The position numbers were made by a program, and so were the translations under genes. 64,000 nt of DNA, taken from assembly GCA_024222295.1 (NCBI GenBank), contig JAAEPF010000025.1, positions 124,001-188,000 on the forward strand, in the 5' to 3' direction. The stretch is from Actinomycetes bacterium. Its GTDB lineage: Bacteria; Actinomycetota; Acidimicrobiia; Acidimicrobiales; Microtrichaceae. Below are positions 1 to 64,000 of the stretch, in pieces (the stretch's first letter is position 1; each line of letters starts with the position of its first letter). The notes below the pieces were generated by a model. The model was given only the letters and a program-made list of their open reading frames with translations, did no database searches and had not been told where the DNA came from.

Positions 1-1926
1 GGCCGGGCACACCCTCGAGGAGAGGTCGACGGTGAGCACCCTCGGGTCGGCCGCGGCGACGGCCTCCAGCAGAGCGTTGAGGTGTCGGTTCCGCTCCACC
101 TCCTGGGCGCCGACTGGCTGCTCGGCGCCCTCGACCACGTCGGGCAACAGCACCAGGGCGACCCGCGCTCCCCCCGAAGCCAAACGGTCGACCGCCTCGC
201 CGTAGAGCCCTGTCATGACCGCGTCGAACCCGGGTGTGCCGAACGGATACCAGGTGCCGTCGACCTGCCGGTTGGTCATCTCCCAGCTCGACATTGCAAC
301 GACCAGGTCGGGCGAGGCGGCCGACACGCCCTCGAGCTGGCGGCGCGGGATCGCGGCGTCACAAGCGCTCGTCATCTGCGCCACCCGGCCCTCCTCGTCG
401 GTGGGGAAGCCGGTGACCAGGCCACATCCGGGCGATGACGCTCCGGCAAAGGCGACGCCGAGCGATCCGAGTACATCGCCGAAGTCATCCTGGAGGCTGC
501 GGGCGATGGAGTCCCCCACGAACAGCACTCGGGATGCCGGAACCGCAGGGGGCGATGTAGTCGTCGGCTGCGGTGCCGGAACTCTGCCCGGGACCGTCGT
601 CGGGGGATCCGGGGATGGCGATTCGGCAATGCTCGTCGGAGGTGACGGCGGCTCGACCACCTCGATGGGTCGCTCGTCCGAGGCGCGCTGCCAGGCGGGC
701 TGTGCCGGGGCGCTGGCGGAAACGAGCAGTGCTGTGACGACGAGGCACACTGCGGCAGCGGGAAGTACCCGGCCGACCGTCCTGGTCGAGAAAAGGGATC
801 CCAACCGCACCGGCCGCTCGAGCATCCGGAACGAGACCCAGGCCGCGCCGAGTGTGATCGTCAAGCGGACGGCCAGCAGCAGCCAGCCGTCGAGGCCGGT
901 GCGAGCGGGTGTAAGCCAGAGGAACACCGGCCAGTGGATCAGGTACACGCCGTAGCTGATGCGACCCAGGCCGACCAGCGGTGCCACGGACAGCCCGGCC
1001 GCCAGCAACCCTTCCTGCGACGCTGCCAGGACCACCGTGGCCGTGGCGGCCGCCGTGAGCAGCAGTCCCCACGGGTACAGCCACGTGGCCGACACCGTCG
1101 CCGTGTGCACGAGGATCACGAGCGCAGTGAGGGCGACGGCGGCGCACGCCGCCAGGGCACGCCGCGCCCGCGCGCTGGCTACCCGCAGCTTCCGCGTCGT
1201 CGCGGCGGCCAGGACAGCACCCACGAGCATCTCGGCTGCCCGCGTGTCGGTTCCGAGGTATGCGCGGTCCACCGACACCCGGGCGAAGTGCCAGTTGGCG
1301 GCCGCAGAAGCCAGGGCGAGCGCGCCGAGCACCACGCCCACCGCCACAAGCGGATTGCGGAGCCGGGCGCCCGCTCCCCGATTGGCCAGCGTCAGCGCGC
1401 CGAGCACCACGAGGGGCAGCACCACATAGAACTGCTGCTCCACCGCAAGGCTCCAGAAGTGCTGGAGTGGGGAGGGCGCCGATACGGAAGCCCCGTACGA
1501 GGTGCCCTGCGCGATCAGGTGCCAGTTGAACAACTCCGCGATCGCAAAGGGCACGTCGAGGCGCAGGGACCGCAGCTGGGAAGCGGTCCACACCCCGACC
1601 ATGGCCAGCGCCAGCACCGCTGCCATCGTCATCCACGACGCCGGCAGGAGCCGCCGGAACCGCCTCGACCAGAACCTGCGCAGGTCCACCGAACCCCCGC
1701 CTGCCCACTCGCGCAGCAGCAGCGACGTGATGAGGAAGCCCGACAATGTGAAGAACATCGACACGCCGAGGAACCCACCCCCGAACCAGGCGACATCGCC
1801 GTGGTAGGCCAGCACGACGGCCACGGCCACGCCACGCAGCCCATCGAGCGCGCCGATGTGCCGGAGGGGCTCGATAGGCTCCTGGCCACCAGCGGTGGCC
1901 GTCTCGCGGGTGATGGCTGTCTGCAC
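1..1926 (-). CDS. acyltransferase-3 / SGNH hydrolase fusion (3' end outside window)
   Basis: Reading the minus strand from a GTG at 1926 gives 642 open codons running off the left edge, so the C-terminus is missing. An in-frame TAG lies at 1935-1933, so the start is GTG 1926 or TTG 1932. Residues about 25-400 look like the multi-pass acyltransferase-3 (OafA/YrhL) family: an early LDGLRGVA, a histidine in LAYH near residue 42, SGFLIT near 62-67 and an FWSLAVEQQFY segment. A Pro/Thr-rich linker follows, then an SGNH-type domain with LFVGDS and the likely catalytic serine at residue 473. Known members of this architecture O-acetylate cell-surface glycans, the membrane part moving the acyl group across the membrane and the SGNH part transferring it outside. 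The target here is unknown. The divergent neighbour is a lipoprotein gene. Confidence 0.88.
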   Translation of the reverse strand, partial: MQTAITRETATAGGQEPIEPLRHIGALDGLRGVAVAVVLAYHGDVAWFGGGFLGVSMFFTLSGFLITSLLLREWAGGGSVDLRRFWSRRFRRLLPASWMTMAAVLALAMVGVWTASQLRSLRLDVPFAIAELFNWHLIAQGTSYGASVSAPSPLQHFWSLAVEQQFYVVLPLVVLGALTLANRGAGARLRNPLVAVGVVLGALALASAAANWHFARVSVDRAYLGTDTRAAEMLVGAVLAAATTRKLRVASARARRALAACAAVALTALVILVHTATVSATWLYPWGLLLTAAATATVVLAASQEGLLAAGLSVAPLVGLGRISYGVYLIHWPVFLWLTPARTGLDGWLLLAVRLTITLGAAWVSFRMLERPVRLGSLFSTRTVGRVLPAAAVCLVVTALLVSASAPAQPAWQRASDERPIEVVEPPSPPTSIAESPSPDPPTTVPGRVPAPQPTTTSPPAVPASRVLFVGDSIARSLQDDFGDVLGSLGVAFAGASSPGCGLVTGFPTDEEGRVAQMTSACDAAIPRRQLEGVSAASPDLVVAMSSWEMTNRQVDGTWYPFGTPGFDAVMTGLYGEAVDRLASGGARVALVLLPDVVEGAEQPVGAQEVERNRHLNALLEAVAAADPRVLTVDLSSRVCPA

Positions 1927-2052
1927 GCACAACTATCATCCCCCACAACCGCGCAGCCGTCTCAGCAGGCATTGGCCTCCGGCGGCGCCGAGGCCCGTAG
2001 TTTGTCTCGCACAACCATTCCCGACCCCTTCCACCCAGGAGAGGACCCTCAG

Positions 2053-2694
2053 ATGAATAAGATCACACGCCCGCGCATGCAGGCAATCGTCGCGACGGCA
2101 GCGGCGCTCATGCTGTTGGCCGGAGCGTGCTCCAGCGACGACAGCGACGAAACCACCACGACCTCTGAGGCTTCCGGCGGTTCGGGCGGCGGCGAGAGCG
2201 CCCAGACCAAGAAGTACAACGAGGAGATCCAGCAGGAACTGAAGGACGTCGGCTGCTACACCGGCGCGGATGACGGGATCGTCGGTCCCGAGACCGATGC
2301 TGCGATCGTGGCATTCCAGAAGGCCGAGGGCCTGACACCCGACGGCGAGGTCGGCTCCAAGACCCAGGAAGCGCTCACCAAGGCCGTTGATGCCGGCACG
2401 AAGGTCTGTGACGGATCGACGCCGACGTCGTCGACGACGACCACCACCCCCTCGGGTGGCACGGCTCCGTGCACCGGCACCGCCATCGCTGCGGGCCTGC
2501 CCTCGGGTGACACCGCCAGCTCGTACATCTGCTCCGACGGCTTCGCCGGTGTGTCGCTCTCGAATGGCAACGGCATCATCCTCGAGTCGGTCGACGGCAA
2601 GTGGGAAGTCCCGGGCCAGGACCCGTGTGGCTCGGCCAGCGCCGGCATCGACCCCGAGATCCTCGACAAGGGCTGCGTCGGAGACAACGGCTGA
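2053..2694 (+). CDS. peptidoglycan-binding lipoprotein
   Basis: This 213-residue protein starts at ATG 2053, eight bases or so after an AGGAGAGG ribosome-binding site; longer upstream reading is a shadow of the opposite-strand acyltransferase gene. It has a lipoprotein signal: basic N-terminus, hydrophobic stretch and lipobox LLAGAC with Cys26 as the lipidated residue. A Ser/Thr/Gly-rich linker leads to a peptidoglycan-binding-1 fold at about residues 54-112 (YNEEIQQELK...DGIVGPET...FQKAEGL). A Thr-rich linker and an unrecognised C-terminal domain with four cysteines (about 138-213) follow. It is probably anchored outside the membrane and contacts the cell wall. A TAGTTT at 1998-2003 could be its -10 box. 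A strong intrinsic terminator follows. Confidence 0.85.
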   Translation: MNKITRPRMQAIVATAAALMLLAGACSSDDSDETTTTSEASGGSGGGESAQTKKYNEEIQQELKDVGCYTGADDGIVGPETDAAIVAFQKAEGLTPDGEVGSKTQEALTKAVDAGTKVCDGSTPTSSTTTTTPSGGTAPCTGTAIAAGLPSGDTASSYICSDGFAGVSLSNGNGIILESVDGKWEVPGQDPCGSASAGIDPEILDKGCVGDNG

Positions 2695-2712
2695 CCAACC
2701 CGATCCCTGACG

Positions 2713-2760
2713 GGCCCGGCGGTGCCGCAACACGCGGCCCTGCCGGGCCTGGGTCGTTTT
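2713..2760 (+). terminator. intrinsic terminator of the lipoprotein gene
   Basis: A GC-rich stem pairs 2713-2728 with 2734-2749 (16 pairs with one G-U and one mismatch) around an AACAC loop. It is followed by TGGGTCGTTTT, a short T-rich run. It lies 18 bases after the lipoprotein stop codon and reads in the right direction. Confidence 0.7.
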
Positions 2761-2766
2761 GCGGCC

Positions 2767-2813
2767 CTTTGTTGGTGCTCAATCACGCATAGCGTGATTG
2801 AGCACCAACAAAG
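2767..2813. repeat. 22-bp perfect palindrome, copy 1
   Basis: Bases 2767-2788 pair perfectly with 2792-2813 around a three-base ATA loop. The arm contains TTTGTTGGTGCTCAATCACG. It lies between the convergent lipoprotein and isomerase genes, just after the lipoprotein's own GC-rich terminator, and no T-run flanks it on either strand. A second copy at 37144-37194 has the same arm except for one swapped base pair. It may be a bidirectional terminator, a protein-binding site or a member of a dispersed repeat family. Confidence 0.85.
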
Positions 2814-2839
2814 CGACCGAGCGAACCAGTGGTCAGCCC

Positions 2840-3880
2840 TCAGGACTTGAGGCGGGCCTTGATGTCGTCGAGCAGCGGGATGGGCCCCGGGTCGACGCCG
2901 AGGTCGATCGCCAGGTGGAGAGTCGCCACGTCTCCGAACAGCGTCAGGTCCATGAACTGCGCCAGCGGTCCCTCACCCTCGGCCTGAACCGAGATCACGT
3001 CGGCCACGACCTCGTCGCACACCTCGGCCACGATCTCGAAGCGCCGGCCGACCTGAGGGTGCTCGAAGTCGTGGCGCAACAACAACAGGGTGAATACCTG
3101 TCGGGTCACGTCACCGTTCACCGCCCAACCGGCGATCTCGTTGTGGGTCAGCTCGGGCAGGCGGTTGGGCCAGCTCGGAACCTTGGGGTTCTCGTTGAAT
3201 TGGCCCTTCCAGCGCCATGCGGCAGCCTCACCGAGCACTCCCCCGCCGTACACCAGCGGCATCGTGCGGCCGATCTGGCGGGCCAGGCCGACAGCGGCGT
3301 TGTCGTCGCCTTCCAGCTTGGATGCGCGTTTGCGCAGCTGGGACACGGCGGCCTCGACCTGCGGTGTGACGTCGGGCAGCAATCCCATGCGCGCCAGCAC
3401 CACCAGCGGTGACACAGACACGGCTCCGATGCCTGCGCGGGGCATAGGGATCGCCGGGTCGAACTGCACCAGCGGTGCGCCCCACTCGTCGGCCAGGCGT
3501 GCGAGCTCGCCACCGGAGGCCATCACGACCATGCGCGCACCGGCCTCCGCTGCCGCGGTGGCCGCAGCCACGGTCTCCTCGGTGTTGCCGGAGAACGAGC
3601 TGGCGAGCACCACCGTGTCGGGCCCGACCCATGCGGGGCACTCGTAGTGCTTCGACACGAGCACCGGCACGGCGGCGTCGGGAGCGGCCACGGCCGCGGC
3701 CACGTCACCACCGATTCCGCTTCCACCCATCCCCATCACGATGGCCGCGGTTGCGCCGTCGCCCGAGGGCAGGCCGTCGACATCGGCGGCCACCGCGGCG
3801 GCGTGTTCGATCTGGTCCGGCAGCGCGAACGTGGCGCCGAACATGTCGAGGCTGTCAGCCTCGTGCAGGTCTGCAGGCAT
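2840..3880 (-). CDS. bifunctional phosphoglucose/phosphomannose isomerase
   Basis: A 346-residue SIS-domain protein of the short bacterial/archaeal PGI/PMI family. It interconverts fructose-6-phosphate with glucose-6-phosphate or mannose-6-phosphate in the cytoplasm, feeding mannose into GDP-mannose synthesis. Sugar-phosphate-binding SIS motifs are visible: GMGGSGIGGD (50-59) and SSFSGNTEET (94-103). The C-terminal half carries family-typical residues in FNENPK (228-233) and ELTHNEIAGW (243-252), the latter with the conserved Glu and His. The length is normal. It is the last gene of a minus-strand run manB, Trm112-like, isomerase, with a 13-base gap to the preceding gene. The same order is known in other actinobacteria, which strengthens the mannose assignment. 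Confidence 0.88.
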   Translation of the reverse strand: MPADLHEADSLDMFGATFALPDQIEHAAAVAADVDGLPSGDGATAAIVMGMGGSGIGGDVAAAVAAPDAAVPVLVSKHYECPAWVGPDTVVLASSFSGNTEETVAAATAAAEAGARMVVMASGGELARLADEWGAPLVQFDPAIPMPRAGIGAVSVSPLVVLARMGLLPDVTPQVEAAVSQLRKRASKLEGDDNAAVGLARQIGRTMPLVYGGGVLGEAAAWRWKGQFNENPKVPSWPNRLPELTHNEIAGWAVNGDVTRQVFTLLLLRHDFEHPQVGRRFEIVAEVCDEVVADVISVQAEGEGPLAQFMDLTLFGDVATLHLAIDLGVDPGPIPLLDDIKARLKS

Positions 3881-3893
3881 GGCGCCTCCCGGC

Positions 3894-4160
3894 TCAGTCC
3901 GCCTGGAAGGTCGGCTCTATGCCCTCGGCCTCCGCCTTGGCTGCGAGCCGGGCGTCCTCGCTGTCGTCCACCGACACGGCCTCGTCCAGCAGCATCACAG
4001 GGATGCCGTCGCGAACGGGGTACCGGCGCTTGAGGCGCGGGTTGTACAGGGCCGACTCGTCCTCGAAGTACAGCAGCGGGCCCTTGTCCTCAGGGCAAGC
4101 GAGGATCTCCAGCAGACGGGGGTCGAGTGCGTCGGAGGCACCCGTGGTTTCGTTGCTCAT
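3894..4160 (-). CDS. Trm112-like (UPF0434) small protein
   Basis: An 88-residue protein with the Trm112/YcaR-type signature DPRLLEILACPEDKGPL near residues 13-29 and RRYPVRDGIPVML near 45-57. Only one cysteine (Cys22) is present, so the classical four-cysteine zinc site is reduced, as in many bacterial UPF0434 proteins. Eukaryotic and archaeal Trm112 proteins activate methyltransferases; bacterial versions lack a firm role. It sits between manB (6-base gap) and the isomerase (13-base gap), so it is almost certainly co-transcribed with mannose metabolism. A related domain with more cysteines appears inside the fusion protein at 60699-62999. Confidence 0.85.
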   Translation of the reverse strand: MSNETTGASDALDPRLLEILACPEDKGPLLYFEDESALYNPRLKRRYPVRDGIPVMLLDEAVSVDDSEDARLAAKAEAEGIEPTFQAD

Positions 4161-4166
4161 CGCCGT

Positions 4167-5546
4167 TCAGCCTGCCATGACCGACTGCACTTCTGCGACC
4201 CGAGCGGCGCAGGCAGCCTCATCGGCGGCCTCGAGGTTGAGGCGCAGCAGCGGCTCGGTGTTGGACGGGCGCAGGTTGAACCACCAGTCGCCGGCATCCA
4301 CTGTGAGGCCGTCGGTGCGGTCCTCGGCGTGGCCTTGTGCCGCGTAGTGGGTGGCGACCCGATCGATGACGGCTGCTGTGTCGTCCACCCGGGTGTTGAT
4401 CTCACCCGATGCCGCATACCGCTCGAACGGCTTGCGCAGCTCCGACAGCGGCTTGCCGCTGGCGGACATCTGCTCGAGCACGACGAGCGACGCGATCAGC
4501 CCCGAATCGGCCCGGAAGTTGTCACGGAAGTAGTAGTGCGCCGAGTGTTCGCCGCCGAAGATCGCCCCGGTCTCGGCCATCACCTCCTTGATGAACGAGT
4601 GGCCCACGCGGGTGCGTACGGGCGTGCCGCCCCCCTCGATGACCACCTCGGGCACGGTCTTGGAGCAGATCAGGTTGTGGATCACCGTCTCGCCGGGGTG
4701 CGACTCGAGGATTCCCGCGGCGATGATCGCCGTGGTGGCGGAACCCGAAAGCCCCTCGCCGCGCTCGTCGACGAGGAACACCCGGTCTGCGTCGCCGTCG
4801 AATGCCAGACCGATGTCGGCGCCCTCCGCAACTACCCGTTCGCGCAGGTCGGCGGTGTTCTCCGGCTGGATCGGATCCGCGGGGTGGTTGGGGAACGTGC
4901 CGTCGAGCTCGCCGTACATGACCTCGAGGCTCGGTTCGAGGCCGTCGAACACTGCCGGCACCACGAGCCCGCCCATCCCGTTGGCCGTGTCTGCGATCAC
5001 CTTGAGCGGGGCCAGGCGGTCGACATCGACGAACGAACGAACGTGGGCGGCGAATTCACCGAGCAAGTCCTGCGAGCTGCGGCTGCCCGGTGTGGCGGAC
5101 TCGTCGACCTCGCCTGCGAGCGACGCCTCGGCGACTTCCTTGATGCGGTCGAGGCCGGTGTCCTCGCCGACCGGCCGGGCACCGGACAGGCAGAACTTGG
5201 CGCCGTTGTAGCCGGCAGGGTTGTGCGACGCGGTGAACATGGCACCGGGTGCGTCGAGGTGGCCTGCGGCGAAGTAGAGCATGTCGGTGGAGGCGAGACC
5301 GAGGTCGACCACGTCGATCCCCGCGGAGTTGACCCCTGCTGCGAACGCGTCGACCAGACCCACACCCGAGGGACGCATGTCGCGCGCCACGAGGAGCCGC
5401 CCGACCGTGTCAGAACGGCCCTCGGCCTCCTCGGTGCAGAAGGTGGCGAAGCCAACTCCGATCGCCCGGGCGAGTTCGTCGTCGAGCTGGTCGGGCGTGG
5501 TGCCCCGCACGTCGTATGCCTTGAAGATGTCATCGAGTCGCGACAT
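4167..5546 (-). CDS. manB: phosphomannomutase
   Basis: A 459-residue alpha-D-phosphohexomutase converting mannose-6-phosphate to mannose-1-phosphate. Key motifs are all present: TASHNP (105-110) with phospho-acceptor Ser107, the metal loop DGDADR (250-255), the sugar-binding loop GGEHSAHYYF (331-340) and the phosphate-binding RPSNTEP (426-432). The N-terminus FKAYDVRGT is typical. I start it at ATG 5546, not the GTG at 5555, because a TAGGGT hexamer lies seven bases before this ATG, matching the leaderless promoters elsewhere in the window. With the isomerase downstream and the nucleotidyltransferase at 26.9-27.9 kb it forms the route to GDP-mannose. Confidence 0.93.
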   Translation of the reverse strand: MSRLDDIFKAYDVRGTTPDQLDDELARAIGVGFATFCTEEAEGRSDTVGRLLVARDMRPSGVGLVDAFAAGVNSAGIDVVDLGLASTDMLYFAAGHLDAPGAMFTASHNPAGYNGAKFCLSGARPVGEDTGLDRIKEVAEASLAGEVDESATPGSRSSQDLLGEFAAHVRSFVDVDRLAPLKVIADTANGMGGLVVPAVFDGLEPSLEVMYGELDGTFPNHPADPIQPENTADLRERVVAEGADIGLAFDGDADRVFLVDERGEGLSGSATTAIIAAGILESHPGETVIHNLICSKTVPEVVIEGGGTPVRTRVGHSFIKEVMAETGAIFGGEHSAHYYFRDNFRADSGLIASLVVLEQMSASGKPLSELRKPFERYAASGEINTRVDDTAAVIDRVATHYAAQGHAEDRTDGLTVDAGDWWFNLRPSNTEPLLRLNLEAADEAACAARVAEVQSVMAG

Positions 5547-5553
5547 GCATCGC

Positions 5554-5559
5554 ACCCTA
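5554..5559 (-). promoter_or_regulatory. leaderless -10 box for manB
   Basis: TAGGGT on the minus strand ends seven bases before the manB ATG. Transcription would start at or next to the A of the start codon. Confidence 0.5.
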
Positions 5560-5612
5560 GCGGCGCGCCCACCGGGCTCCTGCAGCCATGCGACGACCTG
5601 CAGAGCACAGGG

Positions 5613-6800
5613 TCAGGACTGGCGTGCCGGGGGCAACTCGAGCACCCCGGCGTCATAGCCTCCCACGCGCGATGTGTTGCGGATCTTGGCCAGGTCACGC
5701 ATCAGCCGGCTCGTGTCGCGGGCCACGTGCACCGTGGACCGCTCTGAGTTCTCGACCTCCACGGGCACCTCGGTGAGGGTCAGCCGGTACCTCTCCACGA
5801 GGTGGAACAGCTCCACATCGAACGCGAAGCCGTCCACCACTGCGTGGGAGAAAAGGAGGCGGCTGACATCGCCCCGGAAGGCCTTGAGGCCGCACTGGGT
5901 GTCGCGGTAGCGGCCCAGGAGCACGACGCCGGTGAACACGTTGACAATCCGACCGCCGAACTCGCGCAGCCGCCCGGCCCGCACCACCGTCATCGTGTTG
6001 GTGTGCTTGCGACTTCCCACCACCACATCCCAGCCACCCTCGACGGCGTCGAGCAGGCCGTGGATCTGGCTCGGCGAGTACGACAGGTCGGCATCGGTGA
6101 AGGCCACCGTACGCCCGGTGGCCACCAGCATTCCCTCGCGCACCGCTGCACCCTTGCCCTTGTTGGGCTGGTAGCTCACGACCGTGTCGGCACCGGCTGA
6201 GCGGGCGGCCTCCGCGGTGTCGTCGATTGAACCGTCATCGACGACCACTACCTCGAGGCCGCCGTCGGAGGCCACGTCGGCCAGTTCGGAGCGGATCCGC
6301 TCCACGGTCCCGCCGATGCGGTCTGCCTCGCAATAGGCCGGCACCACGACTGACAGGCGCACGTCACCGGCGGAAGGCTCGCGCATTGCCGGGGAGGCCT
6401 GGTCCTCGCGCACCGCCCGGAACATCAGGTTGCGGTAGTTGGAGCTGCGGATCACGAAGGCGACACCCAGCGACACGAACTTCAGGATCGCGAGCGGAAG
6501 CCACCACCCCGGGTCCAGGAGCTCCACGAGGGCCCAGAGCACGACCACGTCGGCCACCAGCGCCGCTGCCGCGGTGCTCCAGTAGGCGCCCGGGCTGGTG
6601 AACCACCGACGCCAGGGGGCACCCGAATGGCCGGTGCGCAAGGCGTGCAGCACGAACGACACGACTGTGGCAACGGCGACGGCGAGGGCGTTGGCCGGCA
6701 CCACGTGCCAGTCGAACACCTCGACCAGCAACAACAGGCCACCCACGTCCAACAGGGTCGATATGACCCCGATGAGCAGGACGCGGCGGAGCAGGTTCAC
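5613..6800 (-). CDS. GtrA-like membrane domain fused to GT2 polyprenyl-phosphate sugar synthase
   Basis: A 395-residue fusion. Residues 1-130 form a four-helix GtrA-like membrane domain; residues 148-395 are a GT2 domain of the dolichyl/polyprenyl-phosphate mannose or glucose synthase type, with VVVPAYCEADRI (151-162), DDGS (188-191), NKGKGAAVREGM (213-224) and TDADLS (235-240). Such enzymes load a sugar from GDP-mannose or UDP-glucose onto polyprenyl phosphate, and GtrA proteins are thought to help flip the lipid-linked sugar. Here membrane and catalytic parts are in reverse order to the usual GT2-first proteins. The GTG start overlaps the upstream gene's stop by four bases (GTGA), so it is translationally coupled to the GT-C-like protein that probably consumes its product. 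Mannose is the likely sugar given manB next door, but this is not proven. Confidence 0.85.
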   Translation of the reverse strand: MNLLRRVLLIGVISTLLDVGGLLLLVEVFDWHVVPANALAVAVATVVSFVLHALRTGHSGAPWRRWFTSPGAYWSTAAAALVADVVVLWALVELLDPGWWLPLAILKFVSLGVAFVIRSSNYRNLMFRAVREDQASPAMREPSAGDVRLSVVVPAYCEADRIGGTVERIRSELADVASDGGLEVVVVDDGSIDDTAEAARSAGADTVVSYQPNKGKGAAVREGMLVATGRTVAFTDADLSYSPSQIHGLLDAVEGGWDVVVGSRKHTNTMTVVRAGRLREFGGRIVNVFTGVVLLGRYRDTQCGLKAFRGDVSRLLFSHAVVDGFAFDVELFHLVERYRLTLTEVPVEVENSERSTVHVARDTSRLMRDLAKIRNTSRVGGYDAGVLELPPARQS

Positions 6801-9721
6801 TCGTCGGGGGTCGGCTCCGGCGCGTCGCCCGGAACCGGGTCGCCTCCAACGGCCGACCCCACGAGGTCCTCGTCATGGCCGGCCGCGTCGCCGTAGCCGT
6901 CGGGGTCCTCGGGGTTGTCATCGACGGCTTCGCCGGGGCCGAGCAGGGCAGCCTCGGCTTCCTCTCGGCGCTGGTCGGCACGGGCGAGACCGACGGTGAG
7001 CACGACACCCACGATCGTCATCAGCCAGGCCAGCCAGTCGACCTTCGTGTGGCCGTAGGTGAGGGTGACTTCGTTGTCGGTGGGCACAACCACCATGAAG
7101 TTGGGCGACACGCGCCACGGACCCTCAGCACCGGAGGCATTCCAGTTGGGGAAGTACGACGTGCGCACGAGCACCGGCGAGCCGGTCTCGGAAACGGTGA
7201 AGGAGATCGAGTCGTTGGTCTCGCTGTAGTCGGTGACCTCGACATCCTGTGACGGTGCAGGCTCCGACGGAGCGTTGGCGGCGTCTTCACGGTCGATGCG
7301 GGGCCAGTCATCGGGCCCGGATGTCGCCAGCGGGGTGTCCCAGCGGGTCGGATCGAGGTACCAGTCGATCGCCGGGCCGGACGCCTTCGGCGGGTTGGGC
7401 ACCTCTTCGGTGGCTTCCGCACGTTCGCCGTAGACCCAGCCGTCGATGTGGTCGTCTTCCGGCGTGAGCACGACCGGCAGGTTCTGCAGTGGCACGACCG
7501 GGTCGGCATCAGCCACCTCGAACACCGTCCAGGTGCGCCCCTCACCGGAGGGCTGCGGGAACTCCTCGGTGGATGCGATCTCCGTGAGGTCGGGATTCGC
7601 GCGCGCCTCGTTGACCGCCTGGGGGCTGGCGGCAAGGTAGTAGCGCACACCCATGAGCTGGAGGTGCTCGATGCCCTGCTGCATGTTCCATCCGGGGTAC
7701 GGCAGGTCACGCTGGGCCGATGAGGGGTTGGGCGACAACTCCGACTGGTTGATGAAGTGGAACGGCGTGCTCGATGACGCCTCGAAGTACAGGCCTTCCA
7801 TCGAGCCGAGGCATCCGTCGGTGAAGTACGGCAGCAGCATCGGGGCCATCGGGGTGCCGAAGCGGTTGAGCTCGGACTCGTACTCCCACATCACGCGGCC
7901 ACAGCCGTTGTCTACGCCGACCTCCTCCATCATCGAGATCATGGCGGTGTACTCGTCGTAGGCCTTCGCCGGGTCTTCCAGCCCGGCGAAGTTGTAGCGG
8001 GCCCAGTTGGATGCGTTGTTGAGGTCCTCGAAGCGCCAGGGGCCCCACTTGTAGGCGGAGATCACTGTGCCGTCTTCCTTTTCGAACTGGGCGATCTCAC
8101 CGCCGGGCAGGCTCTGAAGCGACCCGGCCACGTACACCAGCGACACCGTGCCGACCACGAGGGTTGCCACCGCGGAGACGGCCCACGGTTCGTAGCGCGA
8201 GCCCATCAGGTCGCCCACCACGATCGCGAGCGCCCGGATCACCAGTGCCGCACCGAGCGCCGCAAGCAGGTAGAGGCACAGGTAGTAGAAGGGCAGCAGG
8301 CGGGCGTTCCACAGCCGCCACTGGGGCGCGAACACGAACAGCCAGCCGTAGGCCACGAGGGTCAGTGTTAGGAACCAGCCGATGCGTACCCGGTGCACCA
8401 GCGACAGGACCATGCCCACCGCTGCCAGTACGAACCACAGGTTGCGGTTGGCCATGTCGAACTGCTCGGCCTGGGGCCACAGGTATTCCGCGTAGTTGAC
8501 GTACTTCTCCCACCCCATGTCGTTGAGGAAGGCGCGGTTGAGGAAGAAGGGCACGAACCAGAAGGCGGCGAGCAGGAAGCCGACCGGCGCCACGACCACC
8601 GCGTAGCGGAATGCCCGCTGGTCCCAGTTGACGAGCATCGCGAGCGCAACGAGGGTGGCGAAGAACGGGAAGCCCTGCGGGGCGAATACGAGCATCAGAA
8701 CCGTGAAGCCCACGAGCAGGGTGCCGAACGTGCGCCCCCGGCGGTCCTTGTCCCACCAGGGTGTGCGGTCTTCGCGGCGGGTGAGCACCATCACCACCGT
8801 GGCAACCGCGATGAAGATCGCCGGGATCAGGTGGTTGAGGATCGTGAGCGCGAACAGCACCGCACCGAGGGCGCGGGCGCGGCCCGACTGCATACCCCTG
8901 AACAGCACCGCTAGGTAGAGCACGGCGAAGGTGAGTGAGATCGAAAAGGCGAACTCGCCCGCCATCGTCGACAAGATGTTGCCCCCGAGGATCGAGAACC
9001 CGTTGTCGAACAGGAAGAATGTGGCGCCGATCGCCAGCAGGGGCGGGCCGGGGAACGTGAGCTTCGCCGCGCGGCCAAGTGCCCATGCCGCCACCGGCAG
9101 GGTGACCAGGCCCGATACGGCCACCAGCTTGAAGGCGATGTTGTAGGAAACGTCGACCAGCAGCACTGCCACGAACACAGCGCCGACCCAGGTCATCACC
9201 CGGGCGAGGTGGGTGGTCACCCGCTTGGCGAGGAACCAGGCACCGACCAGCGATGCGGCGGCCAGCGGGATGCCCGCCCACAGCGGCAGGCCCACGTCGA
9301 GCCACACGATGATCAGCGACGGCACGACCATGTAGAAGGTGTAGGCCGGGAATCCCGCGTACCAGTCGGGCGTCCACCCGGTCAGCCGGAAGTTGGGCAG
9401 CAGTTCGTCGCGCAGGTAGGCGGGGCCCCACACATGGGCACCCATGTCGCCGCCGGTGGCCGTGGTATCCGAGAGGATCAGGTCGGGGCTGAGGGCGAAG
9501 AACACCCCGAAGCCGCACAGGATGGCCACCATGAGCCCGGCCCAGTCGAGCCAGTCGCGGGCCGGGTGCGTGGAGTCCGCCAGGGTGCGCAGGGGCTCCG
9601 TCCCGGCGGGGACAGCTGTGCTGTCGGGCGCGTCACCCCGGTCGTCGGTGCGTTGGTCTTCCACGGCGATCCATCGTTGCACGCCGTGGTGACAGAACAC
9701 GACCACGGTTCTTGCGGACAC
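6797..9721 (-). CDS. large GT-C-like membrane protein (PTPS-related / YfhO-like)
   Basis: A 974-residue polytopic membrane protein. Near residues 89-130 it has GGDMGAHVWGP followed by LTGWTPDWYAGFPAYTFY, the signature of the 6-pyruvoyl-tetrahydropterin-synthase-related membrane family; the early Asp and His resemble the first-loop catalytic region of GT-C glycosyltransferases. About a dozen hydrophobic segments follow, then a large extracytoplasmic domain (about 530-900), a last membrane segment and an acidic cytoplasmic tail. It is coupled by a four-base overlap to the GtrA-GT2 lipid-linked sugar synthase, so a role as a sugar transferase using polyprenyl-phosphate sugar is a reasonable inference. 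The start is uncertain: GTG 9721 is the first possible, GTG 9664 would remove 19 unlikely-looking residues. Confidence 0.75.
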   Translation of the reverse strand: MSARTVVVFCHHGVQRWIAVEDQRTDDRGDAPDSTAVPAGTEPLRTLADSTHPARDWLDWAGLMVAILCGFGVFFALSPDLILSDTTATGGDMGAHVWGPAYLRDELLPNFRLTGWTPDWYAGFPAYTFYMVVPSLIIVWLDVGLPLWAGIPLAAASLVGAWFLAKRVTTHLARVMTWVGAVFVAVLLVDVSYNIAFKLVAVSGLVTLPVAAWALGRAAKLTFPGPPLLAIGATFFLFDNGFSILGGNILSTMAGEFAFSISLTFAVLYLAVLFRGMQSGRARALGAVLFALTILNHLIPAIFIAVATVVMVLTRREDRTPWWDKDRRGRTFGTLLVGFTVLMLVFAPQGFPFFATLVALAMLVNWDQRAFRYAVVVAPVGFLLAAFWFVPFFLNRAFLNDMGWEKYVNYAEYLWPQAEQFDMANRNLWFVLAAVGMVLSLVHRVRIGWFLTLTLVAYGWLFVFAPQWRLWNARLLPFYYLCLYLLAALGAALVIRALAIVVGDLMGSRYEPWAVSAVATLVVGTVSLVYVAGSLQSLPGGEIAQFEKEDGTVISAYKWGPWRFEDLNNASNWARYNFAGLEDPAKAYDEYTAMISMMEEVGVDNGCGRVMWEYESELNRFGTPMAPMLLPYFTDGCLGSMEGLYFEASSSTPFHFINQSELSPNPSSAQRDLPYPGWNMQQGIEHLQLMGVRYYLAASPQAVNEARANPDLTEIASTEEFPQPSGEGRTWTVFEVADADPVVPLQNLPVVLTPEDDHIDGWVYGERAEATEEVPNPPKASGPAIDWYLDPTRWDTPLATSGPDDWPRIDREDAANAPSEPAPSQDVEVTDYSETNDSISFTVSETGSPVLVRTSYFPNWNASGAEGPWRVSPNFMVVVPTDNEVTLTYGHTKVDWLAWLMTIVGVVLTVGLARADQRREEAEAALLGPGEAVDDNPEDPDGYGDAAGHDEDLVGSAVGGDPVPGDAPEPTPDE

Positions 9722-9795
9722 GCGACCAGATCACGTGACGGGTCTCGGTAGCCGGCGCAGTGGGCCGGACTTCGGCTCGGAACAACTCTGGTGGG

Positions 9796-9993
9796 TCAGT
9801 TGGCCAGCGACCGGCGGTAGCGGGTCTTGGTGGCCGACAGGTCTGTCAGCAGACCGTTGAGCTCCACGGTCTCGCCGTCACGGTGCCAACTTCGTGTGTC
9901 GCAGGTGTTGCACGACCGCATCAAGAGGCGGTGCCCGTCGACCGTGAGGCCGATCTCGATCAGTTCCTTTCCGCAACTGGGACAAGTGTTCAT
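9796..9993 (-). CDS. small zinc-ribbon protein
   Basis: A 65-residue protein with two CxxC knuckles: CPSC (Cys4, Cys7) and CNTC (Cys28, Cys31), an obvious zinc ribbon. The start is well supported by a GGAGGT ribosome-binding site about nine bases before ATG 9993. No further domain or family could be named; the short basic C-terminus (KTRYRRS) could touch nucleic acid or protein. It is followed after 74 bases by the GT-C-like gene on the same strand. The 226 bases upstream (9994-10219) contain no other gene that I can see. Confidence 0.75.
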   Translation of the reverse strand: MNTCPSCGKELIEIGLTVDGHRLLMRSCNTCDTRSWHRDGETVELNGLLTDLSATKTRYRRSLAN

Positions 9994-10219
9994 CGGGGGG
10001 ACCTCCGCTGGGTGACCGGACCGTCCGGCTGGCTCTCTCCGTTCGGCCCGCCCGACTCCCTGTTGAGGGTTTCAGGTGTGATTTCAGTGTGTTCGGCGCG
10101 ACAGGCGCGCGGATTGGGTGAATCACCCACGAGCAGCTGTTGCACGTTCGCTAGCTGTGGTTCGGCAGGCCGGCGCCCCTCAGCCACCTGTGAAGACAGC
10201 GCTGAACTGCTCCAGTGCG

Positions 10220-10963
10220 TCAGTCAGCCAGGTAGAGCAACACCACGGTGGCGCCGTTGAATCCCGCGTGTGCCCAGATCGCAGGCCCGAGCCGACCGGT
10301 CCAGATCGTGGCCATTGCCAGCACCACTCCGAACACGAAGAGTCCCGGGAACTGGAGCGGCTGGAAGTGCATGGCGGCGAACAGCGCGGCGGAGCCGACC
10401 ACGACCGCCCAACTCGGCCAGTCGCGCTTCTGCAACGACCGCAGCAGGAGCCCCCGGTAGAACAGCTCCTCGAAGAACGGGGCGCCGACAACCACCATCA
10501 GGGCGAGCACGACCCAACCGAGAGATCCCGAAGCACGGTCCGACAGCGCCCGCGCCGGTTCGGAGAGGTCGTCCGGGGTCTTGTCCAGCAGGCGCAGCAA
10601 CGGCCAGTACAGCAACGGCAACAGCACCACCTGGCAGAGCACGCCGGCGACGAGCCAGATCGGCGCGTCGGCTGCGCGCATGCGCAGCCCGAAGTCCTCC
10701 TCGAGGCCCAGGCCCTTGGTGCGCGACGCCCATGCGGCCGAGCCGCCCAGACCGACCCACAGCGGGATCTGCAACAGCGCACTGGCCCACAGCGGCACGT
10801 CGTCGATCGTGTCCCAACCCGCGGCTCCGTAGGCCAGCACGATCGCGAAGACCGACAACACCTGGGCCGCGATGATCCCGATGGCAACATCGCCGAGGCC
10901 CCACCACGGGCGCTGCGGTTGTGGGCGGCCCCCGCGGGGAGCCACCGGTTGGGGGGTGGTCAC
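10220..10963 (-). CDS. CPBP family intramembrane metalloprotease
   Basis: A 247-residue multi-pass membrane protein with the three CPBP (CAAX/Abi) motifs: EExxxR in FFEELFYRG (Glu165, Glu166, Arg170), FxxxH in FAAMH (Phe195, His199) and HxxxN in HAGFN (His232, Asn236). These residues form the metal and catalytic site in Rce1-like proteases. The substrate is unknown. I chose GTG 10963 because a GGGAG ribosome-binding site lies nine bases upstream and because it begins four bases after the DUF3499 stop codon, giving a tight two-gene operon; the longer reading from 11038 would overlap that gene. Confidence 0.87.
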   Translation of the reverse strand: MTTPQPVAPRGGRPQPQRPWWGLGDVAIGIIAAQVLSVFAIVLAYGAAGWDTIDDVPLWASALLQIPLWVGLGGSAAWASRTKGLGLEEDFGLRMRAADAPIWLVAGVLCQVVLLPLLYWPLLRLLDKTPDDLSEPARALSDRASGSLGWVVLALMVVVGAPFFEELFYRGLLLRSLQKRDWPSWAVVVGSAALFAAMHFQPLQFPGLFVFGVVLAMATIWTGRLGPAIWAHAGFNGATVVLLYLAD

Positions 10964-10967
10964 CCCA

Positions 10968-11216
10968 TCAGGCTCCCACGAGGCGCAGCGATCCCGCATC
11001 TCCGGGACTGTCGCCGTGCATCGAGTTGCGCACGTCATTCAGGGACCAGCCCATCGGTACCCTCACATTGGACGCGTGCATGTTGCACAGGTCATGGACC
11101 ATCGGATGGGACTCTGCGGCAAGGTCCTCCAACACCACAATGCTGTCGGAGTAGGCGTAGGACAGCGTTGCGCTGGCGCTCTTGCCGCAACCGGGACGTG
11201 CACAGCTCCTGCTCAC
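10968..11216 (-). CDS. DUF3499 family protein
   Basis: An 82-residue actinobacteria-specific protein. The family pattern is clear: SRSCARPGCGKSASATLSY (residues 2-20), AYSDSIVVLEDLA, then HDLCNMHA (41-48) and a conserved GW (56-57). Cys5, Cys10, Cys44 and His47 could bind a metal. Function is not established; in other actinobacteria it sits close to manB, WhiB-type regulators and a glycosyltransferase/DUF5719 pair, genes also present here. The start at GTG 11216 is favoured by a TAGGTT hexamer seven bases upstream. The C-terminal 20 residues are poorly conserved in composition. It heads an operon with the CPBP protease. Confidence 0.8.
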   Translation of the reverse strand: MSRSCARPGCGKSASATLSYAYSDSIVVLEDLAAESHPMVHDLCNMHASNVRVPMGWSLNDVRNSMHGDSPGDAGSLRLVGA

Positions 11217-11223
11217 GCCGAAG

Positions 11224-11229
11224 AACCTA
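11224..11229 (-). promoter_or_regulatory. leaderless -10 box for the DUF3499 gene
   Basis: TAGGTT on the minus strand, seven bases before GTG 11216. It faces the ftsH promoter across a 140-base divergent gap. Confidence 0.45.
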
Positions 11230-11344
11230 CCCGTGGCCTGTGACACGGCCGTGGATACCCGCAGCGGGCCCAAGGGCGCCCTCAGGGTCCTGAGAAGCAC
11301 TCAGTCGACCGTCCTGCGCGATGTCCAAAGGCCCCCGCGACCCC

Positions 11345-11350
11345 TAGGCT
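11345..11350 (+). promoter_or_regulatory. leaderless -10 box for ftsH
   Basis: TAGGCT ends six bases before the ftsH ATG at 11357. No ribosome-binding site is apparent between them. Confidence 0.5.
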
Positions 11351-11356
11351 GTAGGC

Positions 11357-13366
11357 ATGCCTCCCGAAGACAACGCGCCCCAGGAACAGGGCGGATCACG
11401 CCCCGGTGGGATGCCCACATGGCTGATCCCGCTGCTGCTGGGCGTGGTCGCACTCGTGATGGTCAGCGCCCTGTTCAGCCAGGACCGCCAGTCGACCGAG
11501 AAGACCTACTCCGAGTTCATCACGATGGTCGAGGACGGCAACGTCAAGGAAGTCGAGTGGAACACCGCCGATGGCACGATCACCGGCTCCACCGACGATG
11601 ACCAGCAGTTCCGCACCGTCGGGCCGCTCGAGGCCCCCGAGAGCGTCCAGACGCTGCTGAAGGACAACGGCGTCGACACCGAGTTCAATCCGGGCACGCC
11701 CAACCCGTTCATCTCGATGATCCCGCTGCTGTTGCCGTTCCTGTTGATCATCGGCTTCTTCGTGTGGATGAACCGCCGTGCCCAGGGCCAGATGGGCGGC
11801 GTGATGTCCATCGGCCGCTCGAAGGCCAAGACCTACACGACCGAGAGACCAGCCACACTGTTCAGCGACGTCGCCGGCTACGAAGGCGTGAAGCGCGAGA
11901 TCGCCGAGGTGGTCGACTTCCTGCGCGAGCCCGACCGCTTCCTCGAGATCGGCGCCAAGATCCCCAAGGGCGTGCTCCTCGTGGGGCCGCCGGGAACCGG
12001 CAAGACACTGATCGCCCGCGCAGTCGCCGGTGAGGCGGGTGTGCCGTTCCTGTCCGTGTCCGGCTCGGACTTCATGGAGATGTTCGTGGGCGTCGGCGCC
12101 AGCCGTGTCCGCGACCTGTTCGAATCAGCCCGCAAGCACGGCCGGGCGATCATCTTCATCGACGAGATCGACTCGGTCGGCCGCAAGCGGGGCGCAGGCC
12201 TCGGCGGTGGCCACGACGAGCGCGAACAGACCCTCAACCAGATGCTGTCGGAGATGGATGGCTTCGAGGGCCATGAGGGAGTCGTGATGATGGCGGCCAC
12301 CAACCGCCCCGACATCCTGGATCCGGCGCTGCTGCGCCCCGGCCGCTTCGACCGCCAGGTCGTGGTGCCACTTCCCGAGCTCGAGGACCGCAAGGCGATC
12401 CTCGCCGTGCATGTGCGCCACAAGAAGCTCTCGCCCGGGGTCGACCTCGAAGTCGTGTCGCGTGGCACGCCCGGCATGTCCGGTGCGGATCTGGCCAACC
12501 TGGTCAACGAGTCGGCTCTCACGGCTGTGCGCCGTGGCTCCAAGGTCGTCGAGCCCCACGACTTCGAAGAGGCCCGCGACCGCGTGATGATGGGCCAGCA
12601 GCGCGAGTCGATGGTGCTGACCGGCCACGAGAAGGAGATGACCGCCTACCACGAGGCCGGCCACGCCCTGTGCGCCGCACTGCTGCCCACCGCGGACCCG
12701 GTCCACAAGGTCACCATCCTGCCGCGCGGCATGGCTCTCGGAGTCACCCAGCAGCTGCCCGAGGAGGAGAAGCACTCCTACAGCCAGGAGTACCTCGAGG
12801 AGTCGATCGTGGTCGCCATGGGCGGCCGCGTGGCCGAGGACATCGTGTTCGGCCAACGCTCCACGGGAGCGGCCAACGACCTCCAGGTGTCCACCGAGCG
12901 GGCCAACAAGATGGTCACCGAATTCGGCATGTCCGACAAGATCGGTCCGCGTGCCTACGGCAACTCGGCCCCGGTGTTCCTGGGCGACGACATGGGCCAC
13001 ATGCGCGAGTACTCAGAAGACACCTCGCGCGTGATCGACGACGAGGTCGATCGGATCGTGCGCGAAGCCGAGGAGGCATGCCGCGAGCTGATCGAGGCCA
13101 ATCGAGCAGCGCTCGACCTGGTCGCAAGGGCGCTCCTCGAAGACGAGACCGTGTCCGGCAGCGAGGTCAGCCGCCTGATCCGCGTCGCCAACGGCACCGA
13201 GCCCGATGTGCCCCGCCCCAGCACTCCGGGAACGGGTACGACTGCTGCACCCACGGCCGGCCCCGCGCAGGGCAGCCCCGCACCCGGTGCCATCAGCACT
13301 CCCCCACCCCTGCCTCCACACCTCCAGCCGGGGGGTGGGGTGGCACGCGGGGACACTCAGCTCTGA
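11357..13366 (+). CDS. ftsH: ATP-dependent zinc metalloprotease FtsH
   Basis: A 669-residue membrane-anchored AAA+ protease that extracts and degrades membrane and some soluble proteins. Two membrane segments (about 20-40 and 119-138) flank a short extracytoplasmic domain. The AAA module has Walker A GPPGTGKT (210-217), Walker B IIFIDE (265-270) and the second region of homology with RPGRFDR (327-333). The protease domain carries the zinc motif HEAGH (432-436). The C-terminal 50 residues are a disordered Pro/Gly/Thr tail, as in many actinobacterial FtsH proteins. Its last codons overlap by ten bases the end of the convergent thioredoxin-like gene. The start is supported by the TAGGCT hexamer six bases upstream. 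Confidence 0.96.
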
Positions 13367-13845
13367 GCGCTGCCGCCTTCCGCGACGCCGTCGCCATCAC
13401 CGTGGCTGTCGCACCCGTCGGGTAGCGAACCGGGTTCGCGCACCTCGGCCATCGCACCCCACAGGTGGGTGGCGCTGACCGGGCCGATGAACGACTCCCG
13501 CACCACACCCCGATCGTCCGCGATCGCCACGATCGGCACCGCTTCGATCCGGTAGCGCTTGTGCAGGTCGGGGCGCTCACCCACCTCCACCTCGCACACG
13601 GCGACGGCGTCGCTGCCGAGCACCGACGCTCGTGCGAGCGTCTCGGCGCACGTATTGCACGTGGCGCTGGTGAACACCGCGACGAGCCACTCCCGGTCAC
13701 CGCCCGCGAAGTCGCTGCGGTCGAGCTGGCCCGGCGCCGTGTAGGTCGCCGGCGGCTGGGTGGGGGCATCGGGTCGACGGCGACCGACCAGCCAGGCCAC
13801 CCCCACGGCCACCGCTACGACCGCGAGCACGATCAGCACCCTCAT
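13357..13845 (-). CDS. membrane-anchored thioredoxin-like protein
   Basis: A 162-residue protein with one N-terminal membrane segment (about 3-20) and a thioredoxin-fold domain whose redox motif is CNTC (Cys63, Cys66) after VAVFTSAT. The cis-Pro region is VPIVAIAD. ATG 13845 is preferred to the upstream GTG at 13854. It ends with an acidic Asp/Gly-rich tail. It is the last gene of the GT2-DUF5719-thioredoxin run (18 bases after the DUF5719 stop), so it may act on disulfides of the exported DUF5719 protein; that partner is an inference. The motif CNTC is unusual compared with CGPC. Confidence 0.8.
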   Translation of the reverse strand: MRVLIVLAVVAVAVGVAWLVGRRRPDAPTQPPATYTAPGQLDRSDFAGGDREWLVAVFTSATCNTCAETLARASVLGSDAVAVCEVEVGERPDLHKRYRIEAVPIVAIADDRGVVRESFIGPVSATHLWGAMAEVREPGSLPDGCDSHGDGDGVAEGGSAQS

Positions 13846-13863
13846 GGCGCCCACCAGATCGTG

Positions 13864-15351
13864 TCAGCCACTGATGCCTTCGAGCCCGTCGAGGGATCCG
13901 ACCACCGGGATGCCTGCCTGAAGCGAAATGTCCGCCGGCGTGCTCCACACGATGAGGCGCTCCACCACCACCGGCGAATCGGCGGTGACGACAGCGGTGA
14001 AGACAGCCTCACCGCCTGCGAGGTCAGCCGCTGGAACGACCGCCGACTCGCCGGGTGGGAGTTCGTAATCCGCCGACTCGAGCTCCGAGCCATCAATGGA
14101 CAGCGAGGTGACCGTGGCCACGACCTCGTCGGTTCCGCCGTTGTGCACCAGCACGGCCCCGTCGCTCTGCTCGCCGACGCTCATGGCCGACACGTGCCAC
14201 TTGCGCGCCGATGCGGCGGCGCCCGCCGAAGCGGTGGTGCCGCCTGTCATCTTCGCCCGCAGCGGATCCGCGTCGGTTGCCTCGGGCGGGCCCGTGACGT
14301 TGATCGACCTTGCCGGCACGACCGCAGCGCCGCCGGAGGTCTCGAGGCTGATCGCGTGGTTGCCGACCTGGGGGACGCGTGACTCCTCGGTGAGGTTGAT
14401 GGTGCCGTAGCGCAGCCCCGGAACCTTCAGCTCGAACGGCTCGGGCATCACGTTCGTGCCTCCGTAAGGGACCACCTGTGCGAGCAGCTCGGCATCGTCT
14501 TCACCCGGGTTGAGCACCACGAGGTTCTCCAGTGCCGTGGCATCGGCGAATCCGCCGGCGAAGGACCACGTTGCAGAAGTCGCGCGGGTGCCAGGCACGA
14601 GGCGGAGGCCCACCACCGGCACATCTCCGGTGCCGTCGAAGCGCTGGGCGAGTTCTGCAACCACGCCACCGGAGCGGCTCTTGATCGTTGCGGAGAACTG
14701 ATCGCGACGCTGGACCTGCTCGCCGAGCTCCACCACGCGTGTGGTTCCCGCAGGAATGACCAGGCCCGACAGCGCCGTCGGCTGGCGCACACCCGTGTCG
14801 AACGCGACCTCGATGTCGACCGACGCGTCACCCGGGAACGGATTGAACAGCGACAATCGGGCGTTGGCATCACGCGACGTGACCACGGTCGGGAAGTACC
14901 AGGTGTCCGACGAGAACGTGGAACAGGGAGCCTGGTCGGCTCCGGCGTCGTAGGTGAACCGATGCTCGACCACCACCGGCATGTCGGCCTCGACCATCAC
15001 CGACAGGTTGGCGCTGCCGAGTTCGGCGGCCACATCGATCTCGGCAGTCTCCATGGGCTCGAGGGTGAACTCGGCATCGCCGGCCGGCCCCTCCTCACCG
15101 AACCCGTCGACGCGGATGGTCGCCTGCCCGTCCTCGCTGGCCGAGGACACGATCACGGTCTGTGTGGGTGACTCGACACCCACGTCACGCGCGGCGCAGT
15201 ACCAGGACCCGCCCGCAGCTCCCACCGCGGCGGCGACCGGAGAACGCAGGACACGCGAAGGCTGCACTCCCTCGCGGCCCGGGAACCAGGCGACAAGGGC
15301 AGCGACTGCGGCGATGAGAAGGATCACTACCGGCCAGCGTGTGCGCTTCAT
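13864..15351 (-). CDS. DUF5719 family exported protein
   Basis: A 495-residue protein with a single N-terminal membrane anchor (RWPVVILLIAAVAALVAWF, about 5-23) and a long beta-rich extracytoplasmic region with repeated patterns such as MVEADMPVVVEHRF and VVTADSPVVVERLIV. This is the layout of the actinobacterial DUF5719 family, which is typically encoded beside a large GT2 membrane protein, as here. The ATG at 15351 overlaps the upstream gene's stop by four bases (ATGA), so the two are translationally coupled and probably form one envelope system. No catalytic motif is visible. The larger open frame continuing to 16992 is a shadow of the GT2 gene and is not part of this protein. Confidence 0.85.
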   Translation of the reverse strand: MKRTRWPVVILLIAAVAALVAWFPGREGVQPSRVLRSPVAAAVGAAGGSWYCAARDVGVESPTQTVIVSSASEDGQATIRVDGFGEEGPAGDAEFTLEPMETAEIDVAAELGSANLSVMVEADMPVVVEHRFTYDAGADQAPCSTFSSDTWYFPTVVTSRDANARLSLFNPFPGDASVDIEVAFDTGVRQPTALSGLVIPAGTTRVVELGEQVQRRDQFSATIKSRSGGVVAELAQRFDGTGDVPVVGLRLVPGTRATSATWSFAGGFADATALENLVVLNPGEDDAELLAQVVPYGGTNVMPEPFELKVPGLRYGTINLTEESRVPQVGNHAISLETSGGAAVVPARSINVTGPPEATDADPLRAKMTGGTTASAGAAASARKWHVSAMSVGEQSDGAVLVHNGGTDEVVATVTSLSIDGSELESADYELPPGESAVVPAADLAGGEAVFTAVVTADSPVVVERLIVWSTPADISLQAGIPVVGSLDGLEGISG

Positions 15352-18300
15352 GACCCCTCCTCCTGCTCGTCGCCCGGTTGGTCCTCGGCCGACGCCCAGT
15401 CGTCGAGGCTGGAGGACCCTTCGAGCACCACGATGGGCTCGTCCGGCCTCGCCACCGTGCGGCGCCTGGTGGGAGTGGGCAGGGAGTTGCGGCGGCTGGC
15501 CACCCACACGAATCCGACCAGCAGCAACAGCTGCAAGGCCTGCAACCCGCGGGTGCTGATCGGCGGCGACCAACGAAGCGATGCCTCGCCACCCCCGTCG
15601 ACCGCGAACTTCTGGCCCCAGTCGAACAGCTTGTCGCGCTCTGCCTTGCCCGCGGGCGTGCTGAGCGACCACCCGGGGTCGCCGGTCACCGCCTGGGCGA
15701 CCGTGGAGTTGTCGGGCACGTCGCCGGAGAACGCGGTACCGAATCCCTCTCCAAGCACGGCGGGAGGCGCCTCGCCCGGCTCCGGCGCCTCGGTGATGTC
15801 TGATCGCGGCGGCCAGGCGGCATTGATCTCGAAGAGGTCCACACCGGGGCCCACGAGTATGCGCCGAAGGTCGAGTTGCTCCTCGAGAGCGTCGACCACG
15901 CCTCTGGGCATGGGCACCTCGGAAGCGGCGAAAGGCTCCGGGGCCGGGCGGTCCACGACGATCACGTAGCGGATGGCCATGGGTGAGATGCCCCGGCCAA
16001 GGCGCGCCGTGCGCCCCTCGAGGGCGTCGGTGAGCGCCTTGGCGACGGCCTCCACCGACGATCCGCCATCGAGGCGCCAACGCTGCGACATCACCGGGTC
16101 GAGTCCTTCGGACATGCCGATGTTGACGCCGGGAACGGAGTCGAGCGCCCAGCCCGACAGGGGCAGAACGTCGGGATCGCCGATCCAGAGGGTGCGGTAG
16201 TCGTCGCCGCTGTCCACCACCGACAACGCCCGTTCGAAGTCTCCGTCGGCCAGGTACCAGCGGCCCTGGGTGACCGCCACGAGCTGTGGCAGCAATCCGA
16301 GCACCAGCGCGCCGACGCCGAGGAAGCTGAGGACCTGGCGCATGCCGAAGTCGGCGCGCACCACATCCTGTTCGAACGCGAGCGGGGCCATCGCGATGCT
16401 GACCGCCATGCCGAGAGCCACGGGCACGAGGAACACCTCCACCCCGGCGCCGGCCAGCAGGTCGGAGCGGCCGGCCAGTACCGCGGCGCCGAGTCCCGCG
16501 ACGATTGCGATCCAGCCGCCGGCCGCCCAGCCGAGACGCCACTTCTTGCCCGTGAACAACGGCACTGCCGCCGCTGCAACCAGTCCCCAGCCGAACACAC
16601 CCATCTGCACCGGGCCGATCGAGCCGGTGAGCATGTCGGCCGCCGAAGGCACCGGCGCGCGGCCTTCCCACAGCCCGGTCAGCGTGGCGGCGTCTCCGCT
16701 GCGCACTGCTGCCAGCAGCCACGGAAGGTTGAGCAGTGCCGCACCGACCAGGCCCACCGCTGCGCCGCCGATTGCGATGGACGCACGGGAGGCCTGTCCT
16801 GCCAGCCCCGGGCCGATGACCACTGCGATGGCAGCCACGACCACGACCACGGCGGCAAGCGGGCTGACTGCGGCAACGATCCCGATCATCAGTGACGTGC
16901 CCGCCCAGTGTCGCCAACGCGGCGCTGCACGATGGCCCTCGGCCGGGATCGGCTCGAGGCCTGCATGGCGGGCGATGCGACGCAGCAGCCACGGCGCCGC
17001 GGCGTAGGCCACCAGGGCCTGCAACCGTGCCTCACCGACCGCGTTGAGGATGATCGGCGACAGGCCGTACACGGCGAGAGCCGCCGAGCGGGCCCGCATC
17101 GAGGTGCCCCGGGGCAGCAGCCGCCATGCCCCGACGGGACCGAGGATGAGCGGGGCGAGCAACAGCACCCGGCGCGCGGCGCCCGCGGAGAAGAGGAGCA
17201 CTGTGCCGAGTGCGCCGAGGCCACCGATGGCGCCCGGCGGCACAGCGGGTTCTCCGAGGCCGGAGGCCCGCCAGCCGGTGAACCACTCGGAGAACAGCGA
17301 GCCGACCGAGTCACCCATCGACGTGAACTCGCGCATCGACGGAAGCACCCCGAACCACAGCGATCGTGCGCCGAAGGCCAACAGCAGCGGGACCACGACG
17401 GCGACGGCCACGGCGACGCTCGACTGGGTGTCGATGGAGGTGGCGTCACGAAGCTTCGCCCTGCCCGCCCGCGTGGCTGCCACGACCCGGTTCTCGGTGG
17501 TGCGCTCGCCGAACAGCGCCCGCATGCGGTTGCTGCCGGACCGCTGCAGCTTCGCCCAGTCTGCCTCCCGCGAACGGCGGAACGGCTTGCGCCGGCGACG
17601 GGCCTTGTGGATCTGCAATGGGTGCACGAGCACCCACAGCCAGGTGGCGAGGATGTCGACCGCGGTGCGGCCACGACCGATGATGACCGTGGCGACGAGC
17701 TCCACCAGCGACGTGATGAAGGCGGCTGGGATGACGCGCACCAGTGCGCCACCGCTGTGGTTGGCCAGCGTCATACGGGCCTGGTGGCGCAACTCCAGGC
17801 GGTCGCGGGCATCGACGGGGCGGCGCGACTCGAAGTCACCGCGGTGGCCTACCGCGGCGCGGTGACAGAACTGTACGGCCGCGCCGGCCAGGTGGGCCTT
17901 CCAGCACAGGTCCACGTCTTCGCCGAAGAACCCGATCGCGTCACTGAACCCGCCGATCGTGTCGAACAGGTCCGCTCGCACCAGCATGCACGCGTCGGAA
18001 ACCGCGAACACCGGGCGCGAGATGTCGTGCTGTGACTGGTCGAGCTCACCGGGGTCGACCAGCTCGCGGGGCGCACCGAAACGGTCCACGGCCACGCCGA
18101 CCGAGCGCAGCTCGTCGGGGCGGTCCCAGTCGAGCAGCTTGGGTCCGACCACGCCTGCGTTGGAGCGAAAGGCCTCGGCAACGAGCTGGGTAACCGCGTC
18201 GGGGGCCAGCTTCACGTCGTCGTGGCACACGAGCAGGAAGGGCGCGCCCTTCACCGACGCCGCTGCCTCGTTGACCGCGGCAGAGAAGCCCTCGTCAGCC

Positions 18301-18809
18301 TCGATGCGCTTCACGAAGGCGTGGGGAGACACGTCGGCAACGATGGGCGCCGGGTCGATCGAGCCGCCGTTGTCGACCACCAGCACCTCGAGCTGTGGGT
18401 AGTCCTGGGACTCCAGGGAGGCGACCGTCTCCACGAAGCGAGCGCCGGGATCCTTGGTGACCACCACAGCCACCACCGGCGGAGCGCCGAAGCCGCTCAC
18501 GACCTCTACCGCTTCCTCGGCGTCGTGGTCCTCTACATCGGGGCCGTGCGCGAGCCACTCGGCCGCCGACTCCTCTTCAGGCCACTCGGTGTCGGGTGCT
18601 TCGCCCTCGGGGCCGTCGTCGGGATCGCTTCGGATCTGAGCCTCGTCGAATGACCCTTCAGCCCGGCCGGGCGGCAGCTCGGCGTCGGCAGGCAGGCCAG
18701 TGTCCGGTTGCTCGGAATCGGGCGCGGGGCTGTCGGGGGGAATCGGGGGCTCCTCGTCGTGGAGGGTCAGGGGTGCACGATGCTTGGCGCAACTGCACCT
18801 GGGTGCCAC
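15348..18809 (-). CDS. giant GT2 glycosyltransferase with polytopic membrane region
   Basis: A 1153-residue protein in three parts. Residues 1-110 are an acidic, Pro-rich low-complexity region. Residues 112-370 form a GT2 domain with VVAVVVTKDPG, VLVVDNGGS (143-150), a CHDD metal-site region (195-198) and GEDVDLCWK (296-304), resembling rhamnosyl- and galactofuranosyl-type GT2 enzymes. The remaining 780 residues hold many membrane segments and a C-terminal extracytoplasmic domain before a last helix. Actinobacterial homologues occur next to DUF5719 genes and are presumed to act in cell-envelope glycan assembly; the sugar is unknown. The exact start is uncertain, since no ribosome-binding site precedes GTG 18809; a TAGCAT lies about 18 bases upstream. 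Confidence 0.85.
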   Translation of the reverse strand: MAPRCSCAKHRAPLTLHDEEPPIPPDSPAPDSEQPDTGLPADAELPPGRAEGSFDEAQIRSDPDDGPEGEAPDTEWPEEESAAEWLAHGPDVEDHDAEEAVEVVSGFGAPPVVAVVVTKDPGARFVETVASLESQDYPQLEVLVVDNGGSIDPAPIVADVSPHAFVKRIEADEGFSAAVNEAAASVKGAPFLLVCHDDVKLAPDAVTQLVAEAFRSNAGVVGPKLLDWDRPDELRSVGVAVDRFGAPRELVDPGELDQSQHDISRPVFAVSDACMLVRADLFDTIGGFSDAIGFFGEDVDLCWKAHLAGAAVQFCHRAAVGHRGDFESRRPVDARDRLELRHQARMTLANHSGGALVRVIPAAFITSLVELVATVIIGRGRTAVDILATWLWVLVHPLQIHKARRRRKPFRRSREADWAKLQRSGSNRMRALFGERTTENRVVAATRAGRAKLRDATSIDTQSSVAVAVAVVVPLLLAFGARSLWFGVLPSMREFTSMGDSVGSLFSEWFTGWRASGLGEPAVPPGAIGGLGALGTVLLFSAGAARRVLLLAPLILGPVGAWRLLPRGTSMRARSAALAVYGLSPIILNAVGEARLQALVAYAAAPWLLRRIARHAGLEPIPAEGHRAAPRWRHWAGTSLMIGIVAAVSPLAAVVVVVAAIAVVIGPGLAGQASRASIAIGGAAVGLVGAALLNLPWLLAAVRSGDAATLTGLWEGRAPVPSAADMLTGSIGPVQMGVFGWGLVAAAAVPLFTGKKWRLGWAAGGWIAIVAGLGAAVLAGRSDLLAGAGVEVFLVPVALGMAVSIAMAPLAFEQDVVRADFGMRQVLSFLGVGALVLGLLPQLVAVTQGRWYLADGDFERALSVVDSGDDYRTLWIGDPDVLPLSGWALDSVPGVNIGMSEGLDPVMSQRWRLDGGSSVEAVAKALTDALEGRTARLGRGISPMAIRYVIVVDRPAPEPFAASEVPMPRGVVDALEEQLDLRRILVGPGVDLFEINAAWPPRSDITEAPEPGEAPPAVLGEGFGTAFSGDVPDNSTVAQAVTGDPGWSLSTPAGKAERDKLFDWGQKFAVDGGGEASLRWSPPISTRGLQALQLLLLVGFVWVASRRNSLPTPTRRRTVARPDEPIVVLEGSSSLDDWASAEDQPGDEQEEGS

Positions 18810-18882
18810 TGTCGCACGGCGGTCCCGATGCTACCGCCTCGACCCTGGTCGGCTCGTGACGTGAAGGCCCCCGGGGTGGCCG

Positions 18883-18888
18883 TAAGGT
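18883..18888 (+). promoter_or_regulatory. leaderless -10 box for the GDP-sugar reductase gene
   Basis: TAAGGT, seven bases before ATG 18896. Confidence 0.5.
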
Positions 18889-18895
18889 TGGGGCG

Positions 18896-19798
18896 ATGCG
18901 AGCCCTGATCACCGGCGCCGGCGGGTTCGTGGGCGCCCATCTGCAACGTCACCTGGAGGACTCCGGCGACGATCCCCTGCCCACGGACCGCTCCACCGAC
19001 GGCCTCGACATTCTCGATGCTCCTGCCCTGCTCGAGCGCTTCCGCAAGGTCACACCCGATGTGGTGTACCACCTCGCCGGCGCATCGGATGTGGGGGGCA
19101 GCTGGGAGACCCCACAGATCACATTCAGGGCCAACGCCGAAGGCACCCTCAACGTGCTTTGGGCGGCTCGCGAAGCCGGCGTGGAGCGGGTGCTCACGGT
19201 CGGTTCGGCCGACGTGTACGGCAAGGTGAGTCCAGACGAGCTCCCCCTCACCGAAACCAGTCCCCTGCGACCCACCAGCCCCTATGCGGCTTCCAAGGTG
19301 GCGGCCGAGGCGGTGGCCGAGCAGGCCTTCCTGGGGTTCGGCCAGCAGGCCGTGAGGGCCCGGCCGTTCAACCACCTGGGCCCGGGCCAGAGCACCCGGT
19401 TCGTGGCGCCGGCGCTGGCGGAGCGAATCGCCCGCAACGAACGCGACGGCGAGACCAGGCTGGCGGTGGGCAACCTCAGCTCCAAGCGTGACTTCACCGA
19501 CGTGCGCGACGTGGTCAGGGCCTACCGCTTGCTCATGGTCGACGGCGCAGCGGGTGAGATCTACAACGTCTGCTCGGGCAGCGCGATCGCAGTCGAGGAC
19601 CTGGCCGAATCACTGATCGAGCTGAGCACCCTCGACCAGGAGCTGGTGGCGGACCCGGCGCTGCAGCGCCCGGTCGACATCCCCGTGTTGCTGGGCGACT
19701 CGGACAGGTTGCGCAAGGCGACGGGTTGGGCCCCCCAGGTACCCCTGGAGACAACACTTGCAGACCTGCTCGACGACATGCGCCAACGGGTGGCCTGA
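18896..19798 (+). CDS. GDP-4-keto-6-deoxy-mannose reductase-like epimerase/dehydratase
   Basis: A 300-residue extended SDR. It has the NAD(P) motif GAGGFVG (7-13), catalytic Ser near residue 104 in TVGSADVYG, and Tyr130/Lys134 in YAASK. The residues RPFNHLGPGQ and the overall length resemble GDP-6-deoxy-4-keto-D-mannose reductases (Rmd), which make GDP-D-rhamnose. The gene is 0.6 kb from gmd, whose product would be the substrate; Fcl at 32.4 kb uses the same intermediate to make GDP-L-fucose. Substrate assignment rests on family resemblance and neighbours, and a dTDP-sugar or other NDP-sugar reductase remains possible. Confidence 0.78.
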   Translation: MRALITGAGGFVGAHLQRHLEDSGDDPLPTDRSTDGLDILDAPALLERFRKVTPDVVYHLAGASDVGGSWETPQITFRANAEGTLNVLWAAREAGVERVLTVGSADVYGKVSPDELPLTETSPLRPTSPYAASKVAAEAVAEQAFLGFGQQAVRARPFNHLGPGQSTRFVAPALAERIARNERDGETRLAVGNLSSKRDFTDVRDVVRAYRLLMVDGAAGEIYNVCSGSAIAVEDLAESLIELSTLDQELVADPALQRPVDIPVLLGDSDRLRKATGWAPQVPLETTLADLLDDMRQRVA

Positions 19799-19829
19799 GA
19801 CCAACTCCCCCGAAGCGCCCGAAGCCGGC

Positions 19830-20309
19830 TCAGCCGTCCAGGTGTGTTGAAGCCGTGCGTTGCACCAGGCCCTCGAGACGGGCGCGTTCCAGTGGATCGG
19901 CTGTGACGTCGAGCTCGGCGGCCAGGTCGGTCCGCCACCGTGCCAGCACCTTGCGTGCAACCTTGCGGGGCGCGCCTTCCAGCCAGGTCAGGTCTCGCTG
20001 CAGGAGCGCTTCGAGCATCTCGGCGTGTGTGTAGCGGGCGACCGCGAGCGGCAACCGATCGGCCTTCGCCGTGGGGTAGTCGGTGTCCTCGACCAGCTGT
20101 GCAGGCTCCAGGTCGAACAGGCCCGCCAGCAGTGCCACCGTGCGCTCCCCGGGCACACTGCGGCCCGACTCGAGGTTGGACAGTGCAACACGCGATATCG
20201 CCACCCGTTGGGCCAGCTGCTGCTGGGTCAGTGCGCGGGTGCTGCGCAGCCGCGCGATGCGCCTGCCGAGCGGTTCTGAGGGGGCGGGGCCTGTTACGGA
20301 GGATTCCAT
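19830..20309 (-). CDS. XRE-family transcriptional regulator
   Basis: A 159-residue protein with an N-terminal helix-turn-helix of the Cro/CI type (about residues 14-70: LGRRIARLRSTRALTQQQLA, then VAISRVALSNLESGRSVP). The C-terminal part (80-159) is helical with no recognised sensor domain. ATG 20309 is chosen because upstream residues of the longer frame look non-coding. It lies between the two GDP-deoxysugar genes and is divergent from gmd across a 113-base gap that contains a short inverted repeat, so regulation of gmd and of itself is a natural guess but unproven. Confidence 0.82.
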   Translation of the reverse strand: MESSVTGPAPSEPLGRRIARLRSTRALTQQQLAQRVAISRVALSNLESGRSVPGERTVALLAGLFDLEPAQLVEDTDYPTAKADRLPLAVARYTHAEMLEALLQRDLTWLEGAPRKVARKVLARWRTDLAAELDVTADPLERARLEGLVQRTASTHLDG

Positions 20310-20372
20310 CGGTTCGGGGGGGTTTCCGGCGCTGAATGGGAAATCGGTGTGGCCGGAGGGGATTCTGTGGCG

Positions 20373-20389
20373 TGCCAACCCAGTTGGCA
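20373..20389. promoter_or_regulatory. inverted repeat, possible operator between XRE gene and gmd
   Basis: TGCCAAC, a CCA spacer and GTTGGCA form a perfect 7-bp inverted repeat in the divergent gap, 33 bases before the gmd start. Arms this short arise by chance in a window of this size, so only the position next to a regulator gene makes it worth noting. Confidence 0.35.
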
Positions 20390-20413
20390 GACATCCGCAG
20401 GCCCACAGGGTAG

Positions 20414-21403
<990 letters not shown>

Positions 21404-21441
21404 CCGGTCGTGCACGCAACCAGCACCGTCGGAGCGTTCCG

Positions 21442-22410
21442 TTGATCACCGTGCTCGCCGGCGGTGTCGGCGCCGCCAAGTTCCTGGCGGGCCTGGTCGA
21501 GGACGTCGGCCCCGGCAACGTCACAGCTGTCGTCAACGTTGCCGACGACACGGCCGTTCACGGCCTGCACGTGAGCCCGGACCTGGACAGCTGCACCTAC
21601 ACGCTCGCCGCAGCCAACGACACCGAGCGGGGCTGGGGACTACGGGGCGAGACATGGCAGGCGATGGACCAGCTCCGCACATATGCGGAGGCCAACGACG
21701 TCACGACGGGCGATGCGGCCGCGTGGTTCAGCCTCGGTGACCGCGACCTGGGCACCCACCTCTACCGCACATCGCGTCTCGGAGCGGGCAACCCACTCTC
21801 GGCGGTCACCGCCGAGATCATCCGCGGCTGGGGACTGTCGACACGCCTGCTGCCGGTCACCGACGACCCCCTGCGCACGAGGGTTCGCACCACCGATGGC
21901 CGCGAACTCGCGTTCCAGGAGTACTTCGTGCGCGAACGCCACGACGTCGAGGTGGAGTCGGTGGCGGTCAACGGCATCGAAGCAGCCCGGCCCGCCCCCG
22001 GGGTCATCGAGGCCATCGAGTCGGCTGACGCCGTGGTGATCGCACCCTCCAATCCGGTGGTGTCGATCGAGCCGGTGCTGGCGGTGCCCGGTGTGCGCGA
22101 GGCGGTGTCGGCGATGCGCGACCGCGTGGTGGCGATCAGCCCCATCGTGGGAGGAGCCGCGCTGAAGGGTCCCGCCGACCGCCTGCTGCGCGACCTGGGC
22201 CACGAACCCTCGGTGGCTGGCATCGCCAGGTGGTACGAACCGGTGGCCGCGACGTTGGTGATCGACCTGGAGGACCAGGACCACGCCGATGCCGTGCGCG
22301 CAGCCGGGGTCGACTGCGTGGTGACCGACACGATAATGCGCAACGCGGAGGTGTCGGCCGACCTCGCCGCGACCGCGATCGCAGCAGCCACCGCCAGGGC
22401 CGACAGCTGA
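21442..22410 (+). CDS. cofD: 2-phospho-L-lactate transferase (coenzyme F420 biosynthesis)
   Basis: A 322-residue CofD/FbiA protein, which transfers the phospholactyl or phosphoenolpyruvyl moiety from its GDP- or GTP-linked donor to the deazaflavin Fo. It has the N-terminal LAGGVGAAK (about 5-13), VNVADD, TYTLA, the WFSLGDRDLGTHL block, TDDPLRTRV, and SNPVVSIEPVLAVPG near the middle. It starts at TTG 21442, seven bases after a GGAG ribosome-binding site; the longer frame upstream overlaps the end of gmd and is not credible. The stop overlaps the cofE start (TGATG), so the two are coupled. Confidence 0.92.
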   Translation: MITVLAGGVGAAKFLAGLVEDVGPGNVTAVVNVADDTAVHGLHVSPDLDSCTYTLAAANDTERGWGLRGETWQAMDQLRTYAEANDVTTGDAAAWFSLGDRDLGTHLYRTSRLGAGNPLSAVTAEIIRGWGLSTRLLPVTDDPLRTRVRTTDGRELAFQEYFVRERHDVEVESVAVNGIEAARPAPGVIEAIESADAVVIAPSNPVVSIEPVLAVPGVREAVSAMRDRVVAISPIVGGAALKGPADRLLRDLGHEPSVAGIARWYEPVAATLVIDLEDQDHADAVRAAGVDCVVTDTIMRNAEVSADLAATAIAAATARADS

Positions 22411-23132
22411 TGGCGTCGCTCGAGGTCTTCGGCATCGACGGCATCGCCGAGGTGACCCGCGGCAGCGACCTGGCTGCGATGATCGGCACCGCCGCAGCGG
22501 CGGCCAACCCGCTGGCAGACGGTGACGTGGTGGTCGTGACCCAGAAAGTGGTGTCGAAGGCCGAGGGAGCGATGGCGGAGGTTGACCCGGATGACCCGCT
22601 CAGCCACAAGCCGCTGGTCGAGTCACAATCAGTGCGGATCCTGCGTCGCCGGGGCGACCTGATCATCTCGGAGACCGAGCACGGCTTCGTGTGCGCCAAC
22701 GCCGGCATCGACCTCTCCAACGTGGCCCGGGGCGAAGCCGCCCTGTTGCCCGAGGATCCCGACCGCTCCGCCCGCCGCATCCGCGACGGCCTTCGTGGCG
22801 TCTGCGGCGTCGACGTGGCGGTGATCGTGTCCGACACGTTCGGTCGCCCGTGGAGGCGTGGCGTGACCGACGTGGCCATCGGCTGCGCCGGAATCCGCGC
22901 TGTGGTCGACCTGCGCGGCACCCATGATGCCTACGGCCGCGAGTTGCAGGTGACAGAGGTGGCAGTGGTCGACGAGATCGCCGCTGCGGCGGAGCTGGTG
23001 ATGGGCAAGTCCGATGGCGTTCCCGCGGCAGTGGTCCGGGGGGTCGAATCCGGGTGGCTACTCGGGGCGGGCGAACGAAGTGGCGTGGTGAGCGACGTGG
23101 TCCGCTCCCCCGCCGAGGACCTATTCCGGTGA
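22410..23132 (+). CDS. cofE: coenzyme F420-0:L-glutamate ligase, single-domain
   Basis: A 240-residue CofE protein that adds glutamate residues to F420-0. Family motifs include VVVVTQKVVSKAEGA (about 41-54), ISETEHGFVCANAGID (about 88-103) and VIVSDTFGRPWRRG (about 136-149). The start is the ATG overlapping the cofD stop by one base. Most actinobacterial FbiB proteins are about 450 residues, with a C-terminal nitroreductase-like domain that reduces dehydro-F420-0; that domain is absent here, so the reductase step must be encoded elsewhere or the route differs. Confidence 0.92.
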   Translation: MASLEVFGIDGIAEVTRGSDLAAMIGTAAAAANPLADGDVVVVTQKVVSKAEGAMAEVDPDDPLSHKPLVESQSVRILRRRGDLIISETEHGFVCANAGIDLSNVARGEAALLPEDPDRSARRIRDGLRGVCGVDVAVIVSDTFGRPWRRGVTDVAIGCAGIRAVVDLRGTHDAYGRELQVTEVAVVDEIAAAAELVMGKSDGVPAAVVRGVESGWLLGAGERSGVVSDVVRSPAEDLFR

Positions 23133-23213
23133 CCACCGCGCGCGTGGCATCAGCGCCGTGACGACGCCCGACTCCACAGCACGCGTGGCTGGCCGATCAG
23201 CAGGCAACGCCGA

Positions 23214-23219
23214 TACCGT
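23214..23219 (+). promoter_or_regulatory. leaderless -10 box for the SDR gene at 23227
   Basis: TACCGT lies seven bases before ATG 23227 and supports that start over the GTG at 23158. Confidence 0.45.
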
Positions 23220-23226
23220 GCACCCA

Positions 23227-24108
23227 ATGGCCGCACTACCCATGGACGACCGCATCGTGGTGATCACGGGCGGCAACTCCGGGATCGGATTCGAGACCGC
23301 GCTCGCCCTCGCTTCGATGGGCGCTCACCTCGTGCTCGCCTGCCGGAATCCGGACAAGGCTTCAAGTGCCGTGGCCGAGCTGCGAACCCGCTCTGGCAAC
23401 GACTCCGTGGAGAACCGCCAGCTCGACCTCGGCGACCTCGAGTCGGTGCAGAAGTTCGTGCAGGACGTGTCCGACCTCGACCGCATCGACGTGCTGATCA
23501 ACAACGCGGGCCTCGTGCGTGATGAGCGTGACGAGACTGCACAGGGCTTCGAGATGGTGTTCGGCACGAACCACATGGGCCACTTCCTGCTGACCGACGG
23601 ACTGCTCGACCACCTCAGGGCGTCGTCGGCCGGTCGCATCGTCAACGTGGCCTCGTTCGGCCACACGGCGGCTTTCGGCGGGATCCAATGGTCGAAGATC
23701 CAGCGCTACACGGGCTTTCACGAGTGGCGGACCTACGGCGAGTCGAAGCTGGCCAACATCCTGCACGCCGAGGCGCTCGCGTCGCGTCTCGAGGGTTCCA
23801 ATATCGTGGCGCACTCGCTGCACCCCGGGTCGGTATACACCAACTTCGGTCGCGATGGTGACACCCGGGGTGTCACCGGGTGGCTGATGGACCTCGAGCT
23901 CGGACCAGTGCGCCAGAGCGTGCTCAAGACCCCCGCGCAGGGCGCGGCCACCTCGATCCACGTGGCCAGCTCGGCCGAGGCCGGTCGCTGCACCGGTCAG
24001 TACTGGAGCAACTCGAAGGTGAGCAGCACCGCACCCTGGAGTCGTCGCCGCGGTGATGCCGAGGAGCTCTGGCACAACTCCCGACGCCTGCTCGCCACCG
24101 TTCTCTGA
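23227..24108 (+). CDS. short-chain dehydrogenase/reductase (retinol-dehydrogenase-like)
   Basis: A 293-residue SDR with ITGGNSGIG near the N-terminus, the NNAG motif, a catalytic serine in NVASFGH and the YGESK active-site Tyr/Lys. The arrangement SKLANILHAEALASRL and HPGSVYTNFGR are typical of the WW-oxidoreductase/retinol-dehydrogenase-like branch. Substrate cannot be told from the sequence. I start it at ATG 23227 because of the upstream TACCGT and because residues from the alternative GTG 23158 look like untranslated DNA. It converges on the luciferase-like gene downstream. Confidence 0.85.
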   Translation: MAALPMDDRIVVITGGNSGIGFETALALASMGAHLVLACRNPDKASSAVAELRTRSGNDSVENRQLDLGDLESVQKFVQDVSDLDRIDVLINNAGLVRDERDETAQGFEMVFGTNHMGHFLLTDGLLDHLRASSAGRIVNVASFGHTAAFGGIQWSKIQRYTGFHEWRTYGESKLANILHAEALASRLEGSNIVAHSLHPGSVYTNFGRDGDTRGVTGWLMDLELGPVRQSVLKTPAQGAATSIHVASSAEAGRCTGQYWSNSKVSSTAPWSRRRGDAEELWHNSRRLLATVL

Positions 24109-24179
24109 GACCCCGGCGCCCCGCCGCTCCACACGACTACTCGAGCATTCCTCAGGGGCGGGCTGGATGGTGCGGGCGG

Positions 24180-25058
24180 TCAGTTGGTGATGTACGTGTC
24201 ACCGAACCAGGTGACGGACTCGACCTGGTGCTCCAGCGCCTCGGTGTCGCCCGGGCGGTAGAACCACGGCACGACCATGGCCTCGGTCACGCCCATCTCG
24301 GCCATTCGGCCGAACCCGGTCTCGTCGAACGCGTCTGTGCACAGCGCCTTGACCTCGAACGGTCCGCCGCTCGGAGTGGAGTGCAATGTGCCGAACTCCT
24401 CGCGCAAATCGGCGAGCTGCGGGATGACTCCGGCGACTTCATCGAGTGTGTTGGCAACCGAGACCCAGCCGTCACCCAGCCGGGCGGCGCGCTTCAGGCC
24501 CGGCCCGGACAACCCGCCCACGTAGATCGGAACCGGGTTCTGCGGCACGGGGCGGACCATCAGGCGGCCGAACTCGACATGCTTGCCGTGGTACTCGACC
24601 ATCTCGCCGGTCATCACCGCGCGAATCGCCGCGATTGCCTCATCGGTGCGCTTGCCGCGCGTCGACTTGTCCATGTGGAGCCATTCGAACTCCTCGGGGA
24701 TCCACGACAGGCCGATGCCGAGGCCGACTCGGCCGTCGGCCAGCGCAGCGGCCGATGACACTGTCTTGGCAACGAGCAATGGCTCGCGGATTCCGAGCTT
24801 GAGCACGTTGGTGAAGAACTTCACGCGCTCGGTGACCGCCGCCATGGCGGGGATCGCCACGAACGGGTCGAGGAAGGGTGTCTCCGGAGTCCAGAAGCGG
24901 CCACCATCGGTCGTGTAGGGGTAGTCGGCGGAGACGTCTTCGGGGAAGAACACCGACTCCGGCACCGCGATGGAAGTGAAGCCGGCCGCTTCGGCTGCCT
25001 GGGCCAGCGGCAGGAAGTGGTCGGCTGGGAGCATCGGTAGCGCGAGTGAGTAGTCCAT
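24180..25058 (-). CDS. luciferase-like (LLM class) probable F420-dependent oxidoreductase
   Basis: A 292-residue TIM-barrel protein of the LLM flavin-dependent family. Typical features are the N-terminal SLALPMLPADHFLPLAQAAE, LLVAKTVSSAAALADGRVGLGIGLSW (about 94-119), then GEMVEYHGKHVEF and PVPIYVGGLSGPGLKRAARLGDGWV. In actinobacteria most such proteins use F420, and cofD/cofE lie 2 kb away, so F420 dependence is likely but not proven. The reaction is unknown. It is eight bases downstream of an SDR gene on the same strand, forming a two-gene unit that a palindromic operator-like site precedes. Confidence 0.85.
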   Translation of the reverse strand: MDYSLALPMLPADHFLPLAQAAEAAGFTSIAVPESVFFPEDVSADYPYTTDGGRFWTPETPFLDPFVAIPAMAAVTERVKFFTNVLKLGIREPLLVAKTVSSAAALADGRVGLGIGLSWIPEEFEWLHMDKSTRGKRTDEAIAAIRAVMTGEMVEYHGKHVEFGRLMVRPVPQNPVPIYVGGLSGPGLKRAARLGDGWVSVANTLDEVAGVIPQLADLREEFGTLHSTPSGGPFEVKALCTDAFDETGFGRMAEMGVTEAMVVPWFYRPGDTEALEHQVESVTWFGDTYITN

Positions 25059-25066
25059 GACCTGCC

Positions 25067-25816
25067 CTAGGCGAGCGTGCCGCCGTCGACCTTCAACACG
25101 GTGCCGTTGACGTGCTCACCGTCGTCGGAAGCCAGGAACGCCACCGCTGAGGCGACGACCTCGGGGCCGCGCTGCTCGTCGAGGGCCATGATGCGGTGCA
25201 CGAGCTTGGGGTCGCCACCGTCCGGCAGCTGGAACTCGTTCTGGATCGGCGTGAGGATCGATCCCGGGGCAACAGAGTTGGCCCGGATCCCCTGCTTGCC
25301 GTACTCCACTGCGATCGTCTGGGTGAGTGCGGCCACGCCGCCCTTGGACGCCGAATAGGAGATCGTCCACGGATGCCCGGCGAGGGCGGCGGTGGACGCC
25401 GTGTTGACGATGTTGCCCTGGCTCTCGAGCAGGTGGGGGATCGCCTCGCGGCACACAAGGAACGTGCCCGTCAGGTTCACCGAGATGATCCGCTGGAAGT
25501 CCTCGAGGCTGGTCTCGTGCATGTGCTTGAACTGCAGGATGCCGGCCACGTTGATTACGGAGTCGAGCCGCCCGTGTTCGTCGACCGTGCCCTGCACGAG
25601 GCTCCGAACCTCGGACTCGTCGGCCACATTGGCCACGACCGCACTGACCTTGGAGCCGTTGGCACGGCAGGTGCCGGCCGTCTCCTCGAGACCCTCGGCG
25701 TTGACGTCGCTGAGGGCGAGCGTCGCGCCCTCCGACGACAGCCGCTCGGCGGTTGCCCGCCCGATTCCCGAGGCTGCCCCCGTGATGAGGACCACCTTGT
25801 CGGTGAAGCGCTGCAC
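25067..25816 (-). CDS. short-chain dehydrogenase/reductase
   Basis: A 249-residue classical SDR: ITGAASGIG (11-19), Ser141 in NTASTAAL and Tyr154/Lys158 in YSASKGG, with NVAG near 89-92. It starts at GTG 25816 after an AGGGGG ribosome-binding site at six-base spacing. Substrate is unknown; pairing with an LLM oxidoreductase and a TetR-type operator-like palindrome upstream is typical of catabolic or fatty-acid-related gene pairs in actinobacteria, but that is inference. Confidence 0.88.
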   Translation of the reverse strand: MQRFTDKVVLITGAASGIGRATAERLSSEGATLALSDVNAEGLEETAGTCRANGSKVSAVVANVADESEVRSLVQGTVDEHGRLDSVINVAGILQFKHMHETSLEDFQRIISVNLTGTFLVCREAIPHLLESQGNIVNTASTAALAGHPWTISYSASKGGVAALTQTIAVEYGKQGIRANSVAPGSILTPIQNEFQLPDGGDPKLVHRIMALDEQRGPEVVASAVAFLASDDGEHVNGTVLKVDGGTLA

Positions 25817-25864
25817 CTTGTACCCCCTTGGGCCGTGTGGCCGTTCGGCGCCCCAGCGGGCGTG

Positions 25865-25883
25865 ATCTGACGAGTCGTCAGAT
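25865..25883. promoter_or_regulatory. 19-bp perfect palindrome, likely repressor operator
   Basis: ATCTGACGA, a central G and TCGTCAGAT form a perfect palindrome 48 bases upstream of the SDR/LLM oxidoreductase unit and just after the end of the epimerase gene. Length and symmetry fit a TetR-family site. No TetR-type gene is present in the window, so the regulator would be elsewhere. Confidence 0.6.
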
Positions 25884-25888
25884 AGTAG

Positions 25889-26839
25889 TCACGACCCTTG
25901 GGTGCGGAACCAGTCGAGCACGGCGGCCGTGCCTGTTGCGAGGTCTGTGAAGGGCTCCCAGCCGAGGTGGAGCTTGGCCCTGGCCGAGTCGAGGCACGAC
26001 CGCTCCAGTTCGCCGACGCGAGCGGGTGCGTACTCGGGCGGGGCCTCCACGCCGGCGTTGTCGGCCATCGCCCGGTAGAGCTCGTTGACCGACGTCTCGG
26101 CACCTGTGCCGATGTTGCAGGTGAGCCCGCTGCCCTTCTCGGTCGCGCGCACGAAGGCGTCGACCACGTCGTCGACATAGACGTAGTCACGGGTCTGCTC
26201 CCCGTCGCCGAACACCTTGCACTGCTCCCCCGCGAGCAGCTTGCCGGCGAATATGGCCACCACGCCGGCCTCGCCGTGTGGATCCTGGCGGGGGCCGTAG
26301 ACGTTGGCAAGCGCAAGGGCCGTGTACTCGATGCCGTGCAATTCCCGGTAGGCGTGCAGGTAGTCGACAGCGGACTTCTTGGAGACCCCGTAGGGCGACA
26401 CCGGCACCAATGGGTGCGTCTCGGTGATCGGCAGGTCTTCGGGGTCGACAACGCCGTAGATCGTGCCTCCCGACGAGGCGAATGTGACCTTGCGAGTACC
26501 GCCACGGCGGGCGCCCTCCAGGACGTTGAGCGTGCCGAGCAGGTTGATGCGGGCGTCGCGCACCGGGTCGCTCACGGACAGGCGCACGTCGATCTGCGCG
26601 GCGAGGTGGCACACAACCTCCGGCCGGCGCCGCTCGATCAACTCGACCACCGCCGGATCACAGATGTCGATCTGGTGGAAGCTGAAGTCGTGCTCTGAGT
26701 CCGACCGGGCGCCAGCCAGGTTGGAGAGCCTTCCGCTGGACAGGTCGTCGATGACGTCGACGGAATGACCCTCGGCAAGCAGTCGGTCCACGAGGTTCGA
26801 TCCGATGAACCCGGCTCCGCCGGTCACGAGGACGTGCAT
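25889..26839 (-). CDS. NAD-dependent epimerase/dehydratase, GalE-like
   Basis: A 316-residue extended SDR with VTGGAGFIGSNLVDRL (5-20), CHLAAQIDVRLSVSDP (77-92), catalytic SSGGTIYG (122-129) and Tyr150/Lys154 in YGVSKK. The profile is that of UDP-glucose/UDP-GlcNAc 4-epimerase-like enzymes. ATG 26839 is chosen over the longer reading because a GGAGG site sits seven bases upstream. It is the last gene of the minus-strand run that includes the nucleotidyltransferase and three GT4 enzymes, so it likely supplies a UDP-hexose isomer for the same glycan. The exact sugar is not determinable. Confidence 0.88.
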   Translation of the reverse strand: MHVLVTGGAGFIGSNLVDRLLAEGHSVDVIDDLSSGRLSNLAGARSDSEHDFSFHQIDICDPAVVELIERRRPEVVCHLAAQIDVRLSVSDPVRDARINLLGTLNVLEGARRGGTRKVTFASSGGTIYGVVDPEDLPITETHPLVPVSPYGVSKKSAVDYLHAYRELHGIEYTALALANVYGPRQDPHGEAGVVAIFAGKLLAGEQCKVFGDGEQTRDYVYVDDVVDAFVRATEKGSGLTCNIGTGAETSVNELYRAMADNAGVEAPPEYAPARVGELERSCLDSARAKLHLGWEPFTDLATGTAAVLDWFRTQGS

Positions 26840-26879
26840 GGATGGACCTCCGGGATCCTCTGCGGTTGACGTTGGTGGG

Positions 26880-27899
26880 TCAGGTTGATGGCCAGCTGTC
26901 AGGGCCGGGCAGACGGTCGCCGGTGAGAGTCGCGCCTGCGGGCACGTCGACGTCGTTGCCGATGACACTCAACTCGGAGAGCGCGGCGCCGTCGCCGACA
27001 ATCGAACCGGTCGCGACGATACTGTGGTGAACGGTGGAACCCGACCCAATGGCTACACCGCCCATCACCACCGAGTCCTGCACGGTCGCCCCGGATGCCA
27101 CGACGCTGCCCGGGCCCACGATCGAGCCGGTGACGGTCGCTCCGGCGGCAATCTGTGCAGTGGGGTCGACCGCGTCCACCCGGGCGCCGCGAAGACCGTT
27201 GATGAAGTCGAGGTTCGCTTCCAGGTAGGCCTCGGGAGTGCCGGCGTCGATCCAGTAAGCCTCCGACGGCACGCCGAACAGCGAGCCCTGCTCGACCAGC
27301 GCGGGGAAGACCTCGCGTTCGATCGACACCTTGCGCCCGCTGTCGACCATCTCGAGGACCTCGGGCTCGAGCACGTAGGTACCGGCGTTGATCCAGTTGC
27401 TCGGAGCGGTGCCCGGATCGGGCTTCTCAATGAACGCTTCCACCCGGCCGTCGTCGTGCAGCGGCACAACCCCGTAGCGCGAGGGATCGTCTACCGGCGT
27501 GAGGGCGATCGTTCCTGCCCCACCCGAAGAGCGGTGGGTCTCCCACTGGGACCGCACGTCGAGGTCGGTGAGCACGTCGCCATTCACGGCGATGAACGTG
27601 TCGGTGATGCCTGCGTCGCGGGCGGCGAAGGCAATCGCCCCGGCTGTGTCGAGCGGTTCTGGCTCCACCGCGTAGTGCAGGCTCACGCCGGCGCACACAC
27701 CGTCCGGGAAGGCGTTGGCGAACGCATCCGGTTTGTAACCGAGGCTCAGCACGGCATCGTCGACCCCGGCCTCGGCCAGCTTGGCGATGACCCGTTCGAT
27801 CATTGTCACCCCGGCCACGGGGAGCATCTGCTTCGGGGCGTGGAGTGTGAGGGGGCGCAGGCGGGTGCCGAACCCGCCGACCAACACAACTGCTCGCAC
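26880..27899 (-). CDS. sugar-1-phosphate nucleotidyltransferase, probably mannose-1-phosphate guanylyltransferase
   Basis: A 339-residue protein. Residues 1-235 are a nucleotidyltransferase with GGFGTRLRPLT (8-18), a PKQMLPVAG motif, NGDVL (metal Asp) and the EKPD and WINAGTYVLEP blocks. Residues about 250-330 form a left-handed beta-helix (hexapeptide repeats). This is the GMPP/RmlA2-like branch, used in actinobacteria to make GDP-mannose. GTP specificity is inferred from the GGFGTRLRPLT motif and from the otherwise complete GDP-mannose pathway in the window; a UTP- or dTTP-dependent enzyme is possible. Three bases separate it from the upstream anchored-protein gene. Confidence 0.83.
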   Translation of the reverse strand: MRAVVLVGGFGTRLRPLTLHAPKQMLPVAGVTMIERVIAKLAEAGVDDAVLSLGYKPDAFANAFPDGVCAGVSLHYAVEPEPLDTAGAIAFAARDAGITDTFIAVNGDVLTDLDVRSQWETHRSSGGAGTIALTPVDDPSRYGVVPLHDDGRVEAFIEKPDPGTAPSNWINAGTYVLEPEVLEMVDSGRKVSIEREVFPALVEQGSLFGVPSEAYWIDAGTPEAYLEANLDFINGLRGARVDAVDPTAQIAAGATVTGSIVGPGSVVASGATVQDSVVMGGVAIGSGSTVHHSIVATGSIVGDGAALSELSVIGNDVDVPAGATLTGDRLPGPDSWPST

Positions 27900-27902
27900 G
27901 GG

Positions 27903-28721
27903 TCAGCCTCCGACGGTTGTGGTCGGATCGCCCTCGGGAACGGTGGTCTCGACGGTGTCACCATCGCCGGCCGGGGTGTCGGTGCCCCCACCTTCGACAG
28001 CGGTCGTGTCGGTGGGCTCACCCTCGGCCACCGTTGTGGTGGTTGCCGCGGCGTCCTTGACCTCGGGCTCGTCGTAGTCGATGTCGTCGGGCTCATCGAG
28101 CTTGCTCGTGGAAGCTGGAAGGTCGAACTCGGCGCCCTGCGGCGCGAAGACCAGCGCGTAGATCTGCTTGTCCTGGGTGAACCGGGTGCCTGCGATGTCG
28201 TTGGTGATGATGCGCGGGTCGGTGCCCGAGTCGGACTGCGGTGGCCACTGGTACAGCGCCACCCGAGCCGGTTCGCCGTTGCAGTCATCGCCCTCGCCGA
28301 AGCTCCGCCCGTCGGGAAGGGTCAGCCGGTTGTTGGCATCGACGGTGATGCCGACCGCGGCCATGAAGTTGGCGAACACGGCGTTTTCGCCCGCGTTCTC
28401 GGGACCGGTCGGATGGATGTGGAGCAGGCCGTCCGAATGGATGTCGGCGCCCGTGTCCGCCACCACGTTCTCGAGCGGCTCGGTGTCGTACGCGTCACAG
28501 ATGTAGGTGCCGTAGGCGGCCACCCAGTGGTCTTCTACGGTGGGGCGGACCTGCTCCACGTCGCGGCGGTGCATGACCGCGAAGGCAGTGAGCACCAGCC
28601 CGACCAGCAGGATCGCACCGATGGCCAGCGGATAGCCGATTTCCCGGCGCTGGCCGGGCGAACGCGTCGCACCGGCCTGCTGGACGCGCTTGATCTTCTT
28701 CGACGAGGAGGCCTTACCCAT
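27903..28721 (-). CDS. single-pass membrane protein with HSDGLLHIHP motif, function unknown
   Basis: A 272-residue protein: basic N-terminus, one membrane segment (about 30-50), an extracytoplasmic domain (about 60-200) and an acidic Thr/Glu/Gly-rich tail. The domain contains YGTYICDAYD (Cys75), the histidine-rich IHSDGLLHIHP (94-104), ENAVFANFM and a second cysteine (Cys147) in a GDDCNG segment. The three histidines and an Asp could bind a metal and the cysteines could form a disulfide. I do not recognise a named family. It is encoded three bases before the nucleotidyltransferase gene and after the GT4 genes, which ties it to envelope glycan work. Confidence 0.7.
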   Translation of the reverse strand: MGKASSSKKIKRVQQAGATRSPGQRREIGYPLAIGAILLVGLVLTAFAVMHRRDVEQVRPTVEDHWVAAYGTYICDAYDTEPLENVVADTGADIHSDGLLHIHPTGPENAGENAVFANFMAAVGITVDANNRLTLPDGRSFGEGDDCNGEPARVALYQWPPQSDSGTDPRIITNDIAGTRFTQDKQIYALVFAPQGAEFDLPASTSKLDEPDDIDYDEPEVKDAAATTTTVAEGEPTDTTAVEGGGTDTPAGDGDTVETTVPEGDPTTTVGG

Positions 28722-28772
28722 ACGGCGTGCAACGGTAGCGCCTCCGGCCCGCCACGGAGAAAGGCTCGCCTT

Positions 28773-30020
28773 CTAGCCCCGCCTGCTGAAGCGTTCGGCG
28801 CGCACGTCCTCGAACAGCCGCTCGTAGGCTGCGGCGACAGCCGCGGGCGACACCCACTCCTCCACGAAATGGCGGCCCGAAGCTCCCATACGCTCCCTGC
28901 CGGCAGGGTCGTCGAGCAGTCGGGCGAGGGCATCACAGAAGGCGTCGGGGTCTTCCGGCTGGACAGCCAGCCCCGCCCCGGCCGACTCAATGGTGCGGGC
29001 GACCTCGGTACCCACATCGACGCTCGCCACCACCGGGCGGGCCGCGGCCAGGATCGAGTAGAGCTTCGAGGGTACGCTCGAGCGAGCCAACCCTGTGCGT
29101 AGCGGAATCACGTGGATGTCACCGCTGGCCAGCACCTCGCCGAGCCTTTCGCGGGGCTGCATCTCGATGAACCTGATGTTCTCGAGCCCCTCAGCGGAGG
29201 CCATCAGGTCGGCCTGGGCGGAACCGCCCCCGTTGATCACGAACAGCACGTCGGGTCGCCCGGCGAACCGGCGGGCCGCCTCGACCACCAGGTCGAGCGA
29301 CTGCGACATGCCCACGTTGCCCGCGTACATCACGACCGTGTGGTCTCCGAGGCGGTACTCGGTGCGGTAGGACGTGTCGCGGCTGTGCGGCCTCACCCGG
29401 TCTGTATCGACGAAGTTGGGGATCACCCGGACCCGTTCGGGGCGGTGGCCGGCGAGCTTGTTCTCGATGTTGTCGGCGAGGTCATCGGAGAGGACGGTGA
29501 CTGCATTGCTGCGGCGGTACAGGAAGCGCTCCAGCCACGAGGCCACTGCGATCACCCGCTTGTCGGTGATGGCGCCAAGCTCCACAGCAACGTCGGGGAA
29601 CACGTCCTGGATGTTGAACACCCACGGGACGCCACGCAGCCGTGCCGCCAGCCAGCCCGAGACACCGAGCGGGAGCGGCGGCGACATGACCATCACCGCA
29701 TCGGGGCCAAAGCGCGACACCGCGGAGGCGATCGTGGCCGCGCCGGTGAAACCGACGAATCCGGCGGCGCGCGCCGCGATGTTGGTCTTGTCGGTGGGGA
29801 AGGGATTGAGCCGGGTGATCCAGCCCCACTCGGTCGCCTCGGTCTGCACCGCGCGGCCACGCCACTCGGGCTCGATCTCATGCAGCCGGTACCAGGGAAG
29901 CGATGTGACGATGTGGATCCGGTGACCACGGGCTGCGAGGGCCTCGGTGATCGCCGTCATCACCTCACCGGTGGGGGCGACGTCAGGCGCGTAGTGCGGG
30001 CAGATGATGAGCAGGTTCAC
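28773..30020 (-). CDS. GT4 glycosyltransferase (WcaI-like)
   Basis: A 415-residue GT-B enzyme. The N-terminal half begins MNLLIICPHYAPDVAPTGEV and has WVFNIQDVFPD and an ALERF-like helix, features of the colanic-acid WcaI-type GT4 group. The C-terminal half has VVMYAGNVGMSQSL and the donor-binding SSVPSKLYSILAAARPVVAS, followed by a glutamate-containing TEVARTIE segment. It starts at GTG 30020; a TAGGTT lies nine bases upstream. The next gene upstream ends 13 bases before it. Donor and acceptor are unknown. Confidence 0.88.
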   Translation of the reverse strand: MNLLIICPHYAPDVAPTGEVMTAITEALAARGHRIHIVTSLPWYRLHEIEPEWRGRAVQTEATEWGWITRLNPFPTDKTNIAARAAGFVGFTGAATIASAVSRFGPDAVMVMSPPLPLGVSGWLAARLRGVPWVFNIQDVFPDVAVELGAITDKRVIAVASWLERFLYRRSNAVTVLSDDLADNIENKLAGHRPERVRVIPNFVDTDRVRPHSRDTSYRTEYRLGDHTVVMYAGNVGMSQSLDLVVEAARRFAGRPDVLFVINGGGSAQADLMASAEGLENIRFIEMQPRERLGEVLASGDIHVIPLRTGLARSSVPSKLYSILAAARPVVASVDVGTEVARTIESAGAGLAVQPEDPDAFCDALARLLDDPAGRERMGASGRHFVEEWVSPAAVAAAYERLFEDVRAERFSRRG

Positions 30021-30032
30021 GGCAGGCCAAAC

Positions 30033-31247
30033 CTAGGGCGCGCTGCGCGGCGACGTTGAGCCGGGCCTGCCCGCTGCGCGCCGCCAGGCCCCGGCGAGAG
30101 CGGCCGCTGTGCGCCGCGGCGTGAATGCCGCGGCCGCCTCCACCTCTCTGCTGGCGACCTCGGCGCGCGCCCGCTCGTCGAGAGCAGCCACGGTCTCCAT
30201 GGCGCTCGCCCACGCGGCCGGATCGTCGGGGGAAACCGGGGCGACGGGCGTGGCCCAGCCGGCGGACGTGGCCACCACCTCGGGCAGCGACCCGGCATCG
30301 GAAACAACCAGTGGCACTCCCCTGCCCATCGCCTCGAGGGCGGGCAGCCCGAAGCCCTCGTAGCGCGATGGCACGAGCACTGCGGTGGCCCGCCGGTAGA
30401 GCCGTTCCATCTCCGCCGACGAGACGCGGCCGGGCCGCCCGACCGAACCCGCTAGGTCCGGTCGCGCGCAGCGTCGGTCCACTTCCTCGTCACTCGCACC
30501 GGGGCCACCGGCCAGCACCAGCCGCGCTTCGGGGTTCGTCTGGCGGTACCGGGCAAATCCGTCGAGCAGCACCCGGTGGTTCTTGTGGGGGTAGGTGATC
30601 GCTGGGTACAAGAACAGCGTGCCGGCGGAGTCGCCCGCCACGCCCGTGGCTTCGCCGTCGGTCCGGGCTGCCGGGTTGGGGCCGAGGTCGACTGCGACAC
30701 GATCGAGGGCCACCACCGACCACGGCACAACGTCCACCCGTGCGCTCTCGACCCCGAGCAGCTCGCAGACCCGGCCGGCGGTGAACTCCGATGGCACGCA
30801 GATCCCGTCGACACCGTGCGCCGACCGGCGCAGCATCAGGCGGAGGTACTGGCGCTTCGCCAGTGAGAAGTTCTCCGGCATCTCGAGTGGCTGCAGGTCG
30901 TGGATGGTGAGGCTGGTGCGACCCGGGTGACGCAGCGGCAATACACCCCCGGCGTGGTGCACGAGGTCTGGTGAGAGCTCCCGGGTTCGCCGGGCCAGCC
31001 AGGTCTGCTCCGCGAACACGCGGGCCGCCTTGTTGGCCCCGGTGCTGTCGAGCACCTCGTTTCGGCATGCGTCGGCCAGGTCGGGGTGCGCCGCCGCGAA
31101 TCCGCGAAGCACCGCAAGCGTTGGCTCCACCGAGGGTTCGTGCTCCAGCACCGCACGGATCGCATCGGTCGTGGACTCCTCGCTGCCGCCCACCACACCG
31201 GGCACGAGCCAGGTCAGGTTCACCAACACGCGCAGGGGCGGGTTCAT
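30033..31247 (-). CDS. GT4 glycosyltransferase
   Basis: A 404-residue GT-B protein. The C-terminal donor-binding domain has AITYPHKNHRVLLDGF, LVLAGGPG and the E-x7-E motif in SRYEGFGLPALEAMGRGVPLV. The N-terminal acceptor half carries TWLVPGVVGGSEES and LTIHDLQPLEMPENF. I use ATG 31247, which overlaps the upstream gene's stop by four bases (ATGA), instead of the longer reading from 31301. The C-terminus is Ala/Arg-rich and likely disordered. It resembles mannosyl- or rhamnosyl-type transferases, but the sugar is not assigned. Confidence 0.87.
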   Translation of the reverse strand: MNPPLRVLVNLTWLVPGVVGGSEESTTDAIRAVLEHEPSVEPTLAVLRGFAAAHPDLADACRNEVLDSTGANKAARVFAEQTWLARRTRELSPDLVHHAGGVLPLRHPGRTSLTIHDLQPLEMPENFSLAKRQYLRLMLRRSAHGVDGICVPSEFTAGRVCELLGVESARVDVVPWSVVALDRVAVDLGPNPAARTDGEATGVAGDSAGTLFLYPAITYPHKNHRVLLDGFARYRQTNPEARLVLAGGPGASDEEVDRRCARPDLAGSVGRPGRVSSAEMERLYRRATAVLVPSRYEGFGLPALEAMGRGVPLVVSDAGSLPEVVATSAGWATPVAPVSPDDPAAWASAMETVAALDERARAEVASREVEAAAAFTPRRTAAALAGAWRRAAGRPGSTSPRSAP

Positions 31248-32353
31248 CCGGCGAACACCCTGTCGTACACGTCTACAACGGCGGCGGCGGTGCGACGCCA
31301 CGAGTACTCGCCGGCACGTTGCACGCCTTCGGCCCGCATGGCATCGGCGACCTCGGGGTCATCGAGTACATCGGCGAGCGACTGCGCGAGTGCCTCGGAA
31401 TCCCCGACCGGTACCAGCCAGGCGACCCCGTGGGCGAACTCGGCCATGGGCGTGCCCTCGGTGGTCACCACGGGCGCACCGGCAGCCATCGCTTCCAGCA
31501 CGGGCAGGCCGAATCCCTCCGCCCGCGACGGAAGGCAGCACACAGCTGAGCCGCAGCGAAGCGCATTGAGCTCCCCGGACTCCAAGAACCCCAGGCGACG
31601 GCAGCGCTCACCGAGCGCGTCGAGCCGAGGTCCCATGTCCTCACCCCAACCGGAAGGTCCGGCGACGGCCAGCACGAGCCCAGGGCGGTCGAGGCGCTCG
31701 AACGCGTCGATGAGCACGTCGAGGCCCTTGCGCGGCTCAGAGGTTCCGACGAACAACACGTAATCCGACTCCAGGCCGTGTGCGCGCCGCGCCGCCTCGA
31801 CAGCCGACCGCTGCGGCGCCACCTCTGCGTCGACACCGAGTGGAACGACCGCCAGCCGCGACGGGTCGAACCCCTGTGCCTCGAACTCGCGGGCGCCCAG
31901 CTCGCTCGGCACCATCACGATCGCTGCTTCGTCGCGGATGCGCCCGAGCCCCCTCGCCATCAGCTTCGCCCCCCGGCGGGTGAACATCTCGGGCATCGTG
32001 AGCGGCAGCACGTCGTGGACTGTGGCGACCATGGGCACACGATCACGTGGACATGCGATCGGGATCGTGAGGTGCACCAGGTCGACGGGCCCACTCGCAG
32101 ACGTGACGCGCGGCTGGCGCAACTTGTCCCAGGAGTCGTAGAGCCACGGCAGGCGCAGGCCGAGCGACTCGGTTGGTACGGGTGGCGTGAACGGCTCGCC
32201 GGGTCTCGGCCCGGCGGGCCCCACACCGACCAGGTCGACGCGGGCATCGTCGGCCACTGCGGACGCCAGGGCGTTGGCCGCTGTGGCGGTGCCGCCGGGC
32301 ACCGAGTGCCAGTCCTGGGTGAGGGTCATCGCGACCCGCAACGGCGTCGACAT
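31244..32353 (-). CDS. GT4 glycosyltransferase
   Basis: A 369-residue GT-B protein, head of the minus-strand glycan operon (32353 to 25889). Motifs: HSVPGGTATAANAL near the N-terminus, ATVHDVLPLTMPEMF, FVGTSEPRKGLDVLIDAF and the E-x7-E block SRAEGFGLPVLEAMAAGAPVV. ATG 32353 is chosen because GAGG lies ten bases upstream; the frame upstream from 32560 is a shadow of fcl. It and the next gene are probably tandem relatives, sharing the HDL/HDV-LPLxMPE and SRxEGFGLP motifs. Divergent from fcl across about 95 bases. Confidence 0.87.
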   Translation of the reverse strand: MSTPLRVAMTLTQDWHSVPGGTATAANALASAVADDARVDLVGVGPAGPRPGEPFTPPVPTESLGLRLPWLYDSWDKLRQPRVTSASGPVDLVHLTIPIACPRDRVPMVATVHDVLPLTMPEMFTRRGAKLMARGLGRIRDEAAIVMVPSELGAREFEAQGFDPSRLAVVPLGVDAEVAPQRSAVEAARRAHGLESDYVLFVGTSEPRKGLDVLIDAFERLDRPGLVLAVAGPSGWGEDMGPRLDALGERCRRLGFLESGELNALRCGSAVCCLPSRAEGFGLPVLEAMAAGAPVVTTEGTPMAEFAHGVAWLVPVGDSEALAQSLADVLDDPEVADAMRAEGVQRAGEYSWRRTAAAVVDVYDRVFAG

Positions 32354-32434
32354 CGTCGACAATCCTCGCATGTGCGCTGCTGTGCCCCCGGCTACCGGCG
32401 GATCTCCGGTGCCGACGGGGCGGCTCCGGCCTTG

Positions 32435-32440
32435 TAGCTT
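32435..32440 (+). promoter_or_regulatory. leaderless -10 box for fcl
   Basis: TAGCTT, eight bases before ATG 32449. Confidence 0.45.
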
Positions 32441-32448
32441 TGGGCTCG

Positions 32449-33411
32449 ATGAGTGGCTTCTGGGCTGACAAGCATGTGCTGGTGACCGGCGCCGCGGGGT
32501 TCCTCGGCACCGCAGTGACCAAGGGACTCGCCGACCGAGGGCCCACGAGGGTTTCGACACCGTCCTCCGGCGACGTCGACCTGCGTGACCGGGAGGCGAC
32601 CCGGGCGATGTTCGAGTCGCTGTCGCCCGACATCGTGATCCACCTCGCGGCCAGCGTCGGAGGCATCGGGGCCAATCGGGAGCGGCCCGCCGACCTCTAC
32701 CTTGACAACCTCCTCATGGGAACCTTCGTGCTCGACGCGGCGCTGCGGGCCAACACCGCCAAGACGGTGATGCTCGGCACGATCTGCTCGTACCCGAAGC
32801 ACACTCCGGTGCCATTCTCCGAGGACTCCCTATGGCAGGGATACCCCGAGGAGACCAACGCGCCCTACGGGATCGCGAAGATCGCCCAGCTCGTGCAGGC
32901 GCAGGCCAACCGCGAGCAGTACGGGCAGTCTGCGGTCTACCTGATGCCCACCAACCTCTACGGCCCGGGCGACAAGTTCAATCCCGCGGTCAGTCATGTG
33001 ATCCCGGCCCTCATCAAGAAGTGCGTGGATGCACAGGACGCCGGCAACGACCACATCGACGTGTGGGGCACCGGTTCGGCCAGCCGTGAGTTCCTCTACG
33101 TCGACGATGCGGCCGAGGGAATCCTGCTAGCCGCCGAGCACTACGACGGCGACGAGCCGGTCAACCTGGGCACCGACGAGGAGATGCCGATCCGCGAGCT
33201 GGTGGGGATCATCACCGAGGAGGTCGGCTTCACGGGCGAGGTGCGTTGGGATTCATCGAAGCCCGACGGCCAGCCACGGCGCCGGGTTGATCCGGGCAGG
33301 GCCCGCGACGCCTTCGGCTTCCAGGCGAAGGTCGACTTCCGTGAGGGACTGCGACGCACCATCGAGTGGTACCGCGCCAACCGAGAGGCCGCCGAAGCAC
33401 GCGTGGCCTGA
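32449..33411 (+). CDS. fcl: GDP-L-fucose synthase
   Basis: A 320-residue extended SDR with TGAAGFLG (13-20), the Fcl-type signature HLAASVGGIGANRERPADL (65-83), LGTICSYPK (109-117) and Tyr140/Lys144 in YGIAK. The NLYGPGDKFN segment is also typical. It performs the 3,5-epimerisation and 4-reduction of GDP-4-keto-6-deoxymannose, made by Gmd, to GDP-L-fucose. ATG 32449 is preferred over TTG 32440. Its stop lies two bases from the stop of the convergent LCP gene with no terminator between them. Confidence 0.9.
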   Translation: MSGFWADKHVLVTGAAGFLGTAVTKGLADRGPTRVSTPSSGDVDLRDREATRAMFESLSPDIVIHLAASVGGIGANRERPADLYLDNLLMGTFVLDAALRANTAKTVMLGTICSYPKHTPVPFSEDSLWQGYPEETNAPYGIAKIAQLVQAQANREQYGQSAVYLMPTNLYGPGDKFNPAVSHVIPALIKKCVDAQDAGNDHIDVWGTGSASREFLYVDDAAEGILLAAEHYDGDEPVNLGTDEEMPIRELVGIITEEVGFTGEVRWDSSKPDGQPRRRVDPGRARDAFGFQAKVDFREGLRRTIEWYRANREAAEARVA

Positions 33412-33413
33412 GT

Positions 33414-35138
33414 TCAGCGGCAGGCTGCGGCCTTTTCGGGGTCTGTCGGCACGATCCCCGGTGGTGCTCCGTCTTCCTCGGCGGCCTGAATGAAGGCCGG
33501 GTCCTCATCGACCTGGATGCTGGTGGTCGTGCTGTCGTCGCCGGGGTCGCCGTCCGAATCCGGGTCGGACTCGCCATCGGTGGTGCCGTCGCCCTGATCG
33601 TCACCGGAGTCGTCGCCCGAACCGGACTCCTCTTGCTCGTCGGGCTCGGTTGTGGTCGTGGTGCGGAGTGCCTTCGGCTTCTGCGTGACCTCGAAGGGCA
33701 GCTGGTCAACGGTCATCGGCTCGGCCCTCAAGCCACCGAAGTCGTCGGGCACCGAGAGTTCGAGACGGGGACCCACGATGTCCTCGTCGTAGTCCATCTC
33801 CGGGGTGTCTTCGAGCCACGTGGCGAGCGTGAGCGCGGCCTCGAAGCCGGCGGGGCCGTACGTGATCGTGGTGTCCGACGAACCGCGCCGCACGATGTCG
33901 GACGATGCGTCGAAGCCGATCTCGTCGAGTCCCTGCACGACGAGGTCAACTGCCTCACTTCTGGAGCGGGGGCCCTCGACATCAACGAGTATGTCCTCGG
34001 GGGTGAGCTGACCCTCGGTGTCGTAGCCCCAGTAGGCGAGCAGCAACGGCAGTGCTTCGTCCCAGTCGACGTCCTGGTAGGCAACTCCCCCGCGGGGAGC
34101 GGCGTAGGTGGGCACCTGGTGGGTGTCGAGCTCCTCGGGGTTGAACGTGCGGAACACGTCGACCAGCTCGAGGATGGTGCCGACCGACAGTGTCTGGTCC
34201 ATCACCACGGAGTCCTTGGCGGCATTGACGATGCCGATGGCGGTACCGGGGTTGCGCACCCCGATCTCGGAGGCCTTCTGCATAGCCCTCTTGATGAAGT
34301 CCTGCTGGCGGGTGATGCGGCCGAGGTCGCCGGTCTGGTCAAAGCGCCACTTGCCGTCGGAATCCTCGTACTGGAAGTGGCGTGCACGCGCGTAGGCGAG
34401 CGCCTGGTCGGGGTCGAGCACCACGCAACCGGGCTCCTCTACGAACAGGCCGGTCTGCTTGTCGCGCACCGGGGCGGCGAAGTACACGGGCACGCCGCCG
34501 AGCTGCTCCACGAGGTCCTTGAATCCGGCGAAATCGACCTCGACGTAGTTGTCGATCGAGATTCCGAAGTTACGCCTGATGGTGTCGATCAGGTCGCGGG
34601 CGCCGTCGACTCCGGCGATCGCGGCATTGATGCGACCGCTGCCGCCACCGGGGGCCAGGGTTGCGCGGGTGTCGCGCGGGAACGACAGCAGCCGTGCAGT
34701 GCCCTTGGACGGGTCGATGCGCATCACCATGATCACGTCGGCCAGGCGCTCACCCTTGCGGCCGTTGGTGACCGGGTCGTCTTCGTCGAGGTTGGCCGCG
34801 GAGTCGGTTCCGACAATGAGGATGTTGCGCGGCTCGTCGACCGCCACCGTTGCGGCGGTGGGGTTGTCGATGAGGACCGTCTCCACCGAGGCGAGGGTCT
34901 CGGAGAACGTGTAGAGCCCCCCGGCCGCGGCAAGACAGGCCGCCACCAGCACCAGGTTGAAGCCCAGCAACAGTCGCTGGGGCCAGGTGCGCCGGATCTT
35001 TCCGCCGGTTCCCACGGATGCGACGGTAGCAGCGGCGCCGCGAACCCCTGATGACGGCGACTGCGGTTCCTGAGCATCCGCTGGGCGATCAGGCGCAGCC
35101 GGCAAGCCGGCGGCGGCGGTTCCCCTGTGGCCCGGCAC
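33414..35138 (-). CDS. LytR-CpsA-Psr (LCP) family protein
   Basis: A 574-residue protein: a cytoplasmic N-terminus, one membrane segment (about 55-77), an LCP domain (about 100-290) and a LytR_C-like domain (about 390-450, ending in TTITYGPAGFEAAL). The LCP domain has RNILIVGTDS, RLADVIMVMRID with Asp134, SFPRDT with Arg155/Asp156 and YARARH. LCP proteins transfer glycopolymers such as arabinogalactan, teichoic acid or capsule from their lipid carrier to peptidoglycan. This fits the surrounding glycan genes. The C-terminal 110 residues are highly acidic and disordered, with Thr- and Asp-rich repeats. The start (GTG 35138) is tentative; TAAGGC lies seven bases upstream and interleaves with the pabB promoter. 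Confidence 0.9.
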   Translation of the reverse strand: MPGHRGTAAAGLPAAPDRPADAQEPQSPSSGVRGAAATVASVGTGGKIRRTWPQRLLLGFNLVLVAACLAAAGGLYTFSETLASVETVLIDNPTAATVAVDEPRNILIVGTDSAANLDEDDPVTNGRKGERLADVIMVMRIDPSKGTARLLSFPRDTRATLAPGGGSGRINAAIAGVDGARDLIDTIRRNFGISIDNYVEVDFAGFKDLVEQLGGVPVYFAAPVRDKQTGLFVEEPGCVVLDPDQALAYARARHFQYEDSDGKWRFDQTGDLGRITRQQDFIKRAMQKASEIGVRNPGTAIGIVNAAKDSVVMDQTLSVGTILELVDVFRTFNPEELDTHQVPTYAAPRGGVAYQDVDWDEALPLLLAYWGYDTEGQLTPEDILVDVEGPRSRSEAVDLVVQGLDEIGFDASSDIVRRGSSDTTITYGPAGFEAALTLATWLEDTPEMDYDEDIVGPRLELSVPDDFGGLRAEPMTVDQLPFEVTQKPKALRTTTTTEPDEQEESGSGDDSGDDQGDGTTDGESDPDSDGDPGDDSTTTSIQVDEDPAFIQAAEEDGAPPGIVPTDPEKAAACR

Positions 35139-35149
35139 CGACCGAGCCT

Positions 35150-35155
35150 TAGGAT
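35150..35155 (+). promoter_or_regulatory. leaderless -10 box for pabB
   Basis: TAGGAT, six bases before GTG 35162. The divergent LCP gene starts only 23 bases away, so the two promoters overlap. Confidence 0.5.
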
Positions 35156-35161
35156 CGCCCC

Positions 35162-36283
35162 GTGGTCACCCGTCGCAACGGCTCTTCGCTACACCCCGGC
35201 GAAGCAGGCGCGCTCGCAGTCGTGGGCGGCAGGCTGTGCACCGACCTCCAGGAGGTCACCAGCGACCTGTCCGCGCTGGACTCCACGGGGTTCTGGGCCG
35301 TGGTGATCCCGTTCGAGGGCGACCCGGTGTGCGCCCGTTTCGCCACGGTGCGCCCCGCACGGCCGTGGCCCGGACGGCCGTGGGTCGGGCCGGCGGCCGG
35401 CTCGTGGTCCTCGAGCCTCGACCGCGATGGTTTCACCGCCGCAGTGTCGACCATTCGCTCCGAGATCGCTGCGGGCGACGTGTACCAGGTGAACCTGACG
35501 CGTCGGCTGAGGGCGCCTCTGGCGAGCGCCGGGGCCCATGGTGCTGCCGGCCGACCGGACGTGGCCGCACTGGGCGCCGCACTGGCGGAGGGCAACCCGG
35601 CGCCCTACTCGGCGGTGGTGCGGTTGCCCGGGCACGGCGTCGAGGTGGCAAGTGCGTCGCCGGAGCGTTTCCTCGCCCGCAACGGCGACCGGGTGTGGTC
35701 CTCACCCATCAAGGGCACCTCGGCCACGGCGGACGGATTCCTCGACAAGGACCGTGCCGAGAACGTGATGATCGTGGACCTGGTTCGCAACGACCTGGGC
35801 CGCGTGTGCGAATGGGGAACCGTCGAGGTGCCGTCGCTGCTGGCGGTCGAGCCGCACCCCGGGCTGTTCCACCTCGTCTCGACCGTGCGGGGCTCGTTGC
35901 GGCCCGGCCTGGGCTGGGCCGACGCGATCGACGCAACATTCCCGCCGGGCTCGGTGACGGGCGCCCCGAAGATCGCAGCACTCGAGTCGATCGCCCGCCT
36001 CGAGCCCGACCCTCGCGGCGTCTACTGCGGTGCGATCGGCTGGGTCGACGCCGACCGTCAGGAGGGCGACCTCAACGTGGCGATCCGCACGTTCTGGATC
36101 GAGGACGACGAAATCAACTTCGGCACCGGCGGCGCGATCACCTGGGATTCGGTACCCGAGGGCGAGTGGGCCGAGACAGAGCTGAAGGCGGCCAACCTGC
36201 TGTCGGTCGCAGAGGGCGCAGGGTCCGCGGCGACAGCCTCACAGCGCGCAAGCGGCGCCGTCGGGCAGGATGTGCTGCGATGA
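35162..36283 (+). CDS. pabB: aminodeoxychorismate synthase component I
   Basis: A 373-residue chorismate-binding enzyme converting chorismate to 4-amino-4-deoxychorismate for folate synthesis. The catalytic block is complete: GDVYQVNLTRRL (105-116), SASPERFL (164-171), PIKGT with Lys184 (182-186), AENVMIVDLVRNDLGRV, the HLVSTVRG segment, FPPGSVTGAPK and YCGAIGW. The PIKGT lysine indicates a PabB and not an anthranilate synthase. The usual arginine after PIKGT is replaced (TSATADG), and at 373 residues the N-terminal half is shorter than typical PabB (about 450). The GTG start follows a leaderless-type hexamer. pabC overlaps its stop. No glutaminase subunit is in the window. Confidence 0.9.
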   Translation: MVTRRNGSSLHPGEAGALAVVGGRLCTDLQEVTSDLSALDSTGFWAVVIPFEGDPVCARFATVRPARPWPGRPWVGPAAGSWSSSLDRDGFTAAVSTIRSEIAAGDVYQVNLTRRLRAPLASAGAHGAAGRPDVAALGAALAEGNPAPYSAVVRLPGHGVEVASASPERFLARNGDRVWSSPIKGTSATADGFLDKDRAENVMIVDLVRNDLGRVCEWGTVEVPSLLAVEPHPGLFHLVSTVRGSLRPGLGWADAIDATFPPGSVTGAPKIAALESIARLEPDPRGVYCGAIGWVDADRQEGDLNVAIRTFWIEDDEINFGTGGAITWDSVPEGEWAETELKAANLLSVAEGAGSAATASQRASGAVGQDVLR

Positions 36284-37131
36284 GCCAGCCCAACCAGCCT
36301 GTGGTCTGGATAGACGGCGCGCTGCGCGAGCCGCATGCGGGGCTGCACTGGTCCGACCACGGCATCACCGTGGGCGATGGTGTGTTCGAGACCATCAAGT
36401 TGGTCGGCAACCGGCCTTTCGCCCTCGAGCCACACCTCGACCGTCTGGCCCATTCGGCCGGTGGGCTGGGCCTCGGGGTGCCGTCACGCAAAGACCTGGA
36501 TGTGGCGATCGCCGAAGTGGCCGCAGCCTGGGCGGAATCGGCCGGCCCGTCCACACTCGGCCGGCTCAGGATCACGGTCACCGGCGGCCCCGGCCCGATG
36601 GGTTCTGACCGAGGCGACGGCGGCCCCACCCTGATGGTGACCGCCGGCGACATGGAGCTGAGACGCACCCCGGCCGCAGTGGTCGTGGTGCCCTGGACCC
36701 GAAACGAGCAGGGCGCGGTGGCAGGTCTCAAGACCACGAGCTATGCGGAGAACGTGGTGGCGCTCGCCCGCGCCAAGCGTGACGGGGCCGAGGAGGCGAT
36801 ATTCGCCAACACACGTGGCGAGTTGTGTGAAGGAACGGGCGCCAACGTGTTCGTGGGCGTCGACGGCGCGCTGGTGACCCCACCACTCGACTCCGGATGC
36901 CTTGCGGGCGTGACGCGGGCACTGGTGATCGAGGCGCTGGCCGGATCCGGGGTGATCGTGCAGGAGCGTCCACTGCCGGTCGCTGCTCTGGCAGACGGTG
37001 AAGAGGCGTTTCTCACCTCCACCGGCCGTGAGGTACAGCCGGTGGGCAGTGTGGATGGCGACGCGTTGCCCGCAGCGCCGGGGCCGTTGACCCTCGCGGC
37101 CCAGTCGGCCTGGGACGATCGGTACGCCTGA
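36280..37131 (+). CDS. pabC: aminodeoxychorismate lyase
   Basis: A 283-residue PLP enzyme of fold type IV (branched-chain aminotransferase-like). It releases pyruvate from aminodeoxychorismate to give 4-aminobenzoate. Features: HGITVGDGVFET (27-38), the PLP-binding Lys151 in GLKTTSY and the LCEGTGANVFV segment. The ATG overlaps the pabB stop by four bases (ATGA), and the pairing supports PabC over D-amino-acid or branched-chain aminotransferase. It is followed by a 23-bp palindrome that separates it from the convergent birA. Confidence 0.9.
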   Translation: MSQPNQPVVWIDGALREPHAGLHWSDHGITVGDGVFETIKLVGNRPFALEPHLDRLAHSAGGLGLGVPSRKDLDVAIAEVAAAWAESAGPSTLGRLRITVTGGPGPMGSDRGDGGPTLMVTAGDMELRRTPAAVVVVPWTRNEQGAVAGLKTTSYAENVVALARAKRDGAEEAIFANTRGELCEGTGANVFVGVDGALVTPPLDSGCLAGVTRALVIEALAGSGVIVQERPLPVAALADGEEAFLTSTGREVQPVGSVDGDALPAAPGPLTLAAQSAWDDRYA

Positions 37132-37143
37132 ACCAGCGCGAGT

Positions 37144-37194
37144 CGCTTTGTTGGTGCTGAATCACGCCTGACGTGATTCAGCACCAACAAAGCG
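37144..37194. repeat. 23-bp perfect palindrome, copy 2
   Basis: Bases 37144-37166 pair perfectly with 37172-37194 around CCTGA. The core arm TTTGTTGGTGCT-GAATCACG equals that of 2767-2813 except that the C-G pair at 2780/2800 is G-C here (37159/37179), a compensatory change. It lies between convergent pabC and birA. Neither side has a T-run apart from the CTTTG in the arm itself. Confidence 0.85.
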
Positions 37195-37209
37195 CCGGAC
37201 TGACAACCC

Positions 37210-38034
37210 TCAGGCGGGGCGGACGTGGATCACGTCGCCCACCACCACCCGGTGGATCTCTGAGTTCTCCCCCGCCTCGACGAGTAGCGCACCATCGGCG
37301 TCGAGTCCGACTGCGCGCCCTTCCACTTCGCCGTGGGGCAGGTGCACCTCGACATCGCGGCCGATCGTGGCCGAGTGACTCTTCGCCTCCGCCACGACTG
37401 CAGCCGCACCGTCCTCGTCGTCGAGCAGTTCCATCCGCCGGGCGAAGCCTCCGAGCAGTGCGACGGCGAGATCCTCGCGGTCGACCTCGCGGTCAACGTG
37501 GATGTCGAGCGACGTGGCGATGCCGACGAGCGAGTCGTGGATCTGACCCCAGTTGCAGTTGAGTCCGATGCCCACCGCAAGGGCCACCTGCCCGGTGTCG
37601 AGCGGTGTGGCTTCAGCGAGGACACCGCCCACCTTGAGATCGCGTCCATCGTCGCCGGCGCCGACTGAGACGATGTCGTTGGGCCACTTGATGTGGGCCT
37701 CGAAGCTGAGCTCGGAGTCCAGCGCCTCCACCGCGGCGAGCGACATAGCGGTCAGCACGAGCCCGCGGCGGTCGGGGTCGATTGCCTGGGTGGTACCGGC
37801 AGTCATCAGCAGCGAGGAGCCCGCGGGTGCCTCCCACGTGCGGTCGAGGCGTCCGCGCCCTGCAGTCTGGTGGTCTGCGACGAGTGCCACGTCAATGCAG
37901 TCCCGGGGCCGCTCGATCGCTGCATCAGCAAGGAATTCGGCCACGTCGAGGTTGGTGGAGCCGGTCTCGGAGACCCAACGGAGATCGGAGAATCGGGTGT
38001 CGGCAAGTGCTGCTTTGGCGCGGGTGAAGCTCAT
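37210..38034 (-). CDS. birA: biotin--[acetyl-CoA-carboxylase] ligase, without DNA-binding domain
   Basis: A 274-residue biotin protein ligase: GSTNLD near 25-30, the biotinyl-AMP loop GRGRLDRTWEAP (59-70), KWPND (116-120) and KVGGVLAE, then a C-terminal SH3-like cap. It lacks the N-terminal helix-turn-helix of E. coli BirA, so it is an enzyme only and not a repressor. ATG 38034 is chosen since TATCTT lies six bases upstream and the extra residues from 38133 fall in the opposite gene. The divergent neighbour, 16 bases away, encodes a protein with the biotin-attachment motif, an apparent substrate. Confidence 0.92.
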   Translation of the reverse strand: MSFTRAKAALADTRFSDLRWVSETGSTNLDVAEFLADAAIERPRDCIDVALVADHQTAGRGRLDRTWEAPAGSSLLMTAGTTQAIDPDRRGLVLTAMSLAAVEALDSELSFEAHIKWPNDIVSVGAGDDGRDLKVGGVLAEATPLDTGQVALAVGIGLNCNWGQIHDSLVGIATSLDIHVDREVDREDLAVALLGGFARRMELLDDEDGAAAVVAEAKSHSATIGRDVEVHLPHGEVEGRAVGLDADGALLVEAGENSEIHRVVVGDVIHVRPA

Positions 38035-38040
38035 GAGGCG

Positions 38041-38046
38041 AAGATA
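38041..38046 (-). promoter_or_regulatory. leaderless -10 box for birA
   Basis: TATCTT on the minus strand, six bases before ATG 38034. It falls inside the 16-base gap between the divergent birA and carboxylase start codons, so the -35 region would lie within the carboxylase coding sequence. Confidence 0.5.
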
Positions 38047-38050
38047 GGGC

Positions 38051-39823
38051 GTGTTTTCGAAGGTTTTGATCGCAAACCGCGGTGAGATCGCTGTCCGGGT
38101 GATCCGGGCATGCCGGGAGATGGGGATCTCCACCGTGGCCGTCTATTCCGAACTCGACCGTGACGCGCTTCACGTTCGTCTGGCAGATGAAGCGTACGCG
38201 CTCGGTGGCCAGACAGCCGCGGAGTCCTACATCGACGCCGACAAGATCCTTGATGTGATCAAGCGCAGCGGCGCCGAGGCCGTCCATCCGGGCTACGGCT
38301 TCTTCTCGGAGAACTCGGACTTCGCCAAGTCGATCACCGACCTGGGCGTGAAGTTCATCGGCCCGCTGCCAGAGGCGATCGACGTGATGGGCGACAAGAT
38401 CTCCGCCCGCCACGCTGCCGAGAGCGTCGGCGTGTCCGGCGTGCCCGGCGACAACACCTTCATCTCGGACCCCCAGCAGGTCATCGACTTCGGCGCCGAG
38501 CACGGCTTCCCCGTGGCCATCAAGGCCGCCTACGGCGGTGGGGGCCGCGGAATGAAGGTCGTCAACTCCGCTGACGAGGCGGCCGAGGCATTCGAGTCGG
38601 CCCAGCGCGAGGCGCTCGCCTATTTCGGGCGCGACGAGTGCTACCTCGAGCGCTACCTGACCAAGCCGCGCCACGTCGAGGTGCAGCTGGTGGCCGACCA
38701 GCACGGCAACGCCGTCTACCTGGGCACCCGTGACTGCTCGGCCCAACGTCGCCACCAGAAGCTGATCGAGGAGGCACCGGCTCCCGGCATTCCCGAGGAG
38801 ATCCTCACCGCCATGGGCGAGGCTGCTGTCAAGGTGGCCAAGGGGTGCAACTACGAGAACGCCGGCACGGTGGAGTTCCTCTACGAGGATGGCGACTTCT
38901 TCTACCTGGAGATGAACACCCGCCTTCAGGTGGAGCACCCGGTCACCGAGCTGGTCACCGGTGTCGACCTGGTCGAGCTCCAGCTGCGGGTCGCCGCCGG
39001 CGAACCGCTGCCGTTCTCCCAGGAGGACGTGGAGATCGAAGGCCACGCGATCGAGTGCCGCATCAACGCCGAGGCCGTGGCGGGCGGAGCATTCCTTCCC
39101 TCACCCGGCAAGATCACCAAGATGCATGCGCCCTCCGGGTTCGGTACCCGTTGGGACGGCGGCTACGAGACCGGCGACGAGATCAGCCAGTACTACGACA
39201 ACCTCACCGGCAAGCTCTGCACCTGGGGTCGCGACCGTGACATCGCCATCGCGCGCATGATCCGGGCACTCGAGGAGATGGAGATCGAGGGCATCGAGAC
39301 GGTCATCCCCGCCGACCTCGCCATCCTGTCCCATCCCGACTTCCAGGCCGTCGAGCACTCGACCAAGTGGGTCGAAGAAGTGCTGGACCTGTCCGGCATC
39401 ACTTCCGCTGCGCCAGTCGCAGGCGAAGGCGAGGATGACGAGCCCAAGGTCAAGCGGACCATGGACGTCGAAGTCAACGGCAAGCGTTTCGAGGTTTCGC
39501 TGTACGTGCCCGAGGGTCAGCTCGCTTCTGGTAGCGGAGGTGGAGCGAAGCCCCGCCCCAAGCGCAAGCGTGGCGGCGGTGGAGGCGGCGGCGCAGTCGC
39601 GGGCTCCGGCCAGGTCGCCGTGCCAATGCAGGGCACGATCGTGAAGGTGAACGTCGAGGTGGGCGACACGGTCTCCGCCGGCGACGCTGTCGTAGTGCTC
39701 GAGGCCATGAAGATGGAGAACAACGTGGCCGCCGACATCGACGGCACGATCACCGAGGTGAAGGTCGAGTCCGGCCAGTCGGTGAGCGCCGGCGAAGTGG
39801 TCATCGTCATCTCCGCCGACTGA
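38051..39823 (+). CDS. acetyl/propionyl-CoA carboxylase alpha chain (biotin carboxylase-BCCP fusion)
   Basis: A 590-residue protein of the actinobacterial AccA3/AccBC type. It starts FSKVLIANRGEIAVRVIRACREMG; the ATP-grasp domain has KAAYGGGGRGMKVV, LEMNTRLQVEHPVTE and ECRINAE. A Gly/Lys-rich linker with an eight-glycine run (about 505-520) leads to the C-terminal biotinyl domain with EAMKMEN, the biotinylated lysine being residue 554. It carboxylates biotin and passes it to a beta (carboxyltransferase) subunit, not present here, to make malonyl- or methylmalonyl-CoA. GTG 38051 is the likely start, with GAGG twelve bases upstream. A compound hairpin follows the gene. Confidence 0.94.
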   Translation: MFSKVLIANRGEIAVRVIRACREMGISTVAVYSELDRDALHVRLADEAYALGGQTAAESYIDADKILDVIKRSGAEAVHPGYGFFSENSDFAKSITDLGVKFIGPLPEAIDVMGDKISARHAAESVGVSGVPGDNTFISDPQQVIDFGAEHGFPVAIKAAYGGGGRGMKVVNSADEAAEAFESAQREALAYFGRDECYLERYLTKPRHVEVQLVADQHGNAVYLGTRDCSAQRRHQKLIEEAPAPGIPEEILTAMGEAAVKVAKGCNYENAGTVEFLYEDGDFFYLEMNTRLQVEHPVTELVTGVDLVELQLRVAAGEPLPFSQEDVEIEGHAIECRINAEAVAGGAFLPSPGKITKMHAPSGFGTRWDGGYETGDEISQYYDNLTGKLCTWGRDRDIAIARMIRALEEMEIEGIETVIPADLAILSHPDFQAVEHSTKWVEEVLDLSGITSAAPVAGEGEDDEPKVKRTMDVEVNGKRFEVSLYVPEGQLASGSGGGAKPRPKRKRGGGGGGGAVAGSGQVAVPMQGTIVKVNVEVGDTVSAGDAVVVLEAMKMENNVAADIDGTITEVKVESGQSVSAGEVVIVISAD

Positions 39824-39869
39824 CGCTCGAACCTCGGCGGGCCTAGCCAGCACGGGCGTGTGCCAGGTT

Positions 39870-39938
39870 CCTCATCCCGATATCTCGAGTAGCTGCGCGT
39901 CGGTGTGACGCGTAGCTACTTCAGAAGGCAGGATGAGG
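39870..39938. repeat. compound intergenic hairpin
   Basis: An inner stem pairs 39888-39901 with 39907-39920 (14 pairs, one G-T) around GGTGT, and an outer stem pairs CCTCATCC (39870-39877) with GGATGAGG (39931-39938). The two are separated by 9-10 base internal loops. It fills most of the 184-base gap between the carboxylase gene and the frameshifted membrane gene. It may be a terminator without a T-run, an RNA element or the remnant of a mobile element. Confidence 0.55.
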
Positions 39939-40007
39939 CGATCAGCACAGCCAGGACGCGCAGCGCCGGCACTCAACATTCCGGGGCCGGCGGCCGACTG
40001 GTAACAG

Positions 40008-41955
40008 GTGACTGCAGCAGTGGGATGGGTCGCGTTCGTGCTCATCGGTGGCGCCGCGCTCGCACTGTTGGTGGCCCCGTCGATGCGGCGGCGGCCGGTG
40101 CTGCTGGTTGCCGTGGCCCCGGCAGCCGCATTCGCTCTGTCGATGCTCGCCGCGATGGCGCTCGACCTCGTGGGTCTGGGGCCGTGGCCGGGCGTTGCGA
40201 TCATCCAGGCGGCCGTTGTCGTTGGCGCCGTTGCGCGCCTGGCAATGCTTCGAAGCAGCGACTCCACGTCGACAGGCCCGGCGCACACCGCAGCGCCTGA
40301 TGCAGGCCCTGAGGAGCACCGGCAGCGCCGGCTGGCCGGCTGGCTGCTCGGCACGGCGGTGCTGCTCACCCTGGCAGTGTGGATCGTGCCGGGATCCCCG
40401 TCCGTGCCGAAGAACCGCGACGTGCAGAACCACGCCTACTTCGTGGCCCGTATCGCGCATGAGAACTCGATCGACCCGGCGGTGGTGCTGGCCGAGAGCC
40501 CCACCAGCGACGAGCGTGTGGCCGACTTCTACCCCCTGGCAGCGCACTCCACGATGGCCACCGCCCAGCGCGCGACAGGTGCCGACATCGCCGACATGCT
40601 CGTGGTTTGGGTGGTGATGTCGACCGCGATCGCCCTGCCATGCGGGCTGTTCGCGTTGGCCCGTCGACTGGTGCCCGACCGCCGGGCCGTGGCGGGGTGG
40701 GCGGCGCTTGCCGGCGCGTGCACTGCGCTGTTCCCCTACCAGCCGATGGTGTGGGGCGGGATCGCGTTCACGATCGGATTGAGTCTCGTGCCGGGGGTGC
40801 TTGCCCTCGCCCTCGTGGCGGTGGACCGTGGCGGGCGAAGGCCGGTGCCCCTGCTCGTGCTCGCAGCGGTGGCCGTGACGGGCGCCGCGATGGTGCACAC
40901 GTCACAGGCGGCGCTTCTGGCGCTGGTGATGGGAGCGTTCCTGTTGCACGACCTGCTGGCACGACAGGGCAGAAGCGGCGACGTCGGCGCCGGACCGGCG
41001 GTGCGCTGGGGCGCGCTCGCTGCGATGTGCGCCGTGCTGCTCACCCCGGTGGCACTGGGGGTGCCGGGCACCGCCGAACGTGCCTCGCACGAGGAGACCC
41101 TGGCCGAGGGGCCTGCCGAGGTCGTGTGGCGTGTACTGGCATTCGACGTTGATGCGGGTCCCACCCAGTTGCTCATGGGAGCCCTCGCACTGGCCGGCAT
41201 TGCGGTTGCCGTCGCAGCACGCCGCACCCGGCCCCTTCGGCGCCTGGGAGCGTTTCTGGCGGTGATGGGCGTGATTCGTGTTGTTGTTCGCCGCCCTGAT
41301 GCTCAGCGGGCCCGTGGCGGAGGCTCTGCGAGTTGGCTCGGTGCCGTGGTACCGGAGCTGGTGGCGGATGCCCTACAACCTGGCCCTGTTCGCTCCCCTG
41401 TTCGTGGCGATCGCGCTGGATGCGCTGCACAGGGATGCCATCTCCAAGACGGCAATCCAGCGGCGCCCCGGCTGGGTCGGGACCGGCATCGCCGCCCTTC
41501 TCGTGGTGTTCACAGTTCCCTCGACGCTCGAGGCACTGGATGACGCCGGGGTGCGCAATGAGGTGCTCACAGAGGAGCAGCTGCAGATGTTCGACCGCCT
41601 CGCGGGCGCGAACGGGGCGGACAACCCGGTGGGGACCGTCCTCAACCAGGAGAACGACGGAACGGCGTGGATCTACGTGACCCATGAGCTGCCTGCGTAC
41701 TCGGCACTGCAGGGATTCACCGACACCGAGTCGAGGCGTGAGCGGCAGTGGCTGCTCGAGAACGCCCACCGGGCGAGCACGGACCCTGAGGTCACTGCGG
41801 CTCTCGACGAGGCGGGGGTGCAGTGGCTCCTCGTGCGCGACAACACCTATGAGGATGAGCCTGCGTGGCTACACCCTGATGACCTGGCCGGTGCCGAAGG
41901 CGTGGAGTTGGTTGAGCGCCAGGGCAGCCTGTGGCTGTTCGAGCTCAAGGCCTGA
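40008..41955 (+). pseudogene. multi-pass membrane protein, frameshifted (DUF6541-like)
   Basis: Two reading frames together encode one polytopic protein of about 648 residues. The first (from GTG 40008) has about ten membrane segments and the pattern NRDVQNHAYFVARI, TSDERVADFYPLAAHS and MVWGGIAFTIGLSLVPG, recalling GT-C-like membrane proteins. After FLAVMGVI near 41276 it loses membrane character, while the +1 frame continues with VLLFAALMLSGPVAEAL, SVPWYRSWWRMPYNLALFAPL and a soluble C-terminus ending at 41955. Skipping one base (C41277 or a neighbour) joins them smoothly. This is either a real one-base insertion or a sequencing error; if corrected the gene looks intact. Similarity to DUF6541 is tentative. 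Confidence 0.75.
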
Positions 41956-41970
41956 AGGTCCGGCGCCTGC

Positions 41971-43254
41971 TCAGCGGCGGCCGATGGAACGCACGCTGAA
42001 GCCGCGGCTGCGCAACGCGTCGTGATCGAGCATGTTGCGGGCATCTACCACGTTGGGCCGGGCGAGCTCCTTTTCGAGCAGTTCGAGGTCGGCACGGCGG
42101 AACTCGCCCCATTCGGTGAGCACCACCAGGGCCTCAGCATCCCGTGTGGCCTCGAACGCGTCACCCACAACGGTGACGCCCTCCATGATCCCGCGGCCTT
42201 CCTTGACGCCCGGGTCGTAGGCGGTGACCACCGCACCTCGGGCGGTGAGGCGGGCGAGGATCTTGAGTGCCGGCGAGTCACGCAGGTCGTCGGTGTTGGC
42301 CTTAAACGTGAGGCCCCAGGCCGCGATGTGGCGCCCCCCGAGCGGGCCTCCGACGAGGTCCTCGACCTTGTCGACGATGCGCTCGAACTGCTGGAGGTTG
42401 ACGTCGATGGCGGCATTGAGGAGAGCGAAGTCGTACCCGGCATCCGCGGCAATCCGGGAGAGTGCCGAGGTGTCCTTGGGAAGGCAGCTGCCACCCCAGC
42501 CGGGACCGGGTTGGAGGAAGTCGTGGCCGATGCGGCGGTCGTGGCCGACACCGGCGATCACGTCCTCCACATCAGCGCCCACGGCTTCCGACACGGCGGC
42601 GACGGCGTTGACGAAGCTCAGCTTGGCGGCGAGGAAGCTGTTGGCGACGTACTTGATCAACTCCGCGGACGGCGGGTCGGTGACCACCCACGGCGCTGCG
42701 AGTCCCAGGTAGAGCGAGGCGACCCGCAGGGCGACCTCGCGGTCATCTGCGCCGATCACGATGCGGTCGGGGTTGAGGAAGTCGTGAACAGCGGTGCCCT
42801 GGCGGAGGAACTCCGGGTTGCTGACCACGTGCACGTCGTCGCGCCCAAGCGCCTCAGCCACGGCAACCGTGGTGCCCACCGGCACCGTCGACTTGTTGAT
42901 CACGATTGCGCCCGGAGCCAACGAGGGGGCGATGTCGGCACAGGCCTGCTTCACATAGGTGAGGTCGGCCGAGCCGTCGTCGGCCTGCGGGGTGGGAAGG
43001 CACAGGAACACGAACTCGCGGCCACCCACGGCGTCAGCTGCGTTGGTGGTGAAGCGCAGCTTGCCGACGTGCAGCCCCTCGACCACGAGGCGGTCGAGGC
43101 CCTCTTCGAGGATCGGGACTGTGCCTTGGGAGAGAAGCTCCACCTTGGACTCGTCTACATCGAGGCACACGACGTCGTGGCCGAGGTGCGACATGCACGC
43201 TCCGGTGGTGAGACCCACGTACCCGGTGCCCACTACTGAAATCTTCGATGACAT
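41971..43254 (-). CDS. ugd: UDP-glucose 6-dehydrogenase
   Basis: A 427-residue enzyme oxidising UDP-glucose to UDP-glucuronate. It has GTGYVG (9-14), LCLPTPQADDGSADL (84-98), INKSTVPVGTT (119-129), NPEFLRQGTA (146-155), Lys201/Asn205 in IKYVANSFLA, and the catalytic Cys257 in GGSCLPKD. The length is normal. The start at ATG 43254 is supported by TACCAT eight bases upstream. UDP-glucuronate would be a building block for acidic surface polysaccharide made by the surrounding genes. GDP-mannose dehydrogenase is an alternative, less likely. Confidence 0.92.
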   Translation of the reverse strand: MSSKISVVGTGYVGLTTGACMSHLGHDVVCLDVDESKVELLSQGTVPILEEGLDRLVVEGLHVGKLRFTTNAADAVGGREFVFLCLPTPQADDGSADLTYVKQACADIAPSLAPGAIVINKSTVPVGTTVAVAEALGRDDVHVVSNPEFLRQGTAVHDFLNPDRIVIGADDREVALRVASLYLGLAAPWVVTDPPSAELIKYVANSFLAAKLSFVNAVAAVSEAVGADVEDVIAGVGHDRRIGHDFLQPGPGWGGSCLPKDTSALSRIAADAGYDFALLNAAIDVNLQQFERIVDKVEDLVGGPLGGRHIAAWGLTFKANTDDLRDSPALKILARLTARGAVVTAYDPGVKEGRGIMEGVTVVGDAFEATRDAEALVVLTEWGEFRRADLELLEKELARPNVVDARNMLDHDALRSRGFSVRSIGRR

Positions 43255-43262
43255 CAGTGTCG

Positions 43263-43268
43263 ATGGTA
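43263..43268 (-). promoter_or_regulatory. leaderless -10 box for ugd
   Basis: TACCAT on the minus strand, eight bases before ATG 43254. Confidence 0.45.
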
Positions 43269-43357
43269 CCTTCGCCAGGATCGCGAGAGCGCAAGCCGTC
43301 GCCAGCCAAGTTGCGGGTCCTTCTCAAGCCAGGGGATGTGGTGACGATATCGGTGAG

Positions 43358-44044
43358 ATGATGAAGACGGAACCAGCTTGGACCGGCAGCATCGAGCACC
43401 GATACGATCCGTCAACTGCCGACTTCGAGAGCGCCGACTTGACCTCCGCCGAGGGCACCCCACACCGCAACGTCTACGACAAGTACTCGACGCGCAATCC
43501 CGTCGAGAGACGCCTCATGGAGGGGTTCTTCGACGCTCTGAGCGCCTCGATGCGGGGGCTGGCACCCGACCGGATCCTCGAGGTCGGAGCGGGCGAGGGC
43601 GAGGTGACGACCAGGGTCATGGCGCGCTTCCCCGGCGTTCCGGTTCTCTGCATGGACCTGCCCGACGATGAGACCGCCCAGCACTGGCAGAAGCGTGACC
43701 TGGTCGGCGGATTCGGCGACATCCACGACCTTCCGTTCCCCGATTCCAGCTTCGACCTCGTGCTCGCCATCGAAGTCCTCGAACACGTCGATGACCCCGA
43801 GAAGGCGCTGGCGGAGATGGAGAGGGTGACCCGGGACACCGTGGTGGTGTCGGTACCCCGCGAACCCGTGTGGCGGGCGGCCAACATGGCCCGGGGCAAG
43901 TACCTGCGGGACCTCGGGAACACGCCCGGACACGTCAACCACTGGGGCTCTGATGCCTTCAGGCGGATGGTGGCACGACACCTGGACGTCGTCTGGGATG
44001 CCAAGCCCTTCCCCTGGACGATGGTCAGGGCGACTCGTCGGTGA
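43358..44044 (+). CDS. class I SAM-dependent methyltransferase
   Basis: A 228-residue Methyltransf_11-type protein. Motif I is ILEVGAGEGEV (73-83); CMDLPD is the acidic loop; DLPFPDSSFDLVLAIEVLEHVDDPEKAL is the motif II-III region. It begins MMKTEPAWTG at ATG 43358; the longer frame from 42959 is a shadow of ugd. A short NKYDKYSTRNPVERRLMEGF-like segment before motif I is typical of glycan or lipid-sugar methyltransferases in such clusters. Substrate unknown. Its last 20 bases overlap the end of the convergent UPF0104 gene. Confidence 0.85.
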   Translation: MMKTEPAWTGSIEHRYDPSTADFESADLTSAEGTPHRNVYDKYSTRNPVERRLMEGFFDALSASMRGLAPDRILEVGAGEGEVTTRVMARFPGVPVLCMDLPDDETAQHWQKRDLVGGFGDIHDLPFPDSSFDLVLAIEVLEHVDDPEKALAEMERVTRDTVVVSVPREPVWRAANMARGKYLRDLGNTPGHVNHWGSDAFRRMVARHLDVVWDAKPFPWTMVRATRR

Positions 44045-44978
44045 GGATCCGCTTGGCGCGGACCCATCCCAGACCCGCCAGGCCGCCGACGGCATCGACC
44101 AGCACGAACAGGAACCTGGCCACGGTCGCGACCACCGTCGCCTCTGTGGTGCCGAGCCCGGCGGTTGCCACGAACACGATCTCGCGGATCCCGGCGCCGG
44201 CAGGCACGGGCACGGCGGCGAAGCCGACGACCCAGGCAAGGGTGGCGGCCAGCATCGTGCGCGCCAGCCCGGCCTCGTAGCCGAGGGAGCGCGCCACCAG
44301 CCAGGACGACAGACCTACCAGGAGCCAGGAGGGCACCGAGGCCGCAGCGAGCCCAACCATGCGGCCCCAGCTCGCCGGCTCGAGATCCACCCTGCCGCGG
44401 GTCGTGCGGCGCAGGAGGTCGAACACGCGCCCCAGGACTGCCGGGTGCAGCAGGGCCAGGCCCAGCGGCAGTGCCAGGTACGCCAGCCACAGCGCAGCGG
44501 GGAAGTCGTCGCCGGACAGCGAGAACGGTGCCAGCACGGCACAGAGCAGCATGCCTCCGAGCACCATCAGCGCGAGAGACAGCATCGTGGTGCCGTAGGC
44601 GACCGACCGGGTCACGCCTGATCGCGAGGCAAGCTCCCCCCGGCCGACCACCGGCCAGATGCCCCCGGGCAGGTACTTGCCCATCTCCCCCGCGAAGTAC
44701 CAAGCGCTCACGTCGACCATGCGCGGAGCGGCTCCGTACGCGTGGAGCGTTCCTGACCAGAGCACGGCGAGGCCCCACATCGCGGCGAAAGCGACCAGCC
44801 AGGCGACGAACACGCCACCTGGACTCGCCCCGGCGAGCGCATTCGAAACCTCGGGCCACTCCCGCACCAACGTGGCAACGAGGAAGGCGATCGCGGTCAC
44901 CCCGAGGGCGACCCCCACGACGCGGACCACCTTTGCCAGGCCTCCGCGCCGACCGTCGTGATGCGGGGCCTGGTTCAT
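44025..44978 (-). CDS. UPF0104/LPG-synthase-TM-like membrane protein
   Basis: A 317-residue protein with about eight membrane segments. It resembles the flippase-like domain of lysylphosphatidylglycerol synthase (UPF0104): FAGEMGKYLPGGIWPVVGR (about 95-113) and the late PVPAGAGIRE segment are the family marks. ATG 44978 follows a GGAGG site. Members occur in many glycan clusters and are suspected of moving lipid-linked substrates, but transport is not proven. It is paralogous to the protein at 45969-46985, and both converge with a methyltransferase gene. Confidence 0.82.
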   Translation of the reverse strand: MNQAPHHDGRRGGLAKVVRVVGVALGVTAIAFLVATLVREWPEVSNALAGASPGGVFVAWLVAFAAMWGLAVLWSGTLHAYGAAPRMVDVSAWYFAGEMGKYLPGGIWPVVGRGELASRSGVTRSVAYGTTMLSLALMVLGGMLLCAVLAPFSLSGDDFPAALWLAYLALPLGLALLHPAVLGRVFDLLRRTTRGRVDLEPASWGRMVGLAAASVPSWLLVGLSSWLVARSLGYEAGLARTMLAATLAWVVGFAAVPVPAGAGIREIVFVATAGLGTTEATVVATVARFLFVLVDAVGGLAGLGWVRAKRILTDESP

Positions 44979-45162
44979 CCGCCCTCCGTTGCGTACCGAA
45001 CCCAACAGTACTTCCCCGGCATCCCGGAGGATGCGTGGGTGCGCCCTGCAAATGCGGTTTGGAATAGAGTGGTCGAGCCGCGGTTCCGCCGATGGACGAC
45101 ACGCGGCACTCCATTCCCGATGCGGGACCGGCTCGGTAGGACCCTGAGGAAGCTGACGACCA

Positions 45163-45996
45163 TTGGATCATCAGGACTACCTGGACTGGACCTACTTCGG
45201 GGACGGAGGGCTGGACAAGGACGAGTTCGAACGCCTGCAGAGACTCTTCAGCGGTGTGGATGTGTTCGTCGACGTCGGTGCATCACACGGGGTCTACACA
45301 TATCACGCACTGCAGCACATGCGCGGCGGCACGATCATCTCTGTCGAAGCCGATCCCGAACGCTTCGGGATCCTCGAGGAGAACGCCCGGCAGTGGTCGA
45401 AGGGTTCCGGTATCGAAGTCCGCTGCATCATGGCGGCGGTGTCCGACCACGAGGACGCCGGCAACGGCGAGACGATGACCTTCTACACGACTGGAACCCA
45501 GATATCCGGAGGCCTGTTTCCGGTCGAGGAGCGTTCTGACGAATACGAACCGATCGAAGTGTCCATAGTCACCCTCGATGACATCGTTCCGGACGAGGGC
45601 CGGGTTCTCGTCAAGATCGATGTCGAGGGCGGCGAGCTGAGGGTGCTTCGGGGCGCCAGAAAGCTGATCGAGTCCGGTCGGGCCAGCTTCTTCGTCGAGC
45701 TCTCCTGGTGGGGCGATCGTGACCGCGGGACCAGCGTGCTGTCCACGTTGGGATTCGTCCGGCGCTCGGGGCTCGGCATCGAGCGCAGATTGCGGTCGGA
45801 CTACCTGCTGACCACCGAGCCCGACAAGACCCAGCGATGGATGCAGCAACTCAAGGTGCTTCCACCACTGCTGCCGCGTTACGTGTTCGGAAAGGTGACC
45901 CCTTACTCGGTGCGGCGGAAGTTGATCCGCAGACAGAACCAGAAGCGACTGGCCAAGGCACCGAGGAACTACTCCAGGTCCGAACCGAGGGACTGA
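45163..45996 (+). CDS. FkbM family methyltransferase
   Basis: A 277-residue SAM methyltransferase of the FkbM type: VDVGASHGVYT (36-46), VEADPERF (61-68), and LVKIDVEGGELRVLRGA (149-165), the last being the family signature. FkbM enzymes O-methylate sugars in glycans and antibiotics. The start is TTG 45163, because an in-frame TGA lies at 45154-45156; AGGAAG is ten bases upstream. Another frame, from ATG 45120 (MRDRLGRTLRKL...), looks like a plausible N-terminus and raises the chance of a small frameshift near 45160. Its last 28 bases overlap the convergent UPF0104-like gene. Confidence 0.85.
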   Translation: MDHQDYLDWTYFGDGGLDKDEFERLQRLFSGVDVFVDVGASHGVYTYHALQHMRGGTIISVEADPERFGILEENARQWSKGSGIEVRCIMAAVSDHEDAGNGETMTFYTTGTQISGGLFPVEERSDEYEPIEVSIVTLDDIVPDEGRVLVKIDVEGGELRVLRGARKLIESGRASFFVELSWWGDRDRGTSVLSTLGFVRRSGLGIERRLRSDYLLTTEPDKTQRWMQQLKVLPPLLPRYVFGKVTPYSVRRKLIRRQNQKRLAKAPRNYSRSEPRD

Positions 45997-46985
45997 TGTG
46001 AGCCAGACGGCTCGCCAGCGCTGGATCCGGTCTCCGCCGTAGATTCAGCCTCGGCCCTGTGCAGCCATCGAGCGGTGGCAACGGCAGCCGGTATCCCGAG
46101 CAGGAGCACGACCAGGAGGTTGATCCCCCGGTCGACCGACGAAGCGAGCAGGCCGTCCTCGAGCGACCGACCCAGGGCCGCGGTGGCGCCAGCCATCACC
46201 AGCTCGCGGATCCCGATGCCGCTCGGGGTGAAAGATACGAAGGTCGCAAGGGACCCGACCGGGCCGACGATGAGGAAGAACATGACCGACTCGTCGATTC
46301 CCACCCAGGCGAACGCGATCTTCAGGCGGACGGCCAGAAGAACGAACCTGAGGAGTTCGAGGCCGACTACGGCGGCGGCTGCCTTGCGGTCACCGGACGC
46401 GGTTGCCCACCCAGAGCTGAACCTGGTCACCAGTCTTCCGATTCGTCCCTGCCGCGCCTTGGAAGTGGGCGAGATCGAGGCAGCTCCGAGTGCAACTACA
46501 ACCAGCGCCAGCAGGGCTCCCGTCAGAACCAGGGACCAGGTTCCCTCGTTCAGCCACAATCCCAGGCACCCGACGAGCCCGATCGCACCCGTGGCAAGGG
46601 CCGTCAGCACCAGGTTCACGCTGTAGACGGCGACGCCGTTCGTGTATGTCAGGCCGTAGACGGACTTCATGTAGCGGAAGCGGTAGAGGGTGCCGACCTG
46701 ACCCGGGATGTGGTTGCCCAGCTGGCCCGCCACGAATACGCACTGGTTCTCCAGGGCACCCACTGGCGCGCCCAGGACGCGGTACAGGATGCCGAACTCG
46801 GCAGCATTGATGCTGAACCCAGCCGCGGTCAGGAGTGCCAACAGCACGACCGTCAGCAGCGGAGCCTCCCCTATCGCCTGGAACTGCTCACGTCGGTTCC
46901 ACACGAACACCGCCAGCAGCACCAGTACGACGAGCGGGAGCACAACGTTCAGTAGCCACCAGCCCAGCCGTCGAGGTGTGCTCAC
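45969..46985 (-). CDS. UPF0104/LPG-synthase-TM-like membrane protein (paralogue)
   Basis: A 338-residue protein with seven to eight membrane segments and a Ser/Glu-rich tail. It shares with the protein at 44025-44978 the pattern AGQLGNHIPGQVGTLYRF (counterpart of AGEMGKYLPGGIWPVVGR) and SFTPSGIGIRELVMAG (counterpart of PVPAGAGIREIVFVA), so both belong to the flippase-like UPF0104 group. A role in moving a lipid-linked intermediate is an inference. It starts at GTG 46985 without an obvious ribosome-binding site and is divergent from the asparagine-synthase-like gene. Confidence 0.8.
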   Translation of the reverse strand: MSTPRRLGWWLLNVVLPLVVLVLLAVFVWNRREQFQAIGEAPLLTVVLLALLTAAGFSINAAEFGILYRVLGAPVGALENQCVFVAGQLGNHIPGQVGTLYRFRYMKSVYGLTYTNGVAVYSVNLVLTALATGAIGLVGCLGLWLNEGTWSLVLTGALLALVVVALGAASISPTSKARQGRIGRLVTRFSSGWATASGDRKAAAAVVGLELLRFVLLAVRLKIAFAWVGIDESVMFFLIVGPVGSLATFVSFTPSGIGIRELVMAGATAALGRSLEDGLLASSVDRGINLLVVLLLGIPAAVATARWLHRAEAESTAETGSSAGEPSGSHQSLGSDLE

Positions 46986-47122
46986 GTGGCGCTCGCCTTT
47001 CGGTCTGCCGTGGAGAGGGTTTTCGGACCGGAACCGATGCCGAGGCTACCGGACATCGCAAACTCCGCTGCCATCTGCCAGAGGCGCCACGGCCGAAAGG
47101 TCGCACGACCGTCCGCGATCAC

Positions 47123-47128
47123 TAGGGT
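47123..47128 (+). promoter_or_regulatory. leaderless -10 box for the asparagine-synthase-like gene
   Basis: TAGGGT, eight bases before ATG 47137. Confidence 0.5.
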
Positions 47129-47136
47129 CGCAGCCA

Positions 47137-48966
47137 ATGAACTTCATCGTGGCCTCAAGTGGCCTTTCCCCCTCGAGGCTCGCCAAGGCGCACAGTGCGG
47201 CATCCGCTCTCGGAAGCCCATTGGAGGATCTGTTGGAGCCGGACTCGTCCGGCACATGGCTGGCAGTCAGCCGAGTCGGTGACATGGCCATCCGATCAGA
47301 AGTCGTCGACGGTTCGGCCACGGCTGTGTTCGGGTCGGGCGCCTCTCGCTGGATCCCGTCTTCTGACCCATCTGCACTTCTCGATGGAGCCGACGACGAC
47401 CTCGTGGGTCTGTGCGTCGACCATCGTGGCCAGCCTGAGCTCGTGGCAGCATCGGGACGGGGCAATCACCGGGTCTTCCTCCACCGACCTCCGGACGGCG
47501 GACTGCTGGCGTGCTCGCATCTGGCGACACTCTCGGCATGTCTGGGGCCCGACCTGGCGATCGACCGAGGACTCGAGGACTTCTTGCTGGGATTCGGCTT
47601 CCTGCCTGACGGAAGGACGGTATTCGAGCAGATCAGCGTCCTGGACCCCGGCAAACGCGCAACATTCGGCCCCTCATCCGCGGGCCATGCGGAGCGAGAG
47701 TCCGACGTCGCACCCCCGGACTCACACGCAGGTGAGGTCGGCTCGCTCTCGATGGAGGAGGCATCCGAGGACCTGTACGAGAGGTTCATGGGCGCGGTCG
47801 AGGAACAGGCCTGCGGGAGCAACCAACATGCCGTCCTGCTAGGCGGTTTCGATTCCGCGCTTGTTGCCGCATGCCTCAGGCGGCTGGGCCACTCAGTGGA
47901 CACGTACACCTTCGCATTCGGCGACCCCCGCTACGAGCAACGCAACGCGCGGGAGGTCTCCGAAGGGATCGGCGCGACCCACCATGAGGTCCGCATCGAC
48001 GCCGAGGTGGTGCTCCGGGGCCTCGAGCAGTTCGGCACCTACTACCCACAACCCGGGGCTCAGCCGCACTACCAGCTGCACACCCTCGAGGCGAGCCGAC
48101 GGATCGCAGCCGACGGACACGATCATGTGATGAACGGTGACGGATGTGACGCCGTCTTCCTCGGGTACCCGACCGTGAACATGCGCGCACGACTCACCGC
48201 GCAGCTCAGCAGGGTGCCAACGCCTGTGTCGAAGTACGCCCAGCGACTTCTTGCCGCGGAGGCTTCGGAGCGCCACCTCGGGCATGTGGCGCGAATGGCC
48301 AGAGCGACCCTCGCCAACAGGGATCTGGGACTGCCCACCGGCGGGCATCTGCCAACGCGATACATGGACGAGGGTTTCCTGGACCACCTCAGAGTCGGAC
48401 CACCACCCCCGCAGGACGAGTCGGTCGAGCAGGTTCGACGACGTCTCGCCGAGGCGGTTGCGGACATGGACCCCACGCGCCTGGCGTTCCACGGGAACGG
48501 TCTGACCGGCCAGAGTCGGGCCAAGGTCGACGGCGCTGTGGCCGCCACTGGCGTCGCCCAGAGCACTCCGTTCCTCCACCCGACGGTGAAGGGATTCGTT
48601 TCCCAGCTGCCGACCGAGCTGTTGCGACCAGAAGGCGCCAGGGCGTCTGCGGCGGGAAAGGCGGTTCTCATCGACATGGTGAGGCGGCATCGTCTCCTGC
48701 CGGACTGGGTGATCGACATGCCGAAGCAGTCACCGTCCGACTCGCCCATCGACATCTGGTATGCCGGCAGCTCACGACAGCGCATCCTGGCCCAGTTGGA
48801 GGACCTTCCCTTCGAGTGGCGGCGCTCAACGGTGGACATGGTCCTTCGTCCGAAGCTTGCGGAGAGGCTGTACCGGGACAGGGTGTCCCTCGGACACCAC
48901 GCGTTTCAGGTCATCGGCCTGTTGGCCTCCTACGCTTCATTCAACCGTCTCAGGGCGAACGCCTGA
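47137..48966 (+). CDS. asparagine-synthase-like protein lacking the glutaminase cysteine
   Basis: A 609-residue protein related to glutamine-hydrolysing asparagine synthetase. The N-terminal half (1-190) keeps a class-II-amidotransferase-like layout (FVDH-like CVDHRG at 93-98, RVFLHR, LGFGFLPDGRTVFEQISVLDPGKRATF) but begins MNFIV, so the Cys2 nucleophile is absent. The synthetase half has LLGGFDSALVA (234-244) in place of the PP-loop SGGxDS, and NGDGCDAVFLGY (333-344) in place of SGxGxDExFGGY. ATP pyrophosphatase chemistry may survive with a different nitrogen donor or no amidation. Such proteins occur in polysaccharide and peptide clusters. The product cannot be assigned; it converges on a pyruvyl transferase gene. 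Confidence 0.82.
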   Translation: MNFIVASSGLSPSRLAKAHSAASALGSPLEDLLEPDSSGTWLAVSRVGDMAIRSEVVDGSATAVFGSGASRWIPSSDPSALLDGADDDLVGLCVDHRGQPELVAASGRGNHRVFLHRPPDGGLLACSHLATLSACLGPDLAIDRGLEDFLLGFGFLPDGRTVFEQISVLDPGKRATFGPSSAGHAERESDVAPPDSHAGEVGSLSMEEASEDLYERFMGAVEEQACGSNQHAVLLGGFDSALVAACLRRLGHSVDTYTFAFGDPRYEQRNAREVSEGIGATHHEVRIDAEVVLRGLEQFGTYYPQPGAQPHYQLHTLEASRRIAADGHDHVMNGDGCDAVFLGYPTVNMRARLTAQLSRVPTPVSKYAQRLLAAEASERHLGHVARMARATLANRDLGLPTGGHLPTRYMDEGFLDHLRVGPPPPQDESVEQVRRRLAEAVADMDPTRLAFHGNGLTGQSRAKVDGAVAATGVAQSTPFLHPTVKGFVSQLPTELLRPEGARASAAGKAVLIDMVRRHRLLPDWVIDMPKQSPSDSPIDIWYAGSSRQRILAQLEDLPFEWRRSTVDMVLRPKLAERLYRDRVSLGHHAFQVIGLLASYASFNRLRANA

Positions 48967-49016
48967 AGGCGATGATCGGTGGATCCCGCCGGCGCGGCAG
49001 GACCGCTGTTTCCGAG

Positions 49017-50264
49017 TCAGGTCGGGAAGTTCTCGTCCACGACCTCGGCGACGATGTCGCTCGTGCGTGATGCGCGTGCCCGGAGCTCCGGAGCGGTGGT
49101 CGACAGTACTGCGCTGATGGAGTCCCGCTCGGCCCACATTCGCAACGCGGCGTCGGCCATCCTGCGAGGGGTGACGTCATCCAGCTCGAGCACGTGCTCT
49201 CCGATGCCGGCGGCCTCCATCACACCGGTTGCCTTGTGCTCGTATGGTACGCACAGAACGGGGACTCGTGCGGAGATGGCAAAGACCGCCGGGTGGTAAC
49301 GGCCGGCGATCACCGCGTCCGCAGCCGCGAAGCGAGCACGCTGGGCACCGGCCGAGAGCGTCTCGTCCACAACCTCGGTGGAGATCCAGTCCGGGACTCC
49401 TCGAGCGAGGGATTCCAGGTACGGAGCGTCGCGCTTCTTCGCGGAGTGGAGCTGCGGAACGAATGCCACATGGCACGCGCGGTTACCTGACTCCTCCTCG
49501 CAGAGACGGACCACTGCAGCAAGGAGGGAGCGGTCGTAGTTGGCCCTTCGGGAGTCCGGATCCCGGTCTCCCGAATAGGGGTAGTCGATCGCCGAGACCA
49601 CGAGGACGAACCTGCCCTCCATCGACTCACCGTCACAAACCCAGTCGCTGCGCTCCAATGCACCGACTTGCGCCTGCAGGGCCGAGTCGGCGGTCACCTC
49701 GAGGTCGAGGGAGCCCGCCATCAGTTCCCGAACCATCGATGCGGACCTTTCCTCCCGAAGGGTCACCCTCGTGAAGGACCGGTACGTGAACCGGCGGAAC
49801 GGATTCATCCACTTCCGCCGGAACGGTCCGGCCGAAGGGGCGTAGAGCACCGAGGGGAGTTCGTAGATCCTCGACATCCACACATAGAGCCAGTGAACGG
49901 GCTCATGACCTGCATAGATGTCACCGAAGTACGGCCCACCCGGTGCCGAGATCATGAGGTCTGCATTCTCGTAGGCCTCTATCACCGCCCTTGCGGACGG
50001 ACCGAGCATCCAGCGGGCCTTGCGGCCGACCAGCTCGAGCAAGAGGTAGAGCACGAACGCGGGGACCTCGAGCAGCGGCAGCCGCAGTGGAACCCATCGC
50101 ACCTCCTGCGGGACGGCCACCTCGCTCGCCTTCGAACGGAACTGGTGGAGCACGGTGAATCGCACCGGAGCCAGCCGATCATCCAGGGCCTGCAACATCG
50201 CGGACAGGGCAGCTTCGTCTCCCCGATTGTCACCGTGCTGGTTGACGATGAGGATGTGCTTCAC
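49017..50264 (-). CDS. polysaccharide pyruvyl transferase family protein
   Basis: A 415-residue protein of the PS_pyruv_trans family (CsaB/WcaK-like), which transfers pyruvate from phosphoenolpyruvate to form ketal groups on glycans. Family features are the N-terminal NQHGDNRGDEAAL, ISAPGGPYFGD, YAPSAGPF, the VTLREERSASMVRE block, and the C-terminal AGRYHPAVFAISARVPVLCVPYEHKATG with the conserved His. I use GTG 50264 (VKHILIV) with AGGAG twelve bases upstream; TTG 50288 has no ribosome-binding site. It is third in a minus-strand run after GT2 and a GT4-like gene. Confidence 0.87.
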   Translation of the reverse strand: MKHILIVNQHGDNRGDEAALSAMLQALDDRLAPVRFTVLHQFRSKASEVAVPQEVRWVPLRLPLLEVPAFVLYLLLELVGRKARWMLGPSARAVIEAYENADLMISAPGGPYFGDIYAGHEPVHWLYVWMSRIYELPSVLYAPSAGPFRRKWMNPFRRFTYRSFTRVTLREERSASMVRELMAGSLDLEVTADSALQAQVGALERSDWVCDGESMEGRFVLVVSAIDYPYSGDRDPDSRRANYDRSLLAAVVRLCEEESGNRACHVAFVPQLHSAKKRDAPYLESLARGVPDWISTEVVDETLSAGAQRARFAAADAVIAGRYHPAVFAISARVPVLCVPYEHKATGVMEAAGIGEHVLELDDVTPRRMADAALRMWAERDSISAVLSTTAPELRARASRTSDIVAEVVDENFPT

Positions 50265-50351
50265 GCTCGACCACGACTCCTGCTGCAACGTCGGACTGCG
50301 GCCGGCGCGGAGAGCACCGTTGCAGAAGACCGAATCTAATGGCTGCGAACA

Positions 50352-51494
50352 TCAGCTCGTGAGGGGCTCGACGGGTTCTGAACTGCCTGGCACCAACTCG
50401 CCCAGCCGGTACGCCAGGATCTTGGTTGCCGGGGCCGGCGCGAACCGTGCCGACCGAGTCTCAGCAGCCGCCCGTGCTGCTACGAGGGCCTCGTGATCGT
50501 CGCAGAGGTCGGCAAGCGTGTCGGCCAGCGCTTCGGGGTTTCCGGGCTCCACGAGAACCGCAGCCCCGTCCAGGTCGGATCGAGCCGCTGGCGTGTCACC
50601 CGTGACGACGGCGCAGCCCGCAGCCAAGCCTTGGTACACCTTCGTGGGCACCACCCGCATGGCCTTGTCGCCGGTGTCGAAGATGCCGAGGCACACGTCG
50701 TGGCCTGCCACGAGCGCGGGGAGTTCCCTGGAGTCGACCCAATCGAGCCACTCGACGTTCGGAGAGCCTGAAGCCGCCTGTTTGGTCCTGTCCAGGTCCT
50801 GTCCGGAGCCGACCATCGTGAACCGGATGTCGTCTCGTCCGGCGAGAAGGGAGATCGCCTTGCCGATCACCGGGGCACCCTGCAGCGGCGTGTAGAGACC
50901 GAAGAACACCACACGCAGCGCGCCGGAACGGTACACGGGCTCGATGGGCGCCCACTCGGAAGTGGCGCCGACCGGCACCACCACAGCCTTGTGGCGAGCA
51001 GCGGCCGGGAGTGTCTCACGGTGGTGGCTGGTGTCGACGACCACCAAATCCGCCCGCGCGGTGGCGGCTCGATCGGCGGCCCCGAGCAGTCGTTGGAGCC
51101 AGCTCCTTCCCAGCCCACGGTCACGCATGGTGTCCGAAAGGCCCACCAGGTAGTCGAGCACGACCACGCTACGCGGGAAAAGCAAGGCCGCCAGGTGTAC
51201 GTCCAGGTGTCCGAGGTAGCCCACGACGACCACATCCGGGCGCCCAATGCCTCTACGGTGCCGGATCAGCTTCATCCAACTGCGTGCCGTCGCCAGCAGG
51301 AAGCCGATCGCGCGGCGGGCCGAACTCGCCGCTGCGACCTTGTCCGCCGTCGTCAGTCCGAGCGGAGCGTTGAGTTCGCGCACATCCTTACCGTTGGCCT
51401 CGAGTCCGTCACGAAGCACCGCCACGCGCGGATGCAGCCCGGCGTCGTAGGAACCGAACAGGACTACGGACAGCTGCTTGTTGCCACTTCCCAT
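50352..51494 (-). CDS. GT4-like glycosyltransferase
   Basis: A 380-residue GT-B protein. The N-terminal half starts LSVVLFGSYDAGLHPRVAVLRDGLE and has VVVVGYLGHLDVHLA and a DYLVGLSDTMRDR segment; the C-terminal half has RVVFFGLYTPLQGAPVIGKAI, FTMVGSGQDLDRTK and the donor-site VPTKVYQGLAAGCAVVTGD. The E-x7-E motif is not clear; the VPTKVYQGLA variant is seen in several surface-glycan GT4 branches. It begins three bases after the GT2 stop codon and precedes the pyruvyl transferase, so the three form an operon. Sugar specificity is unknown. Confidence 0.85.
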   Translation of the reverse strand: MGSGNKQLSVVLFGSYDAGLHPRVAVLRDGLEANGKDVRELNAPLGLTTADKVAAASSARRAIGFLLATARSWMKLIRHRRGIGRPDVVVVGYLGHLDVHLAALLFPRSVVVLDYLVGLSDTMRDRGLGRSWLQRLLGAADRAATARADLVVVDTSHHRETLPAAARHKAVVVPVGATSEWAPIEPVYRSGALRVVFFGLYTPLQGAPVIGKAISLLAGRDDIRFTMVGSGQDLDRTKQAASGSPNVEWLDWVDSRELPALVAGHDVCLGIFDTGDKAMRVVPTKVYQGLAAGCAVVTGDTPAARSDLDGAAVLVEPGNPEALADTLADLCDDHEALVAARAAAETRSARFAPAPATKILAYRLGELVPGSSEPVEPLTS

Positions 51495-51497
51495 GGC

Positions 51498-52460
51498 TCA
51501 GTTGGGTGGGATGCCCGAGGCATCGAGGGCAGCCCTGCGCTGCTCGTGGAGGATCTCCGCCGTCATGCGACGGTTGGCGGCCAGCAGGTCGGCCAGGAAG
51601 CCGACCACCCAGATCTGTGCGGTGAGCAAAAGGAAGACAGCAGCGGCAACCAGGGAAGGCACGCGGCTGGCCACATCGTCGGTGAACCACTGCAGGTAGA
51701 ACCAGCGGCCGACGAGCGCAAGGCTGATCAGGAACGGCAACAGCCCGGCCAGGAAGAAGAACCTGAACGGCTTGTACAGGGCGAAGGTCCGTACGATCGT
51801 CGATGCCGAGCGCCAGATGTACTGCGGGATCGACTTGACCAGGCGGGAGTCTCGGGTCTTCGCGTTCACCCGAATGGGCACCGACACGACGCGGAGCCCC
51901 TCCCAGCCCGCCTGCACGATCGTCTCCATCGTGTAGCTGTACTTGCCGTACACCTGGAGCCTGATCGCAGCCTCGCGGTCGAAGGCCCTGAACCCGGACG
52001 CCGCGTCGCGCACCTCGGTGGAGGAGAGCTTTCGAACCACCCAGCTGCCGGAACGCTGCAGGCGCTTCTTCATCGGGGAGAAGTCGTCCACAGCCTCGAT
52101 CGGGCGTTCGCCGACCACCATGTCGGCCTCGCCGGCCGCGACCGGAGCGACCAGATCCGCAATGCAGCCGCCCTGGTACTGGTTGTCGGCGTCGGTGTTG
52201 ACGATCACGTCCGCGCCGAGTCGCAGCCCGGCGTCGAGGCCTGTGAGGAAGGCGTGTGCAAGTCCACGGTTCTCCGGGACCTGCACGATGTGGTCGACGC
52301 CATTGGCCTCGGCGACCTCGGCCGTGCGGTCACTCGACCCGTCGTCGATGACCAACCACTCAACGCAGTCGAAACCGTGCGCCTCACGCGGAAGGTCCGC
52401 CAGTGTTGCCGGAAGCGTCTCTTCCTCGTTGTAGCAGGGGATCTGGATGATCAGTTTCAT
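51498..52460 (-). CDS. GT2 glycosyltransferase with C-terminal membrane segments
   Basis: A 320-residue membrane-associated GT2. The catalytic domain has IQIPCYNEEETLP (5-17), VIDDGSSD (37-44), NTDADNQYQGGCI (88-100) and an RDAASGFRAF segment; two hydrophobic helices (about 233-255 and 268-295) follow. It resembles polyprenyl-phosphate sugar synthases of the DPM type but with the extra C-terminal membrane pair common in capsule clusters. ATG 52460 is the natural start for the fold; an ATG at 52490 would add ten residues. It heads the three-gene run to 49017. Confidence 0.87.
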   Translation of the reverse strand: MKLIIQIPCYNEEETLPATLADLPREAHGFDCVEWLVIDDGSSDRTAEVAEANGVDHIVQVPENRGLAHAFLTGLDAGLRLGADVIVNTDADNQYQGGCIADLVAPVAAGEADMVVGERPIEAVDDFSPMKKRLQRSGSWVVRKLSSTEVRDAASGFRAFDREAAIRLQVYGKYSYTMETIVQAGWEGLRVVSVPIRVNAKTRDSRLVKSIPQYIWRSASTIVRTFALYKPFRFFFLAGLLPFLISLALVGRWFYLQWFTDDVASRVPSLVAAAVFLLLTAQIWVVGFLADLLAANRRMTAEILHEQRRAALDASGIPPN

Positions 52461-52603
52461 GGACGACAGTGATCGTAGGCGAACGGTCATCTATGGTCGG
52501 CACCCGAACGACCATGCCGACCGCCACGGAGTAGATCTTGCACGCCGGAACCTCGGGATGGTTCGAGAGGTCAAAGAGATCGTCTGACCATCCGCCGAGT
52601 TGG

Positions 52604-54631
52604 ATGACCGGTCTGGCGGTGGCCGCAGGATCGTTCGTAGCTGCTGCGGGTTCATCGCGATTGCTGCTGGCAATGGTAGGAGCGCTGGGAGGTCTCGGGG
52701 CAGCGCTGCTCTCGACCTCGGTCGGGGCGCTTGCGGCACTGGCTGCGTTCCGGGCAGTCGCCGGCCGATCCCCGGCGGGAGGTAGGGCGTCGACCACGGC
52801 TCATGTGGGTGCCGGCATTGCGGTCCTGGTCGCCATCTTGGCCGCTGCATGGAGTAGCTACGCGTCTTCCAACCACGTGCTGATCGACCGAGACCCGGGC
52901 AGCTACGTGGCAACTGCGAAGTGGATCGAACAGGCAGGCACCCTGACCGTCAGGGATCCTGCGGCGGGATTCGGCGATGCAGAGGGGATCGAACTCTCGA
53001 GTGCTGCGGTCTACCAAGTCGATTCCGGGGACCTCGAGTTCCAGTTCATGCACCTCCCGTCTGCGATGGCAGCGATGGGCGCCGAGATCGGAGGCGACCG
53101 CCTGCTGTTCGCCACCGGGGCTCTCGTGGCGGCCGCTGCCCTCCTGTCGGTGTATGCGGTCGCTGTGCGATTCACCGGTGCACCGCTGGCGAGCGCGGCA
53201 GTGGTGGCGGCCGTCGCCGCCTGCATGCCGTTCGTGTACGTGGCCAGAGATCTATTCTCCGAGCCGTTCGCCATGCTGTTCGTGTGGTCGGGCATCCTTG
53301 CCCTGTCCGTCGCGTCAGAGCTCCGATCCCGCCCGGCGTCGGTACTCGGTGGGGCGCTGATCGGAGCCACGGCACTTGCGCGCGTCGACGGCTATATCCT
53401 GGTTGCGCTCCTGTTCGTTGCATGTGGCGCGGCGGTGCTCTTCACCCGACCCGAACACCTTGCCGACAAACGCCGCAACGCTGGACTCGCGGCTGGGGGC
53501 GCAACTGTGGTGGCCGGCTTCGCCGCCATTGACGTGTTGGGGTTCTCGGGCGGGTACCCGGACAGTCTGCGTTCGCAGCTCCTGCAGTCGATGGCCTTGC
53601 TCGCCGCAGCCGCTGTCGTGGGCATCGCAGCAGCGATCCTCGGTCCGCGACTGGCAACTTCGCGTTCCATCAGCGCGAAGGCACGACGAGTGGCAGGTGC
53701 GACCTGCGGTGGCGCGGTCGCCATGATGATGCTGGCTGCCTGGCTGGTCCGACCTCGACTCCAGGAAGTGCGGGGCGGGACACAGATATGGGGTCTCATC
53801 GGAGATCTCCAGGTGGCGGAGGGGCTCGAACGCGACCTGTTCCGGCGCTACTCGGAGCAAACCATGGAGTGGATGGCCTGGTACCTCGGCGCGTTCACGC
53901 TGTTGCTAGCGATCGTCGGCCTGGCCCTTCTGGTCGGCCTCATCTGGACCACGAGGGTGCCCACCGACGGAGCACTCGCTGCCCTCTTCGTACTGGGCAC
54001 GGGGGCTGTGTACTGGTGGGGCCCGAGGAACACACCGGATCACATCTGGGTCATGAGGCGTTTCCTGCCGGTGATCCTCCCGGGGCTCGTCCTCTTCGCG
54101 GTCTTCGCCGTGGTGTACGCCACGGCGAAGCTCGCGGATCACTGGCGGCGGCCGATCGTCGTCGCCGCGACCCTGGCGATCGTGACTTCCGCGGCGCTGC
54201 CGACGATGCCGGTCTGGCTGATGCGCGAACAACACGGCTTCGACCTCGGGCTGGTCGCCCTGTGTGATCGACTTCCCGGGAACTCCTCGGTTGTCGTCGT
54301 CGGGGATTTCGAAGGTCAGGCGCTCCCCCAGGCGATCAGGAGCTGGTGTGGCCTGCCCGCGGCCCGACTGGCGGTACCTCAGCTGACCGCGTCGGCGCTA
54401 GAGCAGATCGAGGCGTCCACACGTGCGGTCGGACGGGACCTGGCGGTCGTGACCATCCGTGCGGAGGAAGCCGACAAGCTGACCAGCTTGCTGGGCCAAC
54501 CGCTGCACGTGACCGACACGATCGTCGCCGAGAGCCGACTCGAACCGACCGTGGAGCGCCGCCCATCCCGGTACATGGACAGCGACGAGGAGTTCTGGTC
54601 TCCGGCTGGCCTTCAGTTCTTCATCTGGTAA
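52604..54631 (+). CDS. GT-C-like polytopic membrane protein
   Basis: A 675-residue protein with about 13 membrane segments. After the first helices a loop carries LIDRDPGSYVATAKWIEQAGTL; the Asp-Pro pair and position resemble the acidic first loop of GT39/ArnT-type GT-C transferases. The middle has ARDLFSEPFAMLF and GALIGATALARVDGYIL, and the end is a soluble domain with VVVVGDFEGQALPQAI. ATG 52604 is preferred over TTG 52538 on hydropathy, although neither has a ribosome-binding site. Function as a lipid-linked sugar transferase is inferred from fold and neighbours only. Confidence 0.75.
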   Translation: MTGLAVAAGSFVAAAGSSRLLLAMVGALGGLGAALLSTSVGALAALAAFRAVAGRSPAGGRASTTAHVGAGIAVLVAILAAAWSSYASSNHVLIDRDPGSYVATAKWIEQAGTLTVRDPAAGFGDAEGIELSSAAVYQVDSGDLEFQFMHLPSAMAAMGAEIGGDRLLFATGALVAAAALLSVYAVAVRFTGAPLASAAVVAAVAACMPFVYVARDLFSEPFAMLFVWSGILALSVASELRSRPASVLGGALIGATALARVDGYILVALLFVACGAAVLFTRPEHLADKRRNAGLAAGGATVVAGFAAIDVLGFSGGYPDSLRSQLLQSMALLAAAAVVGIAAAILGPRLATSRSISAKARRVAGATCGGAVAMMMLAAWLVRPRLQEVRGGTQIWGLIGDLQVAEGLERDLFRRYSEQTMEWMAWYLGAFTLLLAIVGLALLVGLIWTTRVPTDGALAALFVLGTGAVYWWGPRNTPDHIWVMRRFLPVILPGLVLFAVFAVVYATAKLADHWRRPIVVAATLAIVTSAALPTMPVWLMREQHGFDLGLVALCDRLPGNSSVVVVGDFEGQALPQAIRSWCGLPAARLAVPQLTASALEQIEASTRAVGRDLAVVTIRAEEADKLTSLLGQPLHVTDTIVAESRLEPTVERRPSRYMDSDEEFWSPAGLQFFIW

Positions 54632-54786
54632 GGAGTCCGGCGACCCGGACCTGGCCATCCGTGGGCCGATCACGCGACCAGGATCAGGTGTGACCGCCGG
54701 CGAGGCGGCAGCCGATCATCCCAGGGTGTTCGTACAGCGGGTCTGAGCACCCGCGCGGTCGTTCTCACAGATCCTTGCCGCTGGGC

Positions 54787-54792
54787 TACCGT
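54787..54792 (+). promoter_or_regulatory. leaderless -10 box for the GT39-like gene
   Basis: TACCGT, six bases before GTG 54799. The preceding 150 bases after the previous stop show no other recognisable element. Confidence 0.4.
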
Positions 54793-54798
54793 CGGTTC

Positions 54799-56334
54799 GT
54801 GCTGGGCATCCGATCGCGCACCCAAGTCGCTGGAAGAGAAGGCGACGCGGTGCCGTCCGACACAGGACACCGCCGAGCCTCTCGGACCATAAGGATCGTG
54901 CTCGGCGGGGTCTTTCTCGTTGCAGTGGTCATCCGACTGCCGGCCCTGACCTCGGGAGAACTGCCGAACGTCAGCCATCCTGACGAGCCCATCACGGCCA
55001 ACGTCGCGCACGACATGGCACGTCGGTCGAGCCTCCTCACGGACTGGTACACGTATCCTTCGGCGCTGTTCATCATGGGCGCCGCAGTGCTGAAGGTCTC
55101 GGGCGCGGACGAATCGGAGCGAATGGTCGACTCGAAGACGATGGGGGTCTCGCGGACGGACCACCAGAGGGCGATGGTCGCGCTCAGGTTGATCTCGTTC
55201 CTGGCCGGCATTGCAGCTGCCGCAGCTGCGGGATTCGCGATCCGAAGCCTGACCTCCAGCGAGACTGCGGGGGCTGTGGGAGCGCTGGCCGTCTGGCTGT
55301 CGCCCATGTACGTCCGGCATTCCGTCCTGTACACCCCCGACATGCTGGCATCGTCGGCAACCATGGCGGCTCTGACCTGCGCTGTCCTCTGGTACCGACG
55401 GCGAACCTGGCAGCTCCTGATCTCATCCGGGCTTCTTGCCGGACTGGCCGTCGGGTCCAAGTACAACACCGCTGTCGTCGTGATCGGAGTCCTCGTCGCA
55501 GTGGCACTGGTGCCCGAGCCATGGCGAACCCGCGCACGACTGGCAGTTTCGGTGTGCCTGGCGGCGGCAGTGGCGTTCCTGGCAACGACGCCTGGCGTGA
55601 TCTTTCGCTGGGAGGACTTCTCATCCGGCCTCGAGGGGATCCGAAGCCACTACGAATCCGGCCACTTCGGCGCTGAAGGAGCCGTACTCGCGTTCAACTC
55701 CTCGCAGCTGGTCTGGGGACTAGGTCTCTTCGCGCTCGGTTCTGCAGCGGTGTTCGTGACGGGCTTCCCGGTCCGGCGGAGCGCACCGTTGCTGACCTTC
55801 GCACTGCTGTACTTCGTTCTGGTGTCGCTTGCAAGCGTGCGATTCGAGCGCAACCTGCTTCCGCTCGTCGCTCCAATGGTGTCGCTGGCCGTGGTGGGCG
55901 CCACTGTCCTCCTCGCAAGGTCGTCGTGGTCGCACCGAAGAACGATGACCGCCGGCGTCCTGCTGACCGCCGCAACTCTCTCCCTCGTTCCCGGCTGGAT
56001 ACGTTGGTCCGACGGTCTCTATGGGGATGACCGTGCCGACGCCAGGCGGTACCTGGAGGAGACGCTTCCGCCGGACGAGACCGTGATCGCAGAGTCCTAC
56101 TCTCCACTGCTCGACCTGCCGAACGTGAGGTACCACCCCTTCCTGCTGAGCCTGGGCCATCCCGCCTCGGCAGACCTCATCGTGATCAACTCCAAAGGGA
56201 GCGGGCGTAGCGACACTCCAGCTGCGCCCGAGGCGGACACAGATGCGCTCAACCAGCTACGTGCGGAGTTCTGCCTCGTCGACCGTTTCGGCGACGACTC
56301 CTACTGGGTTGAGGTCAGGCGTCGCTGCGAGTGA
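54799..56334 (+). CDS. GT39-like (dolichyl-phosphate-mannose mannosyltransferase type) membrane protein
   Basis: A 511-residue polytopic protein. The first extracytoplasmic loop has NVSHPDEPITANVAHDM, with the Asp-Glu pair seen in PMT/ArnT-like GT-C enzymes, followed by TDWYTYPSALF. Further on come WLSPMYVRHSVLYTPDML, GLAVGSKYNTAVVV and a C-terminal soluble part (ESYSPLLDLPNVRYHPF). It would use a polyprenyl-phosphate sugar outside the membrane. Start choice: GTG 54799 follows TACCGT at six bases; GTG 54850 with an AGAAGG site is an alternative. Its end overlaps the convergent gene by 34 bases. Confidence 0.8.
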   Translation: MLGIRSRTQVAGREGDAVPSDTGHRRASRTIRIVLGGVFLVAVVIRLPALTSGELPNVSHPDEPITANVAHDMARRSSLLTDWYTYPSALFIMGAAVLKVSGADESERMVDSKTMGVSRTDHQRAMVALRLISFLAGIAAAAAAGFAIRSLTSSETAGAVGALAVWLSPMYVRHSVLYTPDMLASSATMAALTCAVLWYRRRTWQLLISSGLLAGLAVGSKYNTAVVVIGVLVAVALVPEPWRTRARLAVSVCLAAAVAFLATTPGVIFRWEDFSSGLEGIRSHYESGHFGAEGAVLAFNSSQLVWGLGLFALGSAAVFVTGFPVRRSAPLLTFALLYFVLVSLASVRFERNLLPLVAPMVSLAVVGATVLLARSSWSHRRTMTAGVLLTAATLSLVPGWIRWSDGLYGDDRADARRYLEETLPPDETVIAESYSPLLDLPNVRYHPFLLSLGHPASADLIVINSKGSGRSDTPAAPEADTDALNQLRAEFCLVDRFGDDSYWVEVRRRCE

Positions 56335-57932
56335 CCGCCTCGGCACGCAGACGCGTCGTGCTGGCCAGTCCCTGCTCCAGGGTCCGTCTGAATGATCCGC
56401 TGTCCAAGGCGACCGCGCGTCGACAGCTTCCATGCCAGTGGCAGCAGAAGTACTGAACCGATCCACGCGGGAGCCATATACCTGTAGTGCGGTCCACCTA
56501 GGATGATCACCGATGCCGCCTGAGCCACGAAGGGCACGAGCAACCAGAGTGCCCTCCACCGGCCGTACCTGATCCCCGCCACGAGCAGTCCCGCAGCGAG
56601 AAGGTACACGTACGTAGGGGCCCGCCACAGCACCAACTGCGAGACCACGGGGTTCCAGGCTTTGTCCGAGTGATTGGTGAGCCCCACGAATCTCAGCAAC
56701 CTTCGTGCGTAGTCACCGAGCAGGTCCGAGAGCGGGTCGCTGACCAATCCCTGCGGGTTCTCGACGACAACGTCCCACACCGTCTGGTAGTAGGCCTGTT
56801 CCTCTTCAGTCGCGATCGGATTCCATGCCGGAGAGGCTGCACACAGGTGCGCTCCAGTGATGAACAAGGGGTCGTCCCGGAATGCCTCGAACCACGCGCG
56901 CCTGATGGCGCTCCGGTCGACAGGCTTGGGCTGATAGAGCCGAGGCTGGAACTCGCTTCCCGCCCAGTGGCAGTTGTACAGCTCGGCATACTCAGCTTGG
57001 CTCCCGTGAAGTTCCAGGCTGGGAACTACATACTCGGGGACGTCTTCTGGGCGATCTGCGAACAAGGTCCTCACAGCCAGGCCGAAGGGCGCACTGCTGC
57101 TCCTTTGCGGTGACTCGACCACCCCGACAGCGGGGTACACGAGAGAGGAAAGGGTGATCGACAGGACCAGTGCTGAGAACCCCGCAGCAGCGGCGAGACG
57201 CCAGTGGCGTGACACGAAGACTGCGGCCACCGCCGAACCGACCAGCACCAGCGAACCGTTCTGGCGCATGAGTGCCAGTCCGGCCAATCCGAGGAACAAC
57301 AGGATCGTTCGACGAATCATGTGATCCTGCTGGGCGGATCGGTGCAGATACCTGGCGGCCACCTCCTTGCCCACGAACTCCATCACTACCAGGAAGGCAA
57401 TGGCGTAGGGCACGTCCTTGATCAGCTGCACGGTGAAGGCGCCGACGGGTGGGGTGAGTGCAACGAAGGCACCGAACCCATAGAGAAGCCATCTGCGTGC
57501 TCCGACCAGCACTGCAACATCGAGCAGACGTCGAACGGCCCATGCCATCAGGCCGCACTGGAGGACCGTGACGCCCCAGGGTGAGCCCACCAGCACGTGC
57601 GACAGCCTCTGGACGTAGGTGTAGGTCGGCTTGTGCCACTCGTTCACCGGACCGACCACGGCCTGGTTCCAGGAGTCCTTCGAGTCGGCGACCATCACCG
57701 CCGGCCACATCGCGGCGGCCCACACCAGGAGCGGAATGAGTATTGCGAGCCAGCCGAGGAACCGCTGCCCGTTGGCACTCCTGAACCAGATCAAGACCGC
57801 TCTGGCGGATCCGTGGTGGAGCGCCTCGTCCTCATCTGCTTCCGATGTGGCTTCGGCATCCTCTGCAACCGCCTTCACGAATCCATTCTCCACCAAACCG
57901 CGCGTGGGCGAGGAACCCATCGAAGGCCGCAC
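56301..57932 (-). CDS. polytopic membrane protein of unknown family, tandem copy A
   Basis: A 543-residue protein with about 11 membrane segments and a large extracytoplasmic loop. Marks shared with its neighbour at 57964-59478 are WAAAMWPAVMVADS, a PVxxWHxPxYTYxQR loop, LIKDVPYAI, YNCHWAGSEFQ, HLCAASPAWNPIA, VVENPQG, FVGLTN and GGPHYRYMAPAWIGSVLL. The early Asp-x-x-x-Trp-Asn-Gln and Trp-His residues resemble GT-C-type membrane proteins (for example DUF6020-like), but I cannot name the family with confidence. The start could be GTG 57932 or ATG 57920. It is last in the five-gene minus-strand run entering from beyond 64000. Confidence 0.75.
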   Translation of the reverse strand: MRPSMGSSPTRGLVENGFVKAVAEDAEATSEADEDEALHHGSARAVLIWFRSANGQRFLGWLAILIPLLVWAAAMWPAVMVADSKDSWNQAVVGPVNEWHKPTYTYVQRLSHVLVGSPWGVTVLQCGLMAWAVRRLLDVAVLVGARRWLLYGFGAFVALTPPVGAFTVQLIKDVPYAIAFLVVMEFVGKEVAARYLHRSAQQDHMIRRTILLFLGLAGLALMRQNGSLVLVGSAVAAVFVSRHWRLAAAAGFSALVLSITLSSLVYPAVGVVESPQRSSSAPFGLAVRTLFADRPEDVPEYVVPSLELHGSQAEYAELYNCHWAGSEFQPRLYQPKPVDRSAIRRAWFEAFRDDPLFITGAHLCAASPAWNPIATEEEQAYYQTVWDVVVENPQGLVSDPLSDLLGDYARRLLRFVGLTNHSDKAWNPVVSQLVLWRAPTYVYLLAAGLLVAGIRYGRWRALWLLVPFVAQAASVIILGGPHYRYMAPAWIGSVLLLPLAWKLSTRGRLGQRIIQTDPGAGTGQHDASACRGGHSQRRLTSTQ

Positions 57933-57963
57933 GGGGGCGGCACACAGGGATCGGCCTGCCGGA

Positions 57964-59478
57964 TCAGGGAGGTGTGCCGGCTTCAGCCAACCGGGGTTCG
58001 GCGACCCCGGAACCAGCGATGGCCAGCTTCCAGCCCAAGGGGATCAGGAGAACCGACCCGATCCAGACCGGCGCCGTGTAGCGATAGTGCGGTCCGGCAA
58101 GGGCGATGACCGAGACGGCCTGCGCCGCCAGAGGCACCAGCAGTGCGAGCCCCCACCACCTTCGGAAACGAACCACCCCCGCCGTCACCAAACCTGCCAG
58201 CACGTACATCCAGGTTGAGGCCCTCCAGAGAAGGAACTGGCTCACAACCGGATTCCAGGCCCTTGATTCCTCGTTCGTCAGCCCCACGAATGCGAGCACG
58301 TTCCGGGCAGCGGCGCCCAATCTGTCAGAGAACGGATCGGAAACCACGCCCTGGGGGTTCTCCACGACCACGTCCCACAGCGTCTGGTACCTAATTCTCT
58401 CCTCTGGCGACGCGATCGGGTTCCAGGCCGGCGATGCCGCACAGAGATGGGTGCCGACTAGAAGCAGGGGGTCTGCGAACAGGACCTCGCGCCATGCATC
58501 GCTGAGGTCGTCGGGGGAGACCGGCATCGGGGTGTAGAAGCGGGATTGAAAAGGTGTACCGGCCCAATGGCAGTTGAACTGCTCCTCGTACTCCTCTTGT
58601 GTCGCCCAGAGCTCGAGGTCGTCCACTGCGCTCTCCGCCACCAATTCCGGCTCCTGCTGGTATGCGGCACTGAGCCCGATGACATAGATGCCCGCGCTCA
58701 CGTTCGGAGGGGCATCCACCACGCCGGCGGCCGGGTACACGAACAGCGTCACGAACAGGTATGCAGCCAGCGAGGCCACGCAGGCCACGACCACACGCAG
58801 GCGCTGTCTCGCCAACAGGACTGCCGCCACGCCGAACCCGGCAGCGGCGATTGGCCCGTTGACCCGCATAAGCAGAAGAAACGTCAGACCCAACGCGAAG
58901 AGAACCAGAGCCGATCTCCGGGTGGTCCCCTCCGGAATCAGCCCACAGCGCTTCGCTGCCAGGTCCGCGATGAATGCGAGCGCCAGCAAGAAGCCGATGG
59001 CGTAGGGGACGTCCTTGATCAGGTGTGAGGGGAAGGCGCCGACCGGCGGGAGGATGGCCACGCCCGCTCCGAAGCCGTATGCGAGCAGCGGCCGCACACC
59101 GATCGACACCACCACGCCGAGCACTCTCCTGATCGCATAGGACAATCCCAGGATCTGCAGCAGCACGACCGCGGCTGGAGATCCGACCGACAGGTATGCG
59201 GCGCGCTGGAGATATGTGTAGACCGGAGAGTGCCAGTCCACGACCGGACCTGCTGCGGCTTGGTTCCAGGTGTCCACCGAGTCGGCCACCATGACGGCGG
59301 GCCACAGCGCAGCCGCCCACAGGAGCATCGGGAGCGCGATCAGCAGCCAGGCGAACACCCGGACTCCGTACTCGCTGCGTACCCATGACCGGGCTCGTGA
59401 CCAGGGGTCGAGCTTCGCCGCAGGGTGCTGGGGCCTGCGGACCACCTGCTCGCCCGCTCCGCTACTCAACCCCGTCAC
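57964..59478 (-). CDS. polytopic membrane protein of unknown family, tandem copy B
   Basis: A 504-residue protein clearly paralogous to the one at 56301-57932 over its whole length: WAAALWPAVMVADSVDTWNQ, SPVYTYLQR, PPVGAFPSHLIKDVPYAI, FNCHWAGTPFQSRFY, HLCAASPAWNPIASPEE, VVENPQGVVSDPFSD, FVGLTNEESRAWNPVVSQ and GPHYRYTAPVWIGSVLL. The most conserved parts are the first loop and the Cys-containing extracytoplasmic domain, where the two cysteines (in NCHW and LCAAS) probably form a disulfide. GTG 59478 overlaps the end of the methyltransferase gene by 17 bases. Possibly a GT-C transferase; substrate unknown. Confidence 0.77.
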   Translation of the reverse strand: MTGLSSGAGEQVVRRPQHPAAKLDPWSRARSWVRSEYGVRVFAWLLIALPMLLWAAALWPAVMVADSVDTWNQAAAGPVVDWHSPVYTYLQRAAYLSVGSPAAVVLLQILGLSYAIRRVLGVVVSIGVRPLLAYGFGAGVAILPPVGAFPSHLIKDVPYAIGFLLALAFIADLAAKRCGLIPEGTTRRSALVLFALGLTFLLLMRVNGPIAAAGFGVAAVLLARQRLRVVVACVASLAAYLFVTLFVYPAAGVVDAPPNVSAGIYVIGLSAAYQQEPELVAESAVDDLELWATQEEYEEQFNCHWAGTPFQSRFYTPMPVSPDDLSDAWREVLFADPLLLVGTHLCAASPAWNPIASPEERIRYQTLWDVVVENPQGVVSDPFSDRLGAAARNVLAFVGLTNEESRAWNPVVSQFLLWRASTWMYVLAGLVTAGVVRFRRWWGLALLVPLAAQAVSVIALAGPHYRYTAPVWIGSVLLIPLGWKLAIAGSGVAEPRLAEAGTPP

Positions 59479-60685
59479 ATCTCAGGTCGACCGGCATCTC
59501 CAGCTGTACCGGATGCTCGACATCCACGGCCCGGAGCTGGACCGCGATCGCCATCCAGAGCTGGTCCAGTTCGAACTCGAACGACGCGGACGCGTCGTCG
59601 ACCGAGGCGGGTGACTTCTCCTCCAGCACCACGTTCCCCGGTGCCAACAAACGCGCCACAACTTTTCTCATGTCCTGAGACGGGCTTCCCTCCGATCGCA
59701 CCGTCAGGACCCAATGCCCCGAATGCAACATGATCGGCAGGGACGAGACCCAGTCGGTGTGGCCACCTCCCAGATGCGGGCCCGGACTGCCGGGTCCGGG
59801 CCACATGCCCCGGCTGATCCGGGTGTTCCAGTGTGAGTCGAACACATCTGCCACCCGTTTCCTGAGGGCGGCTTCGTCCGGGTCGCGGCTGGTTCGTTCT
59901 GCGTCGATCCACCAGATGAAGCAGTCATCAGGATCAGCCGACGAACCTGCGATACGGCGAGTCAGGGCGGCGGGCTGGTCGAGTCCCTCCTCCAGTTCCC
60001 AAACACGACCGTCATAGCGGGTCAGCCAATCACCGCTCACGCGAGTCGGCTCGAATCCAGCGAGCCGCAGAAGTTCGGTGAACTCCGCTGCGGACAACTC
60101 CACCGTGTGCCCACCGTGGCTCCAGTGCAGGTGCTCGGTCACCAGCCTGTTCGGGCTGTCTGCGACCAACTGGCCACCAGGATGCAGCACCCTGGCGCTC
60201 TCGAGGAGGAAGTCGGCCAGTTCCTGCGCCCACAGGTGCTCCGTGGTCTGGCCGGCGAACACGAGGTCCACCGTGTTGTCCCCAACCCCCTCGAACCGGT
60301 CGGCGGTGGACTCCACCCAGGTGACGTAATCGGGAAGATCCTCGGGCTTCGGCTCAAATGCCTCGACACCGACGTGCGAGTCGAGTTCGCCGTAGTGCCT
60401 CTCGAACCAGTCGAAGTACCAGCGGCCCGATGCGCCGACACTCACCGCGGTCCGGGCGCCCTTGCGGACTCGTTCGAGCTCCATGGTCCGCAACTCGTGC
60501 AGCGTGTGGTGGAACACCACGGATGGCGCGTTGCTCTCGTCGCTTGTCCCAGCGCCCGTGTCGCCGACAGGGGCAGGCTGACCCACCCGGTCGATGCGGT
60601 CCGCCAGATCAACCAGGTAGGGGTGAACGGCCTTGTCCAAGGCCCTGCGCACGAGCCTCTTCGCTTGGGTGGTGGCGCTGGTCAT
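59462..60685 (-). CDS. SAM-dependent methyltransferase with C-terminal extension
   Basis: A 407-residue protein. A methyltransferase fold lies at about 65-260: TAVSVGASGRWYFDWF (79-94) as motif I, VGVEAFEP as the acidic loop, VDLVFAGQTTEHLW and SARVLHPGGQLVADSP. A C-terminal domain (about 270-407) has the pattern MWPGPGSPGPHLGGGHTDW followed by beta-rich sequence (MLHSGHWVLTVRSEG), possibly a carbohydrate-binding module. ATG 60685 is chosen because GAGAGG lies nine bases upstream. It begins 13 bases after the fusion gene's stop. The substrate is probably a sugar of the same glycan, by context only. Confidence 0.8.
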   Translation of the reverse strand: MTSATTQAKRLVRRALDKAVHPYLVDLADRIDRVGQPAPVGDTGAGTSDESNAPSVVFHHTLHELRTMELERVRKGARTAVSVGASGRWYFDWFERHYGELDSHVGVEAFEPKPEDLPDYVTWVESTADRFEGVGDNTVDLVFAGQTTEHLWAQELADFLLESARVLHPGGQLVADSPNRLVTEHLHWSHGGHTVELSAAEFTELLRLAGFEPTRVSGDWLTRYDGRVWELEEGLDQPAALTRRIAGSSADPDDCFIWWIDAERTSRDPDEAALRKRVADVFDSHWNTRISRGMWPGPGSPGPHLGGGHTDWVSSLPIMLHSGHWVLTVRSEGSPSQDMRKVVARLLAPGNVVLEEKSPASVDDASASFEFELDQLWMAIAVQLRAVDVEHPVQLEMPVDLRCDGVE

Positions 60686-60698
60686 GGCCCACATCCTC

Positions 60699-62999
60699 TC
60701 AGGGCTTTCGCCCCAGGAGGTAGACGGCGCTGGCAGCCATGCGGAGTTCGTCGGCGGACAACGACCGGTCGAGATCGTCGAGAGCGGAGATGACTTCGGC
60801 AAACCGCCCAGGTCCGAGCCTGGACTCGGCATCGACGAGTCCGCCGATCCAACCGATGGTCTCGGCCAGCCCGCCGAACTCACCCTTGTCGACCACCTCC
60901 AGATCCCGGCACAGGTGTTCTATTCCGTGGGGCGTGACGTTCATGTAGTGCGACGGCACCGCGTGCAGGGGCTGCATGAACGCCACTTCGAAGTACGCGA
61001 GTCCACCTGGCTTGAGTATCCGGACGATCTCGTCGACGGCGCGTTGGGGGTCTGGCACGTGCTCGAGCACCGCCTGGCTCTGCACCAGGTCGAAGGAGTC
61101 GTCGGCGAAGGGGAGGGCGAGACCGTCGCCATAGAGGTCGGGCAGCTCGTAGTCCATGTACTCGAGGTTGTAGACACGGTCGTCGCCGTAGCGGCGGTCG
61201 CCACCACCGCAGTCGAGTGCCACGCCATCCACCGGCATCTCGGCGACCAGCTGTGGAAACCGCCCGGGGTACGGGTTGCCCCTGTTGACCGCACCCACTC
61301 CCGGCGGGCGGAGCTGCGCAATCGGTACCGCCCTGCGCGCGGACCGCACGACCACCTGCGCGCCCTGCGATGGGCCCGACGAGCCCCCGAGCGCGGTGAC
61401 GCATGCCCGGTGGGTGCCATCACCGAGACCGCTGATGCCCACCTGCACGGGCTCGGGGGGCGATCGGTACAGGTCGACCTCGTGCTGCTCGCCTCCCTCC
61501 ACCTCCACCAGTGCGGTGCCACTCCACTCGTGGCCCAGGAACGTGATCTCGAAGCCCCCCGCACCGCACTCGAAGGCGAACCAGTCATCACCGGTTCCCT
61601 CTGCACGGCGGCCTTCGGGCACGGGCGACCACGCACCGTTCCATACGGCGTCGGCATCCAGGTCGACCGCCTGTTCCAGCTCTCCCCCGACCACCGGGTC
61701 GCCCGCTTCGAGGTTGCGCGGCAGGAACCCGGGACGGAAGTCCTCGATCACGCCGACGCGACCATGCACCGCGCACACGAGGTCGGCCGCCGCCACCGCT
61801 CCGTCGACCTGGAGTTCGCCCTGCACCGCCAGACCGCCCGAGCAGGCCGGACACGCAAGCATCTCCAGCAGGCGCTTCTGCTTGGGCGCGAACCGGCTTC
61901 GGTCGTGTTCGAGCTCGGCCATGTTCCTGCCCCTCCCACGGTGAACGGCGTTGGTCGCTTCGAGAAGCACACGCTTGCGGAATGCGTCCTGCCCGAATGT
62001 TCGCACGTACGCCTCGACGGCCCCGGCATCGGGGTCGCCGGCCCCTGCGAGCGCTCCCTCCATCGCACCGGACAAGGCATCCAGATCGCCGACCGGAACC
62101 ACGGCACCAAGGCCGGCCACCGTGTCGGGCAGTGCGCCCGCGTCGGTGGCGACGACCTGGCATCCACCGGCCAGTGCCTCGATGACGGGAACACAGAAGC
62201 CCTCGTGGTGTGAGGCGATGACGAAGACGGCATTCTCGGCGTACGCACCATCACGCGCCTTCGCCGGCACGTCGACCAGCAGCCTTAGCTGGTCGGCGAT
62301 GCCGACGGACTCGCCGAGGGACAGCAGTTCAGATGGATGGCCGGGCTCGGATTCAGTCCGGCGCCCGATGATCGTCAGGGGGTTGCGTGCCCGTACCTGC
62401 TCGCCAAGGGACGCGTACGCGCGGATCACGTCTGCGTGGCACTTGGCCCGCACCAACCGGCCGACCGACAGGACGCCCGAGCGCGGGGATGCCCCACCGA
62501 GACCGGGTCCGTCGACTCCCCCGACCAGCAGCGGCACGACGCGCGTGTCCGCCAGACCGACGGCGGCGTGCATCGCCAGTACATCTGCGTTGTGCTGCGA
62601 GTCGCACCACGCGAGGTTGGCCATTGCCGCGGCGGCGAGCTGGTCCAAACCTTCTGATGCTGCCCGTGCCGCCGCGCCGGACAGCAGCGCAGGCGGCGTG
62701 ATGTTGTGGAAGTGCACCACGACCACCGCGTGGTCGTGGCGGAGCTGCAGGGCGTTGAACAGGTCATAGTGGATTCCGTGGTGGAAGATCACCAGGTCGG
62801 CACCCGCGTAGTCCGGATGCGCGCCCATCCACCATGGATCGGCCGTCTCCACGATGGCCCCGGCCGGCAGCGCACCACCCCCCTGGGCGAACACCATGAC
62901 CTCGTGACCGGCGTCCACGAGCACCGATCGCTGCGCAACCACCGAATCCGATATCGCATCGAGTTCGATGCACAGGCCGGTGACGATCGCGACCTTCAC
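60699..62999 (-). CDS. GT4 glycosyltransferase - zinc (Trm112-like) - beta domain - methyltransferase fusion
   Basis: A 766-residue multidomain protein. Residues 1-355: GT4 (GT-B) with VLSVGRLVRAKCHADVIRAY and the E-x7-E block HHEGFCVPVIEALAGG (Glu266, Glu274). Residues about 370-430: Trm112-like segment QKRLLEMLACPACSGGL with Cys383, Cys386, Cys409 and His412 as a likely zinc site, ending GVIEDFRPGFL. Residues about 455-555: beta-rich domain resembling carbohydrate-binding modules. Residues about 575-766: class I methyltransferase with VALDCGGGDRR (593-603) and LPFADDSFDLVQSQAVLEHV (629-648). It probably adds a sugar and methylates it or the chain end. The ATG overlaps the upstream gene's stop by four bases. 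Confidence 0.85.
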   Translation of the reverse strand: MKVAIVTGLCIELDAISDSVVAQRSVLVDAGHEVMVFAQGGGALPAGAIVETADPWWMGAHPDYAGADLVIFHHGIHYDLFNALQLRHDHAVVVVHFHNITPPALLSGAAARAASEGLDQLAAAAMANLAWCDSQHNADVLAMHAAVGLADTRVVPLLVGGVDGPGLGGASPRSGVLSVGRLVRAKCHADVIRAYASLGEQVRARNPLTIIGRRTESEPGHPSELLSLGESVGIADQLRLLVDVPAKARDGAYAENAVFVIASHHEGFCVPVIEALAGGCQVVATDAGALPDTVAGLGAVVPVGDLDALSGAMEGALAGAGDPDAGAVEAYVRTFGQDAFRKRVLLEATNAVHRGRGRNMAELEHDRSRFAPKQKRLLEMLACPACSGGLAVQGELQVDGAVAAADLVCAVHGRVGVIEDFRPGFLPRNLEAGDPVVGGELEQAVDLDADAVWNGAWSPVPEGRRAEGTGDDWFAFECGAGGFEITFLGHEWSGTALVEVEGGEQHEVDLYRSPPEPVQVGISGLGDGTHRACVTALGGSSGPSQGAQVVVRSARRAVPIAQLRPPGVGAVNRGNPYPGRFPQLVAEMPVDGVALDCGGGDRRYGDDRVYNLEYMDYELPDLYGDGLALPFADDSFDLVQSQAVLEHVPDPQRAVDEIVRILKPGGLAYFEVAFMQPLHAVPSHYMNVTPHGIEHLCRDLEVVDKGEFGGLAETIGWIGGLVDAESRLGPGRFAEVISALDDLDRSLSADELRMAASAVYLLGRKP

Positions 63000-64000
63000 G
63001 ACTGCCTCCCCGCCACCTCGCCGAGGAGCGACTCGAACGAGTCGGCCATCGCTCCGACCGAATAGTGCTGCTCGTAGCGGTCCCGTCCGGCCCGGCCCAT
63101 CGCTTCTGCAGTACCTCGATCGGCGCAGAGCTCGATCACGGCGGAAGCCAGGTCAGCCGGGTCTGCAGCGACGAGGCGTCCCGTGGCGCCATCCACAACC
63201 ACCTCGCGGGCTGCCCCACTGTCGAGGGCCACCACGGGGCGGCCGGCCATCATTGCCTCGACGTACACGAGGCCGAACGACTCGAATCGAGACGGCGCCA
63301 CGAACACGGTGCAATCCCGGTAGGCGGCCCAGAGCTCGTCGTCGTCGACCATTCCGCAGAACTCGACCCTCCCGGCCCAATCCGCGTCGCCGTGGGCGTC
63401 CTCGAAGTCCAACCGTGGTGGCCGGCCCGACTCGCCGGGAATGTCATCCCGGCCGACTATCACCAACCTGGCCCGTTCGTCGGCGGACAGGATCTGCGGT
63501 GCCGCGTCCAGCAGGAGGTCGATGCCCTTGCGCTTCTCGAGGCGCCCGACGAACAGCACGACCGGCGCGGAGTCCGCGCTGGTCGACGGAGGGCCGAGGT
63601 GGTCCGGCACTCCGAGAGGGCTGACGACGGCCCGACCCGGATCGAACCCCGCCCCGGAGACCGAGATGGTCTCCTCGAGCACCGCGTCAGAGATCGCGTG
63701 CACGAGATCGCTGCGCTCGATCACCTGCCGCTCCAGCGCCAGCAAGGGTTCCACGAAGTCCGACATAAACGCCGGGTCGGAGGTCCATTCCGGCTTCGTC
63801 GGCAGCGTGATCCCCAGGGTGGTCACGAGGGTGGTGACCACGGGCACCTCGCCATCGAGCAGCCGCAGTGTCTCCACGTCCCACATCGCTCCGAGCACGG
63901 CGTCCACCGGCCTGCGGCCGTGGATGCGGTTGACCTCCCCTGCCACCGACGATGCGTTCCCCCAGATCCGTGCGGGCACACCATCGGGTCGGTCCGGAGC
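62996..64000 (-). CDS. GT4 glycosyltransferase (5' end outside window)
   Basis: The frame stays open through the right edge, so the N-terminus is missing; 334 codons plus stop are visible. The C-terminal donor domain has APVVLFVGRLEKRKGIDLLLDA, LVIVGRDD and the E-x7-E block SRFESFGLVYVEAMMAGRPVV. The visible part of the N-terminal domain has VDAVLGAMWDVETLRLL and a KPEWTSDPAF segment. It couples to the next gene by a four-base overlap (ATGA), so it is the first visible gene of the run to 56301. GTG 63979 is only an internal codon. Confidence 0.87.
   Translation of the reverse strand, partial: APDRPDGVPARIWGNASSVAGEVNRIHGRRPVDAVLGAMWDVETLRLLDGEVPVVTTLVTTLGITLPTKPEWTSDPAFMSDFVEPLLALERQVIERSDLVHAISDAVLEETISVSGAGFDPGRAVVSPLGVPDHLGPPSTSADSAPVVLFVGRLEKRKGIDLLLDAAPQILSADERARLVIVGRDDIPGESGRPPRLDFEDAHGDADWAGRVEFCGMVDDDELWAAYRDCTVFVAPSRFESFGLVYVEAMMAGRPVVALDSGAAREVVVDGATGRLVAADPADLASAVIELCADRGTAEAMGRAGRDRYEQHYSVGAMADSFESLLGEVAGRQS

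What the first reader, a model, noticed from the sequence alone, without database searches (positions are those of the whole stretch)
2767..2813. Two long perfect palindromes 34 kb apart with a compensatory base-pair change
The 22-bp palindrome at 2767-2813 and the 23-bp palindrome at 37144-37194 share the same arm (TTTGTTGGTGCT, then one variable base, then AATCACG). The one arm difference is a C-G to G-C swap on both sides, so symmetry is maintained although sequence changed. The loops differ (ATA and CCTGA). Both sit between convergent gene pairs. Stems this long cannot be chance, and the swap suggests selection on structure or dyad symmetry. The first copy follows a separate GC-rich terminator, so it is not needed to end that transcript. 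A dispersed palindromic family, a bidirectional terminator class or a binding site for a nucleoid protein are the options.
Basis: partly seen in the sequence, partly recalled or inferred. Interest (0 to 1): 0.65.

Follow-up and report, generated by a model that had tools for sequence, protein, structure and literature searches.

The report
Dispersed palindromes paired with a nuclease
The two palindromes are members of a family of about 47 similar 49-base inverted repeats scattered through this genome, mostly just after gene ends, and one pair of them brackets a gene for a DNA-binding nuclease, an arrangement that recurs with different palindrome sequences in related bacteria and suggests an undescribed REP-like palindrome-nuclease system.

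Summary
A covariance model finds 48 places in the genome, 47 convincing. Of 46 places called intergenic, 23 are convergent, 19 tandem, 4 divergent (convergent share p 2.5e-11). None of 40 relatives shares the stem, apart from one weak partial match. But 15 of 41 genomes hold six or more palindrome-like pairs with the foot TTCTGT...ACAGAA, mostly with private stems. The elements fail REP tests (no GTAG/CGTC tag, no Y1 transposase) and show no U-tract or target duplication. A wobble test on tandem copies, 44 G-U against 47 C-A, speaks against RNA-level selection. All 7 distinct homologues of an AbiEi-winged-helix plus DUF559-type nuclease protein found in held DNA have a matching pair of palindromes on both sides: five with the genome's dispersed family, two (G030, G036) with a pair not known elsewhere in that genome. 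In G011 palindrome plus gene is absent from sister species G021. AbiEi binds a 23-N3-23 bp inverted repeat (PMC3985639). Best reading: a REP/RAYT-like system with a different enzyme; binding and mobilisation are inferred.

The parts
2767..2813 (.). Solo palindrome, copy 1 (perfect arms 2767-2788 and 2792-2813, centre 2789-2791)
   Evidence: model match G000:C25:126764-126816, E 3.5e-17
37144..37194 (.). Solo palindrome, copy 2 (G-47-C core 37145-37193 plus one more complementary base on each side; perfect 23-bp arms, 5-base centre)
   Evidence: model match G000:C25:161143-161195, E 1.4e-18
2077..2694 (+). Gene upstream of copy 1; stop codon 71 bp from the 49-bp frame
   Evidence: gene call; ORF; not annotated further
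2840..3880 (-). Gene convergent on copy 1; looks like a sugar-phosphate isomerase (name recalled, from no call)
36280..37131 (+). Gene upstream of copy 2; looks like an aminotransferase class IV (name recalled); its homologue in G011 (62% identity) also has a palindrome just downstream, with a different stem
37210..38034 (-). Gene convergent on copy 2; looks like a biotin ligase (name recalled)

Best explanation
The two palindromes are solo copies of a REP-like dispersed element, a sharply bounded 49-bp DNA dyad (G-47-C). Its partner is a protein with an N-terminal AbiEi-type winged-helix module and a C-terminal DUF559/MTES_1575-type nuclease domain, encoded at G000:C17 about 80361-81371 (start codon assumed) between two copies of the same palindrome. 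Shown: the family, its positions, its common foot with private stems in relatives, the bracketing of the nuclease gene in several genomes, co-occurrence of gene and palindromes across genomes, and the presence/absence of gene plus palindrome between two sister species. Inferred: the AbiEi module binds the dyad as a dimer; the nuclease cuts at or beside it; repair from other copies spreads palindromes, occasionally with the gene, and homogenises the arms, so that each genus has its own stem. Copies persist mainly just after stop codons because they do least harm there.
For: Family: 48 places, 47 convincing; strong paired covariation, 91% of cells paired against 31-46% when slid. Stem and foot conserved (diversity 0.15 and 0.30) while centre (0.55) and flanks (0.68) are not. 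Class: foot TTCTGT...ACAGAA at near-fixed length with private stems; at least 6 matches in 15 of 41 genomes (G030's 33 have non-palindromic insides); reversed-pattern control at most 4. Partner: 7 of 7 distinct nuclease homologues in held DNA (E up to 1e-4) have a pair of like palindromes at both ends: G000, G004, G005, G011, G027 with the dispersed family; G036 (its only 2 pattern matches) and G030 (another palindrome) with a pair not known elsewhere in the genome. The right-hand copies of G027 and G036 are imperfect and come from the pattern lists, not from the hairpin scan. G037 from coordinates: gene C37:8490-9413 between copies at 8437-8483 and 9439-9485. Of 13 inter-palindrome intervals under 2.5 kb in seven genomes with full lists, 4 hold the nuclease, including the only interval of G027 and of G037. 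Other genes flanked on both sides: 2 of 409 (G000), 2 of 327 (G004), 5 of 158 (G005), 2 of 88 (G011); 10 of these 11 were scanned and none is nuclease-like. Genome-level co-occurrence without the 7 query genomes: 7 of 9 against 3 of 25, p 0.0007. Palindrome + gene present in G011, 17 bp instead in G021. Domains. AbiEi binds a 23-N3-23 bp inverted repeat (PMC3985639, passages).
Against: No transposition, cutting or binding was seen. No target-site duplication. Palindromes stay at the same junctions in two sister species, so they are not hopping quickly. G021 keeps palindromes without any nuclease match at 1e-10; G010 and G020 have high-scoring nucleases but no strict foot match; G007 and G037 have 7-8 palindromes with lower-scoring nucleases. 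G004's full strict list has one short interval, without the nuclease; its nuclease is bracketed by copies that the strict pattern misses. Most nuclease paralogues (9 others in G004, 14 others in G027, and G000:C2:102757) are not beside listed copies as far as coordinates show. Of the 7 held cases G005, G011, G027 and G036 lie in DNA fetched because of palindromes there; the flanking rates are the correction, but the gene caller missed the nuclease in G011 and flagged no gene as flanked in G027. The profile was built from the bracketed genes, hence the exclusion of query genomes; relatedness of genomes was otherwise not corrected for, except that the test within the own family gave p 0.008.
Confidence: 0.55

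Rival explanations
1. The palindrome is a chromosome-organising or roadblock site: a dimeric host DNA-binding protein binds it at gene ends, and the bracketing of a nuclease gene is secondary (for instance self-regulation by its AbiEi-like module).
For: DNA-level dyad with no RNA signature; copies at the same junctions in sister species, with 48, 47, 44 (all four changes an inverted centre) and 44 of 48 bases kept in four aligned pairs while flanks diverge; bias to convergent and 3' positions. In G004 19 of 26 strict copies lie in one half of the contig as deposited.
Against: Stems differ completely between genera of one family, unlike sites of conserved nucleoid proteins as I know them (recalled). 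The G004 copies are uneven but spread over the whole 4.66 Mb. Co-occurrence with one nuclease subfamily and its bracketing are not predicted.
Confidence: 0.17
2. The palindrome is a bidirectional 3'-end RNA hairpin: terminator, RNase III site or mRNA stabiliser.
For: Stem of about 22 bp; median 26 bases after the upstream stop codon in tandem copies and 19 in convergent ones in relatives.
Against: No U-tract (flanks); for copy 1 the scan marks a different hairpin at 2751-2767. G-U against C-A on the mRNA-sense strand: 44 against 47, no excess of RNA-tolerated pairs. A private conserved sequence is not needed for a hairpin.
Confidence: 0.12
3. The copies are back-to-back terminal repeats (MITE-like) of a classical insertion sequence, moved by a transposase not seen here.
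For: Fixed length, conserved ends, identical copies in G005.
Against: No target-site duplication; all 62 half-sites lie inside palindromes, so no longer element with these ends was found; no match in plasmids or phages and no exact match in viral contigs; no Y1 transposase in 39 of 41 genomes. DDE transposase families were not searched.
Confidence: 0.08
4. Arm symmetry is a by-product of template switching (quasipalindrome correction), with no function at all.
For: Centre inverted in place (TTTT against AAAA, L211 and L233); double symmetric changes with few intermediates (columns 17 and 18).
Against: Explains symmetry but not the conserved sequence, the shared foot, the positions or the nuclease.
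Confidence: 0.05

Closest known systems
REP elements with RAYT (TnpA-REP) tyrosine transposases, and REPINs
   Same: Short dispersed palindromes, many of them species-private, mostly downstream of genes between tandem and convergent ORFs (PMC3733652, abstract and passages); a nuclease-type gene bracketed by copies of the family.
   Different: No GTAG or CGTC tag, symmetric foot TTCTGT/ACAGAA, near-perfect dyad of 46-49 bp; no Y1_Tnp gene in G000 and in 39 of 41 genomes; the bracketed gene is an AbiEi-DUF559 nuclease. [quoted passage not shown]
abiE operator bound by AbiEi
   Same: Inverted repeat of 23-N3-23 bp (49 bp) bound by an AbiEi winged-helix protein (PMC3985639, passages); our dyad is 22-N5-22 in a 49-bp core and the bracketed protein carries an AbiEi module.
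   Different: Dispersed at gene ends instead of one operator in a promoter; no AbiEii toxin was looked for; the C-terminus is a nuclease.
EDxHD/Vsr-like homing endonucleases (I-Bth0305I)
   Same: Weak profile similarity of the C-terminal domain to the mobile-intron protein 3r3p (E 0.0055, 48 positions; that 3r3p is I-Bth0305I is recalled); I-Bth0305I dimerises on a target of nearly 60 bp (PMC3943268, passages).
   Different: Not in an intron or phage gene; whole palindromes at both ends; the invariant histidine of our family is not aligned to a histidine in 3r3p.
Integron attC sites; Neisserial DUS inverted pairs (both recalled)
   Same: attC: hairpins with conserved ends and private stems. 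DUS: inverted pairs after genes.
   Different: The core here has the opposite polarity (GTT inward of the foot); no cassette array. All 62 half-sites found lie in palindromes, not as single copies.

Membership tests
REP element (GTAG/CGTC superfamilies) | Dispersed, mostly intergenic palindrome at 3' ends of genes | tested here: met
REP element (GTAG/CGTC superfamilies) | Unpaired GTAG or CGTC tag at one end | tested here: not met
   Outside the 47-bp core only G before (42 of 47) and C after (40 of 47) are conserved
REP element (GTAG REPs) | RAYT (Y1_Tnp) gene in the genome | tested here: not met
   0 in G000; 2 of 41 genomes have one
Intrinsic terminator | GC-rich stem followed by a U-tract | tested here: not met
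   flanks of 47 copies; scan around copy 1
Functional RNA hairpin | G-U favoured over C-A on the transcribed strand | tested here: not met
   44 against 47 over tandem copies of seven genomes
MITE of a classical IS | Target-site duplication | tested here: not met
   (45 copies of G000, 15 of G005, 22 of others)
DNA uptake sequence | Abundant single copies | tested here: not met
   62 of 62 half-sites at up to 3 mismatches lie inside palindromes; 25 palindromes have both halves in the list, 12 one
AbiEi-bound inverted repeat | AbiEi-type module in the partner protein | tested here: met
   G000: AbiEi_4 31.1 bits over cut-off 25; G030 35.1; G004 and G011 below cut-off; G005, G027, G036 no Pfam match. 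PADLOC AbiEi models match the three scanned, G000, G005, G027
AbiEi-bound inverted repeat | Protein binds the palindrome | not testable with these tools
   needs EMSA or footprinting
DUF559/MTES_1575 nuclease superfamily | Profile match and conserved acidic residues | tested here: met
   G000: DUF559 26.6 bits over cut-off 20.6, MTES_1575 28.9 below its cut-off 38.2; G027 also over the DUF559 cut-off; the other rows below cut-offs, G011 none; E171, D201, E212, H219, D228 of P0001 invariant in 7 rows
EDxHD homing endonuclease | E, D, H, D active site and homing | tested here: inconclusive
   weak match to 3r3p only; homing not testable

The most novel reading that the evidence does not exclude
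A new kind of selfish or domesticated palindrome system, scattered through this bacterial phylum: an AbiEi-winged-helix/DUF559 nuclease, bracketed by two ~48-bp dyads with foot TTCTGT, cuts its dyads genome-wide and so drives their spread and concerted evolution; specificity (the private stem) and enzyme co-diverge from genus to genus. It would parallel REP/RAYT with an unrelated enzyme.
Probability: 0.4. Interest if true: 0.88.

Novelty: new variant of a known kind. Interest (0 to 1): 0.74.

Why it matters
REP sequences have been known for decades and, to my knowledge (recalled), the one partner enzyme class tied to them is the Y1 HUH transposases; CGTC REPs are said to lack a dedicated transposase (PMC3733652, abstract). 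A palindrome family bracketing a winged-helix nuclease would be a second, independent solution, and would give a role to AbiEi-DUF559 proteins, which occur in several copies in many of the genomes searched and whose nuclease domain Pfam still calls 'unknown function'. It makes a concrete, cheap test possible: does each protein bind and cut only its own genus's palindrome?

Tried and rejected
RAYT/Y1 transposase: absent from G000 and 39 of 41 genomes. Rfam: no match in the window at gathering threshold. Target-site duplications and outer stem pairing: none in G000; modest outer pairing in G005 (15 copies, z 2.6 at positions 3-14), not pursued. Conservation of position between genera: examples exist (aminotransferase gene in G000 and G011; two neighbouring genes of G000 that are convergent around a palindrome in G022; L086 and G001; L081 and G027), but the controlled test was not significant (10 of 30 against 14 of 53 high-identity hits, p 0.34), so it is not claimed. 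Restricted chromosomal domain in G004: copies spread over the contig but 19 of 26 in one half, not tested further. Mobile carriers: no palindrome in phages or plasmids, no exact one in viral contigs; no relative of three nucleases in plasmids or of one in phages; one partial viral-contig relative (L322), not followed. An exact-pattern scan of genome contigs found one stretch, in a Planctomycetota MAG inside a called gene, taken as chance. The first gene finder miscalled both junctions and was replaced. Literature: open-licence PMC only; the listings (capped at 8-15 papers each) showed no paper on this palindrome class or on DUF559 with palindromes. Passages of PMC12306157, PMC3733652, PMC3985639 and PMC3943268 were seen, no whole paper. 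Structure prediction was not used because the nuclease is not in the window and its locus was not fetched by a tool that the rule names.

Full report
Check of the observation. The palindromes at 2767-2813 (22-bp arms, 3-base centre) and 37144-37194 (23-bp arms, 5-base centre) are exactly as described and are the only inverted repeats in the window with perfect arms of 12 bp or more and a loop of at most 10. The arm has no match in shuffles. Both lie between convergent genes.

A genome-wide family. With up to 3 mismatches the half-site occurs 62 times, its reversed control never. A covariance model from 39 copies finds 96 strand-wise matches, i.e. 48 places; one (C23:228112, E 0.004) is doubtful, leaving 47. 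All 62 half-sites lie inside these palindromes; 25 palindromes have both halves in that list and 12 have one. On the 39 copies 90.9% of cells pair, against 31-46% when slid; column 17 is G-C in 32 and C-G in 7 with no intermediate, column 18 is G-C 20, A-U 16, C-G 1, other 2. The window's C-G/G-C difference is the column-17 change. The boundary is sharp: G before (42 of 47) and C after (40 of 47) the 47-bp core are conserved, and further out there is no consensus and no complementarity.

Where the copies lie. A home-made gene caller, checked on the window, puts 46 of 48 places between genes: 23 convergent, 19 tandem, 4 divergent; two fall in called genes, one of them the doubtful match. Background from 464 kb: 33, 152 and 66 junctions of at least 40 bp. 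The convergent share is far above chance (p 2.5e-11 by bases, 2e-9 by junctions). In tandem places the palindrome is closer to the upstream stop codon in 13 of 19.

Not RNA. A transition in one arm gives a G-U pair on one strand and a C-A pair on the other. If the RNA stem mattered, G-U should be commoner on the mRNA-sense strand. In tandem copies of G000 it is 22 against 21; in six relatives 22 against 26.

A class with private stems. The model finds nothing in 40 relatives except one weak partial match in G030. Yet hairpins in relatives' DNA share the outer bases, and the pattern TTCTGT-N22..45-ACAGAA occurs at least 6 times in 15 of 41 genomes (177 in G005), with reversed-pattern controls of 0 to 4. 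In the copies listed, inner stems are repeated within a genome and differ between genera. Two qualifications: in G030 the inside is not palindromic, so that set may be something else, and in G001 the inner halves pair poorly. Among 396 genomes of the phylum 48 match a narrower form; many of these are single hits that look like chance, but G216, G041, G131 and G344 have 6 to 17 matches, with repeated stems in those listed. G000 itself has only 3 strict matches, because its foot drifts among pyrimidines, so strict counts are lower bounds.

Stable in place, conserved in sequence. G011 and G021 are of one genus. Of 15 G011 sites held, five junctions carry a palindrome in both species (L199/L236, L203/L147, L209/L175, L211/L233, and L202/L237, where the G021 junction is some 570 bp longer), one (L174) is absent together with a gene, one (L208) is in broken synteny, and eight have no counterpart in the held DNA or, for L201, only a contig start. 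In four aligned pairs the intergenic flanks have many changes and indels while 48 (L203), 47 (L199), 44 (L211; the four changes are an inverted centre) and 44 (L209) of 48 bases are kept. Conservation of position between genera was tested and not established (p 0.34).

The partner gene. Around L174 the unit missing from G021 (17 bp in its place) is one palindrome plus an open reading frame whose homologue in G000 lies between palindromes C17:80262-80314 and 81338-81390. A profile started from these two proteins finds 7 distinct homologues (9 rows) in the held DNA that I scanned, at E up to 1e-4. Each has a pair of like palindromes at its ends: G000, G011, G005, G004 (two copies with the same 42-base hairpin) and G027 with the dispersed family; G036 with two 43-bp copies (L155 1501-1543 and 2518-2560), the only two pattern matches of that genome; G030 with another palindrome (TGAACAAACTGCGGAA) not known elsewhere in it. 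The right-hand copies of G027 and G036 are imperfect and not found by the hairpin scan; in G027, G030 and G036 a palindrome overlaps the end of the stretch matched by the profile, so the start codons that I used there are assumptions. As to how the DNA was chosen: C17:1-400000 was fetched as a background stretch of a copy-rich contig; G030's stretch was fetched for a weak hit about 100 kb away; G004's gene lies between two chosen sites; the other four come from palindrome loci. A later protein search gave G037:C37:8490-9413, exactly between palindromes 8437-8483 and 9439-9485 known.

How unlikely is it? Seven genomes have full palindrome lists (G000 by model; G004, G011, G015, G021, G027, G037 by the strict pattern). 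They hold 13 neighbouring-palindrome intervals under 2.5 kb; 4 hold the nuclease, one each in G000 (of 6), G011 (of 4), G027 (of 1) and G037 (of 1); G004's one interval does not, and G015 and G021 have none. With 2, 1, 15 and 10 nuclease matches in these four genomes and roughly one gene per kb, those four together are about 1e-10 by a rough product of mine. Genes flanked on both sides in the same held DNA: 3 of 410, 3 of 328, 6 of 159, 2 of 88, 0 of 169 (G000, G004, G005, G011, G027), the nuclease being one of them in the first three; the caller missed the G011 nuclease and did not flag the G027 one. Of the 11 other flanked genes 10 were scanned and are unrelated metabolic, transport or unknown genes. 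By genome, a nuclease match with E below 1e-90 goes with 6 or more strict palindromes in 12 of 16 against 3 of 25; without the seven query genomes 7 of 9 against 3 of 25 (p 0.0007); within the own family 7 of 9 against 2 of 12 (p 0.008). Relatedness was not otherwise corrected for.

What the partner is. The G000 protein (336 aa from the GTG at L034:2662; start assumed) has an AbiEi_4 winged helix (over the Pfam cut-off) and a C-terminal DUF559 domain (over cut-off; MTES_1575 below cut-off), and matches PADLOC AbiEi models over residues 27-196. The nuclease domain resembles solved endonucleases (3hrl, E 1.5e-5; PvuRts1I, 4e-4; the mobile-intron protein 3r3p, 0.0055). Pfam matches are weaker in other rows: L297 and L155 have only sub-cut-off nuclease matches, L174 only a sub-cut-off AbiEi match, and L274 no AbiEi match.

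Mechanism proposed. AbiEi of Streptococcus agalactiae binds an inverted repeat whose halves extend to 23 bp around 3 bases (PMC3985639, passages), the same size as this dyad. The EDxHD endonuclease I-Bth0305I dimerises on a target of nearly 60 bp (PMC3943268, passages). I therefore propose that the bracketed protein binds the dyad and cuts there, and that repair from sister copies spreads and homogenises palindromes. This explains private stems, symmetric double changes, an inverted centre and the bracketed gene. It does not by itself explain how new sites are chosen, and none of it is shown.

Verdict. Observation confirmed; family reading right; terminator reading not supported; the new element is the palindrome-nuclease pairing. 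It works like REP/RAYT but fails REP membership on two defining features.

Noticed in passing
window 2751-2767: A small GC hairpin ends exactly where palindrome copy 1 begins, so that the palindrome's TTTGTT foot stands where a U-tract would be; seen once only.
   Followed up: no
G030 (L119-L127, L131, L180): G030 has 33 matches TTCTGT...ACAGAA, mostly TTCTGTTC-N-GAACAGAA with unrelated insides, three of them in a 64-bp tandem array, and one of the two Y1_Tnp genes found; possibly a separate REP/RAYT set.
   Followed up: partly
G005 (L282-L301): At least four palindrome families with different stems coexist in one genome, 177 strict copies, some identical over all 48 bases among those listed.
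   Followed up: partly
flanks of palindromes in G000, G005 and other relatives: The 40 bases before a palindrome are C-rich and those after it G-rich on either strand, stronger in relatives.
   Followed up: no
G015:C236, G002:C19, G038:C26, G029:C14, G037:C25: Several nuclease homologues start within about 140 bases of a contig start, as if assemblies break at repeats beside them.
   Followed up: no
G000:C2:102757-103743: A second, more distant nuclease homologue in this genome without a palindrome of this family nearby.
   Followed up: no
L084:2529 (G000:C2:285924): A perfect palindrome of the family with a different middle (GTTCGAGTGAGATCAC) inside a called gene.
   Followed up: no
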